NCBI RefSeq assembly: GCF_947489565.1
Contig: NZ_CANLEA010000014.1
Location: 1 to 64,000 of the forward strand
Length of the DNA stretch: 64,000 nucleotides
Direction: 5' to 3'
Origin: an uncultured Kordia sp.
GTDB lineage: Bacteria > Bacteroidota > Bacteroidia > Flavobacteriales > Flavobacteriaceae
The notes below the pieces were generated by a model. The model saw only the letters and a list, made by a program, of their open reading frames with translations, had not been told where the DNA came from and ran no database searches. The translations under genes were made by a program, and so were the position numbers. This document shows positions 1-64,000 of this stretch, piece after piece. Position 1 is the stretch's first letter, and the number at the start of each line of letters is the position of its first letter.

Positions 1-84
1 TTTAATGTTTAATGTTTAATGTTTAATGTTTAATGTTTAATGTTTAATGTTTAATGTTTAATGTTTAATGTTTAATGTTTAATG
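1..84. repeat. (TTTAATG)n heptamer microsatellite
   Basis: Twelve perfect head-to-tail copies of the 7-bp unit TTTAATG run from the first base of the window. The array may extend further left. Seven is not a multiple of three, so copy-number change would shift frame in coding DNA. Here it lies in non-coding DNA about 210 bp upstream of the first gene. Confidence 0.95.
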
Positions 85-109
85 AAAGTTACTTTTTTTG
101 ATCTTATAC

Positions 110-247
110 AACGTCACTTCGAGTGATTTTTCAAAGAAAAATAGTATCGAGAAGTACTTTGAAACTCTAAATATTAAATTGCAAAACTAATAAACTTCAT
201 AGCTGATCTCGATACAACGAATCATAGATTCGCCACTCGATCTAACG
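110..247. repeat. imperfect inverted repeat, dispersed family
   Basis: The left arm (112-125, CGTCACTTCGAGTG) and the right arm (233-246, CACTCGATCTAACG) are imperfect inverted copies flanking a region with a second TATCGAGA/TCTCGATA pair. The left half matches the reverse complement of 36801-36840, so this is a dispersed non-coding element and not a local accident. It fills most of the gap before the first gene. Confidence 0.6.
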
Positions 248-294
248 GTTACAACATATCAAAATCTAAAAAATCGTTAATTTGAAATCAAATA

Positions 295-963
295 ATGGAA
301 TTCATACAGAAACTACAAAAAGCTTTTGAAGCTAATGCCAATGCGGAGAATCAGTTGCAAATGCAAGAGTATATGCGTAATTTATTTCATTTTCATGGGA
401 TTAAAGCACCTTTACGGAAGCAATTGACCAAAGAGTTAGTCGCTGAATACAAGCCTTTTCTTCAAAAAAACATTCGTGATGTCGTGACCAAATTGTATAA
501 TTTGCCACAACGTGAATATCATTATACTGCGATGGAATTGTACCAAAAGTTTCTGAATAAAAAGTATGAGCAAACGGATGGGCGTTTTTTTACACGCATG
601 ATTACGACACATTCTTGGTGGGACAGCGTTGATTTTTTAGCAAAACATGTATTTGGAAAGTATCTGCTTCAATTTCCTGAACAGAAACGCAAAATGCTTG
701 ATTATTATTCCGAAAGTGATAATATGTGGCTGAATCGTTCTGCGATTTTATACCAATTGAGTTATAAGAATGATACAGATGAAGCGGAATTATTCAAACA
801 ATGTACTTTACATAAAGAATCTGAGGAATTCTTCATTCAAAAAGCGATTGGTTGGGCATTGCGTGAATATGGAAAAGTTCAGCCTGAAGCTGTATTGAAC
901 TTTGTGAAATCTGTTACACTGAAAGAATTGAGTGAACGGGAAGCGATTCGAAGGATTGTTTGA
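295..963 (+). CDS. DNA alkylation repair protein (AlkD-like HEAT-repeat glycosylase family)
   Basis: The 222-residue protein has the length and helical repeat character of the AlkC/AlkD DNA alkylation repair family. Members are cytoplasmic HEAT-like glycosylases that excise positively charged alkylated bases. Recognisable features are the HGIKAPLRK segment near residue 34, the REYHYTAMELYQK helix near 74, the THSWWDSVDFLA segment near 104, and the C-terminal KAIGWALREYGK motif near 183, all typical of the family. The ATG start follows an AT-rich leader. The gene stands alone and converges on the next gene across a shared terminator. The family assignment is from remembered signatures; the substrate is not shown. 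Confidence 0.88.
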   Translation: MEFIQKLQKAFEANANAENQLQMQEYMRNLFHFHGIKAPLRKQLTKELVAEYKPFLQKNIRDVVTKLYNLPQREYHYTAMELYQKFLNKKYEQTDGRFFTRMITTHSWWDSVDFLAKHVFGKYLLQFPEQKRKMLDYYSESDNMWLNRSAILYQLSYKNDTDEAELFKQCTLHKESEEFFIQKAIGWALREYGKVQPEAVLNFVKSVTLKELSEREAIRRIV

Positions 964-1042
964 GTTTTAAATTTTAAATGCTGAATGTTGAATTGTTTTA
1001 GCTTGTTTCTTGTTTTCAATCCTAAATACTCAATTTACAAAT

Positions 1043-1082
1043 AAAAAAGCATCCGTAAGTTTATAGCTTACTGATGCTTTTT
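1043..1082. terminator. bidirectional rho-independent terminator
   Basis: The arms AAAAAGCATC and GATGCTTTTT, extended by GTAAG/CTTAC, enclose a short loop. There are A and T tracts on both sides, so it can serve both the upstream plus-strand gene and the convergent minus-strand gene. Confidence 0.85.
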
Positions 1083-1097
1083 CTAAATCGGTTATAT

Positions 1098-4000
1098 TTA
1101 ATTTTTTGGACCGTTTAACCAATCGTGTTCACTAATAGTTACTTCGGGTGCACTATGCTTTGAATGAGAACTTTTGAGTCCTAAATCAAAGTATTTGGTT
1201 TCCGTCTCTTTATTTTCTGTCACTTTAGTTACAGCCCCAACTAATTTTCCATCGTCCATCATGTATAACATTTCTATTCTAGAAAAAACTTTTCTAATGT
1301 CATCATTTGCTCTTGCATGTTTTATGCTACTGTATAAATTGTGTTCTTTATGTCTCAAATAAAAACCTCTTTGATTATTATCTATTATAGAACCACCATA
1401 ATTTCTACTATAAAATTGAAATGTTTTCCCTGTATATTCTCCACTTGTCCCTACTTCATAATAAGCTGAATAATTTTTAAATTCTAAATCTTTTTCTTCA
1501 AGGTTTCCGCCGGAAGTCCATATATTAGAATCGTTTTCCCCATATTTACATTCCATTTCTCCTTTTGGCAAAATTTTAAAGTAGTGTTCTTTATTGGGTG
1601 ACAATATATATTCACCTTCATATAAAACATCTTTTTCATGAAGAGTATATAAAAATAATCTTCTGTTGTAATCTTTAGTTGTTTCTGAGTTTATATATGG
1701 AAAGTTATAAACAGAGTCCAAATATAAGTCTTCTACATAACGCTGTGTAAATACAAAATTATCGTCTTTTTTATTTTCATTTTTACGGACTAGCCTATTT
1801 TGTTGAATACACAATTTGAAAATTCCGTCATGCTCACTTTTAAGATTTGCATCCCAAGCCTTCGTAATACCTGTACTACCTGGCACTTTATCATTTATGA
1901 TTAAATTACCATCGTTTTGTAATAATAAATGTCTTGGATACGATACTTTTAAATTATAACCGTATAAATATTCTTCTTCTGATAAATAATCGCCTTCTTT
2001 TAATATTCTATGAATTAAACGCCTTTTTTCATATTTTATCTTTCCTTCTGTTTTAGTTGTTTGTTTTTTACTTTTTGGTTTTTGAAGTATTTGTATTGAG
2101 CCATTATCATCAAGCCATAGTTTAACCATCCTTTTTTGAGGGAATTCGCATGAAAAATTATCTGCATATTCAGGATTTTTAGTATCCGAACAATACTCAA
2201 ACTTTAATACTTTTTCTTCTAAGTAAAGCCTAGCTTTTACATTTTTATGTTTTTTCTTGTCTACACTAGCGAATAACCCTAAACGCCATGTTATTTCTTT
2301 AGTTTTGACGTTTTCAACAACCAAATCATCATTTGCGTAATGTAATTTATACTCTCCATTCGGAGAATAGACTTCATCACCAATTTCGAAAGAATTATCT
2401 TTTATTTTATGATTAATTTTTAGAAAATTATCCAAATCATACGCTGGCTTATCTATTTTCCCTATATAATCTGGCCATTTATATACATAAGCGGTTGCAA
2501 AAAATTTATTGCCTTCTCTGCGTTGAATTTTATAATCAAAATCATTTTCGTTTCTGTGAAGTCTCCATATAGTTTGGTTAAATTTTAATGTTGTATCATT
2601 AATTTTTAACATAAATGTATATTTTCCAAAATTGTCATGTACTTCTGTATGAATTTTAAATTTGTCATTATTATAGTTGTATGTTTTCTCCTTCCCATCA
2701 TTAAAGCCTTCAACATCGGTGAATAAAAATTCTAATTCATCCTTAAAAATATAATTTTTCTCTTTAGAATTTTCGTCTATATAATAATAATCATACGGAA
2801 CTGAACGCGCTACTTTATTTTCACCATCTTTGTCAATTAAACTTATGGTATCATTAAAATTTAATTTAAATACTACTTGATCTAACACAGGTAATAAAAC
2901 GTTTCCACGCGATTGTTTATCATAATTAATAAGTTTGTCTTTCCCGAGATTTACTGCAAAGTATTGACTGAATAACTCCTCTTTTTTGTTGTCTCTAAAT
3001 CGTTCTTCTTCATCAAAATAAATCCATGCTGGAATATGTTTTGCTTTATCTTGAAATTTTAATTTTAACTTGCCTTTTGCATCTGGTTCTACTTCTGCCA
3101 ACGTAAAAGTATCTAGGAAAGTAAGATTCTCGCTTCGAGATGTGTTTACATACTTAGCATATATTTCTAAGTTATTTTTACCAATTACAGACTTTTGTAA
3201 TAGTTTTACATGCATTTGCAAAGCTACTATTAAACCATCATTATTAGCTTGTTGCATTCCAAAAAGGTCCATTAAAACAGTCTCAAACGTATAGCCCTTT
3301 TTTTCTTTTGTTGTAGGAGAACTTGTTTTTATGAAGCCAATAATAGCATTGTTTGCAAAATGTAATTTCCTGTACTGAGCATATAGATTTAGTGTGCTAT
3401 CTGCTACATTGAACAATTTAATAACAGAAGCCGTAGTTTTTCCAAAGTTATCAGTACTATCATTTATTAGCCTGTAAAAAGGTGATTTTGCTGAAATTGA
3501 TTCTAACCAACTATAGTCTGGTTTTGTAAAGTCATAAGTACTAACATCGGAATTTCCACAAATGAAATAATTCATCATTTTACGTAAATTATTTACGACT
3601 TCATTTCCGCCAACATATACTTCTTGAGTAGTTCCTTCATCAGTAATCATTTTATTATAACTGTTGTTTAGTGCAGTTATAGAATTAATGATGTCTGTAC
3701 ATGCTATCTTTACTTTATCTTCTTCGTCATGTTTTATTATAAACTCCTGTAGGTTCTTAAATTCATCTTCTATTTTTTCTTGTAGTCCAGTAATTAATTC
3801 TTCAATTTCATTTTCCTTACGAATAATTAAACTTGTATCCTCCAATACTTTCGTAAAGCCTTTCACTACAATATTTTGTAAAATTTCTATGTGATGATCT
3901 ATATGTTCAATATCATCTCTTAAGACATCAAAAGGGCTTGGCGGTTTCCCGAACATCGCGCCTAAAATAGATCCAGTAAGTCCTTGCAAAAATGAGCCTA

Positions 4001-5252
4001 ATAACGGACCTCCAAATACAATTCCTAGAGCTTCCACAGCTACTGGAAAAATATCTGTTACAAGTTTTTCTGCGAGTTTTTCAGCAGCTTTCACTCTGTC
4101 TTTTGAGGTAAATACATCTACAAGTCCACTTCCAATATCGTTGGCTACAATGTTTCCTAATGCTATGACTTTATCATAGACAAATTCTCTTTTTTCTTCG
4201 GGTTTTAAAGTGCTAAATTTTCCTTTTTGAAAGTAATCTTTATAAAATGTTTTTGCTTCTTCTTTTTTTACTTCTATAACTTTCTCATGGATTTTATCAA
4301 GTTTTTTAAGAATATTTGCTTCTGATTTAGATTTGAAATCTTTGTTAAGATTTTCTATTGTTTCTAATAAATCATCAATTAATTTTTCATCTTCTGACTG
4401 CGCGTTAAGTTCATTTTGTAATGATTTTTTTTGGGGTTCTTGAGGTTTATTGAAAAAGATAAAATCATACGAATTATTTAAGGCGTCTACATATTGTTCT
4501 AAATCTTTTCTGAAATCATATTCTGTGTATTTGGATATAGACTTCATTTTTCCATCTTTACCTTTTTCAAAACTTTCAATTATTTTTAAAAAACTTTCAA
4601 TTTTAATAAAGTTTGTTTCTAATATTGATAGAAAAAATGCTTTCCGTTCAAGAAACATACGTTTGATGTGATTAAAAAAAATAGTATGTTTTTTGTCTAT
4701 TTTTTCAAAGGATGCTTTTGTAAAGTCAAAATCTACTTCGACATTAATATTAAAAAGTTTTGAAAATGAGTTGCGTCTGTTTTGAAGAATGTGTTCAAAT
4801 TCAGCAACAAGCGTTTTTGATGATAATTCTTTTATGTCATCAAAATAAAATTGACGCTGTAATAAGGTTTTTATTTGCTTTGTAGTTTCTACTTTTATAT
4901 CTGACGAATAATTAAAGAGAAAGTAATAATTCTCTACTTGTATTTTTTTCCATTTTTCTAGGTATTTAGTATCCTTTAATTCCTCTAGTTTTTGATATAA
5001 TAAAAAATCTTGTTTATAGATGTCTACTAAAGCTTCTTTGTATTTTTTAAGAGCTATTTCTGTTTCTTCTTTTGTTTTATGGTATTTGAATCTTAATCTG
5101 TTGTAATTTCTAGCATGTAGATAATTACAACATTGCACAGCTATTTCATGATTTGTATTTGCATATGCTTTAATTTTCTTAAAGGCATTATCATCTTCAA
5201 TAAGTGAATTAGGGATGTACGATTGAAAATCGTAAGACTGAGTTTCATTCAT
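1098..5252 (-). CDS. large helical, pore-former-like protein with C-terminal bulb-lectin-like repeats
   Basis: I do not recognise a full-length family for this 1384-residue protein. Residues 1-390 are charged and helical. A hydrophobic, Gly-rich stretch follows at about 401-437 (IFPVAVEALGIVFGGPLLG onward), then a long coiled-coil-like segment at about 440-530. This helix / hydrophobic hairpin / helix order recalls alpha-pore-forming toxins. The C-terminal part has at least three segments resembling bulb-type mannose-binding lectin repeats: SPNGEYKLHY near 957, the QNDGNLII motif near 1111 (matching QxDxNxVxY apart from the last position), and GENDSNIWTSGG near 1235. There is no signal peptide or T9SS tail. 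The pore and lectin roles are inference. It is a single gene with its own upstream gap. Confidence 0.6.
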   Translation of the reverse strand: MNETQSYDFQSYIPNSLIEDDNAFKKIKAYANTNHEIAVQCCNYLHARNYNRLRFKYHKTKEETEIALKKYKEALVDIYKQDFLLYQKLEELKDTKYLEKWKKIQVENYYFLFNYSSDIKVETTKQIKTLLQRQFYFDDIKELSSKTLVAEFEHILQNRRNSFSKLFNINVEVDFDFTKASFEKIDKKHTIFFNHIKRMFLERKAFFLSILETNFIKIESFLKIIESFEKGKDGKMKSISKYTEYDFRKDLEQYVDALNNSYDFIFFNKPQEPQKKSLQNELNAQSEDEKLIDDLLETIENLNKDFKSKSEANILKKLDKIHEKVIEVKKEEAKTFYKDYFQKGKFSTLKPEEKREFVYDKVIALGNIVANDIGSGLVDVFTSKDRVKAAEKLAEKLVTDIFPVAVEALGIVFGGPLLGSFLQGLTGSILGAMFGKPPSPFDVLRDDIEHIDHHIEILQNIVVKGFTKVLEDTSLIIRKENEIEELITGLQEKIEDEFKNLQEFIIKHDEEDKVKIACTDIINSITALNNSYNKMITDEGTTQEVYVGGNEVVNNLRKMMNYFICGNSDVSTYDFTKPDYSWLESISAKSPFYRLINDSTDNFGKTTASVIKLFNVADSTLNLYAQYRKLHFANNAIIGFIKTSSPTTKEKKGYTFETVLMDLFGMQQANNDGLIVALQMHVKLLQKSVIGKNNLEIYAKYVNTSRSENLTFLDTFTLAEVEPDAKGKLKLKFQDKAKHIPAWIYFDEEERFRDNKKEELFSQYFAVNLGKDKLINYDKQSRGNVLLPVLDQVVFKLNFNDTISLIDKDGENKVARSVPYDYYYIDENSKEKNYIFKDELEFLFTDVEGFNDGKEKTYNYNNDKFKIHTEVHDNFGKYTFMLKINDTTLKFNQTIWRLHRNENDFDYKIQRREGNKFFATAYVYKWPDYIGKIDKPAYDLDNFLKINHKIKDNSFEIGDEVYSPNGEYKLHYANDDLVVENVKTKEITWRLGLFASVDKKKHKNVKARLYLEEKVLKFEYCSDTKNPEYADNFSCEFPQKRMVKLWLDDNGSIQILQKPKSKKQTTKTEGKIKYEKRRLIHRILKEGDYLSEEEYLYGYNLKVSYPRHLLLQNDGNLIINDKVPGSTGITKAWDANLKSEHDGIFKLCIQQNRLVRKNENKKDDNFVFTQRYVEDLYLDSVYNFPYINSETTKDYNRRLFLYTLHEKDVLYEGEYILSPNKEHYFKILPKGEMECKYGENDSNIWTSGGNLEEKDLEFKNYSAYYEVGTSGEYTGKTFQFYSRNYGGSIIDNNQRGFYLRHKEHNLYSSIKHARANDDIRKVFSRIEMLYMMDDGKLVGAVTKVTENKETETKYFDLGLKSSHSKHSAPEVTISEHDWLNGPKN

Positions 5253-5449
5253 AAGGGAAAATTTGTGTTAGTTACTTTATCTATTTAAAATATATAAAAA
5301 ACTTATATAGAAAGAATAGTATACAACTAGATTAGTTAATAAAATCGATGAATTGCACTTAACCAAATAATCGAAGGTAACACCTCATACATTTACTTCG
5401 TTTTGTAAGCATAAATTTGCACTTTATTCGTAGATTCAAAAAACTTCAT

Positions 5450-5482
5450 AAAAAAAGATCAACCAATGGTTGATCTTTTTTT
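5450..5482. terminator. rho-independent terminator
   Basis: Perfect arms AAAAGATCAACC and GGTTGATCTTTT with a 3-base loop and T/A tracts on both sides. On the minus strand it ends the Calx-beta/EF-hand gene. The rest of the 5253-5506 gap shows nothing else clear. Confidence 0.88.
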
Positions 5483-5506
5483 AGATGATCTATATGTAAA
5501 ATGATC

Positions 5507-8500
5507 TTACATTTTGACCACTTTTTCAGTTTTTACACCTTTATCAGTCTTAATTTTGATAAAATAAATCCCTGCAGCTTGATTTGACATGTTCAGGTTT
5601 ATATTTTTTGAATTGTAGCTTTCTTGCATCAACATGCTGCCTTGTATATCATAGATTTCAATACTTTTAATCGCACTATTTCCTTCAATGAATATGTTAT
5701 CTCTTGTAGGATTTGGATAGATGGTAATGCTACGATCTTCTTCAAATTGTTCTGTGCTTAGTATAGCATAGGTTGTTTCTGCATCGTTTGTTTGTATAGG
5801 AAAGTTGTAATCAAAGAAAATACGCGCATCGTTACTTACCATATCATTTTCAACCAATGTATTTTGCGATTTTATTTTTAACAGAAGATTTCCATGTCCG
5901 TCCACTGGCAAAAAGATGTTTTGAAAGATGAAACGAATTGTCGCTCCATTAATAACTATACTTGCATCGTGAGAACTACTCAATAATCGGAGTGTGTTGA
6001 TATCAAACTGAACTGGATCAATGTCCATTTCAACAACAATATTTTCTGCAAAGAATGTACCTGTATTTTCAAAATTGATAACGTAGTGTAAATATTCCCC
6101 TATTTCGGTAGGATTTACAATGCTTCCTTCTAAACATGTAATATCATTTGGATCATACGAACCAACTACCGTTTGCTCATAGATAAATTGATTATCATCT
6201 GGCAATACATCTCCTGCAACTGGAGTGATTGTTGCTGTATATTCTAATTGGTCTCCGTTAAATACAGCTGGAGATTCCGTAGGACCATTTACATTTAAAA
6301 TGATGTTGATACTTCTACTTTCAAAAGGCGCCAAATCTGTGTAATTCCAGTTTAATATTCCTGTGGTTTGCGAGCTTGTCATTTCCGTACTACTTACAAA
6401 ATCTAAAACAGTATCATCATACATGAAATTTATTGTTCCTGACATTAGTTGATTTCCTTTGTTTCTGTATGTTAATACATATTCTGCATCAAATCCTGGG
6501 CGTGCAAATTCAATTGGAGCTATTACTACTTCTACGTCTGGGTTGACACCATTGCTAGTAATGCAAAAATCTTGATTAAATACACTATTGTTTGTGCTTG
6601 CAAAGTTTGTACTTGCACTTACGGGACTTACATTAAAGAATGTTGGGTTTTCTAAATTGGGCGTTATGGTATAGTTTCCTGTAGTTGCATAATATACATA
6701 CTCACCGGCATTATTTGTAAAAACAGCTTCCGTAGTTGTTCCGTTATTTATATTGATGCGTGTATTAGGAAGTACAATATCATCAGTTCCATTAGTACAA
6801 CCATCATTATTTACATCATGTGTAGTGATTCCTTGTATGCTATTATAGTTTGTATCATACGGATCTGATCCTAATATAACTTCCAACGCATTGTTTAGAT
6901 CATCATTATCACAATTGCCGGCTTGCCATACTGAATTATCAGCATCATATGAGGTATAACCGACAGCTTGCACAGGATCACACGGATTATTATAATCTGT
7001 ACCATCTATTACTTCTTGTTGATTAGAAATACCATCTCCGTCAACATCGCTTGTTGCTAATCCTATACAGTTACAGTTTTCATCGATAAAATCTGATGTT
7101 GTCGAAGAGTCTCCATCATCACAAGCATCACCCATTCCATCTGTAATTGAATCATCGAAAGGATCACAATCTAATGCATTTATAGTTCCATCATTATCAC
7201 AATCATCCATTAAATATTCTTCGCTTACTTCTACTGTAATATCGTCTGAATTAAAATCACATAGATCGTTTGGATTTGTTGACATTCCTCCATTTGGCGG
7301 ATTTAGCTCATCTCCATTGATTACACCATCGCCATCACAATCTACCGTGAAGTAATCTCCTGATGGTTGAACACTAATATCATCTACATTAAAATCACAT
7401 GGATTTAATACATCTGTTGGTGTTCCTCCATTTGGTGGGTTTAATTCATCATAATTTACAACTCCATCACCATCACAATCTGCGATGAAGTACTCTCCTG
7501 ATTGCTGAACAGTAACATCACTTGGATTGAAATCACAAGGTTCAAATGGATCTGTTGGTGGAAGTCCATTTGGTGGATTTAGCTCATCTTCGCTCGTCAC
7601 ACCATCACCATCACAATCTGAAAATAGGTAATCTCCTGTTTGTGGTAAAGTTATATCACTCACATTTAAATCGCATGGATTTTCTGGATCTGTTGGCGGA
7701 AGTCCATTTGGTGGATTTGATTCATCTTGATTTGTTACACCATCGCCATCACAGTCAGCCAATGGGTTTGTAGTACAATCGTCGTTATCGTTAATTGTTA
7801 TTGTCCCTGAATCACTAGAATTGGATGTATTGCCTGTAATTACAACTCCTGTTAAAGAAAAAGTCTCAGTATCTTCATCAATAGCATCATCTATAATTAC
7901 AATACCTACATCTGCACTAATATCTCCGGCTGCTATTGTAGCTGTGCTAATTATACTTGTGTAATCGTTTGGAGAATTTGCTGTATCACTTACGGTATTT
8001 ATATTTATTATTGTATCTACAGAACTTGGATTCGTTAAGTTTATAGTTATTGTTGCAGTACCTGCATCTTCATTTACAGACGCATCTGTCATTGTCATTG
8101 CTGGTGTATCATCGTCAATTATTGTTACGGTTGCGCTATCATTAGAGTTCGCTATATTTCCGCTCGTTACAGTTGCATTAACCGTAAAATCTTCTGTTGG
8201 TTCTCCTGTGAAGTCATCCAAAATTGGAATCCCTACATCTACACTAAGTTGTCCTGCTGGTATGGTTGCTGTAGCTGTAGTCGCTGTATAATCATTTGGA
8301 TCTATTGCTGAGTTATCAACCGTTGTAATTGATATTACTATATTTGAACTACTTGGGCTATCAATACTGATTGATACAAATGCTGTTCCATCACTTTCAT
8401 TGACTGTTTCATTACTTATACTCATATATGAATCATCTTGGTCAATAATCGTTATTTCTGAACTGATATTGGTATTGCTTGTATTTCCGCTAGTTACAGT

Positions 8501-8875
8501 TCCTTGTATATTAAAGTATTCCGTTGTTTCAACCAAAATATCATCTATAATTGATGCTGATATGTCTATGCTTGTTTGTCCAGCTGGAATAGTTACTGTG
8601 CTAGCTATAGCTGTATAATCGTTTGGACTTACTGCGGTATTATCCATTGTGCTAATATTTATGACTGTATCAACAGTATCTGGAACATCCAAAGTTATTT
8701 GAACAACAGCAGAAGCATCAGACTCAAATACAGTTACGTTTTCAATACTAACGGTAGACATTACTAAATTTTCTTTGTCAGCTGTAGTTTTGTATTCTTT
8801 TAAACTGTCAATTGTATTCGCAAGGCTTATTGAAAAAAATAGCAGAAAAAAATATAATGGTAATTTTAATTTCAT
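5507..8875 (-). CDS. T9SS-secreted adhesin-like protein with Calx-beta, EF-hand-type and DUF11-like repeats
   Basis: This 1122-residue protein is exported and probably anchored at or released from the cell surface. A signal peptide (MKLKLPLYFFLLFFSISLA) is followed by three Calx-beta-like domains (about 40-365), each ending in a TIxDxD motif. Residues 370-560 carry tandem DCDGDGVxNxDE Ca-binding, thrombospondin-type-3-like repeats with a 138-bp DNA period. Two more EF-hand-like loops lie near 612 and 685, the second opening an SdrD/carboxypeptidase-regulatory-like domain. DUF11-like sheets occupy about 790-1030. A T9SS type A sorting domain (YPNPTRDNIF near 1049, ending KTEKVVKM) completes it. 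A Ca-dependent adhesive role is inferred. It is a single gene. Confidence 0.85.
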   Translation of the reverse strand: MKLKLPLYFFLLFFSISLANTIDSLKEYKTTADKENLVMSTVSIENVTVFESDASAVVQITLDVPDTVDTVINISTMDNTAVSPNDYTAIASTVTIPAGQTSIDISASIIDDILVETTEYFNIQGTVTSGNTSNTNISSEITIIDQDDSYMSISNETVNESDGTAFVSISIDSPSSSNIVISITTVDNSAIDPNDYTATTATATIPAGQLSVDVGIPILDDFTGEPTEDFTVNATVTSGNIANSNDSATVTIIDDDTPAMTMTDASVNEDAGTATITINLTNPSSVDTIININTVSDTANSPNDYTSIISTATIAAGDISADVGIVIIDDAIDEDTETFSLTGVVITGNTSNSSDSGTITINDNDDCTTNPLADCDGDGVTNQDESNPPNGLPPTDPENPCDLNVSDITLPQTGDYLFSDCDGDGVTSEDELNPPNGLPPTDPFEPCDFNPSDVTVQQSGEYFIADCDGDGVVNYDELNPPNGGTPTDVLNPCDFNVDDISVQPSGDYFTVDCDGDGVINGDELNPPNGGMSTNPNDLCDFNSDDITVEVSEEYLMDDCDNDGTINALDCDPFDDSITDGMGDACDDGDSSTTSDFIDENCNCIGLATSDVDGDGISNQQEVIDGTDYNNPCDPVQAVGYTSYDADNSVWQAGNCDNDDLNNALEVILGSDPYDTNYNSIQGITTHDVNNDGCTNGTDDIVLPNTRININNGTTTEAVFTNNAGEYVYYATTGNYTITPNLENPTFFNVSPVSASTNFASTNNSVFNQDFCITSNGVNPDVEVVIAPIEFARPGFDAEYVLTYRNKGNQLMSGTINFMYDDTVLDFVSSTEMTSSQTTGILNWNYTDLAPFESRSINIILNVNGPTESPAVFNGDQLEYTATITPVAGDVLPDDNQFIYEQTVVGSYDPNDITCLEGSIVNPTEIGEYLHYVINFENTGTFFAENIVVEMDIDPVQFDINTLRLLSSSHDASIVINGATIRFIFQNIFLPVDGHGNLLLKIKSQNTLVENDMVSNDARIFFDYNFPIQTNDAETTYAILSTEQFEEDRSITIYPNPTRDNIFIEGNSAIKSIEIYDIQGSMLMQESYNSKNINLNMSNQAAGIYFIKIKTDKGVKTEKVVKM
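7188..7765. repeat. 138-bp tandem repeats encoding EF-hand-like loops
   Basis: The complement of DCDGDG recurs near 7742, 7603, 7465, 7326 and 7188, a regular 138-bp spacing. Each unit encodes about 46 residues: a DxDxDG loop, a Pro/Asn linker and a short strand. The repeats lie within the secreted protein gene. Confidence 0.8.
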
Positions 8876-8978
8876 GGTTTTAATGTTATTTCTTTATTGG
8901 TTTGTGATAAAGATAAGATAGAATTTCTTTTCTGTATTTAGAATCTGAAAAGTTTTACTAGAATGTAATCGAAATTTA

Positions 8979-9002
8979 TAAAAAACGTAGTGAATCACTA
9001 CA
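8979..9002 (-). terminator. rho-independent terminator of the sigma/anti-sigma operon
   Basis: On the minus strand, GTAGTG-ATT-CACTAC forms a hairpin overlapping the anti-sigma stop codon and is followed directly by GTTTTTTA. Confidence 0.6.
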
Positions 9003-9798
9003 GATAGACATTAGTCACTAACTGCGATACGGTTGCATGATCACTTCCTCCAGCTGGTTCAATCGTAATATTAAGTGAAGTAGCTTCATCGATATATTGC
9101 AATATCACAACATCTTTACTTTTATCAATCACGCCCATATTGATCATTTCGCCATCAACATCTCCCCACATTTGATAGGTTTTGTCTTCGGGCAATGCTG
9201 GAAGTTTCTGAACGTTTACAATAGCTGATTTTTCTTCATGATTGATATATGCCGTTGCAAATCCGCCAGGAATTTTGTCATTTCCTTTGAGTGCATATTG
9301 AAGCGTATTAGGATCTTTTACAACATCGGCAAGCAATTGAGAATCTTTTAATGCTCCTTGCAAGTTTTCTATTTGCGATTTGATAGTGTTTAATTCTTGC
9401 TGTGTGACTTGTAAATCTGTTTTGGTAGTATCCCATTGTAAAAACATCCAAAGTGAGCTTACTAAGAATAATGCTGCTAAACTTGCAGCAATCCACATGA
9501 AGGTTTGCGATTTTTTTACAGGTTTTTCGTTTGATGCATCTTCTCTTGGAAGCGTTCTTACTTCTGAATAATCTTCTCGAATACCAGCAAATAAGTCTTC
9601 TTTGATAAAATCTGGTGGTTGTATGGCGTTTTCTAGCGATACATTTTCAAAATCTTGCTCTATTTCAGCATATTTTTGCGCTAGAACTTCATCTTCTGCT
9701 AACATTTTTTCAAGCGAAGTTACTTGCTCATCAGGCAATAAGCCTAGCAAGTACATTTCTAACATTCCGCTTTCTATGATAGTCTTTCTATCTTTCAT
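8998..9798 (-). CDS. anti-sigma factor, RskA-like
   Basis: This 266-residue protein is a single-pass inner-membrane anti-sigma factor. The cytoplasmic N-terminus carries MLEMYLLGLLPDEQ (about 12-25), the usual start of RskA/anti-sigma-K proteins. A transmembrane helix follows at about 99-121 (FMWIAASLAALFLVSSLWMF). After a coiled-coil stretch comes the periplasmic RskA domain with LPEDKTYQMWGDVDG near 200 and the family's final GGSDHATVSQLV motif. Its ATG overlaps the sigma gene's stop as ATGA, so the two are translationally coupled. By family analogy it binds and restrains the upstream ECF sigma factor until released by regulated proteolysis. Confidence 0.92.
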   Translation of the reverse strand: MKDRKTIIESGMLEMYLLGLLPDEQVTSLEKMLAEDEVLAQKYAEIEQDFENVSLENAIQPPDFIKEDLFAGIREDYSEVRTLPREDASNEKPVKKSQTFMWIAASLAALFLVSSLWMFLQWDTTKTDLQVTQQELNTIKSQIENLQGALKDSQLLADVVKDPNTLQYALKGNDKIPGGFATAYINHEEKSAIVNVQKLPALPEDKTYQMWGDVDGEMINMGVIDKSKDVVILQYIDEATSLNITIEPAGGSDHATVSQLVTNVYL

Positions 9799-10370
9799 AT
9801 CAACAGTTCTAGGATACAGATTAAAATTAGCAATTCTTTTGTATATACATCACGTAGCTTTAGTATCGCTTGTCTCACATACGATTTAAATGTTCCTAAA
9901 GGAACGCCCATTTCTTCATGTGCTTCTCTGTGTGTGAGACCATTAAAGTATAGTAACTTTAGTGCTTTTTGATGATGCGCATCTAATTTTGCCAATGCTC
10001 CTTTCAATTCTACATAAGAAGTTTCACCTTCTTCTTCTCCTTCATCTTTATATACACTTAAATCTTCTGTTTGGATGAGTTTTTCATCTTTTCTTAGAAA
10101 ATTTAACGTTGTATTTCTAGCAATTCTATACAGCCAAGTATAAAATTTTCCTTTAGATGCATCATACAAATGTGACTTATCCCAGGCTTTCATAAAAGTT
10201 TCTTGCAAAATTTCCTGCGCAGCTTCTTCATTTCTACACATTCGCAAAATAACACCATAAATAGCTCCAGAATACTTGTCGTATAGCTTGGAGAGCGCGT
10301 TTTCGTCACGATTTTGAAACCGTTCTATATATATGGTATCGTTGCTCACTTTTGAGATAAATCTTATCAA
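9795..10370 (-). CDS. ECF RNA polymerase sigma factor (SigK-like)
   Basis: This is a 191-residue group 4 sigma factor. Region 2 includes ALSKLYDKYSGAIYGVI (about 27-43), AAQEILQETFMKAW (about 51-64) and FYTWLYRIARNTTLNFLRK (about 76-94). Region 4 includes LTHREAHEEMGVPLGTFKSYV (about 149-169). It directs RNA polymerase to a small regulon, probably under control of the coupled RskA-like gene. No ATG is available: the outer start is TTG at 10370, and a GTG at 10349 (giving SNDTIYIERF) is an equally good choice. It is divergent from the fasciclin gene across 117 bp. Confidence 0.92.
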   Translation of the reverse strand: MIRFISKVSNDTIYIERFQNRDENALSKLYDKYSGAIYGVILRMCRNEEAAQEILQETFMKAWDKSHLYDASKGKFYTWLYRIARNTTLNFLRKDEKLIQTEDLSVYKDEGEEEGETSYVELKGALAKLDAHHQKALKLLYFNGLTHREAHEEMGVPLGTFKSYVRQAILKLRDVYTKELLILICILELLI

Positions 10371-10395
10371 ATTTAAAAAAAAAATCGACCTAGCT

Positions 10396-10422
10396 CATCC
10401 AAACGCTAAAAACTTGTGTATA
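10396..10422 (+). promoter_or_regulatory. candidate ECF promoter for the fasciclin gene
   Basis: CATCC (10396-10400), a 16-bp spacer and TGTATA (10417-10422) sit 66-92 bp upstream of the fasciclin ATG. The CATCC -35 resembles the mycobacterial SigK -35 (CCATCC, from memory). Assignment to the adjacent sigma factor is inference. Confidence 0.35.
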
Positions 10423-10487
10423 TAAAATTGAAAGCGCTTAGAAAATCAGAAAAAGAATTAAAAATTTAAAAACTAAAAAAAATTATT

Positions 10488-11000
10488 ATGAAAAAATTAA
10501 TCCTAACTATCACAACCGCAGCTTTATTCTTATTTACAATAAACTCAAATGCACAAAGTAAAGACATTGTAGATATTGCTGCCTCGAGCAAAAGTTTTTC
10601 AACTCTAGTAACTGCTGTAAAAGCTGCTGGATTAGTAGAAGCATTGAAAAGTGATGGGCCATTTACGGTGTTTGCTCCAACAAATGATGCTTTTGCAAAA
10701 ATTGACGCAAATACATTAGGCGCATTATTAAAGCCTGAAAATAAGGGCAAATTAACTAGTATTTTAACATACCACGTGATCAAGGGAAAATTAACTGCAA
10801 AGGATGTAGTTGCTGCTTTGAAAAAGGGAAAAGGAAAAGTAACGTTGACAACACTTAGCGGAAGCAAAATAACTGTTGTACAAAACGACAAAGGTATTTG
10901 GTTGAAAGACGCGAACGGAAATTATAGCAAAATCTCAAAAACAGATGTGATGGGAAGCAATGGTGTAATCCACGTTATTGAAAGCGTTGTGATGCCATAA
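10488..11000 (+). CDS. secreted fasciclin (FAS1) domain protein
   Basis: This 170-residue protein has a signal peptide (MKKLILTITTAALFLFTINSNAQ) and one FAS1 domain filling the rest. It has the family's H1 box (DGPFTVFAPTNDAFAK, about 56-71), ILTYHVIKGKLTAKDVV near 91, and the terminal SNGVIHVIESVVMP (H2-like box). FAS1 proteins act in adhesion outside the cytoplasm. The gene diverges from the sigma factor/RskA operon. In mycobacteria SigK/RskA controls FAS1 proteins MPT70/MPT83, so the neighbourhood suggests the same regulatory pairing here. A strong terminator follows. Confidence 0.93.
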   Translation: MKKLILTITTAALFLFTINSNAQSKDIVDIAASSKSFSTLVTAVKAAGLVEALKSDGPFTVFAPTNDAFAKIDANTLGALLKPENKGKLTSILTYHVIKGKLTAKDVVAALKKGKGKVTLTTLSGSKITVVQNDKGIWLKDANGNYSKISKTDVMGSNGVIHVIESVVMP

Positions 11001-11021
11001 TTGGTGTTAGTTAGTTACTAT

Positions 11022-11058
11022 AAAGGGAACGATTTTACTAAAAGTCGTTCCCTTTTTT
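11022..11058 (+). terminator. rho-independent terminator
   Basis: The arms AAAGGGAACGA and TCGTTCCCTTT flank a 12-base loop and are followed by a T tract, 22 bp after the fasciclin stop codon. Confidence 0.88.
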
Positions 11059-11068
11059 ATATCTATAA

Positions 11069-11129
11069 AAGTCCAAAGATCTAATAATCTAAACAAGTCT
11101 AAAGATCTAACAATCTAAGTAAGTCTAAA
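11069..11129. repeat. 26-bp direct repeat, 2.3 copies
   Basis: The units start AAGTCCAAAGATCTAATAAT at 11069 and AAGTCTAAAGATCTAACAAT at 11095, with a third partial copy at 11121. The repeat fills the gap between convergent genes. Confidence 0.7.
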
Positions 11130-11654
11130 TTATTTCGTTCTAGAACCTACAAATTGCTGTGATTTGTTCTTAAACAATACATTAAACGTTGTTAAACTTC
11201 CGTACATACGTGTAATATATTGTTGTAAATCTATTTTTTCTTGTTCTTCCAAATTGCTCGAATTGATTTTTTGCTCCATCACACGAATTCGGTCGCGCAC
11301 CATGACAATTTTATGAAAGAAACCATCAATAGGAAGTTCTTTGCTCTTCAAATTGGTATCGCCTGGTTCTAAAATCAGCTTTCCTCCTTTCCACTTATCC
11401 GCAATTGGGACAACTTCAGAAACATCTGACCATTTTTTAAGCATGTTACGTAAAATGGTTTCTACTTCATAAAAACTCACGGTATCTACTTCATCTTCAA
11501 CGGCATCAATCACTTCAAAATCGCTATCAATATCAATGGTTTCCAATCCGTTTTCGATAAAAGTAACCCAATAATGTTTAGAAGTTACATTGGTTACAAC
11601 GCCCAATCCATATGTTGGATGTTTGATTCGGGAACTTATTCCTAAAATGTTCAT
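11130..11654 (-). CDS. conserved hypothetical protein with Tudor/SH3-like N-terminus
   Basis: This 174-residue cytoplasmic protein has no signal peptide. Residues 9-35 (RIKHPTYGLGVVTNVTSKHY, then VTFIENG) resemble the small SH3/Tudor-like barrel at the end of UvrD/PcrA helicases, where an HPxFGxGxV motif precedes two short strands. Residues 115-150 are a charged helix (MVRDRIRVMEQKI near 117). I do not know a characterised homologue, and a nucleic-acid or protein interaction role is only suggested by the barrel. It diverges from the DUF4846 lipoprotein. Confidence 0.72.
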   Translation of the reverse strand: MNILGISSRIKHPTYGLGVVTNVTSKHYWVTFIENGLETIDIDSDFEVIDAVEDEVDTVSFYEVETILRNMLKKWSDVSEVVPIADKWKGGKLILEPGDTNLKSKELPIDGFFHKIVMVRDRIRVMEQKINSSNLEEQEKIDLQQYITRMYGSLTTFNVLFKNKSQQFVGSRTK

Positions 11655-11674
11655 ATATTTTTTTGGTATTGTTA

Positions 11675-11706
11675 TTGTTTACTGTTAATCCTATTCCTAT
11701 AATTTG
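11675..11706 (+). promoter_or_regulatory. candidate sigma-A promoter of the DUF4846 gene
   Basis: TTG (11675-11677), a 20-bp spacer and TATAATTTG (11698-11706) approximate the Bacteroidota -33/-7 pair (one extra base inside the -7). They lie 35 bp upstream of the ATG. Confidence 0.4.
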
Positions 11707-11740
11707 TAAATTTAATACTTGAAAGTAAAAATAACATCCT

Positions 11741-12601
11741 ATGCGAAATCTAACAACACATACTTCAAAAAATATTGCATTTTTTCTATTTATTGGTTTG
11801 ATCTGTTTCGCATGCGCGAATGAACAAAAACAAACTTCAGTACAAACGAAAGAAATTGCATTACAGCAAGAAACTGAAAAAGAAATTGAAGAAAGTTTGA
11901 TCAATCCGAAAGGGAAAACTATTCAAGAACGCTTTCATACGCCAAAAAACTACACGAGAGTTGCGCTAGCTAAAACGGACTTCGGATCGTACTTGCGAAA
12001 ATTACCACTAAAACCTTTCAATAGTAAAGTAAAATACTTTGACGGCCGCGAAAAATACAATGATAATGTATATATTTCTGTAGTAGATATGGAAATTGGT
12101 ACACGCGACTTGCAACAATGCGCTGATGCCGTAATGCGATTGCGTGGTGAGTTTTTATTTGAACAAAAACGTTTGCAAGACATCCATTTTAACTTCTTAT
12201 CTGATGGGAAACCAAGATATTTCAAAAAATACGCAAAAGGTGATCATTCTTATAAAAAGTTTAGACGTTATATGAATTATATCTTCGCATATGCAAACAC
12301 TGCTTCTTTACGCAAAGAACTTTCGAAAGTCAATAATATACAAGACATTCAAGTTGGCGATGTATTTATTCAGCAAGGAAATCCTTACGGACATGCAGTT
12401 ATTGTGGTAGATGTTGCCAAGAACGAACAAGGCGAAAAAATATTTATGATTGCGCAAAGTTATATGCCTGCGCAAGAAACTCAAATTTTAGTCAATACTC
12501 AAAATACTAAACTAAGTCCATGGTATAAAGCCAAAGAAGGTACATTACGTACACCTGAATGGACTTTTGAAAGTAGTGATTTGAGAAGATTTAAAGACTA
12601 A
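11741..12601 (+). CDS. DUF4846 domain lipoprotein
   Basis: A 286-residue lipoprotein: the N-terminus ends in a lipobox-like LICFAC, giving a lipidated Cys near residue 25. The mature part matches DUF4846 as I remember it: GSYLRKLPLKPF near 78, VYISVVDMEIG near 107, DLQQCADAVMRLRGEF near 119, and GHAVIVVDVA plus AQSYMPAQE in the C-terminal half. The last part (GDVFIQQGNPYGHAVIVVD) looks like a small hydrolase-type fold with a conserved GHA, but no activity is established. It is followed after 31 bp by a small membrane-anchored protein gene in the same direction, probably co-transcribed. Confidence 0.88.
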   Translation: MRNLTTHTSKNIAFFLFIGLICFACANEQKQTSVQTKEIALQQETEKEIEESLINPKGKTIQERFHTPKNYTRVALAKTDFGSYLRKLPLKPFNSKVKYFDGREKYNDNVYISVVDMEIGTRDLQQCADAVMRLRGEFLFEQKRLQDIHFNFLSDGKPRYFKKYAKGDHSYKKFRRYMNYIFAYANTASLRKELSKVNNIQDIQVGDVFIQQGNPYGHAVIVVDVAKNEQGEKIFMIAQSYMPAQETQILVNTQNTKLSPWYKAKEGTLRTPEWTFESSDLRRFKD

Positions 12602-12632
12602 TCTCACTAAAAAACCGACCTAAACCCTTTTC

Positions 12633-13343
12633 ATGAAGAAACTACTAAAAATCCTAGGAAAAATTGTCTTAGGAATTGTTGGAATCGTTTTAATACTATT
12701 CGCCATTGTTTATTTTACATACAACGAACCTTTACCTAAAGGTACAGAAGGCGCAGAAGCTAACGCGATGGCGACTAAAATGTTAGCTGCTTTAAATCAT
12801 GATGCGTATCAAAACACTCGATATTTAAGCTGGACATTCCGTGGAAATCATCATTATGTTTGGGATAAAGATCAATATAAAGTAGACGTTTCTTGGAGCC
12901 ATATAAAAGTGAATCTCAATTTAAAAACGCCAAATACAAGTACTGTAACTGTTGATGATAAAAAAATAACTGGAGAAGAGCAATCCGATTATATCAAAAA
13001 AGCGCTTGCTTTCTTTAATAATGATTCATTTTGGTTAGTGGCGCCTTACAAAGTATTTGATGAAGGCGTAACACGAAGTATTGCTACCAATAAATCTGGC
13101 GAAAAAGGATTATTAGTGACTTACAATTCTGGCGGAACAACACCGGGCGATTCATATTTATGGTTTCTGGATGAAAATGGGCGTCCTAAAGGATATCAAA
13201 TGTGGGTAGCTATTCTTCCAATTGGTGGATTGTATGCTTCTTGGGATCATTGGAAAACTACAGATACTGGCATTCAACTTTCAGAATTACATACATTATT
13301 AATTCTTGATGTAAAACTTGACAACATCAAAGCTTGGAATTAA
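12633..13343 (+). CDS. membrane-anchored hypothetical protein
   Basis: A 236-residue protein with one N-terminal transmembrane helix (about 9-28, IVLGIVGIVLILFAIVYF) and a periplasm-facing remainder. The soluble part is rich in Trp and aromatics (LSWTFRGNHHYVWDKDQY near 69) and predicted strands, like many flavobacterial proteins of unknown function. No catalytic motif is visible. It lies 31 bp behind the DUF4846 gene. I do not recognise a function. Confidence 0.78.
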   Translation: MKKLLKILGKIVLGIVGIVLILFAIVYFTYNEPLPKGTEGAEANAMATKMLAALNHDAYQNTRYLSWTFRGNHHYVWDKDQYKVDVSWSHIKVNLNLKTPNTSTVTVDDKKITGEEQSDYIKKALAFFNNDSFWLVAPYKVFDEGVTRSIATNKSGEKGLLVTYNSGGTTPGDSYLWFLDENGRPKGYQMWVAILPIGGLYASWDHWKTTDTGIQLSELHTLLILDVKLDNIKAWN

Positions 13344-13401
13344 AATAAATAGCGAACTTGTTAAATTTCAACATACTTTTCTCTTTATTGTTAAATCTTT
13401 C

Positions 13402-13431
13402 TTAACATATTAAAAAAAAGAGTTAACTTTA
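13402..13431 (+). promoter_or_regulatory. candidate sigma-A promoter of the reprolysin-like gene
   Basis: TTA (13402-13404), a 19-bp spacer and TAACTTTA (13424-13431) each differ by one base from the Bacteroidota consensus. They give a leader of about 40 nt before the ATG at 13477. Confidence 0.4.
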
Positions 13432-13476
13432 GCGCACTTTTATTAAACTAAAAACTTCTATAATCTAATTATCATT

Positions 13477-16197
13477 ATGAGAAAGAATTACTTTTTAATA
13501 TTGATGCTGTTACCAATATTAGGATTTTCGCAAGGAAAATTATTTTGGCAACAATCAAACAAAACTGACTTCCAACCGGAAGAATTACTAGAAAGAGCTT
13601 CTACACCTGTTGTATATGACTTATATACATTAGATGTAAACTCTTTAAAACAACTCCTAGCTTCTGCTCCAGATAGAGACTTAAATATCAAGTCTGAAAT
13701 CGTAGTGCAATTCCCAGGCGCAGAAGGAAAAATGGAAAACTTCGAAGTATACAATGCTTCTGTAATGGAACCATCATTAGCTGCAAATCACCCAGACATT
13801 CAATCGTATGTAGCTATTAGTAGAGAAAACACAGGAACTGTGATTCGTTTCTCAACTACTATTTTTGGATTCCATGCAGTTGTACACGCTATCGGTAAAA
13901 CTATGTACATTGATCCATTAACTACTGACTTAAACACATATGTAATGTATGCGAAAGCTGATCTTTACAGTGATGTTCAAGACAGAATTGGATGTATGGT
14001 AGACGATAACGGTGATGAAAACAGATTTGCTTCTGACGAAGGTGCTTTCCAAACTGAAAATGCAAACGACGGACAATTAAGAACGTTCCGTTTAGCATTA
14101 GCTTGTACACAAGAATATGCAAACTATCATATCAATGCTGCTGGACAAGGTACAGCTACAGATGCTGTAAAAAGAGCGACTGTATTAGCTGCTATGAACG
14201 TAACAATGACTAGAGTAAATGGTATTTTTGAAAGAGACATGTCATTAACAATGACGTTAGTAGACAATACTAGTATCATTTTCTTAGCTGAAAATGATGG
14301 ATATACTGATAGTGACGCTGGACAGTTAATCAACCAAAACGTTGCTATTGTAAATGCTAACATTGGTGCTGCAAACTATGACATTGGTCACGTATTTACT
14401 ACTGGTGGTGGCGGATTAGCTTCTTTAGGAGGTATTTGCTTTACAAATAACAAAGCTGCTGGAGTTACAGGTTCTCCAAACCCTGTAGGTGATCCTTTTG
14501 ATATTGACTTCGTAGCACACGAAATGGGACATCAATTTGGAGCGCCACATACATTCAACGGTAGCCAAGGAAACTGCTCTGGTGGAAACAGAAGTGCAGC
14601 TACTGCTGTTGAGCCAGGAAGTGGAACAACAATTATGGCATACGCTGGAATTTGTGGATCAGACAACGTACAAAACAATAGTGACGATCACTTCCATGCC
14701 ATTAGTATTGACAATATGTGGGCAAGATTAAATCAAGCTCCTACATGTTCAGTAAATACAGCAAATAGCAATACAGCTCCAACTGTAAATGCAGGTGCTG
14801 ATTATACAATTCCTTACGGAACTGCATTCACATTAACAGGATCAGCTACTGATCCAGACGGAACTACATTATCATACTGCTGGGAACAAGTAGATGTAGG
14901 ACTTGTAGCTGGTGTACCAAATACAACAAGTACAACAGATCCTCAATTTAGATCATACTCTCCAGTAGCAACAGGAGATCGTACTTTCCCACGTTTAGAA
15001 GACATATTAGATGGAAACTTAACTCCAGCTTGGGAAGTAATGCCTAACGTTGCTAGAACCATGGATTTCGGATTAACCGTAAGAGATAACGGAACTCCAA
15101 ATGGTGGACAAACTAATAGAGACGACATGACAGTTACTTTGGCTAATACAGGTCCATTTAGAATAACTGCTCCAGATACAACAAACGAAAGTTTTACTTC
15201 AAACTCAACAACAACAGTTACTTGGGATGTAGCAGGAACTACTGCAAACGGAATTAACACTTCAAATGTAAATATCTTATTATCTACAGATGGAGGATTA
15301 ACATTCCCAACTACATTAGCAGCAAATACTGCTAACGATGGTTCTGAGTCAATTACATTCCCTGTAATTTTTGAACCTTACTGTAGAATTAAAATTGAAG
15401 CTGTAGGAAACATTTTCTTTACAATTTCTAAATCATTCTCAGTAGGTGCTATGGTAACTACAACTACAGATTGTAATACATATACAACGGGTGCAATTTC
15501 AACTGCAATTCCTGATGGTGCTGGACCAAATGCACAAGGAACTCCAGTATTTGTTCCTGTAACAGTAACTGAAAACACTGCTATTAGTGATATTAGAGTA
15601 AGTGCAGATGTAACACACTCTTATATTGGAGATTTAATCATGCAATTACAAGCTCCTAATGGAGGTGGATTTTCAAATATCTGGGCAAGAACTTGTAACG
15701 ATGCACAATATGGAAATATTGATGTTACCTTAAGAGATGGTGAACCTGCAATTACTTGTGCTTCTCCAACTACTGGAACATATGCACCTGCAAGTTCAAT
15801 GGCTGGTTTCACAGGAAATGATCCTTCTGGAGTTTGGAACTTAGTATTTGTTGATTTCTACAACGGAGATACAGGAACTGTAAACGAGTGGTCTATTGAA
15901 CTTTGTACAACAACAACGACAGTTATCTTAAGTAACGAAGAGTTTGAATTAGATAGCTTCGCATTATATCCAAATCCAAACAAAGGAGAGTTCTCATTAT
16001 CATTTAACTCTACTTCTGGTGAAGATATTAACATAAATGTTCATGACATTTCTGGAAGATTGATCTATACTAAAGATTATAACGCTACATCTACATTCAA
16101 TGAAAACATTTCATTAAAGAATGTAAGTACTGGTATGTACTTAATCACTGTTACAGATCAAGAAAGAACCGTAACTAAGAAGTTAATTGTTGAGTAA
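13477..16197 (+). CDS. T9SS-secreted reprolysin-like zinc metalloprotease with P-domain
   Basis: This 906-residue secreted protease has a signal peptide (MRKNYFLILMLLPILGFSQG) and a propeptide-like region to about 190. A reprolysin-type domain (about 200-425) contains the zinc site HEMGHQFGAPH beginning at residue 348, which is HExxHxxGxxH with all three His ligands. A later Met-containing stretch (TTIMAYAGICG near 386) fits the metzincin Met-turn. Bacterial Ig-like regions follow. A proprotein-convertase P-like domain (about 680-800) contains SYIGDLIMQLQAPNG and DPSGVWNLVFVD. A T9SS type A tail (YPNPNKGEFSLSF, ending TKKLIVE) completes it. The role is probably extracellular protein degradation. 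Confidence 0.95.
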   Translation: MRKNYFLILMLLPILGFSQGKLFWQQSNKTDFQPEELLERASTPVVYDLYTLDVNSLKQLLASAPDRDLNIKSEIVVQFPGAEGKMENFEVYNASVMEPSLAANHPDIQSYVAISRENTGTVIRFSTTIFGFHAVVHAIGKTMYIDPLTTDLNTYVMYAKADLYSDVQDRIGCMVDDNGDENRFASDEGAFQTENANDGQLRTFRLALACTQEYANYHINAAGQGTATDAVKRATVLAAMNVTMTRVNGIFERDMSLTMTLVDNTSIIFLAENDGYTDSDAGQLINQNVAIVNANIGAANYDIGHVFTTGGGGLASLGGICFTNNKAAGVTGSPNPVGDPFDIDFVAHEMGHQFGAPHTFNGSQGNCSGGNRSAATAVEPGSGTTIMAYAGICGSDNVQNNSDDHFHAISIDNMWARLNQAPTCSVNTANSNTAPTVNAGADYTIPYGTAFTLTGSATDPDGTTLSYCWEQVDVGLVAGVPNTTSTTDPQFRSYSPVATGDRTFPRLEDILDGNLTPAWEVMPNVARTMDFGLTVRDNGTPNGGQTNRDDMTVTLANTGPFRITAPDTTNESFTSNSTTTVTWDVAGTTANGINTSNVNILLSTDGGLTFPTTLAANTANDGSESITFPVIFEPYCRIKIEAVGNIFFTISKSFSVGAMVTTTTDCNTYTTGAISTAIPDGAGPNAQGTPVFVPVTVTENTAISDIRVSADVTHSYIGDLIMQLQAPNGGGFSNIWARTCNDAQYGNIDVTLRDGEPAITCASPTTGTYAPASSMAGFTGNDPSGVWNLVFVDFYNGDTGTVNEWSIELCTTTTTVILSNEEFELDSFALYPNPNKGEFSLSFNSTSGEDININVHDISGRLIYTKDYNATSTFNENISLKNVSTGMYLITVTDQERTVTKKLIVE

Positions 16198-16219
16198 TCA
16201 ACTTTTAAAAATATAGTAA

Positions 16220-16253
16220 AAACTCCGAAGCATTTGTTTCGGAGTTTTTTTTT
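16220..16253 (+). terminator. rho-independent terminator
   Basis: The arms AAAACTCCGAA and TTCGGAGTTTT (interrupted by the short GCATTTG loop) are followed by a run of T, 23 bp after the protease stop. Confidence 0.9.
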
Positions 16254-16341
16254 GAAACTAAATTCAATTATAGATTTTCTAAAATTGTAATCAGAATTAA
16301 GCTCACTGAAAAGTGAAAGCTTTCCATTCGTAAAAAACCTT

Positions 16342-16710
16342 ATGAATACTATTTTTGACTATACATATAAGATTTTAATAGCAATTTCTGAAGCTACAGG
16401 ATTTACTTATAAAGAAATCAATATCATTGTATGGTTTATCATTATTCCACTTTCGTGGATGCTCCTACTCGACAAAATATATCAGCGACGCTTATTTACG
16501 CTACTCTTTAGTTTGCTTGTTGCGGTAACGCTTTTCTGCATTCCAAACTTTACGGACTTCTGTGATGGACTTTTTCAAAAATCGGTTGATTTCTTAAACT
16601 TATTCAATGGTGTTAGAAGTAACTATGTCGCTTCTTCCGTGATTATTTGTGTATTGATTCCAATTGTGATTTATGTGATTCTAATTCGGAAAGCGTTCTT
16701 TAAAAAGTGA
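16342..16710 (+). CDS. small membrane protein of unknown function
   Basis: A 122-residue protein with three predicted transmembrane helices: about 28-45 (IIVWFIIIPLSWMLLL), 52-70 (LLFSLLVAVTLFCIPNF) and 96-117 (SSVIICVLIPIVIYVILI). No family motif is seen. It sits alone between two terminators, so it is probably monocistronic. It is a hypothetical protein, but the membrane topology and a clear ATG support a real gene. Confidence 0.7.
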   Translation: MNTIFDYTYKILIAISEATGFTYKEINIIVWFIIIPLSWMLLLDKIYQRRLFTLLFSLLVAVTLFCIPNFTDFCDGLFQKSVDFLNLFNGVRSNYVASSVIICVLIPIVIYVILIRKAFFKK

Positions 16711-16740
16711 ATGTTGTCTGACAACATATAAAAAAAACTA

Positions 16741-16773
16741 AAAACTCCAACACATAGGTGTCGGAGTCTTTAT
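16741..16773. terminator. bidirectional terminator
   Basis: ACTCC-A-ACAC and GTGT-C-GGAGT form an imperfect stem with a 4-base loop. T-rich sequence on the minus-strand side suits the end of the PL6 gene, and the plus side the small membrane protein. Confidence 0.7.
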
Positions 16774-16830
16774 ATAAATTTGGTATAAAAGCAAACAATC
16801 TATAAATACATAGAAAGATACTTGTAATAA

Positions 16831-19347
16831 TTATTTTTTTATCACTTTTCGCGTATCTAAAACACGGTTATTCACATCTAAAATTTGTATAAAATAGAGT
16901 CCTCCTGAAAGAGAATCACGAAACTTTAATGACATTATCTGAGCACTATTTTCATTTTCAACAATTACTTTTCCCATAGCATCTACAAGTCTGATTTTAG
17001 CAATAGTTTCAACTTTATTGCTTGGAATATTAATAGTGATTTCATTTTCAAAAGGATTTGGATACATTTTAATTCCTAAATCAAGATCATTCTCACCAAC
17101 AGAAAGGTTTGCTCCTGCACAAATAATTTCTAAATCAGAAATAGAAACCCATGGTCCAGTATACGTAGCTGCTCCAGTTATTGTTAGGCGAATATATCTC
17201 ACTATCTCAAAATTAAAAGTATCATTAATCACTGATCCGCTGGTAGTATTGGCTTCTCTATCTACTAAAGTTACAAAACCAGAAGTTGCAGACGTCTCAG
17301 ATCCTTCTATTCTATATTGATAGTCACGATTTTGATATGGATATAGATTTACTTCGTTAACATAAAAACCTGCTCCCAAATCAATAACCATAGATTGAGG
17401 AAAGTTTTCGGCAGACCAACGATTGCCAGCATCTCCATCAATAACATTCGTTGCAGGATTGGCTGCTTGTTGTGCAGTATAACTAACCACAGAACTTGAT
17501 AAAGAAAGATTTGTTCCCATAACACAATCTGGTGCTGTCAATGGTGGCAACACTTCAATATTTGCTGTGTCTGTAAACAAACCATCCACAGTTGTCACAG
17601 TAATTATTGCATTTCCATCACTCTCTGCTGTCACCAAACCATTTCCATCAACAGTAGCAATCGATTCATTATCTGATGCCCATGTAACTTGAATATTCGT
17701 TGCATCACTCGGTAAAATGATAGCGGTCAATTGCACGGTATTACCAATAGCTAATACTCCATTTTCTGGACTTACAACAACACTTGTTACTGGAATAGGA
17801 GCGCAAACCGTTCCATAATCAATTATTGAACAAGCACTCGATGAGCTTGTTCCTAAAGCATTTACATAACATGCACCAATACCTTCGCCTACTTCCGCAT
17901 CGGTTATAGGAGCTGAATTGGTAGCGGTTCCTGTATTGCCATCAACTTCATGAGCGCCGACATCTTTTCCTGTTGTGGGTCTTGTATAACCTTCAATATC
18001 TATTCCTACTTCATTATAAGTACCTATTGCAGCGTTGGCAACTGGACCAGAAATAGTAGGCTTAAAGATTTCGCCAAAAGCGGCAAAATTTGCGTTGGCT
18101 TCCGTAATTCCAGGATCTGTAACACCTACCGGAGAACCATCAAAAATATTACCCACATAATTCATTGCACCTCCTATACTTGCAATTGCACCAGAAATCA
18201 ATGTGCCATTTGTGCTGTAAATACAATTATTAGCGAGTGTTACTTGTGGATTATTACTTCCTTGTAGATTATTAAAAAATATAGGATCATCCGCATTATA
18301 TATCGTATTAAAAGCGATCAAAACATTACTCACATTTTGATATCCGTTACTTGTGCCTCCAGAAGCTGTATTTCCGCCCATTAACGTAATTCCATTATTA
18401 TAAGAATCAGATGCGTTATCTAAACCTTGCATATAATTATTAATTATAATATGATCTTGGTCAGATACGCGTATTCCTCCTGATTTCGCTTTGTTTTCTC
18501 CAATAAAATAATTGCCTTCCACTAATGCTTGTGCGCCATGTCTTAGCACGAGAGAGCCTCTACATTTTCTAAACGTATTATTTCGATATATGTTTCCAAG
18601 ACTTTTATTTGAAATAATTTCATTTTCGCCATCAACTTCTTTAAAATAGTTATTTTCTACAAGCACCGCAGCATTGGTAGTTTGGTAGGAACTGGTTCCT
18701 ATTCTAATTCCTTCAGAATCACCAGAATTTACCCTTCCATCTTTAGCTGTTACATTATAAAAATAATTATCCTTTATGGTATGAGCTGCTGTTCCAGTCT
18801 GATATTGTAATTCTACCAAAATACACACACCTGTAGTATCCTTATTCAAAAAAGAACAGTTTTCTACGGTATTATTAGATCCGTAAAGCACTACCCATCT
18901 ACTCTTAGCATCTGGTTCATTAACAGGATCTTCTGGTTGCAAATCGTTGAAAGCACAATTACGCATGATACAATTATTTGCAAAATCTGTGTTTGAACCA
19001 CTTCTTCTAAATTCCGCATGATTATTAAAACCTATACCGCCATTCCAATAAAAACCATCAATAATAAGGTAATCTCCCCAAACATTTAATTTAGATTCAC
19101 CCGTAAAAATTACACCGCCTGGAGTTTCTGCTCTCAACACAATAGGACTACCAGATTGTCCCATACCTGTAAAGGTTATTTCTTGGTCTGTATACGTACC
19201 GTTAGTCCATGTAACCACATCACAAGGTTGTAAACTTAGCGCATTAAATTGGCTGGCAGAGCTCACAGTATACTCTGTAGCGGATACGTTGGTAGCAAAA
19301 AAAATAAAACTTAATAAAAATCCGTAAACGTGTAATTTTGAAAACAT
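16831..19347 (-). CDS. T9SS-secreted polysaccharide lyase family 6 (alginate lyase/chondroitinase B type)
   Basis: This 838-residue exported enzyme has a signal peptide (about 1-23). A parallel beta-helix lyase domain (about 25-470) carries the PL6 hallmark: EIISNKSLGN near 240-249 (catalytic Lys) and LVLRHG near 266-271 (catalytic Arg), as in chondroitinase B. A Big_2-like Ig domain (about 525-605, TVQLTAIILPSDAT), a discoidin/F5-8C-like carbohydrate-binding domain (about 615-750) and a T9SS type A tail (YPNPFENEITINI) follow. PL6 enzymes cleave alginate or dermatan-type uronic acid chains by beta-elimination; alginate is the likelier marine substrate. It stands alone, without SusC/SusD here. 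A palindromic operator lies just upstream. Confidence 0.92.
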   Translation of the reverse strand: MFSKLHVYGFLLSFIFFATNVSATEYTVSSASQFNALSLQPCDVVTWTNGTYTDQEITFTGMGQSGSPIVLRAETPGGVIFTGESKLNVWGDYLIIDGFYWNGGIGFNNHAEFRRSGSNTDFANNCIMRNCAFNDLQPEDPVNEPDAKSRWVVLYGSNNTVENCSFLNKDTTGVCILVELQYQTGTAAHTIKDNYFYNVTAKDGRVNSGDSEGIRIGTSSYQTTNAAVLVENNYFKEVDGENEIISNKSLGNIYRNNTFRKCRGSLVLRHGAQALVEGNYFIGENKAKSGGIRVSDQDHIIINNYMQGLDNASDSYNNGITLMGGNTASGGTSNGYQNVSNVLIAFNTIYNADDPIFFNNLQGSNNPQVTLANNCIYSTNGTLISGAIASIGGAMNYVGNIFDGSPVGVTDPGITEANANFAAFGEIFKPTISGPVANAAIGTYNEVGIDIEGYTRPTTGKDVGAHEVDGNTGTATNSAPITDAEVGEGIGACYVNALGTSSSSACSIIDYGTVCAPIPVTSVVVSPENGVLAIGNTVQLTAIILPSDATNIQVTWASDNESIATVDGNGLVTAESDGNAIITVTTVDGLFTDTANIEVLPPLTAPDCVMGTNLSLSSSVVSYTAQQAANPATNVIDGDAGNRWSAENFPQSMVIDLGAGFYVNEVNLYPYQNRDYQYRIEGSETSATSGFVTLVDREANTTSGSVINDTFNFEIVRYIRLTITGAATYTGPWVSISDLEIICAGANLSVGENDLDLGIKMYPNPFENEITINIPSNKVETIAKIRLVDAMGKVIVENENSAQIMSLKFRDSLSGGLYFIQILDVNNRVLDTRKVIKK

Positions 19348-19373
19348 AAAGTGAATGTATATATTTTTTGATT

Positions 19374-19402
19374 AATTGGTAAACCAAACTGGTTAACCAA
19401 TT
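19374..19402 (-). promoter_or_regulatory. palindromic operator upstream of the PL6 gene
   Basis: The arms AATTGGTAAACC and GGTTAACCAATT (5-bp centre AAACT) match at 11 of 12 positions as an inverted repeat. Each arm also contains its own near-palindrome, GGTAAACC or GGTTAACC. It is centred about 41 bp before the lyase start codon. It is probably a sugar-responsive regulator site (LacI- or GntR-like); no regulator gene is in the window. The rest of 19403-19639 shows nothing clear. Confidence 0.6.
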
Positions 19403-19639
19403 ATAAAAATATATTATTTATGACAGAATAACTACATCTATCTTAAATTTTATTTGCGAAAAATGTTTTTGTTGAGGTAAATAGGTAAAGTGTATGCAGT
19501 ATTGTAGGCTATTCACAAAAATTGACTCTTTTGTGATTATTTACGTACGGATTCTTATTCTAATCTATATAATTTTAATTCGGGAAGTATTTCTAGGAAG
19601 GTAACTAATTAATTCTCTGCAATTATACATTATAGTTAC

Positions 19640-19667
19640 AAAAAAAACGAACCGAAGTCCGTTTTTC
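19640..19667 (-). terminator. terminator of the precursor peptide gene (UUCG loop)
   Basis: On the minus strand CGGAC-TTCG-GTTCG forms a stem closed by a UUCG tetraloop, flanked by an A tract before and a T tract after. Confidence 0.75.
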
Positions 19668-19690
19668 TAAATAATGTATGTTTATTTATT

Positions 19691-19951
19691 TTATTTACAA
19701 ATGCCTACAGGCTCACATGATATTGTAGGACAACCATTGCTTGGATTACAACCCACAGCTGTTGGATTACAACCTACGGTACAACCATCAGTAGGACAAT
19801 TATTATCAGTATTACATCCTTGTGTTTCTGCACAAATTCCTATAGGTTGACACGAAATTGTGTTAAATGTTCCACCTTTAATTGCTGGTGTGCTAAAATT
19901 AGAAATTGATTTTTTGTTAAGCGATAATGAATTTAAATTCTTTTTTTTCAT
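19691..19951 (-). CDS. Cys-rich RiPP-type precursor peptide with Bacteroidota GG leader
   Basis: An 86-residue peptide. The leader MKKKNLNSLSLNKKSISNF then IKGG (residues 24-27) follows the Bacteroidota natural-product precursor pattern (K-x-L-x-LNKxxIS ... I-x-GG; class I lanthipeptide-like / GG precursor families). The core after GG holds ten Cys, many as GC or SC (GCTVGC, GCNPTAVGCNPSNGC). It begins and ends with near-identical TISCQPIGIC and TISCEPVGICK. By analogy the GG is the cleavage site for a Cys-protease ABC exporter. No modification enzyme or exporter lies in the window, so partners would be encoded elsewhere. The gene has its own terminator. Modification type is unknown. Confidence 0.8.
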   Translation of the reverse strand: MKKKNLNSLSLNKKSISNFSTPAIKGGTFNTISCQPIGICAETQGCNTDNNCPTDGCTVGCNPTAVGCNPSNGCPTISCEPVGICK

Positions 19952-20143
19952 GGTATATATATTTTAAATTATACAATTAAATTAAGTCCCTTAGTCAACA
20001 ATCCTTTACGGTAACACCTTATTTAACAGATTCATAACAATCCTATTTATTCGTTTCTGCAATCATAATTTTCTGAATCAAATAATCAGGATATCACAAT
20101 TTTTATAAATTCTATTATTGTGAAAAATTGGAATTATTCTAGC

Positions 20144-20174
20144 TTACTTTCTGCTACTAAAATTCGTATCTTTG
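20144..20174 (+). promoter_or_regulatory. sigma-A promoter of uvrA
   Basis: A perfect -7 element TATCTTTG (20167-20174) has a TTA at 20144-20146 at 20-bp spacing (consensus TTG). Transcription would begin near 20181, so the in-frame GTG at 20120 cannot be the start and ATG 20192 is used. Confidence 0.65.
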
Positions 20175-20191
20175 CGTTTTTGCAAAAATCT

Positions 20192-23029
20192 ATGACGAAT
20201 TACGAAGAAAATATTGAAGTACAAGGCGCTAGAGTTCACAACTTAAAAAACATTGATGTCACTATTCCCAGAGAGAAATTGGTAGTCATTACTGGACTTT
20301 CAGGAAGTGGAAAATCATCACTGGCCTTTGATACCATTTATGCCGAAGGACAACGCCGTTACATTGAAACGTTTTCTGCATATGCACGACAATTCCTTGG
20401 TGGATTGGAACGTCCAGATGTCGATAAAATTGATGGTTTATCACCCGTAATCGCCATAGAACAAAAAACAACTAGTAAAAGTCCACGTTCTACGGTTGGA
20501 ACCATTACTGAAATCTACGATTTTCTTCGTTTATTATTTGCCAGAGCTTCGGATGCTTATAGTTATAATTCTGGTGAAAAAATGATCAGTTATAGCGACG
20601 AGCAAATCAAAAGTTTAATTCTAAACGATTTTAAAGGGAAGCGTGTCAATGTCCTCGCTCCTATTATTCGTTCGCGCAAAGGTCATTATCGTGAATTATT
20701 TGAAAATATTGGCAAACAAGGTTTTGTCAAAGTTCGTGTCGATGGCGAAATTCTCGATATTGAAAAAGGAATGCGTGTCGATCGTTACAAAACACACGAA
20801 ATCGAGATTGTTATAGATCGTTTAAAGATAGATGACGATGTTGATAATGATAAACGCTTAACAGAGACGATTAAAACGGCCATGTATCACGGAGATGATG
20901 TATTGATGGTCATTGATCAAGATGCACCAACAGAAGCACGTTATTTTAGTCGTAACCTTATGTGTCCGTCTTCAGGAATTTCATATCCAAATCCAGAGCC
21001 AAATACGTTTTCATTCAATTCTCCAAAAGGAATGTGTCCAAACTGTAATGGTTTAGGAACCTTGCATGAAGTCAACGAAAACAAAGTGATTCCAGATACG
21101 AAAGCTACAATTAAAGGTGGCGGAATTGCTCCGTTAGGTGAATATAAAAAATCGTGGATCTTTAAACAATTGGAAATTATTGCTGAACGCTATGAGTTTA
21201 AAATCAGCGATCCAATCAAAGATATTCCAGCAGAAGCGATGGACGTAATTTTGAATGGTGGCAACGAAAAATTCTCTGTCGTAAGCAAAACATTAGGTGT
21301 AACTCGTGATTATAAGATTGATTTTGAAGGAATTGTAAGTTTCATCAAAAACCAATACGAAGACAGCGATTCATCATCAATCAAACGTTGGGCAAAAAAT
21401 TATATGGACAAAGTAAATTGTTCTGAATGTGGCGGTTCGCGCTTACGCAAAGAATCTTTATACTTTAAAGTCAATAAGAAAAATATTTCGGAATTGGCAA
21501 GCATGGACGTTGTAGAATTGGCAGCTTGGTTTGATGATTTACAAAATAATCTATCTGAAAAACAACAAAAAATTGCCACAGAAGTCGTTAAAGAAATTTC
21601 TACACGTTTGCGATTTTTATTAGATGTTGGATTAAATTATCTCTCCCTAAATAGAAGTTCCAAATCACTTTCTGGTGGAGAAGCACAACGAATTCGTCTC
21701 GCAACACAAATTGGATCACAATTGGTTGGTGTTTTATATATTTTAGATGAACCAAGTATCGGTTTACACCAAAGAGACAACGAGAAACTGATTAATTCGC
21801 TTGAATCTTTACGTGACATCGGAAACTCTGTAATTGTTGTAGAACACGATAAAGATATGATTGAACGCGCCGATCATGTGATTGATATTGGTCCGAATGC
21901 AGGACGACATGGTGGCGAAATTATTTCTGAAGGAACACCAGAAGAATTACTAAAGCACGATACTTTAACAGCTGCGTATTTGAATGGTAGCAAGGAAATT
22001 GCTGTTCCAGCAGAACGTAGAAAAGGAAACGGAAAAAAGCTAGTCTTAAAAGGTGCTACAGGAAATAACTTGAAAAATGTGTCTGTAGAATTTCCTTTAG
22101 GAAAAATGATTGGTGTGACGGGAGTTTCTGGTAGTGGAAAATCTACCTTGGTAAATGAAACGCTCTACCCTATTCTAAATGCACACTTTTTCAACGCTGT
22201 CAAAGAACCAATGCCGTACAAAAGCATTAAAGGTTTGGAACATATTGACAAAGTTATTGATATCAATCAATCGCCAATTGGTCGTACACCACGTTCAAAT
22301 CCGGCGACATATACAGGTGTTTTTAGTGAAATAAGAAGTCTGTACGCCAAAACTCCCGAAGCAATGATTCGCGGTTACAAACCAGGAAGATTTAGCTTTA
22401 ATGTAAAAGGCGGACGCTGCGAAACCTGTCAAGGTGGCGGATTGCGCGTGATTGAAATGAACTTTTTACCAGATGTGTATGTTGAATGTGAAACCTGTCA
22501 AGGAAAACGCTTCAATCGTGAAACGTTAGAGATTCGTTACAAAGGAAAATCGATTGCAGATGTATTGGCAATGACCATGAATGAAGCCGTGACTTTCTTC
22601 GAACACATTCCAAAAATCTTTAGAAAATTAAAAACGATCAAAGATGTTGGTTTGGGTTATATTACACTCGGACAGCAAAGTACTACGCTTTCTGGTGGAG
22701 AAGCACAGCGTATCAAACTGGCAACAGAATTATCTAAAAGAGATACTGGAAATACATTCTATATTTTGGATGAACCTACAACAGGACTACATTTCGAAGA
22801 CATTCGTGTTTTAATGGAAGTGTTGAATAAATTGGTGAATAAAGGAAATACCATTGTTGTGATTGAACATAATATGGACGTGATTAAAATGGCCGATCAT
22901 ATTATTGATATTGGTTACGAAGGCGGAAAAGGCGGCGGAAAAGTGGTTACCACAGGAACTCCAGAGGAAGTTTCGAATCATAAAAAAAGTCATACCGCAC
23001 GTTTCTTGAAGAAGGAATTGAAAATATAA
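20192..23029 (+). CDS. uvrA: excinuclease ABC subunit UvrA
   Basis: A 945-residue nucleotide-excision-repair damage-recognition ATPase that works with UvrB. It contains two ABC ATPase modules. The first has Walker [20 protein letters not shown] (about 33-51), zinc cluster CPNCNGLG and CSECGGSR, and signature [17 protein letters not shown]. The second has [16 protein letters not shown], zinc cluster CETCQGGG and [10 protein letters not shown], and [16 protein letters not shown]. Starting at ATG 20192 gives the usual length and N-terminus; the frame is open upstream to 20120 but runs through the promoter. No SOS box was recognised. It is a single gene. Confidence 0.97.
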
Positions 23030-23107
23030 TCGTACATTCAAACTACGATTGACATTGACTTGATTATAGCATAATTGATCAAGATATTTTTAATGCTGTT
23101 TCTTGCT

Positions 23108-24112
23108 TTATTTCTTAGTGAGATACTGCTTTTCTAGTTCTTCAAAAATAGTTTTCAATGTATGCTTAATTTGCTTTTCTTTAGTATGATTACTGATTGT
23201 TTCATCTTTAAATAGATCTTCTATAGTAATATCAAAATCAGGTGCATTATACTTTAATTGTCCACAAATACCTGTTTCTATGTTTATTACATACAATTCA
23301 GATGATTCAATTAGAGGGAAATTTTGTTGCACTAGTAGGTATTTACCAAAGAGTTTTGTTTGTTTTATGGATTCCCATCTAAGTTTTGAAGGCGCACCAG
23401 TGATTGCAATATCACTTATAAAAACCCATTTATAAGCATTTCCTTTTTGTACATAGACTCCATGTGATGTATTAAATACTTTATACAAAGCATTGCTATC
23501 TGAAAGCTTTATGCTATCTCTCGTTTTACTTCTATAATGATTGTGTGCATAATACACTAGAAATCCTTTGGTATCTTTTTCATGTAACCATTCAGGAACA
23601 TTATAAGGAGTCGCATATAATTGCCTTAACGTATCTCCTTTTATTTCAATATAATAATTATCTGGTGCTTCAAATTCTCCTTCTATCCAGTCATTTTGAG
23701 GATCTGCAATAAAATCAAAAATGGCATTATTATCTAGGAAAACATTGGAATGTGCACTTTTAATGATCCAATTCAATGATCCTTCTGGATGCTTCCTTTT
23801 TTTGGGAAGTATATGGGCTTTCATGATTTCGAGAAAAGGCGCATTCTCCTTTTTGGCAAGTTTTGGAGATACGAGCATGGTATTTTTAATCTCACAAAAA
23901 CATCCATTATTGGTCAGTTGAAACATTTCATTGGTTTTCCCATTCACAATTTGAACATATTGTCCGCCAAATCCGCTTCCTCCTTCGTAAAAGGTTTTTA
24001 GCGTATCAATAATTTTATCGTTATTAAAATCGTCTATACGCACTTCTAAATCACGTTGTCCAAAAACATGAGATGAGATTAAAAAAAATAATACCAAAAA
24101 GGTTCTTTGCAT
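23108..24112 (-). CDS. exported hypothetical protein
   Basis: A 334-residue protein with a clear signal peptide (MQRTFLVLFFLISSHVFG) and no lipobox or T9SS tail, so periplasmic or surface-exposed. Right after the signal, DDFNNDKIIDTLK (about 27-39) resembles an EF-hand or FG-GAP-type Ca-binding loop, followed by GGSGFGGQYVQI. The rest is mixed strands with no motif I recognise. It sits alone between uvrA and a gap of about 390 bp. Confidence 0.72.
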   Translation of the reverse strand: MQRTFLVLFFLISSHVFGQRDLEVRIDDFNNDKIIDTLKTFYEGGSGFGGQYVQIVNGKTNEMFQLTNNGCFCEIKNTMLVSPKLAKKENAPFLEIMKAHILPKKRKHPEGSLNWIIKSAHSNVFLDNNAIFDFIADPQNDWIEGEFEAPDNYYIEIKGDTLRQLYATPYNVPEWLHEKDTKGFLVYYAHNHYRSKTRDSIKLSDSNALYKVFNTSHGVYVQKGNAYKWVFISDIAITGAPSKLRWESIKQTKLFGKYLLVQQNFPLIESSELYVINIETGICGQLKYNAPDFDITIEDLFKDETISNHTKEKQIKHTLKTIFEELEKQYLTKK

Positions 24113-24503
24113 AGTATATGATGAATTTCAATATCTATAATAGGAATTTCTATTATACACTCGGTTAGCATTAAAACTACAAAAAAAAGAAAAAAGTGCC
24201 TCTATGAAGAAAGAAACACTTTTTTAACACTAGAATTAATAATTAATTGTATAAACTAAACTGTAAACCTTTTGTAAATGATTGCCTTATCATTTTACAC
24301 TACAAATAAAGCAGTAAAAACCTTCAAATAACTCCTAAATATGCATGAAGCGGAAATTTAGCCCTTGAAAGTTCCTTTATAAAGCTTGATGAAATTTTTG
24401 TATAATCATTGATCGTATTTTTAGCTGTTTTAGAAGCATTACAAATACAAAAACCTGTTTGAAATAGATCCAAACAGGTTTTATATTTATACTATATATA
24501 ATA
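24113..24503. other. 391-bp gap: hairpins and a conserved short element
   Basis: No gene was seen. A hairpin AAAAAAGTG / CACTTTTTT (about 24190-24226) lies near the start. Near 24343-24380 is one copy of the GAAGCGGAAA element also found at 29928 and 49130. The terminator of the LGFP gene is at the right end. Confidence 0.5.
24449..24482. terminator. rho-independent terminator of the LGFP-repeat gene
   Basis: Perfect arms AAAACCTGTTTG and CAAACAGGTTTT with a 9-base loop. A T tract follows on the minus strand. Confidence 0.88.
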
Positions 24504-25931
24504 TTACATTTTATCTAATTTACTTTGTGCTACTGCTGCGGCAAATTGCCCTACAACATCGCCTCTGAAGTATAATTTTATACCACCATCTTTCATTACT
24601 TTAAAACTCAAGAATCCTGTATTTTTAGGAACATCTCCTAATTTTAAAGGTTTTTTAAAGCCTTCTAAAATTCCTTTTTTCAAACCGTTAAACAATTTTC
24701 CATGACCTGCACCAGACGTATGAATATGCCAATGATCTAGGCGTGCTGTAAGTTTACATCCTTTCTTTCCATCTGGATTTTTATTAGATTCAAAAGCAAT
24801 TCGCAACGTAATGGTATACGACGGATTTGGAATAAAGAAGATTCCACTTTCATAATCGCCTTTGATTTTAAAACTTACTTTTCTGTTTTTACTACGGTCA
24901 AAATTATTCCCGGTATCGCTTACGCTGGAAATTCGAACGGAATCTACATTCAAATCCTTTTGAGATTTTGTTTTTTCCTTGAAGATTTTCGCAAAAAGCG
25001 CACACACTTTACGTCCGCTCAACTTTGCCGTATGTGGATTTTCTTCTTTGTTTTTATTCCAAATAATAACACCGTTTTGAAAATCACTAAACCATTCATT
25101 CTTTTTTGGGTCAATTCTGATTTCATCCGAAGTAGGATATCCGTAAATTCCGCGTTCCCAACCTGTTTTTGCCCATGTATGACGAATGGCACCACGTACT
25201 AATTTTGGTCCAGTTGCTGGATGCCAATAAATACTTCCATTTCCTGAAAAATGATTGAATCTTCCTCTTCCATCTGGTGTAGCAGTTTCGTCGGTTACGG
25301 GAAGTGCTAGTGCATTGTTAGGTCCGCCAACAGCATTATATTTTCTTCGGATTTGCCCATGAATTTCTTGCGGTCCAGAAGCTGGAGAACAGTAAATATC
25401 ACATTTTTGAAAAGTAACTCGTTTTCCTCCTTTTACAGTTGTAGGACTGTTTATATTTGAAGTGGCAGCACCTGTAAATCCGCTTCCTAATTCTTGTGCT
25501 TTTGCTTTGATAGCATTTTTACAATCGCCGCTTGCAATGGCTCTGTTGGTTACTTGCAATGAAATATCAGCATAATCATCTCCTTCATCGGTATTCCGTA
25601 CTCTAAAAGTAATTGTTTTGGTTTGATTGGCTGCTACCACACTACTTTTAGAAGCTTTTCCGTCTAAATCTTTTGTATTTGTAGATGCGCCTTCATATAA
25701 TTTAGCAGACTCTTTTATGGAAACTGAACCGTTTGAATTTCGAGTAAAGCTAATTTTTAATTCCACACGGACTTCTCCTCCACATTTACCTACAAAAAAT
25801 AAGTTGTTCTTCTTTTTTCCTGCGTCTAACAGAAATATTCCTGAATTTCGAACTGTTCTACGTTCATTTGCCCCAAAAGTTTCGTGATCTACAATTTTCA
25901 TTGTAGACACATATTGAATTTTACTTTGCAT
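24504..25931 (-). CDS. LGFP-repeat protein without signal peptide
   Basis: A 475-residue protein. The N-terminal third (about 1-140) is a strand-rich domain of unknown type. Residues about 180-305 contain LGFP-type repeats with GRGRFNHFSGNGSIYWHPATG (near 218) and GWERGIYGYPTSDE (near 253), each a conserved G-x-x-NHF...IYW...GYPxSDE block. The C-terminal part (about 310-475) is another strand/helix domain of unknown type. LGFP repeats usually occur in exported, envelope-associated proteins, but this one starts MQSKIQYVSTMKIVDHE with no signal peptide. It may be intracellular or released by an unusual route. It is a single gene. Confidence 0.75.
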   Translation of the reverse strand: MQSKIQYVSTMKIVDHETFGANERRTVRNSGIFLLDAGKKKNNLFFVGKCGGEVRVELKISFTRNSNGSVSIKESAKLYEGASTNTKDLDGKASKSSVVAANQTKTITFRVRNTDEGDDYADISLQVTNRAIASGDCKNAIKAKAQELGSGFTGAATSNINSPTTVKGGKRVTFQKCDIYCSPASGPQEIHGQIRRKYNAVGGPNNALALPVTDETATPDGRGRFNHFSGNGSIYWHPATGPKLVRGAIRHTWAKTGWERGIYGYPTSDEIRIDPKKNEWFSDFQNGVIIWNKNKEENPHTAKLSGRKVCALFAKIFKEKTKSQKDLNVDSVRISSVSDTGNNFDRSKNRKVSFKIKGDYESGIFFIPNPSYTITLRIAFESNKNPDGKKGCKLTARLDHWHIHTSGAGHGKLFNGLKKGILEGFKKPLKLGDVPKNTGFLSFKVMKDGGIKLYFRGDVVGQFAAAVAQSKLDKM

Positions 25932-26282
25932 GATTAATTTTTTTTAATGGTTGAATAAATTTCCCGGGAAGACTTCTCTAGTTTTTGTAAAGTCAAGACA
26001 AAGAACCTATTTATTAACAGAATACGACATAGTGGATTAACGCAATAAGCAGCAGGATTTTCCGAAATTAATCATAGGGAAAACACGTATAAAAATACCG
26101 TTATAAAACATAATTAACAGTATAAGTCCTAAAGGGAAAAACATAAAAACTACAGGAAAAAAAGAGAATTCATTTAAAGAAAGAATAAAATTAGTTTTCG
26201 TTTTTAATTAGCTAAAAACTTATAAAGCACTTTGATTTTAGATAAAATTCTTACTAATTTCAAAGCTTCTAAAGAAAAAACT
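25932..26282. other. divergent intergenic region
   Basis: This 351-bp AT-rich region separates the divergent LGFP and coiled-coil membrane genes and must hold both promoters. I see no convincing consensus element, repeat or short gene in it. Confidence 0.4.
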
Positions 26283-26897
26283 ATGGCTACCAAAGAAGAA
26301 TTAGAAATCTTAAAACTCGAAGAAGAACTAAAACAACTCAAAGCTCCATTTTGGAAGAAACCTTCATATCTCACCATCATTGGATCAGGATTAACCATTA
26401 TCATATCTGCCGCTATTGGATTTTCTTCTTACTATACAAAAGTCGATTTAGACAATAAAGCAAAGCTTGAACAACTCCAGAATAAAATTAAAGAAAGTGA
26501 AAAAGCTGCAGCTGTTGCAAAGGACGAAACCAACAAACTAAAATCTGAAACCTATAAATTACGCTACGAAGATTATAAAAACAGAGTGGAAGATAAAAAG
26601 AATGAACTTTCTGAAATGGAAGACAAATTAAAAGTTGCTGAACGAAGGTTGAACAACTATAAAGCGAGATTCAAATCGGTTTCAAGCGAAGTGGAAAACT
26701 ATATTTCCAAACAATATACTCCTGGTTTTACTGAAGGCATTTTAGACACGAATGAAGAAGAAATGAAGAAATTTGCAACAAACGCAGAAACACTAACAAA
26801 CTTGAGAAAATTTATAGCGTTTGTAGTAAAACGGACGTACACCAAAAGTAATGAAAAACGGAAAGCTGAATTAGATAAGAAATTGAAAAAATTATGA
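26283..26897 (+). CDS. single-pass membrane protein with long coiled coil
   Basis: A 204-residue protein from the ATG at 26283. The frame is open to a TTG at 26232, but MATKEELEILKLEEELKQL is the better N-terminus. A short cytoplasmic helix precedes one transmembrane segment (about 32-52, YLTIIGSGLTIIISAAIGF). A continuous heptad-like coiled coil (about 58-150, rich in K, E, L and A) follows, then a small helical end. It may be a structural or scaffolding membrane protein. No family is recognised. It converges on the tandem-repeat T9SS gene across a terminator. Confidence 0.7.
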   Translation: MATKEELEILKLEEELKQLKAPFWKKPSYLTIIGSGLTIIISAAIGFSSYYTKVDLDNKAKLEQLQNKIKESEKAAAVAKDETNKLKSETYKLRYEDYKNRVEDKKNELSEMEDKLKVAERRLNNYKARFKSVSSEVENYISKQYTPGFTEGILDTNEEEMKKFATNAETLTNLRKFIAFVVKRTYTKSNEKRKAELDKKLKKL

Positions 26898-26917
26898 AGT
26901 CATTTTCAATAAAATAG

Positions 26918-26948
26918 AAAGAGCGTTTCCCCTATAGAAACGCCCTTT
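26918..26948. terminator. bidirectional terminator
   Basis: AAAGAGCGTTTC and GAAACGCCCTTT form a stem with one mismatch and a 7-base loop between two convergent genes. Confidence 0.8.
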
Positions 26949-26993
26949 CAGCCTTGAATTAATAATAAACTACGTAAACTAAACTCTAATTTT

Positions 26994-29855
26994 TTATTGT
27001 TTGATAACTCTTCTTGTAATTTTCGAGTTACTTTCTTTATCTGTAATATTTAATAAATACATTCCTGATTGTAAAGAAGATAGATTGATTTGTACGGTAC
27101 TACGCAACGTATTCTCTTCTTGATATACTCTTCTTCCCGAAACATCATACAATTCAATAGTAATGTCAAAAGATTGATTTGCAGAACTCTGAAGGTTTAA
27201 GACTCCATTTGTCGGATTTGGATAAGCGCTAAAATTGATTCTACTTGCAAAATCTTCCACACTCAATGGATCTTCTCTTGTGACTGTTATCCAGTTATCA
27301 GAGATATCTTCACAATCATCATCTGCTAAGGTTGAAATATGATCGCCTACCGTTGGATTTGGCAATCCTCTGTAATTCCATCCCCAAACGTGGCACTCTC
27401 CTACTGGAGCTGCACTTAAGTCTAACGTGTTTCCATTAGCAGCATTCTGCCATGCTAAGATGTTGTCATTATCATCTGTAATAATGTACCAGTATGATAA
27501 GTTTGGAGCCGTTGTAGTATGTGCTACATCAAAAACGATATTTCCTGCTTGTCCTGTATATGAAGTGGTTGTACCATCAGCAAGTGTTACTGTTCCTCCA
27601 TCTGGAACTTCTCTATAAACCGTTACCCAGTTATCTGAGATATCTTCACAATCATCATCTGCTAAAGTTGAAATATGATCACCTACGGTTGGATTTGGAA
27701 GTCCTCTGTAATTCCATCCCCAAACGTGACATTCGCCTGCTGGAGCTGCACTTAAGTCTAAAGTGTTGCCGTTAGCTGAGTTTTGCCAAGCTAAGATGTT
27801 ATCATTGTTATCTGTGATGATGTACCAATATGATATATTTGTTGCAGTCGTTGTATGCGCGACATCAAATACGATGTCTCCTGCGCAGTTTGCATACGAA
27901 GTAGAGGTTCCGTCAGCTAAGGTTACTGTTCCACCATCTGGAACTTCTCTATAAACCGTTACCCAATTGTCTGAAATGTCTTCACAATCATCATCTGCTA
28001 AGGTAGAAATATGATCACCTACGGTTGGATTTGGAAGTCCTCTGTAATTCCATCCCCAAACATGACATTCGCCTGCTGGAGCAGCACTTAAGTCTAATGT
28101 ATTTCCGTTGGCTGCATTCTGCCAAGCTAAGATGTTGTCATTATTATCTGTGATGATATACCAATACGATAGATTTGGGGCTGTCGTAGTGTGTGCAACA
28201 TCAAACACAATATCACCTGCACAATTCGCATAAGAAGTAGACGTTCCGTCTGCTAAAGTAACTGTTCCACCATCTGGAGTTTCTCTATATACGGTTACCC
28301 AGTTGTCTGAGATGTCTTCACAATCATCATCTGCTAAAGTAGAAATATGATCTCCTACCGTTGGATTTGGTAATCCTCTGTAATTCCATCCCCAAACATG
28401 ACATTCGCCTGCTGGAGCAGCACTTAAATCTAATGTGTTTCCATTTGCAGCATTCTGCCAAGCTAGGATGTTGTCATTATTATCTGTGATGATGTACCAA
28501 TACGATAGATTTGGGGCTGTCGTAGTATGTGCCATATCAAACACAATATCACCTGCACAGTTAGCATAAGAAGTAGATGTACCGTCTGCTAAAGTAACTG
28601 TTCCACCATCTGGAGTTTCTCTATATACGGTTACCCAGTTGTCTGAGATGTCTTCACAATCATCATCTGATAAAGTAGAAATATGATCTCCTACTATTGG
28701 ATTTGGAAGTCCTCTGTAATTCCATCCCCAAACGTGACATTCTCCTGCTGGTGCAGCACTTAAGTCTAATGTGTTACCGTTTGCAGCATTCTGCCATGCT
28801 AAGATGTTGTCATTATTATCTGTGATGATATACCAATACGATAGATTTGGGGCTGTCGTAGTATGTGCCATATCAAACACAATATCAACTACACAGTTAG
28901 CATAAGAAGTAGAGGTTCCGTCTGCAAGCGTTACTGTTCCACCATCTGGAACTTCTCTATAAACCGTTACCCAGTTGTCTGAGATGTCTTCACAATCATC
29001 ATCTGAAAGTGTTGAAATATTTTGACCTACTACTGGATTAGGTAAACCACTATAACTCCATCCCCATACATGGCATTCGCCAGCAGGAGCCGCACTTAAG
29101 TCTAACGTGTTGCCGTTAGCTGAGTTTTGCCATGCTAAGATATTATCATTGTTATCTGTGATGATGTACCAATATGATATATTTGTTGCAGTCGTTGTAT
29201 GCGCGACATCAAATACGATGTCTCCTGCGCAGTTTGCATACGAAGTAGAGGTTCCGTCTGCTAGTGTCACCATTCCTCCGTCTGGAGCTTCTGGACAAGT
29301 ACCATTTTCAGCGCCCAATGTAGAAACATACGCTCCATAATCGCCAGCTGTATTTCCATCACCATCAAATTGAATAGATAATGAACTATCGAATGCAGGA
29401 ATATAATTTCCAGTTGTCCAAGTGCCCGCAGCAACTGCTACACTTGATCGTTGGTGACCTGTAGATCCCCATTCAATATAATCGACAATAGCCGCACTAC
29501 TTGAGAAAGCAGCAGAAGAATACAATCCGAGTTCTCCATCGGTACTATCAATAAAATTAAAACCGCTGATTTCTACGATAGCCCCAGCCGCTAACATCAG
29601 ACTTCCAGATTCAACAGTAATAGAAGCATCATCTAAGCGTTCGTAGGCTGGAAAATCGCATAGCCAATACGTTGAAACATCAACTGTAGATGCGCCTAGG
29701 TTTTTAAGTTCAATAGAACCTGTTTCCTTCACTTCATTGATTACTATTTGTGCATTGGAAATTCCGTAGCTAAATAAAACCAATGTCAGAAAAACAAATT
29801 CTTTGGGATGGGCAATTAGATATTTGCACCAATAATCGAGTAACTTTTTCATCAT
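26994..29855 (-). CDS. T9SS-secreted protein with lamin-tail-like domain and six 112-residue repeats
   Basis: This 953-residue protein is exported: the signal peptide ends near SYGISNAQ (about 36). Residues 37-185 resemble a lamin-tail domain (IVINEVKETGSIELKNLG, then LYSSAAFSSSAAIVDYIEWG). Six tandem repeats of about 112 residues (about 190-860) follow, each starting PDGGTVTLADGTSTSYANC and ending DDCEDISDNWVTVYRE. They are nearly identical at DNA level. The end is a T9SS type A tail (YPNPTNGVLNLQ, ending ITRRVIKQ). Each repeat has a conserved Cys pair (YANC ... GECHVWGW ... DDCED) that could be disulfide-bonded. The function is probably surface display or adhesion; the repeat family is not one I can name. 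Confidence 0.85.
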   Translation of the reverse strand: MMKKLLDYWCKYLIAHPKEFVFLTLVLFSYGISNAQIVINEVKETGSIELKNLGASTVDVSTYWLCDFPAYERLDDASITVESGSLMLAAGAIVEISGFNFIDSTDGELGLYSSAAFSSSAAIVDYIEWGSTGHQRSSVAVAAGTWTTGNYIPAFDSSLSIQFDGDGNTAGDYGAYVSTLGAENGTCPEAPDGGMVTLADGTSTSYANCAGDIVFDVAHTTTATNISYWYIITDNNDNILAWQNSANGNTLDLSAAPAGECHVWGWSYSGLPNPVVGQNISTLSDDDCEDISDNWVTVYREVPDGGTVTLADGTSTSYANCVVDIVFDMAHTTTAPNLSYWYIITDNNDNILAWQNAANGNTLDLSAAPAGECHVWGWNYRGLPNPIVGDHISTLSDDDCEDISDNWVTVYRETPDGGTVTLADGTSTSYANCAGDIVFDMAHTTTAPNLSYWYIITDNNDNILAWQNAANGNTLDLSAAPAGECHVWGWNYRGLPNPTVGDHISTLADDDCEDISDNWVTVYRETPDGGTVTLADGTSTSYANCAGDIVFDVAHTTTAPNLSYWYIITDNNDNILAWQNAANGNTLDLSAAPAGECHVWGWNYRGLPNPTVGDHISTLADDDCEDISDNWVTVYREVPDGGTVTLADGTSTSYANCAGDIVFDVAHTTTATNISYWYIITDNNDNILAWQNSANGNTLDLSAAPAGECHVWGWNYRGLPNPTVGDHISTLADDDCEDISDNWVTVYREVPDGGTVTLADGTTTSYTGQAGNIVFDVAHTTTAPNLSYWYIITDDNDNILAWQNAANGNTLDLSAAPVGECHVWGWNYRGLPNPTVGDHISTLADDDCEDISDNWITVTREDPLSVEDFASRINFSAYPNPTNGVLNLQSSANQSFDITIELYDVSGRRVYQEENTLRSTVQINLSSLQSGMYLLNITDKESNSKITRRVIKQ
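27270..29286. repeat. six 336-bp near-identical tandem repeats
   Basis: The complement of the NWVTVYRE coding stretch recurs about every 336 bp (near 27613, 27950, 28286, 28622 and 28958). Copies differ by scattered synonymous and few coding changes. The frame is kept because 336 is 3 x 112. Such arrays are prone to expansion, contraction and misassembly. Confidence 0.88.
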
Positions 29856-30017
29856 TTCATTTTTTTTGTTTGATTAATTTCTGATGCAAATAAACGCTCG
29901 GAAGCCCTGTATATACAATATAAATATGGTGAAGCGGAAAAATAGCCTGTGAACGTGACGATATATTGAGTGAAAAAATTAACTATTTTAAGAAAGTTGG
30001 AAAACTAGTCTTTAGGA

Positions 30018-30265
30018 TAGTTTGTTTCTGATTAACGAGAAGCTTTTAAAGTGAACTAAAAGTTTGTTTCAGGTTTGCAAGATGTTTTCAAAGTAACACA
30101 AAAGTATGTTACAGCAGTGCGAGAACATTTCGGTATTTCCCGAAAGCTCGTTGCAGCGTTGCGAGACGCTTTTGTAAGTTCCCGAAAGCTTCCTGCAGCA
30201 CTGCGAGACGTTTTTGTAAGTTCCCGAAAGCTTGTTGCATTGCTGCGAGAAGGTTTCGGGGGCAG
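30018..30265. repeat. 42-bp tandem repeat, about six graded copies
   Basis: The units start at 30018, 30060, 30102, 30144, 30186 and 30228. Units 3 and 4 are nearly identical (core TGCGAGACG ... GTAAGTTCCCGAAAGCT) and units become progressively less similar toward the left. Because 42 is divisible by three, one frame (30075-30293) stays open and would encode a 14-residue amphipathic repeat (VAALRDAFVSSRKL). I see no start context or homology that makes this a definite gene. Confidence 0.8.
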
Positions 30266-30398
30266 TTTTATTGAGAATTTTTCAATAAAATGATTAAAAA
30301 TGATGGTTTTATTGCGGAATTCACAAAATGAGGATTTTCGTTGTTTTGAACTTGATTTAGTATGTTATTGTAAGATTTGGTAATGGGTTACGGGAAAC

Positions 30399-30433
30399 CA
30401 CATTGCATAGTTGTAATCTTTGTTTTACTTTTA
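30399..30433 (+). promoter_or_regulatory. promoter of the primase-RT-nuclease operon
   Basis: CACATTG (30399-30405), a 20-bp spacer and TACTTTTA (30426-30433) fit -33/-7. The same layout and flanking bases occur upstream of two lipoprotein genes at 34944 and 42213. It predicts a leader of about 125 nt. Confidence 0.65.
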
Positions 30434-30564
30434 CAGGAAATAATAGAGCCTTTAGTATGGTTAGTTCCTGTTATTTCTTAATAATTATTGTAAAAGCAGG
30501 AATTCCCGTTATACATACTTGAATAGCCATTATCCTAAACCCGAACTCAGAAAAAAAATTATTA

Positions 30565-31590
30565 TTGAAATCAACTAATGAATTATTAAAGCTTAAAGTA
30601 TCATTTCAAGAAAATGCTTGGGCGAAATTATCTAATGAAATTTCAATACAAGAATCTCTGGAACGAATAAGGTCTGAAGCTTTTAAAATTAAGATAACTG
30701 AATTAAGACATTATCTAGAAAATGAGAATAAAGCGGAATACGATAAAAATAAAGTAAAGTTACCAGCAGTAACGTTTTGTGCTACATTCAATAACAAAAG
30801 GCAAAAAGACAAATTAAAAAGCTATAATTCAATTGTAGTAATTGATATTGACAAACTTGAAAAAAAAGAGCTAAGTAAAGTTTGGGATTTTTTATTAAAT
30901 GATGAATTAATTTTTACTTTTTGGAAATCTCCTTCAAATAAGGGAATAAAAGGATTAATATCCATTCAATATGATTTTGAACTAAATGATACAAATCTAG
31001 ATTTAGCACATAAGAGTGCGTTTAGCAAATTATCAGATTATTTTAACAATAAATATCAAATTGAATTAGATAAAAGCGGTAGTGACACAACACGTTTATG
31101 CTTTTTTTCTTATGATTCTGAGTTAATTTTAAAAGATAAGTACAAACCGTTTGAAGTTTTAGAATCTGACCTATTAATATTAAGAACAAAGAAGACTAAT
31201 AAAGCAAAAAGGGTTAAAAATGTTAGTAATCAAGATTCTTTATACAATCCTGAAAATAGGAACAATCAAAGTGATAGAAAAACTATAGGTTCAATAATTA
31301 AATTTATGGAACGTAAGCAAATATCAATTACACATTCGTATGTAAACTGGTATAAGGTTGCAATGTCTATTGCAAATTCATTTACTTATGATATTGGTTT
31401 AAAATATTTTAAAAGACTAAGTGCTATTGATAAAGAGAAATATGATGAAATTAATTGTATTAACTTTTTACTGAACTGTTATGATTCAAGAAACGGCTCT
31501 ATCAAATTTAATTCATTAATACATTTAGCAAACGAAAAAGGATATTTAACTAAACAACAAAAGAAAAAGGGTTCTGAGGTGGAAGGGTAA
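30565..31590 (+). CDS. BT4734/VirE_N-type primase (AEP superfamily) with PriCT-like C-terminus
   Basis: A 341-residue protein. Residues about 50-185 match the BT4734-like / VirE N-terminal branch of archaeo-eukaryotic primases. VVIDIDKLEKKEL near 91 supplies the metal-binding DxD (D94, D96). WKSPSNKGIKGLISI near 120 is the ligand loop. LDKSGSDTTRLCFFSYDSEL near 170 is the family's D-S-G-S-D-x-x-R-x-C-F motif. Residues about 250-330 (HSYVNWYKVAMSIAN ... FNSLIHLANEKGY) resemble primase C-terminal PriCT domains. No in-frame ATG lies near the N-terminus, so TTG at 30565 is used. It is first in an operon with an RT and a nuclease. It could make primers or short templates for the RT; that is inference. 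Confidence 0.82.
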   Translation: MKSTNELLKLKVSFQENAWAKLSNEISIQESLERIRSEAFKIKITELRHYLENENKAEYDKNKVKLPAVTFCATFNNKRQKDKLKSYNSIVVIDIDKLEKKELSKVWDFLLNDELIFTFWKSPSNKGIKGLISIQYDFELNDTNLDLAHKSAFSKLSDYFNNKYQIELDKSGSDTTRLCFFSYDSELILKDKYKPFEVLESDLLILRTKKTNKAKRVKNVSNQDSLYNPENRNNQSDRKTIGSIIKFMERKQISITHSYVNWYKVAMSIANSFTYDIGLKYFKRLSAIDKEKYDEINCINFLLNCYDSRNGSIKFNSLIHLANEKGYLTKQQKKKGSEVEG

Positions 31591-31736
31591 CCTCTCGCAA
31601 GTATCATCCTCAATAACGGTATTTTTCAGTCATTTACTATGAGGACCTAAAAAAAATGGCTTGGCATTTATATGTCAGTATCTTTGTCAATATGTGCGTA
31701 AGCACTTTACAGGAACCCTTTTTCTTATTTTAAGCC
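31591..31736 (+). ncRNA. possible structured RNA between primase and RT genes
   Basis: The 146-bp gap has nested complementary segments. TCCTCA (31607-31612) can pair with TGAGGA (31640-31645). GTGC-GTAA-GCAC (31694-31705) makes a GNRA-type hairpin. ATGGCTT (31656-31662) can pair with AAGCCAT (31732-31738), which covers the RT start codon. RT-based systems often carry a template or cofactor RNA just upstream of the RT. No promoter was identified, and the pairing has not been computed. Confidence 0.3.
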
Positions 31737-33536
31737 ATGAAAGAATTTTCAACTTATTTCACAGAAAGAGCAATTGTTACTCACATTTGTAAAATACGTG
31801 TGAAAATCGCTAAAACTCGAAACAAAAAACATCTAATTCACCTTCTAACTGATTCTAAAAAATATAACTATCATATAAAGGAACGTGATCCTTTTAATGA
31901 AAATGATTTCACTAAGTATCAATTTGAGTTAAATAAACAATTAAGTAAAATTCTTCCTCCGAGAAAAAAATGGATAAAACTTGGTTATAAATCAAGAATG
32001 AATAGGAATGGAACAGAAAAATTGACTTCAAATGATAAGAATTTTTATTCCTTACTAAAAACAATAAAGCTTTACAGGAAAAAAGAACCTACAGCAAGTT
32101 GGCTCATTGAATTAGATAGTTTTATAAAAGAAATCCAACAAGCAATTAAAAATGATAATTTTCAAATAAAACCGCCATTGATTTTTCCTAAATTAAAGGA
32201 AGACACAATTTCTAAAACAGATATTAACAAGTGTCGACCTATTTCAATGTTTTCATTGAAAGAAAGAATTATATTGAGTATAACGAACAAATATTTAACA
32301 CATCTATTTGATGGTTATTTTCAAGATTCATCTTATGCTTTCCGTGCTAAAAGAAACGAACAAGGTAATATAATTTCTCATCATGATTGTATTAAAGATG
32401 TAATTAAATTAAAAGAAGAGAACACTAATGAACCATTATATGTCGTTGAGTGTGATATGGAAAAATTTTATGATTCTGTTAATCACAAAATAGTTAGAGG
32501 TTTATTTAATAAACTAATACAAAAATCTAAAAAAGATAGCCCAAAAATTAACTTTAAAGTGATAAAAAATATTTTCAATGAGTATTTAAACTGTTACGCT
32601 TTTAATAAAAATGTTCCTTTATCAAATGATATTGAATATTGGACTAGTTATAACATTCCAAATGGAGAGTTTGGCTGGGTTAAGAAAAGATTAAAAGAGT
32701 TAAATTATTATTCTAATATCGACCAAGAAAGAATTGGTGTCCCTCAAGGAGGTGCTTTGTCTGGCTTAATTGCTAATATAGTTCTTAACGAAGCTGACAA
32801 AAAAGTTTTAAAAACAGAAGTTTTTTATATTCGTTTTTGTGATGATATGCTAATACTTCACAAGGATAAAAACAAATGTGACGATGCAAAAAACATCTAT
32901 ATAAAATCATTGGAAGAATTAAAATTAGTTCCACATAAATTTGAAAATAATCTTGTAAAAAGATTAAAAAAATCATCTCGAAACACAACTGAACCATTTT
33001 GGTATTCTAAATCAAAAGGTTCTTATAAATGGGATTCAATAAAAAATGGAGGATTTCCTTGGATTGGTTTTGTTGGATATGAACTGCATCATAAAGGGAA
33101 TATTCGTGTTAGAAAAAAATCTTTAGAAAAAGAACTTAAAAAACAACAAAAAATAGTAAATGAAATTGAGAATGCAATAAAACTCGGTCAAAGAAAGGTG
33201 AAAAGTTATGTTGTAGAATCTGCAATAAATAGATTAATTGGAATGTCTGTTGGGAGAATTGGTTTAAATAATTTCGAGGAAGCTTCTAGCGATATGTGTT
33301 GGAAAAATGGTTTTAAAGAATTAAAATTAAATGATGATTCTAAGAGACAAATTAAACAATTGGACAGAAATCGCAGTAAACTATATTATGACTTGTTAAA
33401 ATCAGTAAAAAGTCCAGAAAAAGACGATAAGGATAGTGAAGACAAAAAGCGAAAAAGACAAATTATTTTTTATGACAAACCTTTTAGTTATTATTACCAA
33501 GTATTAGAACGGAGTGAACAAAATACGAATGACTAA
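31737..33536 (+). CDS. reverse transcriptase (RNA-directed DNA polymerase), defence-type candidate
   Basis: A 599-residue RT with the full palm-finger motif order: CRPISMFSLKERIIL near 165, YVVECDMEKFYDSV near 236 (first catalytic Asp about 240), IGVPQGGALSGLIANIVL near 333, and RFCDDM near 367 (the YxDD box as FCDD, both Asp present). GFPWIGFVGYEL then GNIRVRKKSLEKE marks the thumb start near 442. The C-terminal 130 residues are charged and helical with no endonuclease or maturase domain. PQGGALSG argues against the diversity-generating type, and no retron VTG motif is seen. Its stop is 2 bp before the nuclease start. It is probably one of the unknown/Abi-related defence RT groups; the exact class is not determined. 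Confidence 0.88.
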   Translation: MKEFSTYFTERAIVTHICKIRVKIAKTRNKKHLIHLLTDSKKYNYHIKERDPFNENDFTKYQFELNKQLSKILPPRKKWIKLGYKSRMNRNGTEKLTSNDKNFYSLLKTIKLYRKKEPTASWLIELDSFIKEIQQAIKNDNFQIKPPLIFPKLKEDTISKTDINKCRPISMFSLKERIILSITNKYLTHLFDGYFQDSSYAFRAKRNEQGNIISHHDCIKDVIKLKEENTNEPLYVVECDMEKFYDSVNHKIVRGLFNKLIQKSKKDSPKINFKVIKNIFNEYLNCYAFNKNVPLSNDIEYWTSYNIPNGEFGWVKKRLKELNYYSNIDQERIGVPQGGALSGLIANIVLNEADKKVLKTEVFYIRFCDDMLILHKDKNKCDDAKNIYIKSLEELKLVPHKFENNLVKRLKKSSRNTTEPFWYSKSKGSYKWDSIKNGGFPWIGFVGYELHHKGNIRVRKKSLEKELKKQQKIVNEIENAIKLGQRKVKSYVVESAINRLIGMSVGRIGLNNFEEASSDMCWKNGFKELKLNDDSKRQIKQLDRNRSKLYYDLLKSVKSPEKDDKDSEDKKRKRQIIFYDKPFSYYYQVLERSEQNTND

Positions 33537-33538
33537 CA

Positions 33539-34393
33539 ATGTATAAAAATAACCTTGACTGGAAAGAATACGAAGCTATAACAAAATACATCTATGAAAC
33601 ATTAGGTAAGGAATCTGGTGTTACAATTTTAGGGTATGGAAATAGTTGTAAAGTAAAAGGAAAATCTGGGGTTTATCATCAAATAGATGTTTTAACAAGT
33701 CACTCTGACGGAATTCATGGTTACAGGACAGCAATAGAATGTAAATATTTAAAAAAGAAAGTAACAAAAGATACCATTATGAAAGTGTTGAATATTATTC
33801 AAGATGCTCAAATAGAAAAAGGTATTATAGTTTCAAAAAGTGGTTTTACTAAAGATGCTTTTGATTTTGCACAAATGTATAATATTGGACTTGTTGAACT
33901 AAGGGAAGTAGAAGATAAAGACTTTCGCGATAATCCAAAAGAAATCCATTTTGGAGATTTAATATTAAACAGTAAAATAATTATAACACGACCTCAAATA
34001 TTGAATATAGACATTGGGAATAATAAAAGTATAGAAATCAAAGAAGAGTGGGATTATTATAAATATTTCATAAGATTAGAAAACCATACTAAAATTCCTT
34101 TAATAGAATATGTTAACAAATTTCGAAAGGAAATAAAACGCATAAATAAGAAAACTGAAAAAGTCATTAAGCAATATAAAATTCCAAATGCAACTATTTT
34201 TAATAAAGAAACTACGACTTCTATAAAAATTGATCAAATTACTTTTACGGGTCGATTAATAGATATCGACGCTAGTCAAAGCATGAACTTTAGATTAGTT
34301 GATAAAGTGTGGTTAATAATGAAATCAATATTTGAAGAACGGACATTTACTTTTTCTGAGAATGGATTGATTGTAGAGCGAAAAAGAAAATAA
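33539..34393 (+). CDS. Mrr-like PD-(D/E)xK restriction endonuclease domain protein
   Basis: A 284-residue protein. Residues about 5-130 form a restriction-endonuclease-like domain: WKEYEAITKYIYETLG near 8, YHQIDVL near 46 (first catalytic Asp), and YRTAIECKYLKKKV near 61 (the ExK pair). The GIIVSKSGFTKDAFDFAQMYNIGLVEL helix-strand block near 99 is typical of Mrr-like nucleases. The C-terminal half has a novel strand-rich region without known motifs. It lies 2 bp behind the RT, so it is surely co-transcribed and probably the effector of the cassette. It may cut invader or RT-derived DNA; the target is unknown. Confidence 0.85.
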   Translation: MYKNNLDWKEYEAITKYIYETLGKESGVTILGYGNSCKVKGKSGVYHQIDVLTSHSDGIHGYRTAIECKYLKKKVTKDTIMKVLNIIQDAQIEKGIIVSKSGFTKDAFDFAQMYNIGLVELREVEDKDFRDNPKEIHFGDLILNSKIIITRPQILNIDIGNNKSIEIKEEWDYYKYFIRLENHTKIPLIEYVNKFRKEIKRINKKTEKVIKQYKIPNATIFNKETTTSIKIDQITFTGRLIDIDASQSMNFRLVDKVWLIMKSIFEERTFTFSENGLIVERKRK

Positions 34394-34496
34394 TATTGTA
34401 AGCTAAAATAATTGTGAACAAATTAATCTAATTAAAACTATCAAATAAAACTCTCCCCCATTTTTCACTACCTTAGCTTCTCCAAAATACCACAAA

Positions 34497-34940
34497 ATGA
34501 CCAAAACCACCACAAAACTCCAACAATTACTAAATAAAGGTACAACATACTTCAAGCAAACTCCCGAATCAGAATTAAGCCGAAAAGTATCGGTTGATAA
34601 ATGGTCAAAAAAAGAAATTCTAGGGCATTTAATTGATTCCGGAATCAATAACCTTCAACGATTTACGGAAATTCAATTTGTTGAGAAACCGTATCGCATC
34701 AGAACGTATCATCAAAATGAATTGGTACAAGCGAATGATTATCAAAACGCTGAAACCAAAGAGATTGTTGATTTTTGGAACGCACTCAATCATCGAATTC
34801 TAAATGTCATGAAGCAACAAACAGAAGAAACGCTCAATTATGTGATTGAATTGGATACAGATAATAGCTGTGATTTGCGATTTTTAATGACAGACTATGT
34901 AGAACATATGGAACATCACTTGAAACAAATATTGAAATAA
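34497..34940 (+). CDS. DinB-like four-helix-bundle protein
   Basis: A 147-residue cytoplasmic protein of the DinB/YfiT-like metal-binding superfamily. WSKKEILGHLIDSG (about 40-53) supplies the first His, and DYVEHMEHHLKQIL at the C-terminus supplies the His pair; these three His form the usual metal site. The family includes thiol-dependent transferases, but no substrate can be read here. It begins 104 bp behind the nuclease gene and is probably ordinary chromosomal sequence flanking the RT cassette, since its base composition is less AT-rich. Confidence 0.85.
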   Translation: MTKTTTKLQQLLNKGTTYFKQTPESELSRKVSVDKWSKKEILGHLIDSGINNLQRFTEIQFVEKPYRIRTYHQNELVQANDYQNAETKEIVDFWNALNHRILNVMKQQTEETLNYVIELDTDNSCDLRFLMTDYVEHMEHHLKQILK

Positions 34941-34943
34941 ACC

Positions 34944-34978
34944 CACATTGCACATGTTTCATCTTTGTGGTACATTTA
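34944..34978 (+). promoter_or_regulatory. promoter of the esterase-like lipoprotein gene
   Basis: CACATTG (34944-34950), 20 bp, then TACATTTA (34971-34978), with the shared spacer core ATCTTTGT and downstream AGGAAATAA also seen at 30399. The leader is about 40 nt to the ATG at 35027. Confidence 0.65.
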
Positions 34979-35026
34979 TAGGAAATAACCAAAGTTCTTT
35001 AACCAACCTATAAATAACCAACCAAA

Positions 35027-36787
35027 ATGAAAGCATCTAATAACGCATTTTCAAATGTATATTATTACTTAATCATTGTCTTCTCCTTCTGTATATTCTC
35101 CTGTACAGATTCAGATAAAAAAGAAGATACTTCCGTAAACATAGAGTTTTCGTTCCCAACGGCACATTATAAAGAAGCATTAGACGGAAGATTGATCTTA
35201 TTAATCTCAAAAGATATAGAAACCGAACCGCGCTTTCAACTTCGAGATGATTCCAAAACTTGTCAAGGCTTCGGAATGGATATTACCGACTGGAAACCGA
35301 ATGAAACACAACAATTTGATGCAACTGCGTTTGGATATCCTATACAAAGCTTTGCAGATTTACCATCGGGGGAATTTTATGTGCAAGCCCTATTTCATAA
35401 ATACGAAACTTTTAATCGTGCAGACGGACATGTAGTAAAATTACCAATGGACAGAGGCGAAGGACAACAATGGAATCGCGCGCCAGGCAACCTCTACTCT
35501 ACGCCGCAAAAAGTTACGATTAAAGATGGACAACTTCCATCACTAAACATACAATTCGATCAAAAAATACCACCGATTACAGCACCTGAGGACACAAAAT
35601 ATGTAAAGCATATAAAAATCAAAAGTAAAATATTAAGTGATTTTTGGGGAAGAGATATGTATATAGGCGCGCATGTATTATTGCCTGAAGGTTGGGATAC
35701 ACATCCGAATGTAAAATATCCGCTTGCCATTATGCACGGACATTTTCCAAAGGATTTTGGAGGATTTCGAACCACACCTCCCGATCCGAATCTGAAACCA
35801 GAATACAGTGAACGATTTGATGTAGAAGGCTATAATGTAATGGTACAACAAGAAGCGTATGATTTTTATAAAACTTGGACAAGTCCTGATTTTCCTAGAG
35901 TCATTGCCATTAAAATTCAACATCCAACACAATACTATGACGATTCGTACGCCGTAAACAGTGAAGCACAAGGACCGTATGGCGATGCGCTTACCTATGA
36001 ACTCATTCCTTACATTGAGCAACAATTTAGAGGCATCGGAGAAGGCTGGTCGCGCTTTGTATATGGCGGAAGCACTGGTGGATGGGAAGCATTAGCAGTA
36101 CAAGTAAAATATCCTAAGGAATACGGAATGTGTTTTGCGGCGTGTCCCGATCCAATCGATTTTAGAGCGTATTGTTTGGTAAACATTTACGAAGACGAGA
36201 ACGCATATTATGAGGAAGGAACTTTTAGAAAAACCTTGGTTGCTGGGCATCGAGATTACTTAGGAAATGTAGATGCTACCTTGAAAGATATGAATTACCG
36301 TGAATTGGTCTTAGGTACCAAAGGACGCTCAGGACAGCAATGGGATATTTGGGAAGCTACGTATTCTCCCATCGACAAAGAAGGATATCCGAAGCGAATT
36401 TGGAATCGCCTTACAGGAGAAATTGATAAAGAAGTGGCTGCCTACTGGAAAGAAAATTACGATCTCGCTTATATTATGAAAAGAGACTGGGCAACACACG
36501 GAAACGATTGGAAACATAAAATTCACTTGTATTGTGGCGATATGGACAATTATTATTTGAACAACGCTGTATACCTTGCGGAAGAAATCTTATCAGAAAC
36601 CACTGAACCTTATTACGACGGTGAAGTAGACTATGGCGATCGTGCAGAACATTGTTGGAACGGAGATCACGACAATGGAAATCACATTAGCCGATTGCGC
36701 TATCACCGCATGTTTATCAAAAAATATGTAGAAAAGGTTCATAAAGTAGCTCCAAAAAATGCTGACTTAACAAGTTGGAGGTATTGA
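35027..36787 (+). CDS. esterase-like alpha/beta hydrolase lipoprotein
   Basis: A 586-residue probable lipoprotein: the N-terminal hydrophobic stretch ends in IFSC (Cys near 26). Residues 40-180 are a strand-rich domain. From about 195 onward the sequence looks like the putative-esterase alpha/beta hydrolase fold: YPLAIMHGHFPKDFGG near 234, and YGGSTGGWEALAVQVKYP near 346 with the nucleophile-elbow Ser in GGSTGG. The late segment HDNGNHISRLRYHRMF is a likely source of the catalytic His. It is probably a periplasmic or outer-membrane hydrolase of esters; the substrate is unknown. It has its own conserved promoter. Confidence 0.8.
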   Translation: MKASNNAFSNVYYYLIIVFSFCIFSCTDSDKKEDTSVNIEFSFPTAHYKEALDGRLILLISKDIETEPRFQLRDDSKTCQGFGMDITDWKPNETQQFDATAFGYPIQSFADLPSGEFYVQALFHKYETFNRADGHVVKLPMDRGEGQQWNRAPGNLYSTPQKVTIKDGQLPSLNIQFDQKIPPITAPEDTKYVKHIKIKSKILSDFWGRDMYIGAHVLLPEGWDTHPNVKYPLAIMHGHFPKDFGGFRTTPPDPNLKPEYSERFDVEGYNVMVQQEAYDFYKTWTSPDFPRVIAIKIQHPTQYYDDSYAVNSEAQGPYGDALTYELIPYIEQQFRGIGEGWSRFVYGGSTGGWEALAVQVKYPKEYGMCFAACPDPIDFRAYCLVNIYEDENAYYEEGTFRKTLVAGHRDYLGNVDATLKDMNYRELVLGTKGRSGQQWDIWEATYSPIDKEGYPKRIWNRLTGEIDKEVAAYWKENYDLAYIMKRDWATHGNDWKHKIHLYCGDMDNYYLNNAVYLAEEILSETTEPYYDGEVDYGDRAEHCWNGDHDNGNHISRLRYHRMFIKKYVEKVHKVAPKNADLTSWRY

Positions 36788-36799
36788 ATTTCCAAATAC

Positions 36800-36951
36800 A
36801 TCTCGATACAATTTTCTATCGAAAATCACTCGATGTGACGTCTTGAGTTTGATACGTCATTGCGAACAAAGTGAAGCAATCTGTAACTTTAAATAACAGA
36901 TATGTTTTATGATAAACAGATCACCACGTCACTAAGTTCCTCGTGATGACG
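36800..36951. repeat. two dispersed repeat elements in the gap before the BNR protein
   Basis: 36801-36840 is the reverse complement of the element at 112-153 (TCTCGATAC ... CACTCGATGTGACG). 36854-36951 is an imperfect inverted repeat: CGTCATTGCGAAC ... GAAGCAATCTG on the left and CAGATCACC ... CTCGTGATGACG on the right. The right part of the 36788-37106 gap shows only AT-rich sequence. Confidence 0.65.
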
Positions 36952-37106
36952 AATCATAAGTGTAAAGTCATAATTTTATTAGAATCGCTTACTTTTGTCA
37001 TAGAAATCGATGTGACGACTAGTGTAACCTATTCATAATAAACCATTATCAAAATAATAACCAAACTCTTTTTACCTTTACATACATCACCAACCAAAAC
37101 CACCAT

Positions 37107-40100
37107 ATGAAAACATTTAAATTGCTCCTCATTTGCATATTGTTACTTCCTGTATACAATCATGCACAAAAAAGAAAAAAGAAACAAAAAACACCTGCAA
37201 TACAACTCACAGACTCTTTATTTCACGGCTTAAAATGGCGAAATATTGGTCCATTTAGAGGCGGAAGAAGTGTCGCTTCTACAGGAGTTATTGGACAACC
37301 ACGCACCTATTATATGGGTTCTACTGGTGGCGGTGTGTATAAAACTACCGATGCTGGTATTACTTGGAAAAACGTTTCTGATACATTTTTCAAAATGGGA
37401 TCTGTCGGCGCCATTGCAGTATCTGAAAGTGATACCAATATTGTAATCGTTGGTATGGGAGAACATGCTGCACGTGGTGTCATGACTTCTATGGGAGACG
37501 GCGTATACAAATCGATGGACGCAGGAAAAACTTGGAAACATATAGGATTAGAAAACACACATCATATTTCAGATGTCATTATACATCCTACGAATCCAGA
37601 TATTATATATGTTACAGCACAAGGCGCACAATATGCACCTACTAAGGAACGCGGAATTTATAGAACGACCAATGGTGGAACTACTTGGGAAAAGGTTTTA
37701 TATATAAATGATACTACAGGAGCTTCTTCCCTATCGATGGATATGAAAAACCCTCGAATTTTATATGCATCAATGTGGCAACATCGTCGTTATCCTTGGT
37801 ATATGGAATCGGGAGGCGAACATTCTGGTCTGTACAAATCTACGGATGGTGGCGATACATGGACAAAACTAAAAGAAGGCTTACCAAAAGCATCTGGAAA
37901 ATCAGGAATTTCGGTATCGAGAGCGAATCCAGAACGTGTATTTGCTGTGATTGAAGCAGAAGGCAAAAAAGGTGGTGTCTATCGTTCTGATGATGCAGGG
38001 AAAAAGTGGATTCAAGTCAACGGCAATCGTGTCAATATTGCACGATCGTGGTATTATATGGAAATTTTTGCCGATCCGCAAAATGAAAACGTAGTATATG
38101 TGTTAAATGCTCCTGTAATGAAATCTATTGATGGAGGAAAAAGTTTTACGAATATTCCTGTGCCGCATGGCGATAATCATCATTTATGGATCAATCCGCA
38201 TGACAATGCCAATTTGATCAACTCGAATGATGGTGGCGCTAATATTTCTTTTAATGGTGGGAAAAGTTGGAGTACGCAACAAAATCAGCCAACATCACAA
38301 TTCTATCGTGTCATTACAGATAATTTAGTGCCGTATAATGTGTATGGTGGACAACAAGACAACTCAGCCATTGCTATTGCCAGTCGTACCAATGATGGTG
38401 GAATTGATTGGAAAGATTGGTATTCGGTAGCTGGTGGCGAAAGTGCTTTCATTGCCTTTGATCCTGACAATCCAGAAACGGTATATGGCGGAACGTATCA
38501 AGGTAATATTGGTGTTTGGACAAAATCTTCTAGAGCTCAAAAAGCAATCAAACAATATCCAGAATTAGGATTAAGCATTGCACCAAAAGATGCTAAATAC
38601 CGTTACAATTGGAATGCTCCTATTATATCTTCTCCACACAATAGAAAAACGATTTATCATGCAGGAAATGTGGTTTTTAAGACTACGGACGAAGGTAGCA
38701 GTTGGACGATCGTAAGTCCAGATTTGACAAAGAACGAAACAGAAAAACACGGTCCTGGAGGCGGTCCATATACCAACGAAGCTGCTGGAGGCGAGAATTA
38801 CAATACATTGACGGCATTGGTGGAATCGCAACATGAAGAAGGTGTATTATATGCAGGAAGCGACGACGGATTATTACATATTACTAGAAATGGCGGTGCG
38901 AATTGGGAAAATATTACCCCAAAAGGTATTGAAGATGGAATTATCAATAGTATAGATATTTCTGAACACGATCCTGCTACTGCGTATATAGTGATTATGC
39001 GATACAAATCCTTAGACTTGAGTTCGTATATTTTTAAAACCAACGATTATGGAAAATCGTGGACAAAGATTGTAAATGGTTTGAATGATCCGAATGGTTT
39101 TGCAAGAGTCGTAAGAGCCGATAAAAAACGAAAAGGATTGTTATATGCAGGTACCGAAACTGGATTGTATGTTTCAAATGATGATGGTGCTTTTTGGCAA
39201 CGTTTGAATTTAGGATTACCAGTAGTTGCCATTAACGATCTCACCATACAAGACAATGATTTAGTTGCGGCAACATCTGGACGTGGATTTTGGATTTTGG
39301 ATGATTTGGGTGCGCTTCAAAATATAACTTCTCAGACTAAGTCTGTTCAGATATTTCAACCAAAAGCAAGTTACCGAATCTTTGGAGGTGTTTCTAAAGC
39401 CACAGGACAAGGTACGAATCCTAGAAGCGGCGTAACCTTCGATTACTATTTAAATACAGACGCTGATACTTTAGATTTAAAATTGGAAGTCTTACAAGGT
39501 TCAAAAGTGATAAGAACTTATACGAACAAAGTGCCAAAGAAATTCAGATCTTGGCCAGGCGGACCTGCAAAACCAGAAGTTTTACCTTCTAAAAAAGGCT
39601 ATCATAGATTTACGTGGGACTTCGCTAGAGAGGCTTTACCTTCTATCAATAAAGTGTTTGTTTTTGGCGGACATGCGGGATCTAATGTAGCGCCAGGAAA
39701 TTATACTTTACGATTAGCCTTAGAAGATGAAAGTGTGGAAACTAGAGTTACCATTCTTCCTAATCCAGCTATAAAGTCATCGTCACAAGATTTTACCGAA
39801 CAACAAGAAATGTTAGTTACGATTGAAAATACTGTTAAAAACATGCATGAGTCTGTAAATCAGATGCGTTCTGCAAAAACACAACTGAATACGTATGCCA
39901 AACTTCTAAAAAATAATGAAGAAGCAAAACCATTGATAGAAAAAGGAGAAGCCTTATTAAAGCGCATCAACAGTTGGGAAGAGAATTTAATCCAAGTGGA
40001 ACAGAAAACCTTTCAAGATGTCATCAATTTTAATAATAAACTCAATGCGCAATTGATTGTATTATTACGCTATATAGACCAACCTAGTCCAAAAGTAACA

Positions 40101-40262
40101 CAAGGCGCCAAACAACGTTTGAATGATTTACTAAACGATTGGCAAGTCTACACCAACGAACGCGATGCTATTATAAACACTGAGATGAATGCATATAATG
40201 AATTGTACAAATCATTGAATATTCCTGCGTTGATTATTGAGAAGAAATCAAAAACTGATTAA
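37107..40262 (+). CDS. secreted BNR/sortilin-like beta-propeller protein
   Basis: A 1051-residue protein with signal peptide (MKTFKLLLICILLLPVYNHAQ). It is built from many BNR/VPS10-type repeats, each with a S/T-x-D-x-G-x-T-W box: TTDAGITWKNV, SMDAGKTWKHI, TTNGGTTWEKV, STDGGDTWTKL, TTDEGSSWTIV, TNDYGKSWTKI, SNDDGAFWQRL. The repeats span about 45-720 and suggest two propellers. A strand-rich module (about 740-890) and a helical C-terminus (about 900-1051) follow. This architecture is usually annotated as a glycosyl-hydrolase-like or sortilin-N-terminal protein, but no glycosidase residues can be assigned. There is no T9SS tail. It is a single gene. Confidence 0.85.
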   Translation: MKTFKLLLICILLLPVYNHAQKRKKKQKTPAIQLTDSLFHGLKWRNIGPFRGGRSVASTGVIGQPRTYYMGSTGGGVYKTTDAGITWKNVSDTFFKMGSVGAIAVSESDTNIVIVGMGEHAARGVMTSMGDGVYKSMDAGKTWKHIGLENTHHISDVIIHPTNPDIIYVTAQGAQYAPTKERGIYRTTNGGTTWEKVLYINDTTGASSLSMDMKNPRILYASMWQHRRYPWYMESGGEHSGLYKSTDGGDTWTKLKEGLPKASGKSGISVSRANPERVFAVIEAEGKKGGVYRSDDAGKKWIQVNGNRVNIARSWYYMEIFADPQNENVVYVLNAPVMKSIDGGKSFTNIPVPHGDNHHLWINPHDNANLINSNDGGANISFNGGKSWSTQQNQPTSQFYRVITDNLVPYNVYGGQQDNSAIAIASRTNDGGIDWKDWYSVAGGESAFIAFDPDNPETVYGGTYQGNIGVWTKSSRAQKAIKQYPELGLSIAPKDAKYRYNWNAPIISSPHNRKTIYHAGNVVFKTTDEGSSWTIVSPDLTKNETEKHGPGGGPYTNEAAGGENYNTLTALVESQHEEGVLYAGSDDGLLHITRNGGANWENITPKGIEDGIINSIDISEHDPATAYIVIMRYKSLDLSSYIFKTNDYGKSWTKIVNGLNDPNGFARVVRADKKRKGLLYAGTETGLYVSNDDGAFWQRLNLGLPVVAINDLTIQDNDLVAATSGRGFWILDDLGALQNITSQTKSVQIFQPKASYRIFGGVSKATGQGTNPRSGVTFDYYLNTDADTLDLKLEVLQGSKVIRTYTNKVPKKFRSWPGGPAKPEVLPSKKGYHRFTWDFAREALPSINKVFVFGGHAGSNVAPGNYTLRLALEDESVETRVTILPNPAIKSSSQDFTEQQEMLVTIENTVKNMHESVNQMRSAKTQLNTYAKLLKNNEEAKPLIEKGEALLKRINSWEENLIQVEQKTFQDVINFNNKLNAQLIVLLRYIDQPSPKVTQGAKQRLNDLLNDWQVYTNERDAIINTEMNAYNELYKSLNIPALIIEKKSKTD

Positions 40263-40324
40263 GTGTAGGTTTTTGATTTTTTATTAAAGTTAGTTTTCAT
40301 TATAACAAAATAAATGTTGGAATT

Positions 40325-41611
40325 ATGAATAAAAAAATAGGACTTAAAGAAGCCATGTCTATCGGAATTGGAGGCATGGTTGGAGGTGGAATTTTTGCGG
40401 TATTAGGTTTGGCTGTTTCCCTTGCGCAAGGTGGCACACCCATAGCTTTTTTATTTGCTGGGCTTTTAGCTTTGATTACATCGTATAGCTATGTAAAATT
40501 GTCTATGAAATATCCAGACCGAGGCGGAACCGTTAAATTTATGAATCAAGGTTTTGGAAAATCTATATTTAGTGGCGGAATAAACAATTTACTTTGGATT
40601 AGCTATATTATTATGCTATCGCTTTATGCTTCAGCATTTGGTTCTTATGCTCCTAACCTCTTCTCTATTTTTGACAAATCAATTGACGCTCATATCTATA
40701 CTAGTTTTATTATCATATTAGCCACCGCTATAAATTATTATAGTATTAAAGTTGTTGGTAAAATTGAATCGTATGCAGTAATTATAAAGCTTGTTATATT
40801 GCTTTCATTTATTTTGATTGGCGTATATGGACTTATTGGCAACCCAAATTTGTCTCAACTTTCAATAACAAAATGGGAAACTCCTATAAAACTTTTAACA
40901 GGCGGTATGGTCATATTTGTCGCTTATGAAGGCTTTGAACTTATTGCAAATGCAGCGCCCGATATTAAAAATCCTAAAAAGAATATTCCCAGAGCTTATT
41001 ATTATTCTGTAATCTTTGTGATTTTGCTATATATTGTAATTGCGGCAGTTACTGTAGGTTCGCTTCCATTTGAACAAATTGCTACTGCAGAAGATTATGT
41101 ACTAGCCGAAGCTGCAAAGCCAATGTTAGGAAAAATTGGATTTAGTATTATTACAGTTGCTGCATTGATATCAACTTTTTCTGCTATCAATGCTTCATTG
41201 TATGGCGGAAGTCGTGTAAGTTATGAAATAGCCGAAGACGATGAACTACCGCATCAATTAACGTATAAATTGTGGAATCAACCGATTGGATTATTAATTA
41301 CTGCTGTGTTAACGCTCGTTATTGCCAACCTTTTACAATTAGAAAGTATTTCAACTGCAGGAAGTGTCGGTTTTTTATTGATTTTTGCAATGGTAAATTA
41401 TGTTGGCTTTAAATTGAGAAAAGAAATTAACGGGAATTTCATAATTCCGCTCTTTGGGTTTATTGCATGTTTATTAGCACTTGTTGTACTTATCAGTCAA
41501 CAAATAAAAACAAATAGAACTGGAGTCATCATTGCAGTGTCTATTATAGTGATGTGCTTTGCTTTAGAGTGGATTTACAAGAAAGTTGTGCCTAAAAAAG
41601 GCAGGCAATAG
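40325..41611 (+). CDS. APC-family amino acid permease
   Basis: A 428-residue inner-membrane transporter of the amino acid-polyamine-organocation superfamily with about 12 transmembrane helices. The first helix carries the unwound IGIGGMVGGGIFAVLG (about 13-28), the substrate-binding GxG motif. A later GGMVIFVAYEGFELIANAA (about 197-215) matches the helix 6 region, and PDIKNPKKNIPRA the loop after it. It probably imports amino acids using the proton gradient. It is 62 bp downstream of the BNR protein gene in the same direction. Substrate specificity is not readable. Confidence 0.9.
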   Translation: MNKKIGLKEAMSIGIGGMVGGGIFAVLGLAVSLAQGGTPIAFLFAGLLALITSYSYVKLSMKYPDRGGTVKFMNQGFGKSIFSGGINNLLWISYIIMLSLYASAFGSYAPNLFSIFDKSIDAHIYTSFIIILATAINYYSIKVVGKIESYAVIIKLVILLSFILIGVYGLIGNPNLSQLSITKWETPIKLLTGGMVIFVAYEGFELIANAAPDIKNPKKNIPRAYYYSVIFVILLYIVIAAVTVGSLPFEQIATAEDYVLAEAAKPMLGKIGFSIITVAALISTFSAINASLYGGSRVSYEIAEDDELPHQLTYKLWNQPIGLLITAVLTLVIANLLQLESISTAGSVGFLLIFAMVNYVGFKLRKEINGNFIIPLFGFIACLLALVVLISQQIKTNRTGVIIAVSIIVMCFALEWIYKKVVPKKGRQ

Positions 41612-41698
41612 TTTCGTTTTTAATTCCTAGATCAATCAGTAAACATTTCTGTGTATCTGATTGAGAAATCATCGAAAAATAATTTATAATTTTAAAAT

Positions 41699-42133
41699 AT
41701 GGCAAAGAACAAAACAACACAGACAGAAGTTAATGTTTTTGATTTTATCGATTCGTATGTTGATAAAGAACAAAAGAAATTGGATAGTCATAAATTAATT
41801 GAACTCATGAGCGAATGGTCTGGTTCTAAACCAAGAATGTGGGGACCAACTATTATTGGTTTTGGTCGTTATCATTATAAATATGCCAGCGGACACGAAG
41901 GCAATGCTCCGATTTTAGGATTCTCGCCAAGAAAAGCACAATTCTCACTCTATATCTATTCTAAAACAGAAAAGAGTGATGCTTTGCTGAAAGATTTTGG
42001 CAAATTTAAAATGGGAAAAGCTTGTATTTACATTAAAAAACTTGACGATATTGATATATCGATCTTAGAACAAATCTGTAAGGAATCCATTGCCTATATC
42101 AATGAACATCATGAGTGTGGTGCGTGTAAATAG
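41699..42133 (+). CDS. DUF1801 domain protein
   Basis: A 144-residue cytoplasmic protein matching DUF1801 (YdhG-like) as remembered: WSGSKPRMWGPTIIGFGRYHYKYASG (two adjacent blocks, about 40-65), LGFSPRKAQFSLYI near 74 and FGKFKMGKACIYIKKLDDID near 101. This family has a small alpha/beta fold of unknown biochemical role. It ends with Cys-containing HECGACK. It may be co-transcribed with the upstream permease across 87 bp, though no link in function is evident. Confidence 0.88.
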   Translation: MAKNKTTQTEVNVFDFIDSYVDKEQKKLDSHKLIELMSEWSGSKPRMWGPTIIGFGRYHYKYASGHEGNAPILGFSPRKAQFSLYIYSKTEKSDALLKDFGKFKMGKACIYIKKLDDIDISILEQICKESIAYINEHHECGACK

Positions 42134-42212
42134 CACTTCTTGTGATGTATATTGAGTTTGTAAAAAGCCAGTCAAAAAATTTACACTGAGCCTGTCGAAG
42201 TGTACGGGAAAC

Positions 42213-42247
42213 CACATTGTGTATGTGTGAGTTTTGTTTTAAATTTA
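42213..42247 (+). promoter_or_regulatory. promoter of lipoprotein gene 42305
   Basis: CACATTG (42213-42219), 20 bp, TAAATTTA (42240-42247). The 17 bases TACGGGAAACCACATTG are identical to those at 30389-30405. The leader is about 50 nt. Just upstream TACACT / AGTGTA (about 42182-42204) forms a small hairpin around GAGCCTGTCGA. Confidence 0.65.
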
Positions 42248-42304
42248 GAGAACTTACAAAAGTTCCTTTAGTATATCTGTGAAAGGAATTATAAAATATC
42301 AAAA

Positions 42305-42964
42305 ATGAAGTCATTCTATTTATTCGTAGTCATTTCAATAACCTTGTTTAGTTGTTCTAATTCATCGCAATGTAAAGATCTAGAAAGCGCATATCCTCCT
42401 GAAATATTTACACTTTATCAACACAAAGGAAAAGACTATAATGCTATTAAAGTCTTTAAGATTTCGGAAAATCAAATTCAAGTCAATCATATATCCATAA
42501 CTCCAGCAGAAGATTTGGCGCCTCTTCAACAAACATTGGTCAAAAAAGAACTCTTTTCTATTGAGGAAAAAGATCGTATTAAAGAAAAATATAAAAAGGC
42601 GTATTCACTACAGCTAAAACATACAAACGATGTATTCTGGATTCAAATCCAACCAACGAAAGAAATGCTTGGAGACAAAAAGGATTTCGAATACAGAGAT
42701 ATGATAGAAGATTTAATCAACAAAGAACTGATGAACAATAATGCAGGAATCTTTTTTGCTGGTCATGTCGGTCATACAGGATTAAATATGCTTTGTCATT
42801 ACTATAAAGAACGAGTAGCTATAGAATCTATTTTTAAAATTCTTTGCGAAAATGGTTTGGAAGATCATACCTTAATAGCAAAAAGAGTGCATGTAGCAGA
42901 TGCAGATTGGATTCATGAAGTTGTATATCCACTAGGTTTTACGGGCGAATTTCAGTCACTCTAA
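42305..42964 (+). CDS. hypothetical lipoprotein
   Basis: A 219-residue probable lipoprotein: the N-terminal helix MKSFYLFVVISITLFSC ends in a lipobox Cys near 17. The middle is charged helices (VKKELFSIEEKDRIKEKYKKAY near 80). The C-terminal part has a His-rich stretch, GHVGHTGLNMLCHYYKERVA near 157, that could bind a metal. I do not recognise a family. It has its own conserved promoter and is followed by 272 bp without a recognisable gene. Confidence 0.7.
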   Translation: MKSFYLFVVISITLFSCSNSSQCKDLESAYPPEIFTLYQHKGKDYNAIKVFKISENQIQVNHISITPAEDLAPLQQTLVKKELFSIEEKDRIKEKYKKAYSLQLKHTNDVFWIQIQPTKEMLGDKKDFEYRDMIEDLINKELMNNNAGIFFAGHVGHTGLNMLCHYYKERVAIESIFKILCENGLEDHTLIAKRVHVADADWIHEVVYPLGFTGEFQSL

Positions 42965-43236
42965 TAAGTTCTTGACTTACCTAAATTCCTATTAGAGATC
43001 ATTTTATAAGAAGTGTTTTTGCAACAAACATTCATACATACAACCTTAAGTAACATTAAAAAAATAAAGCATCAATGAATACTTCGTTTTATCCAAAAAA
43101 TCATTTACAAAAAGAAGACAATTTTATTTTTCTGATTTCCTCAACAGCGTTCCATAATCATCCCTAATTATTCCAAATATTTACTATATTCGTCGATCAA
43201 GTTAAAAAACTACAAACCATCAAATAATTACATACA

Positions 43237-45471
43237 TTGGAAGGAACACCTAAAAAAGGCATTCAAGGATTAGTTGAAAATTGGCAAAGTGATTTAATTG
43301 CAGCAGTGAGTGTCGCACTCATAGCTTTACCACTTTCTTTAGGTATTGCGTTGGCAGCGGGAGCACCTGCAATGTCCGGTATCTTTTCGGCAATTATTGG
43401 AGGTGTTGTTACAACGCTGTATCGCGGTGGTCACATATCAGTGAATGGACCAGCTAAAGGTGTTATCGGAGTTATACTTTGGGGAATTGTCACTATGGAT
43501 GACGGTTCTGGTCAAGCCTTTAATTATGTATTGGCAGCAATCGTTATTTCTGGAGCGCTTCAAATGTTATTGGGAATATTAAAATTAGGACGATTGGCAG
43601 ATATTTTCCATTCTTCCGTAATTCATGGTATTTTAGCAGCCATTGGGATTATCATATTTGCAAAACAGATTCATGTGGCTATGGGTACACATTCTGATGA
43701 TCCAAGCATCGTACAAAACCTTATTGATGCAGTTGTGTACTTACCGCAAGCCAATCCTTTTGTGCTTATTATTGCATTGACAGGATTACTTTTATTACTC
43801 TTTCATTCCAAAATTAGTAACCGAATTTTCCATTTATTGCCTACACCAATGTGGGTCATAGCGCTTTCTATTCCGTTTGTATATGCTTTCAATTTCTTTG
43901 ATCAACAAACACTGTCATTCTTTGGAAAAGCGTATGAAGTAGGACCTACCCTTTTATTAGACATACCTGATACGATTACAGATTCTATCATGCTTCCAAA
44001 CTTTGGTAAAATCACTACTATTGAATTCTGGATCACCGTATTTTCCATTTTGATTATTTCAAGTATTGAATCTTTAGCTATTGCAAAAGCTGTAGATAAA
44101 ATTGATCCTTACAAACGTAAAACAGATTTAAATAAGGATTTAACAGGGATTGGCTTAAGTACGATGGTTGCTGGTATGATAGGAGGTTTACCAATCATTG
44201 CTGTAATTATTCGTAGTACCGTTAATATCCACAATGGAGCAAAAACAAAATGGTCTAACATGTACCAAGGACTTTTATTACTCGTTTTTATAGTGATATT
44301 GAGTCCAATCATGCGACAAGTGCCACTATGCGCTTTTGCTATTCTACTGGTTTACACAGGATTTAAACTCGCATCACCATCTGTCTTTAAACAAATGTAT
44401 AGTCAAGGAACAGAGCAACTTGTATTCTTTGTTGCCACAATGGTTTTAACACTCTACACAAATTTATTAATCGGTTTATTGGGTGGATTGATACTGGCAC
44501 TAGCCACTCACATGCTATTGGCAAGGCTTTCCATTCCTCAGTTTTTCAGGATGGTGTATAAATCGCGTACAAAATTGATCAAACGTACGGATGGCGGTTT
44601 CGATTTAAAAATTAGAGGGATTGCTAATTTCTTAGGCATTCTAAAAGTAGATAAATTGGTGTCTCAAATTCCTGCTGGAGCGGACGTCAATATTGATTTA
44701 TCCGAAACAAGACTTGTAGGTATTACGTATATGGATTATCTCGTGGAATATTTAAAATCACAAAGAGCCACAGGCGGTGAGGTTTTTATTACTGGATTGG
44801 ATTCCCATGTTTCTTCCTCTACCTATAATAGAGCCTTAAAAATTTGTTTGACTAGTAATACCACTAAATTATCGCAACGACAAAAACGATTACGAAATTT
44901 AGCAACTGAAAAAGATTATCAATACTCCAACAATACTGATTGGAATACGAGTTATTTAAAGAAGTTTCACTTTTTTGAAATTAGACCTATTGAGCGCAAG
45001 TACAATTGTTTGAAAGGAACATTTAAAGATATCGATGTGTCTTGGGAAATTGCGGATGTCACTTTCAATGAAGGTCAGGCTTTTACCGCTGAGACGTTTA
45101 ATACAACGCTCATGGTCTTAAAATTGAATAAAAAGATTCCTATTTTCACGATGGAAAAAGAAGCTGTCTTAGAAAAGTTATTTGACCGAATGATGGCATT
45201 TACGGGCTACAAAGACATTGACTTCAAAATGTATCCGGATTTTTCTAAAAAATTCCTGTTGATGGGGAATAATGAAGCTGAGATTCGCTCTTTCTTTACA
45301 GAAGAAATCATTCGCTTTTTCGAAAATCACCAGATTTATCATTTAGAAAGCAATGGAGAATCACTAATTATTTTTGATAAAATTAAATTGGCCAGAACCG
45401 ATGAAACCCTTGCGTTTATAAAATACGGTAAAGAATTGGCTGCGCTCTTGGATGCTAGAACAACTTCATAA
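43237..45471 (+). CDS. SulP-family inorganic anion transporter
   Basis: A 744-residue inner-membrane transporter. WQSDLIAAVSVALIALPLSLGIALAAG near the N-terminus (two adjacent blocks, about 16-42) is the SulP signature. About ten transmembrane helices run to about 430 (ISVNGPAKGVIGVIL near 68, GGLPIIAVIIRSTVNIHNGAK near 312). A cytoplasmic STAS-like domain follows (VNIDLSETRLVGITYMDYLV near 485), and then a further region of about 200 residues of unknown type. Substrates in the family are sulfate, bicarbonate or other anions. The predicted start is TTG at 43237, needed to keep the conserved N-terminus; no ATG is close. Confidence 0.9.
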   Translation: MEGTPKKGIQGLVENWQSDLIAAVSVALIALPLSLGIALAAGAPAMSGIFSAIIGGVVTTLYRGGHISVNGPAKGVIGVILWGIVTMDDGSGQAFNYVLAAIVISGALQMLLGILKLGRLADIFHSSVIHGILAAIGIIIFAKQIHVAMGTHSDDPSIVQNLIDAVVYLPQANPFVLIIALTGLLLLLFHSKISNRIFHLLPTPMWVIALSIPFVYAFNFFDQQTLSFFGKAYEVGPTLLLDIPDTITDSIMLPNFGKITTIEFWITVFSILIISSIESLAIAKAVDKIDPYKRKTDLNKDLTGIGLSTMVAGMIGGLPIIAVIIRSTVNIHNGAKTKWSNMYQGLLLLVFIVILSPIMRQVPLCAFAILLVYTGFKLASPSVFKQMYSQGTEQLVFFVATMVLTLYTNLLIGLLGGLILALATHMLLARLSIPQFFRMVYKSRTKLIKRTDGGFDLKIRGIANFLGILKVDKLVSQIPAGADVNIDLSETRLVGITYMDYLVEYLKSQRATGGEVFITGLDSHVSSSTYNRALKICLTSNTTKLSQRQKRLRNLATEKDYQYSNNTDWNTSYLKKFHFFEIRPIERKYNCLKGTFKDIDVSWEIADVTFNEGQAFTAETFNTTLMVLKLNKKIPIFTMEKEAVLEKLFDRMMAFTGYKDIDFKMYPDFSKKFLLMGNNEAEIRSFFTEEIIRFFENHQIYHLESNGESLIIFDKIKLARTDETLAFIKYGKELAALLDARTTS

Positions 45472-45680
45472 TAACGAAACCTAGTTATCTTCTCTCCTAC
45501 TACTTTTTTATTTGAGAAGAATGGTTTTTTGGATTGTTATTCCTGCTTGTCACATTGAATGTTCAAGTTAGTTTTTGTTTTTGCACTTATTTTCTCAAAA
45601 TATTTACACTTAGTCTTTGCTTTACATTATAAAGTACAATTAAAGCAAACGACAGAAATTGAATAAAAGAAATTAAGAAT

Positions 45681-47039
45681 ATGAGCAATTGTTATTTATG
45701 TAATGTAACTTTAGAAGCACATGTTGATTCCAGCACTAAAAATCACTATGAACACGTAATTCCTCAAGCTTTAGGAGGACAATTGAAAACACCTGGAATA
45801 CTTTGTAAAACTTGTGGAGGCGAAGAATTTCTTGGCGGAAAAGTAGATAAACCTTTCTGTGATATTTTTACTTTAATTACAGAACGACTTGATATAAAAA
45901 AGGATAGAAAAACTAATTCAGTTGGACTTGATGGAAAACTTCATTTAATAGATTCAAGTGAATCTATTGATATTATTTTAAAGGATAAGATATTGTCTAA
46001 TAAGCGACCGGAATACAAGATTGACCATAATAAAAAAGTTGCTTATGTATTCGCAAATAAGAAAGTAGCTAAGAGCTTTAAATTCAAAGTTCAAAATGAG
46101 TTAAAAGAACAAGTTTCGAATCATTCAGATTATAGCATCGAAATTGTTTCATCGTTAAATGATTATTTAGGTGTTATAGAGTTTCCTTTCAATCTTGTTA
46201 ATAATGTTTTTGAAAAAGGATTTATAAAAATGGCCATTGAATTTGCTTTAAGCAAAGGTGTGGATTATGATACAATAAAGCATCTAATTGATCGAGAAAA
46301 CAAAACTATTAAATGCAACAATAATGTAATACCATACTATCCTATTGCTAAAATTGAAGAAATGATGGAATATGTAAGAACAGGTATAGATGCAAATTTC
46401 ATGTCACATTCTTTAGTTCTTTTTTCTCAACGACGAATCAGCAAAAAAGGAAAAGAAATTAAAGAATTGTATTGTTTTATTGAGTTGTTTGGTACGTTCC
46501 AATATTTTGTTGAATTAAGCGATAATTATATCGGAGAAAATATTGAACCTGAAACTTATGCACAAAGAATAATAAGACATCAAGATTCTGACTATAAAAT
46601 TCATGGACTTGATTATAAAGACTTATCAATTGTTCTAAAAGAACTAGGTTTAGATAATAAAGATGTTGATGGATTAAGTTACGAAGACATATGTGTAAAG
46701 CTTCAAAACATCTATGACAAGAAAAATAAATACATTTATGATTATAAGAAAAATGCTAAACGTATAGTAGATTCAATAATTAGAAATAAAATATTAAACC
46801 GAAATAACGATTTTTTAAGTATGTTTAAAAGTTTACAACCCCATTTTTATTGGAATATGGAGGAAGATACATTCCACATAACATTTTACCGTTCAAGATT
46901 TATGAAAGAAGAAAACCCATATTCAATTATTCCTGAGATAAAGGAATTATATATTAATAACAAAGAAAAAATCACTAGATATACTTACTTCAAATTTAAA
47001 GAATTAGGAGGCTTTATTGAAGAAAATAAAAGTGTATGA
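45681..47039 (+). CDS. HNH endonuclease protein
   Basis: A 452-residue cytoplasmic protein. The N-terminus is a zinc-type HNH nuclease: CYLC near 4, HYEHVIPQALGG near 22-33 (His plus the catalytic E-H-V-I-P-x-x-L-G-G), and ILCKTCGG near 40. The remaining 400 residues are strongly charged, AT-rich coding sequence with no motif I recognise. The lone gene with a nuclease N-terminus and novel C-terminus suggests a defence or mobile-element role, which is inference. A hairpin at its end faces the convergent DUF5777 gene. Confidence 0.78.
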   Translation: MSNCYLCNVTLEAHVDSSTKNHYEHVIPQALGGQLKTPGILCKTCGGEEFLGGKVDKPFCDIFTLITERLDIKKDRKTNSVGLDGKLHLIDSSESIDIILKDKILSNKRPEYKIDHNKKVAYVFANKKVAKSFKFKVQNELKEQVSNHSDYSIEIVSSLNDYLGVIEFPFNLVNNVFEKGFIKMAIEFALSKGVDYDTIKHLIDRENKTIKCNNNVIPYYPIAKIEEMMEYVRTGIDANFMSHSLVLFSQRRISKKGKEIKELYCFIELFGTFQYFVELSDNYIGENIEPETYAQRIIRHQDSDYKIHGLDYKDLSIVLKELGLDNKDVDGLSYEDICVKLQNIYDKKNKYIYDYKKNAKRIVDSIIRNKILNRNNDFLSMFKSLQPHFYWNMEEDTFHITFYRSRFMKEENPYSIIPEIKELYINNKEKITRYTYFKFKELGGFIEENKSV

Positions 47040-47089
47040 TAATAAAGTAGGTGTAATAAATTCAAAGATTATAGTATACTTCAAAATTG

Positions 47090-47117
47090 TAACGGTTTGA
47101 TAATATACTAACCGTTA
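47090..47117. terminator. candidate bidirectional terminator
   Basis: TAACGGTT and AACCGTTA form an 8-bp perfect stem with a 12-base loop between convergent genes. The T tract is short. Confidence 0.5.
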
Positions 47118-47138
47118 TTTAAAAACACCACATCTCTT

Positions 47139-48011
47139 CTACAACTGAATATGATACGTAGCATGAAACCCAAAGAAGAAATTACCATCATTAAAGTTGA
47201 AATTCTTAAAGGTTTGCACGATAAAGGTATCTTCTGAGAAAATCGGATTGTTGGTCATTTTGAATTGTAATAATAATTTGCTGACTTCCCAATTTACACC
47301 TAACACAAACGCACCAAAGGTTTCTCTGGATTCCAATTCATTGGCAACATAGTAATATTCAGAGACTAAGGAAACGTGATTCCCCAATTTATAACGTCCA
47401 CCAAAACCAAGAGCAAAGTGATTGTGATCGTCTAAAGCTGATCTGGAAGAAGTTCTATGTATGAATGTCGGAGAGATTTGTAATGAAAAATCTCTGGAAA
47501 ATTTTCTGGCAATCAATGCTTGCGATGTAAATGCAAGTTTATCTCCAAAGCTTCCGCGCGATTCAATATTATTTAAAAAACGAGTTCTGTACGAAGCAGT
47601 TTGTAACAATGAAATACTAAACGGATTTCTATTGTCATCGGTTTGCTGTATGAGTCTATATTTCAAATAGGTATCTACAATTCCGTTTGGATTTCCAGAA
47701 CCAAAACCAATAGTCAAACGATCCGAAATTCCATAATCCAGTCCAATACGCGAACACATTCTGTCCGCAATAAACGAACGTCCATCAGAATTTGGTACAT
47801 TCCAATAACGCGTCATCAACGAAATTTCGAGCGTATTCTTTTTACGCGTTTCTACAGAATGACTTATAGACAAGCGTGTTCCCTTAAACGTAGACATCGT
47901 ATAATTATCTACCTCTTGCTCTACCTCATTGAGTTTGTCTAATAAATTCTGAGCGGCTAAATAAGGCGAAATACCTATAAAAAGAGCGAGTACCATAAAT
48001 TTACTTTTCAT
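47139..48011 (-). CDS. DUF5777 outer-membrane beta-barrel protein
   Basis: A 290-residue protein from the ATG at 48011 (the frame extends to a GTG at 48020). A signal peptide (MKSKFMVLALFIGISPYLAAQ) precedes a barrel of alternating strands such as NTLEISLMTRYW, RLTIGFGSG, FSISLLQTASYR and NHFALGFGGRY. It has FKGTRLSISHSVE near 42 and ends with aromatic HATYHIQL. This matches DUF5777, a family often found beside YceI proteins. Its start overlaps the end of the upstream YceI gene by about 11 bp, so the two are coupled. An outer-membrane location is likely. Confidence 0.85.
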   Translation of the reverse strand: MKSKFMVLALFIGISPYLAAQNLLDKLNEVEQEVDNYTMSTFKGTRLSISHSVETRKKNTLEISLMTRYWNVPNSDGRSFIADRMCSRIGLDYGISDRLTIGFGSGNPNGIVDTYLKYRLIQQTDDNRNPFSISLLQTASYRTRFLNNIESRGSFGDKLAFTSQALIARKFSRDFSLQISPTFIHRTSSRSALDDHNHFALGFGGRYKLGNHVSLVSEYYYVANELESRETFGAFVLGVNWEVSKLLLQFKMTNNPIFSEDTFIVQTFKNFNFNDGNFFFGFHATYHIQL

Positions 48012-48552
48012 ACGGCGCACAATTAAAATTAAACATTACTTCTATTTTCTTGGAAATATTGGGCGATAACAACGGCGGGACTTTAATATTATAATCATCA
48101 ATCATAACATCCAAGCTTCCTTTGATGGTATATCCATCATTTGTTTTTGTGATATTCGCTTTAATATCAATCGCTTTTGTCACATTTTTCAAGGTAAATT
48201 CTCCTTGAATGATTCGAGTTTGTGGCTCAGAATCTGAAGGATCAAATCCTATAATTTTTCCATTAAAAATTGCATTCGGATATAAATCAGATTCTATATA
48301 ACTTTCATTAAAATGCTCGCGCATCAATGTTTTTTTAAATACAAAAGCACGCATCAAAATTTTGACGGCTATTTCTTGCGATTCAGGATTAAAAAGACTC
48401 AATACCTGATTGTTGGTTGCTTGTATATTTTCTACGGAAGTGTACGAGAAAAAGGTAACTTGTCCTTGCCTTTCTATAAATTCGCTGGTTTGAGAAGTAA
48501 CAGTAAGGCTGGCGGATAAACTTAAAAATACTACTAGTAAAAATTTATTCAT
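48001..48552 (-). CDS. YceI-family periplasmic protein
   Basis: A 183-residue exported protein: signal peptide MNKFLLVVFLSLSASLTVTSQ, then a YceI lipocalin-like fold. Recognisable blocks are GQVTFFSYTSVENIQATNN near 30, FKKTLMREHFNESYIESDLYP near 72 (the family's F-x-x-x-M-R-E-H-F) and GEFTLKNVTKAIDI near 117. YceI proteins bind polyisoprenoids or other amphiphiles. It is the middle gene of a three-gene operon with an OB-fold protein before it and a barrel protein after. Confidence 0.92.
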   Translation of the reverse strand: MNKFLLVVFLSLSASLTVTSQTSEFIERQGQVTFFSYTSVENIQATNNQVLSLFNPESQEIAVKILMRAFVFKKTLMREHFNESYIESDLYPNAIFNGKIIGFDPSDSEPQTRIIQGEFTLKNVTKAIDIKANITKTNDGYTIKGSLDVMIDDYNIKVPPLLSPNISKKIEVMFNFNCAPYEK

Positions 48553-48562
48553 ACAATTCTGC

Positions 48563-48979
48563 TTATATAATTACACAATGCAACAGGATGACATCCAAGA
48601 GAAATCCTTTTAAAATTCCTTTCAACTTTATGTCTTGTCCAGCCTGAAGTTTCACAACTTCGCTGTCTTGATTTGATTGCATTTCGCACAAGATATAACT
48701 CATTTCTGAGTCTCCTTTTAAAATTAAACTATATTTTCCATCTTGGTATGTAATTTCCTTGATTTCTCCTTCAATCTCAATCGCTTTTTCAATGAAATTT
48801 TCAAGCTTTTGTTGCTTGTTTTGAAATTTAAACAAAAGTTCGTTTGTAGTAAACGTTTCTTCTGCCTGTATTTTTGTAGTATCAGCTATACCTCTATTCA
48901 CATATTTGTACGCCGAAAACAGTCCAATAAAAATTAGACTGCATACAATAATTATTTTATGTCGCTTTTTTATTTTCAT
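48563..48979 (-). CDS. membrane-anchored OB-fold (tRNA_anti-like) protein
   Basis: A 138-residue protein with an N-terminal transmembrane helix (about 8-27, IIIVCSLIFIGLFSAY). The remainder is a small OB-fold: FTTNELLFKFQNKQQKL near 43, IEIEGEIKEITYQDGKYSLILKG near 67 and AGQDIKLKGILKGFLLDVILLHCVII at the end (each written as adjacent shorter strands). This is the pattern of the tRNA_anti-like family common in Flavobacteriia. It is first in the operon with YceI (10 bp gap) and DUF5777, suggesting a joint periplasmic role. Confidence 0.78.
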   Translation of the reverse strand: MKIKKRHKIIIVCSLIFIGLFSAYKYVNRGIADTTKIQAEETFTTNELLFKFQNKQQKLENFIEKAIEIEGEIKEITYQDGKYSLILKGDSEMSYILCEMQSNQDSEVVKLQAGQDIKLKGILKGFLLDVILLHCVII

Positions 48980-49303
48980 AATTACAGTAAAAAGCTCTTT
49001 GATGTATGGTTTTATTTTGAAATCATTCTCTTCACAAAAAAAATCTCTAAAAAATTCAAATCTCGATTATCGAGTAAAATTCTTTGGTAAAAATACTGTT
49101 TTCTACCGTGCTTAGAGAGCTGAATGTATCTGAAACGGAAAATAAACCGCTAAAAAGGAATATTAAATGTTGAGAATTCCTCAAAAAATCCCTCGATATA
49201 GTATTTTAGTGTTGTAAATAAAATGTATTGAATTAAGAATAATATTATTTGAGCTAAATAATAATCAACTCTTTAAATATTGATCTTGATTGTTTACAAA
49301 AAA

Positions 49304-49378
49304 TGTCAGTTCGAGCGCAGTCGAGAACACTTATGAAACGAACGCATCGATTGAATCTCGACTGCGCTCGATTTGACA
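49304..49378. repeat. 23-bp inverted repeat, dispersed type
   Basis: The left arm TGTCAGTTCGAGCGCAGTCG-AGA (49304-49326) and the right arm (49356-49378, TCTCGACTGCGC...TTTGACA) match at 21 of 23 positions around a 29-base loop. It is a typical dispersed intergenic repeat with no coding content. It occupies part of the 48980-49428 gap, which also has a GAAACGGAAA element near 49133. Confidence 0.8.
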
Positions 49379-49428
49379 ATTACTTGTTTTATTAAAATAA
49401 CTATTGAATTAAAGAATTGTTTTTATCA

Positions 49429-50559
49429 ATGAGAAATTATAGAATTTATCTCTATACAACGATTAGTTTTGTATTGGTGTATGTGCTTGTCATTAGTTTG
49501 GTGGTTATTCCGTTGACGGTGAAGTACAAAAATGTTGTAAAACTACAAAACACCATCAATTTAGCCACACAACAAATACATCAAGTAAGTAGCTTAAGCG
49601 CTGGTTCTTTGGCAAATGATGTTACCAAAGAAAATATTGTCAATACGATACAAAAAACCATTTCTGGGAGCGATAACGAAAGTGTGTATTTATCAGTATT
49701 TGATTGGTCTGGGAAAATTGTTTGTTATCCCGATAGAACCAAATTAGGAGGCAAAAATGAGCAAAAAAGCAATATGGTTTCCAATATGGAAAGTGTGGTT
49801 ACGGGAGAAGAACTATATAATCATTTAAAAAATTTAGATCCAAATGAACAACAAGTGTCCGAAATTATTGCACTGCGTCCTATTGAGAATTCAGATTTAA
49901 TCATTGCTGCACATTTAAATGTTGACAATATCAATCTTCAAACAAACGCGTTTACCGAACAAGTAAAAACGATTTATTTAATTCTCGGATTGATTCTATT
50001 ATTGTTCTTATTGATCATTATCAGAGTGTTGTCTACGTATTATGAACAAATCATTGATCGTAAAACAGCTAAATTTGAAGATGGCGTGCTCAACTTATCC
50101 AAATTAAATGATTCTTTAGAAAATTATCAAAAAAGTATCGCAGAATTACAAGCGCAACCGGAACCGCAAGTGGAAACTTCTGTAGAAGAAAAAACGAAAG
50201 AAGAAGATACAAAAGAAGCACCTAAACAACGTTTACTGACGTACATTCGCAACGAATTGATGCCAATTGCTATCGAAGATATTTCGTATATCTACGTAGA
50301 AAATTCTATCTCATATGTGGTTCGAAAAGATGGCAAACGTTATACCGCAAATGACAGCTTAGACCAGATCTATGCTTCCCTAGATCCAAAACTATTTTTT
50401 AGAGCCAACCGACAAACCATTGTCGCGATTTACGCCATTGATAAAATTATTAAATACGGAAATAGTGCTCTTAAAATAGAAATGAAACCGATTTCAGAAA
50501 TTGACATTGTCATTGGAAAAAACAAAGTATCTGTCTTTAAAAAATGGTTAGATCTTTAA
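49429..50559 (+). CDS. membrane-bound LytTR transcription regulator with cache-like sensor
   Basis: A 376-residue protein from ATG 49429 (the frame runs to TTG 49417). Transmembrane helix 1 (about 8-30, YTTISFVLVYVLVISLVVIP) and helix 2 (about 184-206, TIYLILGLILLLFLLIIIRV) flank a periplasmic cache-like domain with VYLSVFDWSGKIVCYPDRTKLGG near 90 (two blocks). After a coiled coil and Glu-rich linker comes a LytTR DNA-binding domain (about 265-376): YIYVENSISYVVRKDGKRYT, LDQIYASLDPKLFFRANRQTIV. It looks like a one-component sensor-regulator. Targets are unknown. Confidence 0.88.
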   Translation: MRNYRIYLYTTISFVLVYVLVISLVVIPLTVKYKNVVKLQNTINLATQQIHQVSSLSAGSLANDVTKENIVNTIQKTISGSDNESVYLSVFDWSGKIVCYPDRTKLGGKNEQKSNMVSNMESVVTGEELYNHLKNLDPNEQQVSEIIALRPIENSDLIIAAHLNVDNINLQTNAFTEQVKTIYLILGLILLLFLLIIIRVLSTYYEQIIDRKTAKFEDGVLNLSKLNDSLENYQKSIAELQAQPEPQVETSVEEKTKEEDTKEAPKQRLLTYIRNELMPIAIEDISYIYVENSISYVVRKDGKRYTANDSLDQIYASLDPKLFFRANRQTIVAIYAIDKIIKYGNSALKIEMKPISEIDIVIGKNKVSVFKKWLDL

Positions 50560-50737
50560 GAGTCAACAAATTAATATTCCCATAACGACTTTACATAATA
50601 CTTTGTTAAAAAGTATGATACTTCAAAGCCTGATTTTTATCTTTACAGATAAGCACATATTTTACATCAATAACAAAAAAAGTTGCACAACATATCTACA
50701 TAAAATAGTATCTTAGCACGTTTTGATTAAAATTTAA

Positions 50738-51433
50738 ATGAACATGAGAAAAGAAAAGAATATCAAAGGGTGGAATGAAATTAAAACCAACGATTCTTGG
50801 GCACTTTTTAAAATAATGGGAGAATTCGTAAACGGATTCGAAAAAATGAGTCAAATTGGACCTTGTGTGTCCATCTTCGGATCGGCTCGTACAAAACCTG
50901 ATAACAAATACTATCTATTAGCAGAAAAAATAGCGCATAAAATTGTAGATCATGGATACGGAGTAATTACAGGTGGAGGACCTGGAATTATGGAAGCTGG
51001 AAACAAAGGAGCGCACTTAGGAGGCGGAACTTCTGTTGGTTTGAATATTGTATTGCCTTTTGAGCAACACGATAATCCATACATTGATCCTGATAAAAGT
51101 ATCAACTTCGATTACTTTTTTGTACGTAAAGTAATGTTTGTAAAATACTCGCAAGGGTTTGTAGTAATGCCAGGAGGATTTGGAACTTTAGATGAATTAT
51201 TTGAAGCGATTACCTTGATTCAAACGAAGAAAATTGACAAATTCCCTATTATTTTGGTAGGAACCGAATTTTGGTCTGGTTTAATGGATTGGGTAAAAGC
51301 AACATTATTAGACAAATTTGGAAACATAAGCGCGGGCGATTTGGATTTAATCCACATTGTAGACAACGAAGACGAAGTATTAGACATTTTAGATAAATTC
51401 TATAAAAAATACAATCTAAGTCCTAACTTCTAA
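50738..51433 (+). CDS. LOG-family nucleotide phosphoribohydrolase (TIGR00730-type Rossmann protein)
   Basis: A 231-residue cytoplasmic enzyme of the LOG family, which cleaves nucleoside 5'-monophosphates (cytokinin ribotides, AMP) at the N-glycosidic bond. Motifs are SIFGSARTKPDNKYY near 47, VITGGGPGIMEAGNKGAHLGGG near 78 (two blocks), and the hallmark PGGFGTLDELFE near 145. It may start at 50738 or at the second ATG 50744. A -7-like TATCTTAG lies at 50709-50716. The secreted EEP protein gene follows after 40 bp, in the same direction. Confidence 0.93.
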   Translation: MNMRKEKNIKGWNEIKTNDSWALFKIMGEFVNGFEKMSQIGPCVSIFGSARTKPDNKYYLLAEKIAHKIVDHGYGVITGGGPGIMEAGNKGAHLGGGTSVGLNIVLPFEQHDNPYIDPDKSINFDYFFVRKVMFVKYSQGFVVMPGGFGTLDELFEAITLIQTKKIDKFPIILVGTEFWSGLMDWVKATLLDKFGNISAGDLDLIHIVDNEDEVLDILDKFYKKYNLSPNF

Positions 51434-51473
51434 AAGAAGTTTTGTAGAATAAATTGCACCCGAAAAAGAAAAA

Positions 51474-52739
51474 ATGAAAAGAAAAATACTCATCCTATGC
51501 TTGCTATGCATAGGACTACAACAAAGTATAGCACAGGAAAATATCAAGACGATGTTTTACAATCTCTTGAATTTTCCTGAACTATCCTTAGATCGACTTG
51601 ACGAATTGGAGGTTATTATTTCCGATTATCAGCCCGATTTGTTTATGGTTTGTGAACTAAATGATGCATTTGGCGCAGGATTGATTTTAAATCGATTGCA
51701 AATGATCAATCCTAACTATGCACAAGCAACGTATTTTAACAATACGTCAGATGATAATGGAAATGATTCCAATCTGCTACAAAATTTAATCTATTACGAT
51801 AGTTCAAAATTTATCTTAGAAGCACAAGACATTGTACCCACTACTTTGCGCGATTTCAATCGATATACCTTAAAACTAAATACGGTAAACCAAGCAACGA
51901 ATCCAATACTTTTGGAAGTGTTTGTAACGCATTTAAAAGCTGGAAATTCTCCAGAAGATGAATTGCGCCGTTTTTTAATGGTAGAAGAATTTGTAGACTA
52001 TCTTTCTACGATGGATCCGAATAGTAAAGTACTCTTTGCAGGCGATTTAAACTTGTACACGAGTAATGACATTACGTTTCAAAAATTAACAGATGTAACA
52101 AATGCCATCACACTTGTAGATCCAATCAATCGTTTGGGCGATTGGCACAACAACAGCAGTTTTGTAGATGTATTTACACAATCTACACGTACACAAGGTG
52201 GTTTAGGTGGTGCTTCAGGAGGATTTGACGACCGTTTTGACTTTATACTGACTTCAGAAAATGTATTGACGAATTCAGACTTATATTATGTTGCAGACTC
52301 ATACAAATCCTATGGAAACAATTTAAATACAAACTGTTACAACCGTGCTATCAACTCATCAGATTGTGCAGAAGTGCCTGGATCTGGTGTAAGTTACTCA
52401 CAAACATTACGAAACGCTTTGCATGATATGAGCGATCATTTACCAGTTGTGATGGAATTAGAAACCAACGAGCAACTATTAAGCACCACGCAATTTGCTG
52501 CTAAAAGTGATTTTCAATTCATCCGCGGAAATATTGCAGAAGATCAATTGGCGTTTATGTTAAATTCTTCTACATCAAGCAATGAATATGTGATTTACGA
52601 CGTTTTAGCACGAAAATTGATGGCTGGAAAAGTAAAAAATAACGATATTACCAACATAAATGTTGCAAACCTACCAAAAGGCATTTACTATTTAAAAATT
52701 GATGATTATACAGAAACTAAGAAATTCATAAAAAAATAA
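51474..52739 (+). CDS. T9SS-secreted endonuclease/exonuclease/phosphatase family protein
   Basis: A 421-residue exported enzyme: signal peptide MKRKILILCLLCIGLQQSIAQ, EEP domain about 24-332, T9SS-type tail to 421 (ending KKFIKK). EEP signature residues are in YNLLNFPEL near 28, DLFMVCELND near 55 (metal-binding Glu), VTHLKAGN near 150, LFAGDLNLYT near 183 (catalytic D-x-N), DDRFDFIL near 253 and MSDHLPVVMEL near 320. The family hydrolyses phosphodiesters, so an extracellular DNase or phosphatase role is likely. It is followed by only 1 bp before the next gene's TTG start. Confidence 0.92.
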   Translation: MKRKILILCLLCIGLQQSIAQENIKTMFYNLLNFPELSLDRLDELEVIISDYQPDLFMVCELNDAFGAGLILNRLQMINPNYAQATYFNNTSDDNGNDSNLLQNLIYYDSSKFILEAQDIVPTTLRDFNRYTLKLNTVNQATNPILLEVFVTHLKAGNSPEDELRRFLMVEEFVDYLSTMDPNSKVLFAGDLNLYTSNDITFQKLTDVTNAITLVDPINRLGDWHNNSSFVDVFTQSTRTQGGLGGASGGFDDRFDFILTSENVLTNSDLYYVADSYKSYGNNLNTNCYNRAINSSDCAEVPGSGVSYSQTLRNALHDMSDHLPVVMELETNEQLLSTTQFAAKSDFQFIRGNIAEDQLAFMLNSSTSSNEYVIYDVLARKLMAGKVKNNDITNINVANLPKGIYYLKIDDYTETKKFIKK

Positions 52740-52740
52740 A

Positions 52741-55566
52741 TTGAATACAAAACGTACCCATTTCGAATTATACCTACTACTGTTCCTGAGTTTTACAGCT
52801 TTTGGTCAGCATAAAAACGAAGTCACGGCAACGCTTAGTGCGGAAAGTAACCTCATAAATGTTGAACAAAAGATTACGTATACAAACGAAACAGGAACCA
52901 CACTTTCAGAAATTTATTTCAACGATTGGAGTCACGCCTTTTCAGGAAAAGACACACCTTTAGCGAAACGTTTTGCCGAAGAATTCCGCAGAAACTTTCA
53001 CTTAGCGCGAGAAAAAAAACGTGGTCGTACAACCGTAGATCGTATTTCTACAAATGGTACTAAAGTAGATTGGAAACGTTTAGAAAAACAAGTAGATATC
53101 ATCAAAATTACGCTCAACAAACCGTTGCAGCCTAATGAAAGTATTACATTCGATCTTAAATACGAAGTAAAACTCCCATATGACGAGTTTACACGCTATG
53201 GTTTTACGCGTGAAGGAGACTTTAATCTTCGCTATTGGTATATGACGCCAGCTGCTTACAACAATGGTTGGATATTATACAGCAATAAAAACCTAGACGA
53301 TTTATACACAGAACAAGCCACGCACAATATTACGCTGAACGTTCCTAAAAAGTTTACTGTGATTTCTAGTGCTGACACTACTGTAGATGATAACAATGGA
53401 ACGATTCAACTGAATGCAAAAGATGTCAAAGATATTACCGTTTTACTGCGTCAAAACTCTGATTTTAAAACGTTTCAAACGGATAAAGTAAATATTACGA
53501 CAAACTTAGATCCGTATCAATTAAACGAGCAACAACAAGCCATTGCTGTAGATAAAGTAGTGCAATTCATCCATGATAAACTTGGAGAGTTTCCACGACA
53601 AAACATGCTCATCTCTAAAATTGATAACAAAAAAAATCCAGTGTATGGATTGGGACAATTGCCTTCTTTTGTAAGACCGTTTACAGATGACTTTCAATAC
53701 GAAATAAAAATATTAAAAGCGATCCTCACAAAGAATCTAGAAGAATCGATGTGGATGGACACGCGTACCGAAAAGTGGATTTCTGATGCTTTAGAAACCT
53801 ATATGCTCATGGTATATGCCGAAACGTTTTATCCGAATATGAAGCTTGCAGGCGGATTGTCAAAGGTTTGGGGAATTCGCTCGTATGAATTTGCCAAGTT
53901 AAAATTCAACGATCAATATCCGTTTTTATACATGCTAATGGCGCGTAAAAACATTGATCAACCTTTGAATACTTCTAAGGATTCTTTGACAAAATTCAAC
54001 AACAATATCGCCAACAAATACAAAGCTGGTGTTGGACTTAAATACTTGAAATCATACTTTGATGACACGATTATCGATGACTTTGTAAAAGAATTCTATG
54101 CGAACAATCGTTTAAAGAAATCGTCTCGTAAAGACTTTGAAGATTTACTAAAATCAAAAGCGCCTAAAGACATCGAATGGTATTTTGACAACTATGTAGA
54201 TTCCAGAAAACGAATTGATTACAAAATAAAAAACGTAGAAAAAACAGATGATTCTTTACAAGTTACCATCAAAAACAAATACAATGGCAACTTCCCTATT
54301 TCGCTCTTCGGTATCAAAAATGATACAGTCGTTTCCAAACATTGGGTTACGGATATTGGCGATAAAAAAACGGTAACCATTCCGCGTGAAGGCATTGATC
54401 GTTTGGTGTTGAATTATGATAAAATCATTCCAGAATTCAATCAACGTGACAACTGGAAATCTTTAAACGGTTTCTTTGCGAATAATAAAAAATTGCGATT
54501 CACTTTCTTTAAGGATGCTGAAAATCCACACTACAATCAAATATTCTTTGTGCCTGTAGCACGATTCAACTTATATGATGGATTTACGCCAGGAATGCGT
54601 TTATACAATAAAGTATTCCTTACCAAACGTCTTTTATATGACTTTAAACCTTCGTACGGACTACGCTCTAAGCAATTGGTTGGTTCTGGAAGTATTTCAT
54701 ATCGTCATGACATTGAAAATACCAAAAGTGACTTGTATTTTGTGCGTTTTACTGCTGGTGGAAACTACTTTAATTATGCAGAAGACTTAACATACACGCG
54801 TTTAGTTCCGAAAATTACCTTTGGTTTTAGAGATCCTGATTTCAGATCTAATCAAAAAGAATTTATCGATTTAAGATACGTTATTGTACAACGTGAACAA
54901 CCAGAAATTCCTGATCCTACGACAGATAACGAACCAAACTACAGTGTATTCAATGCGCGTTATGTATACTCTAATCCTGATCCAATTCGCCATATGGTTT
55001 GGTTTACGGATTTTCAAATCACAAAACGATTCTCCAAAGTTTCGTTCAATTTAGACTATAGAAAACTCTTCCGAGACAACAGACAATTAAATGTACGTTT
55101 CTTCTTCGGAAAGTTCTTATTCAACGATACCAACTCAGACTTTTTCAGTTTTGCACTCGACAGACCAACTGATTATTTGTTTGACTACAATTATTACGGT
55201 CGATCAGAAGATACAGGATTATTCAGTCAGCAATTAATCGTTGCCGAAGGTGGATTTAAATCCAAACTAGAAGATCCATTTTCTAACGATTGGATAGGAA
55301 CGACCAATGTAAGTTACAGTATTTGGAAATGGATTGAAGCCTACGGAGATGCAGGATTTATCAAAAACAATGGTGCAAACACACGTTTTGTGTACGATTC
55401 TGGAATTCGCTTAAATTTAGTTCCTGACTTCTTTGAATTGTATTTCCCTGTCTACTCCAACAATGGTTGGGAAATTGCACAACCTGGTTTTGACCAACGT
55501 ATCCGATTCATTGTTACTTTAAGTCCAAAAACCTTATTGAAACTCTTCACACGAAAGTGGTTTTAA
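52741..55566 (+). CDS. M1-peptidase-like protein lacking HExxH, fused to an outer-membrane barrel
   Basis: A 941-residue protein starting at TTG 52741; this start is required to keep the signal peptide (MNTKRTHFELYLLLFLSFTAFGQ). Residues 30-270 resemble the N-terminal sandwich of M1 aminopeptidases, and 270-480 the catalytic-domain fold. Where HExxH and the downstream Glu are expected, the sequence reads QYEIKILKAILTKNLEE ... TEKWISDALETYMLMVYAE, so the zinc site is absent. Residues about 600-941 are alternating strands ending in Trp-Phe, typical of an outer-membrane beta-barrel. It is probably a non-catalytic outer-membrane protein and belongs to the LOG/EEP gene cluster. Confidence 0.78.
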   Translation: MNTKRTHFELYLLLFLSFTAFGQHKNEVTATLSAESNLINVEQKITYTNETGTTLSEIYFNDWSHAFSGKDTPLAKRFAEEFRRNFHLAREKKRGRTTVDRISTNGTKVDWKRLEKQVDIIKITLNKPLQPNESITFDLKYEVKLPYDEFTRYGFTREGDFNLRYWYMTPAAYNNGWILYSNKNLDDLYTEQATHNITLNVPKKFTVISSADTTVDDNNGTIQLNAKDVKDITVLLRQNSDFKTFQTDKVNITTNLDPYQLNEQQQAIAVDKVVQFIHDKLGEFPRQNMLISKIDNKKNPVYGLGQLPSFVRPFTDDFQYEIKILKAILTKNLEESMWMDTRTEKWISDALETYMLMVYAETFYPNMKLAGGLSKVWGIRSYEFAKLKFNDQYPFLYMLMARKNIDQPLNTSKDSLTKFNNNIANKYKAGVGLKYLKSYFDDTIIDDFVKEFYANNRLKKSSRKDFEDLLKSKAPKDIEWYFDNYVDSRKRIDYKIKNVEKTDDSLQVTIKNKYNGNFPISLFGIKNDTVVSKHWVTDIGDKKTVTIPREGIDRLVLNYDKIIPEFNQRDNWKSLNGFFANNKKLRFTFFKDAENPHYNQIFFVPVARFNLYDGFTPGMRLYNKVFLTKRLLYDFKPSYGLRSKQLVGSGSISYRHDIENTKSDLYFVRFTAGGNYFNYAEDLTYTRLVPKITFGFRDPDFRSNQKEFIDLRYVIVQREQPEIPDPTTDNEPNYSVFNARYVYSNPDPIRHMVWFTDFQITKRFSKVSFNLDYRKLFRDNRQLNVRFFFGKFLFNDTNSDFFSFALDRPTDYLFDYNYYGRSEDTGLFSQQLIVAEGGFKSKLEDPFSNDWIGTTNVSYSIWKWIEAYGDAGFIKNNGANTRFVYDSGIRLNLVPDFFELYFPVYSNNGWEIAQPGFDQRIRFIVTLSPKTLLKLFTRKWF

Positions 55567-55717
55567 GATTTTTTTAAGCAAAAATAACTTACAAATCGGA
55601 CTCTAAAAAAATTGAACAATCATCAGTCAAAAAGTAATTTTCTATCTAAAATTGAGGATATCGCATTAAAAACAGCTTTTTACTGAAATATTAGCATCTT
55701 TTTAAGAGAGAGCTCTA

Positions 55718-55748
55718 TTGCAAATCTCCTTGCTTTTTTGTACTTTTG
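55718..55748 (+). promoter_or_regulatory. sigma-A promoter of the E1 gene
   Basis: TTG (55718-55720), a 20-bp spacer and a perfect TACTTTTG (55741-55748) match the Bacteroidota consensus. Transcription would begin near 55755. An open frame starting at the TTG therefore cannot be the real start; ATG 55772 is. Confidence 0.8.
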
Positions 55749-55771
55749 CACGACTTCAATCCAAGAAAACT

Positions 55772-58183
55772 ATGCAAGCAAAAGTTGAAAACACACAAGA
55801 TATTTCATTCGATCAGTTCAAAGATGAAATCATTCAAGATTACAAAACTGCCGTAATCAGTCGTGAATGTAGCCTTCTAGGTCGTAGAGAAGTATTGACA
55901 GGAAAAGCAAAGTTTGGTATTTTCGGAGACGGAAAAGAAGTACCACAATTAGCATTGGCCAAAGCGTTTCAAAATGGTGATTTTAGATCTGGATACTACC
56001 GCGATCAAACTTTTATGATGGCCATTGGCGAATTGAACATTCAACAATTTTTTGCAGGCTTATATGCACATACCGATATTGAAGTAGAACCAATGTCTGC
56101 CGGAAGACAAATGGGCGGACACTTTGCCACACATAGTTTAGACAAAAATGGCGAATGGAAAAACTTAACTCAACAAAAGAACTCTAGTGCCGACATCTCT
56201 CCTACTGCGGGACAAATGCCACGTTTGTTAGGATTGGCACAAGCTTCTAAAATATATAGACACGTAGAAGGAATTGATACTGAAAAATTCTCAGTAAACG
56301 GAAATGAAATTGCTTGGGGAACTATTGGGAATGCAAGTACTAGTGAAGGATTGTTCTTTGAAACTATCAATGCTGCTGGTGTTTTACAAGTTCCTATGGT
56401 AATGAGTGTTTGGGATGATGAATACGGAATTTCAGTACATGCAAAGCATCAAACTACCAAAGAAAATATTTCTGAAATCTTAAAAGGTTTCCAACGTACC
56501 GAAAACGAAAACGGATACGAAATTTTTAGAGTCAATGGTTGGGATTATCCTTCATTGATTGCTACGTACCAAAAAGCATCTGATATTGCTCGTGAAGAAC
56601 ATGTTCCTGTGTTGATTCACGTTCAGCAAGTAACGCAACCACAAGGACATTCAACTTCTGGTTCGCACGAACGTTACAAAAGTAAAGAGCGTTTGGCTTG
56701 GGAAGTGGAATACGATTGTAATGCACAAATGCGTAAGTGGATCATTGAAAATGGTATTGATACAGATGAAAACTTAATTGCGTTAGAAAAAGATATCAAA
56801 AAACAAGTGCGCGATGGTAAAAAAGCCGCTTGGAAAGATTTTGTTGCGCCAATGAAGCAAGAACAAGCGGAAGTAATCAGTTTGCTTGAAAACTTAGCAC
56901 AATCAAGTCCTAACAAAGTTTTTATCAATAAAATCAAAGAAGATTTAGCTGGTATTGCAGAACCAATTCGCAAAGAAATTGCAGGATATTCGCGTAAAGC
57001 TTTGCGTTTAGTGATTGGAGAAACTTCTGTTGAAAAACAAGCTTTAAGCAATTGGATCAAAGCCTATTTTGAGAAAATTCAACCAAAATATAGTTCACAT
57101 TTATACAGCGAATCTGCTAAAAGTGTTTTAAATATTGAAGCAAATGCGCCAGTATATGGTGACGAACCACAAGAAGTGGATGCACGTATTGTATTGAGAG
57201 ATAACTTTGATGCGATCTTTTCAAAATATCCGCAAGCCTTAGTTTTTGGGGAAGATGCAGGGGAAATTGGAGATGTAAATCAAGGATTGGAAGGTATGCA
57301 AGAGAAATACGGAAAATTACGTGTTTCTGATACTGGAATTCGTGAAGCAACCATTTTAGGACAAGGAATTGGAATGGCAATGCGCGGATTGCGTCCAATT
57401 GCAGAAATTCAATACTTAGATTATCTATTATACGCATTACAAATTATGAGTGATGATTTGGCTACTGTTTTATACAGAACCAAAGGAACGCAAAAAGCAC
57501 CTGTCATCATTCGTACGCGTGGACATCGTTTGGAAGGAATCTGGCATTCTGGTTCGCCAATGGGCGCAATTATCAATGCAATCAAAGGAATTCATGTATT
57601 AGTGCCGAGAAACATGACCAAAGCGGCTGGTTTTTATAATACCTTATTAGAAAGTGACGAACCTGCTTTAGTTGTAGAATGTTTGAACGGATATCGTTTA
57701 AAAGAGCAATTACCTACGAATTTAGGTGAATTCAAGACAAAAATTGGTGTGGTTGAAACCATCAAAGAAGGAAGCGACATGACGGTAGTTTCTTATGGTT
57801 CTACCCTACGCATCATAGAACAAGCAGCCAAAGAATTACAAGCTGTTGGTATTAATATTGAAATTATTGACTGTCAATCGTTAATTCCGTTTGATATCAA
57901 TCACGATTGTGTAAAAAGTGTACAAAAAACAAATCGTTTGTTGGTAATTGATGAAGATGTACCTGGTGGTGCTTCTGCATTTATCTTACAGCATATTGTA
58001 GACGAACAAAACGGATATCAATATTTAGATAGCAAACCGCAAACCTTGACGGCAAAAGCACACAGACCTGCATACGGAACCGATGGAGATTATTTCTCTA
58101 AACCTTCAGCAGAAGATATTTTTGAGAAAATCTATGCGATGATGCACGAAACAAATCCAACAGATTTTCCAGAGTTATACTAA
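55772..58183 (+). CDS. fused alpha-beta 2-oxoacid dehydrogenase E1 component
   Basis: An 803-residue cytoplasmic TPP enzyme joining E1-alpha and E1-beta in one chain, as in branched-chain 2-oxoacid (2-oxoisovalerate) dehydrogenases of Bacteroidota. The alpha half (about 20-410) has GRQMGGHFATHS near 112, TPP-binding WGTIGNASTSEGLFFE near 186, and QPQGHSTSGSHERYKSKERL near 290. The beta half (about 470-803) has FGEDAGEIGDVNQG near 494, DTGIREATILGQGIGMAMRG near 521 and the C-terminal VIDEDVPGGASAF near 728. It feeds acyl units to E2/E3, which are not in the window. The start at ATG 55772 is set by the promoter. A strong terminator follows. Confidence 0.94.
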   Translation: MQAKVENTQDISFDQFKDEIIQDYKTAVISRECSLLGRREVLTGKAKFGIFGDGKEVPQLALAKAFQNGDFRSGYYRDQTFMMAIGELNIQQFFAGLYAHTDIEVEPMSAGRQMGGHFATHSLDKNGEWKNLTQQKNSSADISPTAGQMPRLLGLAQASKIYRHVEGIDTEKFSVNGNEIAWGTIGNASTSEGLFFETINAAGVLQVPMVMSVWDDEYGISVHAKHQTTKENISEILKGFQRTENENGYEIFRVNGWDYPSLIATYQKASDIAREEHVPVLIHVQQVTQPQGHSTSGSHERYKSKERLAWEVEYDCNAQMRKWIIENGIDTDENLIALEKDIKKQVRDGKKAAWKDFVAPMKQEQAEVISLLENLAQSSPNKVFINKIKEDLAGIAEPIRKEIAGYSRKALRLVIGETSVEKQALSNWIKAYFEKIQPKYSSHLYSESAKSVLNIEANAPVYGDEPQEVDARIVLRDNFDAIFSKYPQALVFGEDAGEIGDVNQGLEGMQEKYGKLRVSDTGIREATILGQGIGMAMRGLRPIAEIQYLDYLLYALQIMSDDLATVLYRTKGTQKAPVIIRTRGHRLEGIWHSGSPMGAIINAIKGIHVLVPRNMTKAAGFYNTLLESDEPALVVECLNGYRLKEQLPTNLGEFKTKIGVVETIKEGSDMTVVSYGSTLRIIEQAAKELQAVGINIEIIDCQSLIPFDINHDCVKSVQKTNRLLVIDEDVPGGASAFILQHIVDEQNGYQYLDSKPQTLTAKAHRPAYGTDGDYFSKPSAEDIFEKIYAMMHETNPTDFPELY

Positions 58184-58206
58184 GAACATTTGTAGTTAAA
58201 ATATAC

Positions 58207-58241
58207 AAACGCCAAACTAAATTATAGTTTGGCGTTTTTTA
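58207..58241 (+). terminator. rho-independent terminator
   Basis: Perfect arms AAACGCCAAACTA and TAGTTTGGCGTTT with a 5-base loop and a T tract, 24 bp after the E1 stop codon. Confidence 0.92.
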
Positions 58242-58281
58242 TTAGCCATAAATTATTAATATTTTTATCTAAATTTTATAC

Positions 58282-58611
58282 ATGCAAGTTGATTATAAAA
58301 TACCCATAACACTTCTCAAAAAAAGAACTACTGAAATAATTGCCGAATTAAGAATACAATCGTCGCAAGAGTTAATAGCAGAAAAGAAAGCTCTTGACAT
58401 GGCGATTTCTTGGCTTGAAAAAGCGGATTCACTAAACATTGACGTGAATAAAAAAATTGTACAAATACCACAAAATAAAACTAATACACCTTCATCAGAG
58501 TTTCGAATCATAGAAGATCATGAATCTGATGATAAAAATAATTGGGAAGAGATTGAAATTAACGGAGAAGTAATTAGACCTTTAGCAGATAGCTGGTTAA
58601 TTTTAAATTAG
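58282..58611 (+). CDS. small hypothetical protein upstream of DUF1853 gene
   Basis: A 109-residue cytoplasmic protein. The N-terminal half is a charged helix pair (ITLLKKRTTEIIAELRIQ, LIAEKKALDMAISWLEKAD). The C-terminal half is acidic, ending NGEVIRPLADSWLILN. I do not recognise a family. It sits directly ahead of the DUF1853 gene and is probably translated from the same transcript. Its clear ATG and tight spacing after a terminator support a real gene. Confidence 0.6.
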   Translation: MQVDYKIPITLLKKRTTEIIAELRIQSSQELIAEKKALDMAISWLEKADSLNIDVNKKIVQIPQNKTNTPSSEFRIIEDHESDDKNNWEEIEINGEVIRPLADSWLILN

Positions 58612-58620
58612 AAAGTGTGT

Positions 58621-59418
58621 ATGAACATAAAATCTAGAATTCAATCCATCACAAACGCCACACAGTTACCGACTGCGATTACGAATATTCCAACATTTGA
58701 TCTTTCCGAATTAGAAATTGCAACACTTCCTGAAATTCAGCTGCCAACCAATCGCAGATTAGGGCATTTGGTAGAAAAAATCGTTTCAGAACTCCTAAAA
58801 GCATCAAACAATTACAAAATACTGCATGAAAATCTTCAAGTCATAGAAGACAAAAACACCATTGGAGAACTCGACTTTATTATAGAAAGTATGGCTTCAA
58901 AGCAGGTCATTCACCTAGAATTGGCGTATAAATTCTATGTATTTGATCCGACACTTTCTACGGACACAAAATATTGTTGGATAGGTCCGAACCGAAAAGA
59001 TGCCTTGCATGAAAAATTGGAAAAACTACAACAAAAGCAGTTTCCACTACTCTATCACGAAGCGACCAAAGCAAAATTACCAGAATTGAATCTTGAAGAA
59101 GTTTCTCAAAAGCTCTGCGTATTGGCGTATTTATTCGTTCCGTATGCATCAAACATACAATTCAACACGGAATATCAAAAGGCAGTAAAAGGTTGTTATA
59201 TGGACTTTGAAACCTTTAAAAGTTTAGACAATTCAGCTAAAAGCTATTATATTCCAACCAAAAAAGAATGGGGAATTGATCCTTCAGAAAACAAGCATTG
59301 GTCAGATTTTAAAACTATAGAAGCCTCTATTTCTGAAAATCTGCTTGCAAAACGTTCGTTGTTATGTTGGCAGCAACAGAATGGTTCATTTGAAAGTTTT
59401 TTTATAGTTTGGTGGTAG
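58621..59418 (+). CDS. DUF1853 family protein
   Basis: A 265-residue cytoplasmic protein matching DUF1853: RRLGHLVEKIVSELLKAS near 45, IGELDFIIES near 82 and VIHLELAYKFYVFD near 95. The E-L-D-F ... H-L-E-L-A-Y-K spacing gives the conserved Asp, Glu and Lys of a PD-(D/E)xK-like core. CWIGPNRKDALHEKLEKLQQKQFPL (two blocks) follows. The function is unknown; a nuclease fold is suggested by these residues only. ATG 58621 is preferred over GTG 58615. Confidence 0.82.
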   Translation: MNIKSRIQSITNATQLPTAITNIPTFDLSELEIATLPEIQLPTNRRLGHLVEKIVSELLKASNNYKILHENLQVIEDKNTIGELDFIIESMASKQVIHLELAYKFYVFDPTLSTDTKYCWIGPNRKDALHEKLEKLQQKQFPLLYHEATKAKLPELNLEEVSQKLCVLAYLFVPYASNIQFNTEYQKAVKGCYMDFETFKSLDNSAKSYYIPTKKEWGIDPSENKHWSDFKTIEASISENLLAKRSLLCWQQQNGSFESFFIVWW

Positions 59419-59446
59419 TTTTAAAATAGCAAGTTAAATTAGCTAA

Positions 59447-60262
59447 ATGCGAAATCCCACACGTAGAAATAGAAATATAGGAACCGCGAAACAAGGTTTT
59501 GGACAAAATAATAAATTAGTTGTTCCCTATCATGCGGAAGAAATGAAATTCTTCTATGAAAAATTGGGAGAATACACTGTAGTTGAAAGAATTATAAATA
59601 ATCACAGGTTTAAATTTATCATCGAAAAAACGAGAGAGAATTCATTTCACGCTTGTACAATTGATGATTTAGAAATTATACTGTCCCTAATTCCAAAAAA
59701 AGATTACGGAGATTTAGAGTTAATTATTTTAAGACAACCTACAAGGAAAGAAGAAAACTTAAAGCCCGTTTGGGGCAGATTGATATATTCTTATGAATTT
59801 GAAAACGAATATTTTCCTGCCATTATCATTGAAGCTATTGATTTAGAACGCAGTTTTAAATGGCCTAAAAAATTAAGTGTTGATGGGCAAAAAGAGTTAG
59901 AAAGATTGAAAGAAGATGGACACAACATAGTAATGGGAAAACGTTATTTTGAAGCTGAATATAAAATTGAGCATATAAGAGCCACACAACTTTACAGAAC
60001 ACTTCCTCACGAATTTGGACATTATGTGCATTATCTAAACGTTGTTGAAAGATCCGAAAAACCAAATGAGGAATACGATGCTTGGGAAAAACGTTGGAAT
60101 GCTTATCATAGTTTACCAACTTCAGAAAAAGAAAGTTTTGCGCATTCATACGCTGATACATTTAAAAGTCAGCTAGAAGCTAAATACCTAATTCCATTTG
60201 ATAGAATATTAGATTTGGATAGTATGAAAAAAGATGGATTGAAAATATCTGATTTTGAATGA
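59447..60262 (+). CDS. hypothetical protein with HExxH zinc motif
   Basis: A 271-residue protein without signal peptide. Residues about 183-193 read LPHEFGHYVHY, a clean HExxH zinc-peptidase motif. A third ligand may come from ESFAHSYAD near 229, in the position typical of gluzincin-like proteins. The N-terminal 180 residues are alpha/beta without recognised motifs. It may be a cytosolic metallopeptidase of uncharacterised type or a released factor. It follows the DUF1853 gene by 28 bp. Confidence 0.68.
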   Translation: MRNPTRRNRNIGTAKQGFGQNNKLVVPYHAEEMKFFYEKLGEYTVVERIINNHRFKFIIEKTRENSFHACTIDDLEIILSLIPKKDYGDLELIILRQPTRKEENLKPVWGRLIYSYEFENEYFPAIIIEAIDLERSFKWPKKLSVDGQKELERLKEDGHNIVMGKRYFEAEYKIEHIRATQLYRTLPHEFGHYVHYLNVVERSEKPNEEYDAWEKRWNAYHSLPTSEKESFAHSYADTFKSQLEAKYLIPFDRILDLDSMKKDGLKISDFE

Positions 60263-60332
60263 GATTTATATCAGGTTCATTAAAACATAATTACTCTTTT
60301 ATTCGTTATATCAATAGTATCAAAATTTGAAT

Positions 60333-60812
60333 ATGAAAAAAGCATTACAACTAATAGTAGTATTCGTTGCAGTTATTATCTGTGTCTCTTTTATAGAATT
60401 TGAAGACTCGAATTATAATTTTAAAGAAGAACTAAAGAAATTTGCAACTGAAATTGTAACCAAAAAAAGAGAGCCTATCAAAGATAGAATAGATTTTCCA
60501 TTAGATGTATATGCAGCCGATGCATTCGGAATTCAGATTCCTAATACTGTTAAACAATTTGATTTTACTGTTGAAATGTTTGATAAAGGTTTTGACCACT
60601 TTTTTCGTCAAGAGTTTATTGACAGCATTAAAAGTGAGATAAAAATTGTGAAACAAGAAAACCGACAATTCTACTTAGATTATAAAAGTCATAATGATGA
60701 TTATAAAGAGCATAACATGAAAGGTACATGTAATCATAAAATTTATTGTATTTATGAAAATGGGAAGATTAAGATTACTGGTTTTTCTATGAATTGTTAT
60801 GGCGAAGGATAA
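60333..60812 (+). CDS. small membrane-anchored hypothetical protein
   Basis: A 159-residue protein from ATG 60333 (a TTG lies 6 bp upstream). The N-terminal hydrophobic segment (about 3-20, ALQLIVVFVAVIICVSFI) is a signal anchor. The mature part is highly charged with two Cys late in the chain (GTCNHKIYCIYENGKIKITGF near 130, two blocks) and ends SMNCYGEG. No family is recognised. Confidence 0.62.
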   Translation: MKKALQLIVVFVAVIICVSFIEFEDSNYNFKEELKKFATEIVTKKREPIKDRIDFPLDVYAADAFGIQIPNTVKQFDFTVEMFDKGFDHFFRQEFIDSIKSEIKIVKQENRQFYLDYKSHNDDYKEHNMKGTCNHKIYCIYENGKIKITGFSMNCYGEG

Positions 60813-60832
60813 AAATTGGTAATAAAACATAG

Positions 60833-60844
60833 TCTCAAATCGTA
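60833..60844 (+). promoter_or_regulatory. TCTCAAATCGTA site upstream of the AraC-type gene
   Basis: This 12-mer is identical at 62188-62199 and 63435-63446. Here it lies about 42 bp upstream of the -7 element TAGTTTTG, a position suited to autoregulation by the adjacent AraC-type regulator. Confidence 0.5.
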
Positions 60845-60885
60845 TCCTGAGCCAATTTATCCTCTTAAAAACTAAAAAAGTTTAG

Positions 60886-60893
60886 TAGTTTTG
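60886..60893 (+). promoter_or_regulatory. -7 promoter element of the AraC-type gene
   Basis: TAGTTTTG is a perfect TAnnTTTG; no clear -33 TTG is seen, consistent with an activated promoter. Transcription would start near 60898-60900, so ATG 60907 rather than 60895 is the start. Confidence 0.5.
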
Positions 60894-60906
60894 AATGCAA
60901 TCAAAA

Positions 60907-62088
60907 ATGAACGCATTCATGTTCCCACAATTTAATATTCATAGCACACCATTATTAATTCTTGTTTTACAAGCGTTGATTTTGGTTGGACTTTTGTTAA
61001 AACGATATGTTGAAAAAAAGAACGCTTCCGATGCCATTTTAGCCATTTTATTATTGGTTGTTTCCTATACTCAAATCTGTTATACAGTGGGTTATATGAG
61101 TTGGTATGATACGTTTCGTAATACTAAAATCAACTACTTTTTAATTCCTGCTGGAACTGCCATTGCGCCTTTGGTCTTTTTGTATGTAACCTCAATTACG
61201 AAATCTAATTATACATTTCTAAAGAAACATTGGTGGCATTTTGCAATTCCAATTAGTTTGATTGTGTATAGATTGTCCATTTTTACCTATGACGCTATGC
61301 AATCAGGATTCAATGAAACTCAAAATGGATTCTTAAAAATGGAGCTCGATCAACCTTTTGTATTGCCCGTTTTATCTGTAGTTGGCTTTTCCGTAATGCT
61401 GCTCTATTTGGCGTTTACCATTCAATTATATATAAATTATCGACAAAAAATAAAGCAATATTTCTCTAATATCTTTAAGCTAGAGCTGAATTGGATTCGA
61501 AACTTTCTCATTGTATTTTCATTACTATTTATCTATGATTCTGTGCAAGAATTTGTGGGAAGTGTCATTATTGATTTAGGATATGATGAACGTTGGTGGT
61601 TGAATTTATGCATGGCAATTTGTGCTATTTATATAGGATTGAAAGGCTATTTTACCGATACAACCAAACTCAATAAACTAGATTTTAGCTTTTCGCCCAA
61701 ACAAATTTCTATTCCTGAATCTACTAAAGAAACGAAAAAAGAAGTTCCGAACACAGCTATTGAAGCTATTGCTGACTTGATGGAACGTGAAAAACCATAT
61801 CTAAATCCAGATTTGAATCTTTCTGAACTTGCCAAACAAGCCAATGTAACACGCGGACAGCTCTCAGAAATCATCAATAGTGGATTTCAAATGAACTTCA
61901 ATGATTTTGTCAATTCCTATCGTGTCAACGCCTTCAAAGGAATGTTGAAAGAAGGAAAACACAAACAACTCTCTTTGCTCGGAATTGCCTACGAATGTGG
62001 TTTTAACAGCAAAGCAACCTTTAACAGAGTCTTTAAAAAACTGACGAACTTCTCACCTACGCAGTATTTGCAGTCGTTGGCTGGTTAG
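60907..62088 (+). CDS. membrane AraC-family transcription regulator
   Basis: A 393-residue protein. The N-terminal two-thirds has about seven transmembrane helices (LLILVLQALILVGLLL near 15, AILAILLLVVSYTQICYTVGYM near 42 and others to about 240). The C-terminal part (about 290-393) is an AraC-type double helix-turn-helix: LNLSELAKQANVTRGQLSEIIN and LSLLGIAYECGFNSKATFNRVFKKLTNFSPTQY (each written as adjacent blocks). A membrane-sensor AraC of this type is common in Flavobacteriia. It is flanked by three copies of the 12-mer described here. Confidence 0.9.
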   Translation: MNAFMFPQFNIHSTPLLILVLQALILVGLLLKRYVEKKNASDAILAILLLVVSYTQICYTVGYMSWYDTFRNTKINYFLIPAGTAIAPLVFLYVTSITKSNYTFLKKHWWHFAIPISLIVYRLSIFTYDAMQSGFNETQNGFLKMELDQPFVLPVLSVVGFSVMLLYLAFTIQLYINYRQKIKQYFSNIFKLELNWIRNFLIVFSLLFIYDSVQEFVGSVIIDLGYDERWWLNLCMAICAIYIGLKGYFTDTTKLNKLDFSFSPKQISIPESTKETKKEVPNTAIEAIADLMEREKPYLNPDLNLSELAKQANVTRGQLSEIINSGFQMNFNDFVNSYRVNAFKGMLKEGKHKQLSLLGIAYECGFNSKATFNRVFKKLTNFSPTQYLQSLAG

Positions 62089-62187
62089 TTTATTTTTGTT
62101 GATTTGTTTCTCTGTTAATTTGTTGATTTGACTTTTTGTTGATTTGATATTTACTTTTCTAAACATGTTTTGCCTTTATATTGAACG

Positions 62188-62199
62188 TCTCAAATCGTA
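62188..62199 (+). promoter_or_regulatory. TCTCAAATCGTA site upstream of lipoprotein gene 62263
   Basis: An exact 12-mer copy preceded by CG, 64-75 bp upstream of the TTG start. It suggests the lipoprotein gene is in the same regulon as the AraC gene. Confidence 0.5.
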
Positions 62200-62262
62200 A
62201 AAGTGTCTTTTTTGAGTGTTTTTTGATACTTTTTACTGATATTTAATTTCTAATACGAAAAA

Positions 62263-62856
62263 TTGAAAAAATCTGTCACCATCTTATTGCTAAGTTTTTT
62301 TCTCATCTATTGTGAAAATACTCATAAAGACAACAAAATAGTGCAAGAAAAGCCTGTACAATCTTTTTTAACCTATCGCATGGAACAGCAAAAATTTGTT
62401 GAGATAGATATTGATTTGCTTCAAAACTTTGGAGATATGCTCAATGTCATTGATACAACCGATTGTAGAAAAAATGCTTCTCTTTTCAAAATAGAAACGG
62501 ATTCAACTATCTATAAAATTCAGCATTTACAGTTCTGCGAAAGTATCTTTGACTATAAATTAAAACAGATTATTTATATAAATACGGATAGTATTAAGGT
62601 GAATGATGAACTTAGTTATCCAATTGACAATTTGGATGGGATTTTAAAAAATCATTTAGTTAACGAACAAAATGATGAAAACTATCCATCTACAGAGAAA
62701 CGACTTATTAGCATACACATAGATGAATCAAAAAATATTAAAGAAGTCAAAAAATTACTCCTCAATATAATTTCTACTTTCAATAGTCTACAGATGAAAA
62801 CAAACTTCGCTTTTATGTTTGATCGATATGGAATGATTAAAGAAGTTCCTTTTTAA
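62263..62856 (+). CDS. hypothetical lipoprotein
   Basis: A 197-residue probable lipoprotein starting at TTG 62263: MKKSVTILLLSFFLIYC gives a lipobox Cys near 17. The mature part is acidic with two further Cys (DTTDCRKNASLFK near 66, LQFCESIFDY near 86). No family is recognised. It lies just after the AraC-type gene and behind one of the shared 12-mers. TTG is chosen because no ATG preserves the signal. Confidence 0.68.
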   Translation: MKKSVTILLLSFFLIYCENTHKDNKIVQEKPVQSFLTYRMEQQKFVEIDIDLLQNFGDMLNVIDTTDCRKNASLFKIETDSTIYKIQHLQFCESIFDYKLKQIIYINTDSIKVNDELSYPIDNLDGILKNHLVNEQNDENYPSTEKRLISIHIDESKNIKEVKKLLLNIISTFNSLQMKTNFAFMFDRYGMIKEVPF

Positions 62857-63302
62857 ATTCGTGACCTTTAAAGGCAATAGGTTTTGGGAATTAGGAATTA
62901 GTAGTGTTTCAAACCAAAAGCAATTTAAAAAGAAACAGATTGCTTCGTCATGAACTTCTTGCAAAGACGTATCTAAATATCCAATGGCGTAAGCCAATTC
63001 TAAAAGCGTTAGCGTTTCTAAGAAATCGAATAAACTTGTGCATTCGTGACCTTGAAAGGCATTAGGTTTTGGGAATTAGGAATTAGTAGTGTTTCAAACC
63101 AAAAGCAATTTAAAAAAGAAACAGATTGCTTCGTCATGAACTTCTTACAAAAACGTATCTAAGAAGTCTAACAAATTCGTGCATTCGTGATCTATAAAGG
63201 CATTAGGTTTTGGGAATTAGGAATTCGTAGTGTTTCAAACCAAAGATAATTTAAATAAAGAAACAGATTGCCACGTTGTAAACTCCTCGCAAAGACGTAT
63301 CT
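62857..63302. repeat. three ~118-bp direct repeats in a 680-bp intergenic region
   Basis: The copies at 62857-62974, 63042-63160 and 63183-63302 share ATTCGTGA, GGCAATAGGTTTTGGGAATT-type, GTGTTTCAAACCAAA and ACAGATTGC ... GCAAAGACGTATCT blocks. The last block matches the CGTCATTGCGAAC/GCAATCTGT family at 36854. After them, 63303-63420 has further short CTAAAAGCG-type repeats and an ACATT/AATGT hairpin around TCGACAAGCTC. Confidence 0.85.
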
Positions 63303-63432
63303 ATGAAGTCGAACAGATTCATACTTGCATAGAAACAATTCTAAAAGCGAAGCACATCTAAAATTCTAAAAGCGTTAGCGCGTCTAAAGCAAAGCGTGTC
63401 TACATTTCGACAAGCTCAATGTAAAAATAAGA

Positions 63433-63501
63433 CGTCTCAAATCGTACAATAAGCCGTCTCCGCACGTTTTAAGTCGCACAACAACGTTTCATATCGCAAA
63501 T
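63433..63501 (+). promoter_or_regulatory. cluster of AraC-type candidate sites before the DoxX gene
   Basis: Three related 17-mers begin at 63433 (CGTCTCAAATCGTACAA), 63465 (CGTTTTAAGTCGCACAA) and 63485 (CGTTTCATATCGCAAAT). A partial copy, CGTCTCCGCACG, begins at 63454. Spacings of 20-21 bp or 31-32 bp place them on the same face of the helix. The first contains the exact 12-mer. Confidence 0.5.
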
Positions 63502-63535
63502 TTGTATTCAACAAAACGAAACAAATTTATGTATC

Positions 63536-64000
63536 ATGAAAACGATCAAAAGATACTTTTTACAACTTACTCAACCAATCACACAAAAACATTGGTTTGC
63601 AGATTTATTATTTGCCTTTATTAGAATTATTTGCGGATTATTACTCGCTATTGATTTTGGCGCAGGAAAATTTGGAATGCCTTGGACAGCCGAAAGTCAA
63701 AACTTAGGTTTGTTTGAAGTAGCCGCTTGGTTTCCTGAAGATGTTGCCAATTACGGTGGAATATTCGCCTTATTTCCTGTATTCTTCGCTTGGATGGGCG
63801 CATGTAGTGAAGCCGTTGGTGGAATTTTTCTCGCACTCGGATTGCAAACACGCATAGCTTCCTTCTTACTTATGTGTACCATGTTAGTAGCCATCTTTCT
63901 TCAAAAATGGGGACAATCTACTTGGGGAATGCTTCCTGCAATGGGATTCCTTTGGATTGCGATATACAACCTATACTTCGGATCAGGTCGTTTTGGACTC
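63536..64000 (+). CDS. DoxX-family membrane protein (3' end beyond window)
   Basis: The 155 visible residues begin MKTIKRYFLQLTQPITQKHW, with a transmembrane segment near 24-40 (LLFAFIRIICGLLLAIDFG). A GACSEAVGGIFLALGLQTRI block near 100 is the typical DoxX helix pair, followed by SFLLMCTMLVAIFLQKWG. DoxX/DoxD-like proteins are small inner-membrane proteins of mixed or unknown role. The gene is cut by the window edge. Upstream it carries a cluster of candidate AraC-type sites. Confidence 0.82.
   Translation, partial: MKTIKRYFLQLTQPITQKHWFADLLFAFIRIICGLLLAIDFGAGKFGMPWTAESQNLGLFEVAAWFPEDVANYGGIFALFPVFFAWMGACSEAVGGIFLALGLQTRIASFLLMCTMLVAIFLQKWGQSTWGMLPAMGFLWIAIYNLYFGSGRFGL

Follow-up and report, generated by a model that had tools for sequence, protein, structure and literature searches.

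The UG39 group of reverse transcriptases (RTs) reportedly goes back to the survey of unknown-group (UG) enzymes by Mestre et al. 2022. PADLOC models an RT of this same family with a VirE_N-PriCT2 primase encoded by a separate gene (PDLC03778, PDLC03818), and a literature search by the names UG39 and reverse transcriptase found no paper on the group. About 45% of the UG28b RTs described in PMC8934634 adjoin VirE_N, and UG28b as used there and UG39 may be the same or sister groups. Antiviral RTs related to this group synthesise DNA from small RNAs (PMC12483538, PMC12632851). DRT9 (UG28) consists of an RT and a non-coding RNA (ncRNA) and makes poly-dA, with C-terminal tyrosines as the probable primers (PMC12483538), and DRT10 (UG17), linked to telomerase in a preprint, consists of an RT, an ncRNA and a SLATT protein (PMC12632851). 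DRT7 is a UG10 RT-primase fusion and DRT3 a pair of RTs making dsDNA (PMC13213688, PMC13174585). CRISPR-associated primase-polymerases (CAPPs) use DNA templates for priming and extension, and CAPP_B are related VirE_N primases which prefer DNA templates (PMC8211822).

The locus described here lies in a stretch of 64,000 nucleotides from an uncultured Kordia sp. (the window, meaning the whole stretch that was analysed). An earlier note on this DNA had reported three intact genes in the same direction, and these are confirmed as follows.

30565..31590, + strand: VirE_N (BT4734-like)/PriCT-2 primase, 341 aa, TTG start; PADLOC RTasVirE-PriCT2; D94 and D96 motif
31737..33536, + strand: UG39 reverse transcriptase, 599 aa; active-site D240, D369 and D370; C-terminal tail PFSYYY (S584, Y585, Y586)
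33539..34393, + strand: Mrr_cat/PDDEXK nuclease, 284 aa; D50, E67 and K69; 2 bp after the RT stop

The AT-richness that had been noted for the operon also holds, its G+C content being 26.9% over 30565-34393 against 38-40% in the flanking genes; among 241 stretches of equal length taken at 250-base steps, the value is as low only at the segment itself (start 30501). The single promoter proposed for the three genes was not recovered, as an exact search with the Bacteroidota-type promoter consensus gave no match on the + strand near the operon. Position 30399, from which the locus had been counted, falls within an interspersed repeat (30388-30518) and not in a gene. The gap between the primase and RT genes is 146 nt and holds part of a predicted structured RNA, which the earlier note had overlooked. 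No recognised defence system was found by Pfam among the subset of neighbouring genes searched. Flanking DNA is retained on either side in the congeners G1427 and G179 and downstream in G1425; the operon is absent from the 15-kb stretches compared in all three, and the ten genes of G1427 and G179 in the corresponding interval include none recognisably defensive by Pfam.

The RT matches RVT_1 (Pfam, E 3e-21) and the PADLOC UG39 model (684 bits, E 4e-206), the next PADLOC RT model reaching 86 bits, and UG39 was also the best model for each of 10 other RTs, nine of them divergent and one from the main clade. This profile-based classification agrees with the earlier proposal of an antiviral-type unknown-group RT. 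The catalytic residues described as intact, D240 and C368-D369-D370, are kept across 29 RTs with at most one exception. Three other identities were rejected: an RT of group II introns (103 bits on TIGR04416, cut-off 300), a retron RT (40.9 bits on NF038233, cut-off 235) and a DRT7/UG10-type RT-primase fusion, the primase here being a separate VirE_N/PriCT-2 protein and the UG10 model giving only 39 bits. An Rfam search of 29800-35000, with matches accepted up to E 5, gave no group II intron RNA. Among named systems, the models nearest after UG39 are those of UG17/DRT10, DRT9 and DRT2, which are RNA-templated (DRT10: PMC12632851; the grouping of DRT2, DRT9 and DRT10 also in PMC13213688). For the C-terminus, 32 RTs less L011, L013 and L034 (set aside for length) left 29 in the alignment; L039 and L027 do not carry the tail, and [FY]SY[YF] is found in 27 of the 27 RTs with an intact end. 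By analogy, this tail recalls the Tyr primers of DRT9 and the Ser primer of DRT10. UG39 relatives were found neither in viral contigs, where close relatives were searched, nor in phage records (E 1e-15).

The primase matches BT4734-like_N (Pfam, E 6.9e-26) and PADLOC RTasVirE-PriCT2 (418 bits), with PriCT_2 marginally below its cut-off (21.4 against 22 bits). The DxD motif of an archaeo-eukaryotic-type (AEP) primase, previously read as intact, is present in all 24 primases examined, L037 being read by eye and the other 23 by pattern. The enzyme has the VirE_N catalytic domain of CAPP_B (PMC8211822) but not CAPP_B identity, which was rejected at 61.2 bits on NF040562 (cut-off 200). The earlier suggestion of a primase that primes for the RT or provides its template is not favoured, because the related CAPP_B enzymes prefer DNA templates (PMC8211822) and the template is more likely to be the conserved ncRNA.

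As an examination of neighbourhood conservation bears out, the primase is a regular partner of the RT, adjoining it in 29 of 32 UG39 loci; three have no primase. Duplicate copies of a locus, recognised by their identical match values, entered the count a single time (L015 and L024 with L002, L020 and L029 with L008, and L038 with L010, among others). RT and primase distances correlate with r = 0.957 over 24 loci (0 of 2000 permutations; the 29 primase loci less L007, L011, L013, L034 and L039), as expected of any co-inherited pair. At the level of sequence, the gene families, the linkage of RT and primase and their co-divergence are established, and the two are a tight conserved unit. The pair is not new, because PADLOC already has DRT models for both.

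Beyond the PADLOC entries and the accessible portion of PMC8934634, the present analysis adds an ncRNA, a candidate template and a tail motif, as well as a primase-less OLD/PDDEXK-like branch and a local Mrr nuclease. The predicted ncRNA and its elements are located as follows.

31561..31726, + strand: predicted structured ncRNA of the UG39 RT; overlaps the primase 3' end and stops 10 nt before the RT start
31561..31575, + strand: closing stem P1, 5' arm AAGAAAAAGGGTTCT
31579..31598, + strand: hairpin P2
31607..31645, + strand: hairpin P3, two-sided changes in 5 of 5 modelled pairs
31662..31677, + strand: short hairpin P4, the weakest helix, 66% of cells paired
31674..31693, + strand: candidate template loop GTCAGTATCTTTGTCAATAT, template role proposed
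31694..31705, + strand: hairpin P5 GTGCGTAAGCAC, two-sided changes in 4 of 4 modelled pairs
31712..31726, + strand: closing stem P1, 3' arm GGAACCCTTTTTCTT

A covariance model (R1) built on three seed loci matches all 18 main-clade loci, seeds included, the window with E 1.2e-24. Two-sided changes are seen in 18 of 28 base pairs of the main clade, and the cells showing them number 60 against 17 in shuffles (0/500) and at most 7 when slid, all counted on the model-based alignment, which leans towards the structure supplied. Comparison of sequences thus gives the ncRNA and its fold the support of covariation in the main clade. RNAalifold on a MAFFT alignment recovered P2 and P3 only, because P1, P4 and P5 are shifted between the alignment rows. 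The minimum-energy fold of the window RNA has a z of only -2.0, pairs the P4 stretch (31662-31677) differently from the model and pairs part of the proposed template loop. Across 22 RT-positive genomes, R1 gave one match each in 9, always just 5' of the RT, and none in 13. In the genus of G528, with 121 genomes searched, R1 gave one weak match (30.5 bits, in G781), which was read as chance; the surrounding 12 kb hold no UG39 protein. Rfam offered no identity either: the four matches up to E 5 all lie below gathering scores and outside the RNA, and were taken as chance.

On the 14 divergent loci R1 gave no significant match (best E 0.048). A closing stem as good arose in at most 10 of 200 shuffles at 24 of the 32 loci and was not significant at 8; at L009 the best stem is in a register other than that of the model. 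For the 200 nt preceding the RT, a fold as stable arose in at most 5 of 100 shuffles, again at 24 of 32 loci, and the fold energy was not significant at 8, including L006, L013 and L035 of the main clade. A structured region is supported at four of the seven loci that have a divergent primase or none (L026, L027 and L045 by stem; L033 and L045 by fold energy) and therefore the RNA does not seem to be tied to the primase gene. At L030, L031 and L032, with divergent primases, neither measure is significant. Support for RNA-like regions 5' of the RT in divergent loci is accordingly uneven.

Among the stretches compared in the main clade, the 20-nt loop (31674-31693) and the 8-nt linker (31599-31606) are the most conserved, the loop being second only to the linker. 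Judged by analogy, this loop would sit where the DRT10 RNA carries its template. The likeness to DRT10 as described in PMC12632851 extends to an ncRNA within the operon, one large stem bearing several hairpins, a template loop (here a candidate) just 3' of a stem-loop, a C-terminal Ser in the RT, which is the primer of DRT10, and the presence of a third component. The differences are that the partner is a primase and not SLATT, that the candidate loop is conserved in sequence whereas that of DRT10, as far as its description goes, is not, and that the A-B-A' repeat is not significant in most loops. With DRT9 the locus shares an upstream ncRNA, a conserved template segment (candidate here) and C-terminal tyrosines (PMC12483538), but the loop is of mixed sequence rather than a U-tract and a primase is present. 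A direct repeat of 3-6 nt occurs in 18 of 18 loops and beats 95% of shuffles in three (L004, L005 and L008). In 15 of 18 the A-B-A' repeat is not significant, the window loop being matched in 270 of 1000 shuffles, and it was rejected as proof of DRT10-like repeat addition. If GUCA is the realignment site, the predicted repeat unit in the window is d(AAAGATACTGAC)n.

A restriction-endonuclease-like protein 2 bp after the RT is present as the earlier note stated (Mrr_cat, E 5.1e-11, 43.1 bits against a cut-off of 21; D50, E67 and K69 in place). It is unlikely, in our judgement, that all three genes make up one system with the nuclease as dedicated effector. The closeness of its ATG to the RT stop and its equally low G+C would suit such a system, as would the different protein with a PDDEXK-like motif found directly 3' of the RT in the primase-less loci L033 and L056. 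The nuclease of the window has no significant similarity to the protein of L033, however, and among the fetched UG39 loci it was found in the window only (L011, which ends inside the RT, L039 and L044 give little or no view downstream). Its best relatives, 56% and 40% identical, lie in G586 and G524 on 12-13 kb stretches that hold neither a UG39 RT nor its primase. A conserved three-gene unit was rejected on these grounds, and with it the place of the nuclease as a conserved third component; the Mrr-like nuclease looks like a local accessory, not conserved with UG39. Plasmids yielded eight further, distant relatives, the best being 27% identical over 83%; two weak ones came from 59 other relatives' genomes, and viral contigs gave none.

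The RNA itself could act in cis on the RT mRNA, as a leader or processing element (an attenuator, translational switch or cleavage site), instead of being a partner or template of the RT. Its end 10 nt before the RT start, the pyrimidine-rich sequence 3' of the closing stem and the absence of a significant stem or fold in three of the four divergent-primase loci fit such an element, which we nevertheless hold to be improbable. Four of the seven loci lacking a primase or carrying a divergent one have a structured region 5' of the RT, main-clade conservation peaks in the loop and linker among the stretches compared, the DRT9 RNA likewise lies upstream of its own RT (PMC12483538), and that of DRT10 precedes the SLATT gene (PMC12632851). 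None of the Rfam matches up to E 5 falls inside the RNA. Retron RNAs are closed by a long inverted repeat, as is the RNA here, and its end-to-end repeat could be a1/a2 of an element making branched msDNA; the RT, at 40.9 bits on the retron model (cut-off 235) against 684 bits for UG39, and the window fold, from which a long msd-like hairpin is absent, make this very improbable. Quite doubtful, too, is a role of RT and primase outside defence, for example in DNA repair or mobile-element replication. Mobile elements commonly carry PriCT-domain AEPs and VirE proteins (PMC5862659, PMC8211822), and one UG39 relative was found among plasmids (E 1e-30); against this, no transposition or integration genes were found among the window neighbours searched by Pfam, the RT is present in a single copy in the genome, and the experimentally characterised UG enzymes are all implicated in defence according to a preprint (PMC12632851).

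We consider it reasonably probable that UG39 is a defence-associated RT module with a core of VirE_N/PriCT-2 primase, structured ncRNA and RT, in which the loop is copied repeatedly. A gene of defence-system type adjoins 9 of 18 UG39 loci examined, a raw count with no background rate. The ncRNA as an RNA, the loop as template and the copying mechanism are predictions. The RT would bind the ncRNA as the RTs of DRT9 and DRT10 do, start cDNA on a Ser or Tyr of its [FY]SY[YF] tail and copy the loop at about 31674-31693 again and again. The primase would then prime on the cDNA or copy it into a second strand, and the predicted duplex from two polymerase activities would resemble DRT7 and DRT3 (PMC13213688, PMC13174585). 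Such repetitive DNA may harm infected cells or trigger an effector, so that phage spread stops, and this strain may have gained an extra effector by recruiting the closely spaced Mrr-like nuclease.

More tentatively, UG39 might be a bacterial counterpart of telomere synthesis, a reading we think has a limited chance of being right. A telomerase-like RT would use a short loop in its own RNA to write a first strand of tandem repeats, a dedicated AEP primase with a PriL-related PriCT-2 domain would fill in the complementary strand, like Pol alpha-primase at telomeres, and the double-stranded repeat DNA would be an immune signal or toxin.

The RT-primase pair was already catalogued; what is new here is a predicted RNA, conserved and structured, that begins within the primase gene and lies immediately 5' of the RT. 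Together with its candidate loop, it turns the role of an RT plus primase into a testable question of the DNA product and its second strand. Should the primase make that strand, a single bacterial immune system would combine reverse transcription of the first strand with fill-in by a primase.

The operon comprises three genes, each defined by its open reading frame and Pfam families:

30565-31590, + strand: VirE_N/PriCT-2 primase, 341 aa
31737-33536, + strand: RT, 599 aa
33539-34393, + strand: Mrr_cat nuclease, 284 aa

The same-strand arrangement agrees with the earlier note, and so do several of its other observations: the active-site residues recognised in the primase, RT and nuclease are kept in all three proteins, the nuclease starts 2 bp past the RT stop (33539 versus 33536), and the G+C content of the operon stretch (26.9%) is the minimum among 241 equal windows. 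The single promoter named in the note is at most putative, as the + strand around the genes gave no exact match to a Bacteroidota-type promoter pattern. Congeners retain flanking DNA, and the operon is absent from the 15-kb stretches compared.

PADLOC assigned the RT to UG39 (684 bits) and the primase to RTasVirE-PriCT2 (418 bits). Because models exist for both, the RT-primase pair is already catalogued and not new. The RT scored 86 bits with the general RT model, 79 with UG17/DRT10, 78 with DRT9 and 76 with DRT2, the latter three being described as antiviral RTs templated by RNA (PMC12632851, PMC13213688). The group II intron model fails (103 bits, cut-off 300); a retron model was likewise below its cut-off (41 bits against 235). 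A 2021 survey reports VirE_N adjoining about 45% of a group named UG28b (PMC8934634). A literature search for UG39 and reverse transcriptase by name, in a collection lacking Mestre et al.'s UG survey, found no paper on the UG39 RT, and a UG39 RNA may have been mentioned before.

At E 1e-40, UG39 RT relatives are present in 1 of 396 other genomes of the family and 4 of 394 others in a phylum sample. Three further samples gave 6 of 299 genomes (genus of the relative G528), 12 of 296 (G408's family) and 1 of 128 (G743's order); the samples overlap one another. Twelve loci were taken from genome contigs and the others from the genomes sampled at this threshold, plus one locus on a plasmid, giving 32 loci after duplicate removal, window included. 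The co-occurrence anticipated for primase and RT is evident, the two genes being side by side in 29 of the 32 loci; in 25 of these the primase precedes the RT on one strand, and in four it is divergent (L026, L030, L031, L032). RT and primase distances are correlated (r = 0.957, 24 loci; 0 of 2000 permutations), as expected of any genes inherited together. One locus with its own primase is adjoined by a second BT4734-like primase gene (L062:4804-6087, 33.8 bits).

No primase adjoins the RT in three loci (L033, L045/L056, L027). In L033 and L056 an OLD-like AAA/TOPRIM ATPase flanks the RT on one side, and on the other is a protein of 343 aa that bears a PDDEXK-like motif:

L033:5639-10304: OLD-like ATPase, RT, 343-aa protein
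L056:5858-10629: OLD-like ATPase, RT, 343-aa protein

The L033 protein matches PDDEXK_15 weakly (22.5 bits, below the cut-off of 27) and that of L056 has no match among Pfam families. This primase-less branch may represent a separate defence system.

The claim of the nuclease as a third member of a conserved system did not hold. It was found in none of the other fetched UG39 loci (tblastn, E 0.01), of which L011 ends within the RT and L039 and L044 are short downstream of it. A search of 217 further phylum-sample genomes gave two relatives at E 1e-15 (G586, 56% identity; G524, 40%), with neither UG39 RT nor primase within the 12-13 kb around them. We read the nuclease as a recent local addition, whose action may be linked to the RT or independent of it.

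A gene of defence-system type is adjacent in 9 of 18 loci examined, a figure without background control from one or two chosen genes per locus, with PADLOC run on nine loci. These are AAA_15/21 ATPases (L007, L008, L013, L026, L033, L056, L060), a type III methylase (L012) and an AIPR/AbiU-like protein (L006). Around the window's operon, Pfam revealed no defence system among 13 neighbours (genes at 35027 and 37107 lay outside the search); an HNH_5 endonuclease-domain gene lies ~11 kb downstream (45681-47039; 31.8 bits, cut-off 27.5). Just 5' of the primase gene is a ~131-bp interspersed repeat (30388-30518), an imperfect hairpin end to end, with 11 matches each in G179 and the window's genome, 9 in G1425 and 1 in G1427, some partial, as is a copy at 42203-42274. 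Its ends are nearly identical in eight further copies, and it may be a small element of this genus that is mobile or acts in recombination. Beyond it are two 42-bp tandem-repeat arrays (30019-30250) and a gene (26994-29855, - strand) whose secreted product ends in a Por secretion tail and which contains six tandem repeats of 336 bp (87% match).

A folded RNA common to the aligned relatives fills the gap between primase and RT (31561-31726, + strand), its 5' end within the last primase codons and its 3' end 10 nt before the RT; on this comparative evidence the gap is not a mere spacer. A covariance model of this predicted ncRNA (R1), seeded with L039, L009 and L012, finds all 18 loci of the main clade, 15 of them non-seed, each with at least 64 bits (window: 113 bits, E 1.2e-24). 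In the R1-based alignment, which is fitted to the structure and thus biased towards it, 92.6% of cells are paired, 18 of 28 base pairs have two-sided changes, and 60 cells carry such changes; shuffling gave 17 (0 of 500), and sliding the partners no more than 7. RNAalifold on an unfitted MAFFT alignment recovered the hairpins P2 (31579-31598) and P3 (31607-31645), with two-sided changes in 9 of 11 pairs. Among 22 RT-positive genomes, R1 has a single match in each of nine, in every case immediately 5' of the RT; the other 13 have none. Under stricter filters, matches above 60 bits in 121 genomes of G528's genus occur only in two RT-positive genomes; one other match (30.5 bits) has no UG39 protein within 12 kb.

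None of the 14 divergent loci is found by R1 (best E 0.048, L030). In many of them the pre-RT region is closed by a stem whose sequence varies with the clade (arms ATAGAGAGTACCT/AGGGACTCTCTAT, GATTAGCCCTG/CGGGGCTAATC and AAGCGAGAAGAAGC/GCTTCTTCTCTTTT). The stem score is matched by at most 10 of 200 shuffles in 24 of the 32 loci (L009 through a stem whose register differs). For the energy of the 200-nt fold, at most 5 of 100 shuffles do as well, also in 24. Since one or other test is passed by four of the seven loci with divergent or missing primase (L026, L027, L033, L045), the ncRNA likely belongs to the RT rather than the primase, short of proof; L030, L031 and L032, with divergent primases, failed both.

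In DRT9 and DRT10 the ncRNA is reported to carry the template (PMC12483538, PMC12632851), and in DRT9 also to act as scaffold (PMC12483538). The DRT10 template is described just 3' of a hairpin, and our candidate, the loop 31674-31693, is at the corresponding place, directly 3' of a small hairpin with weak support. Part of the loop is paired in the window's minimum-energy fold. The window's letter is shared by a mean of 0.88 of the 18 rows in the loop, 0.65 over the whole RNA and 0.91 in the linker 31599-31606. Direct repeats in the loop could allow realignment; their spacing is 12 nt in 12 of 18 loci, among them the window with GUCA, and 6 nt in L006, L007, L008 and L013. This repeat claim is weak because shuffles often yield an equally long repeat (270 of 1000 for the window; below 5% in only 3 of 18 loci).

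Synthesis probably begins at a C-terminal Tyr of the RT in DRT9 (PMC12483538) and begins at a C-terminal Ser in DRT10 (PMC12632851); all 27 UG39 RTs with an intact end terminate in [FY]SY[YF]. The VirE_N primase is similar to CAPP_B enzymes, and CAPPs are reported to use DNA templates for both priming and extension (PMC8211822); a relationship of PriCT-2 to the large subunit of primase is described (PMC5862659). Given these likenesses, the primase would synthesise the second strand, which seems its most natural role. Duplex products from two polymerase activities are reported for DRT3 and DRT7 (PMC13174585, PMC13213688). The mechanism that we infer for UG39 is thus one in which the RT would copy the candidate loop and the primase would make the second strand. 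For the genes, the ordinary reading as a catalogued UG39 pair holds. The new and testable part is the predicted ncRNA with its candidate template, and the proposed two-strand model which rests on them.
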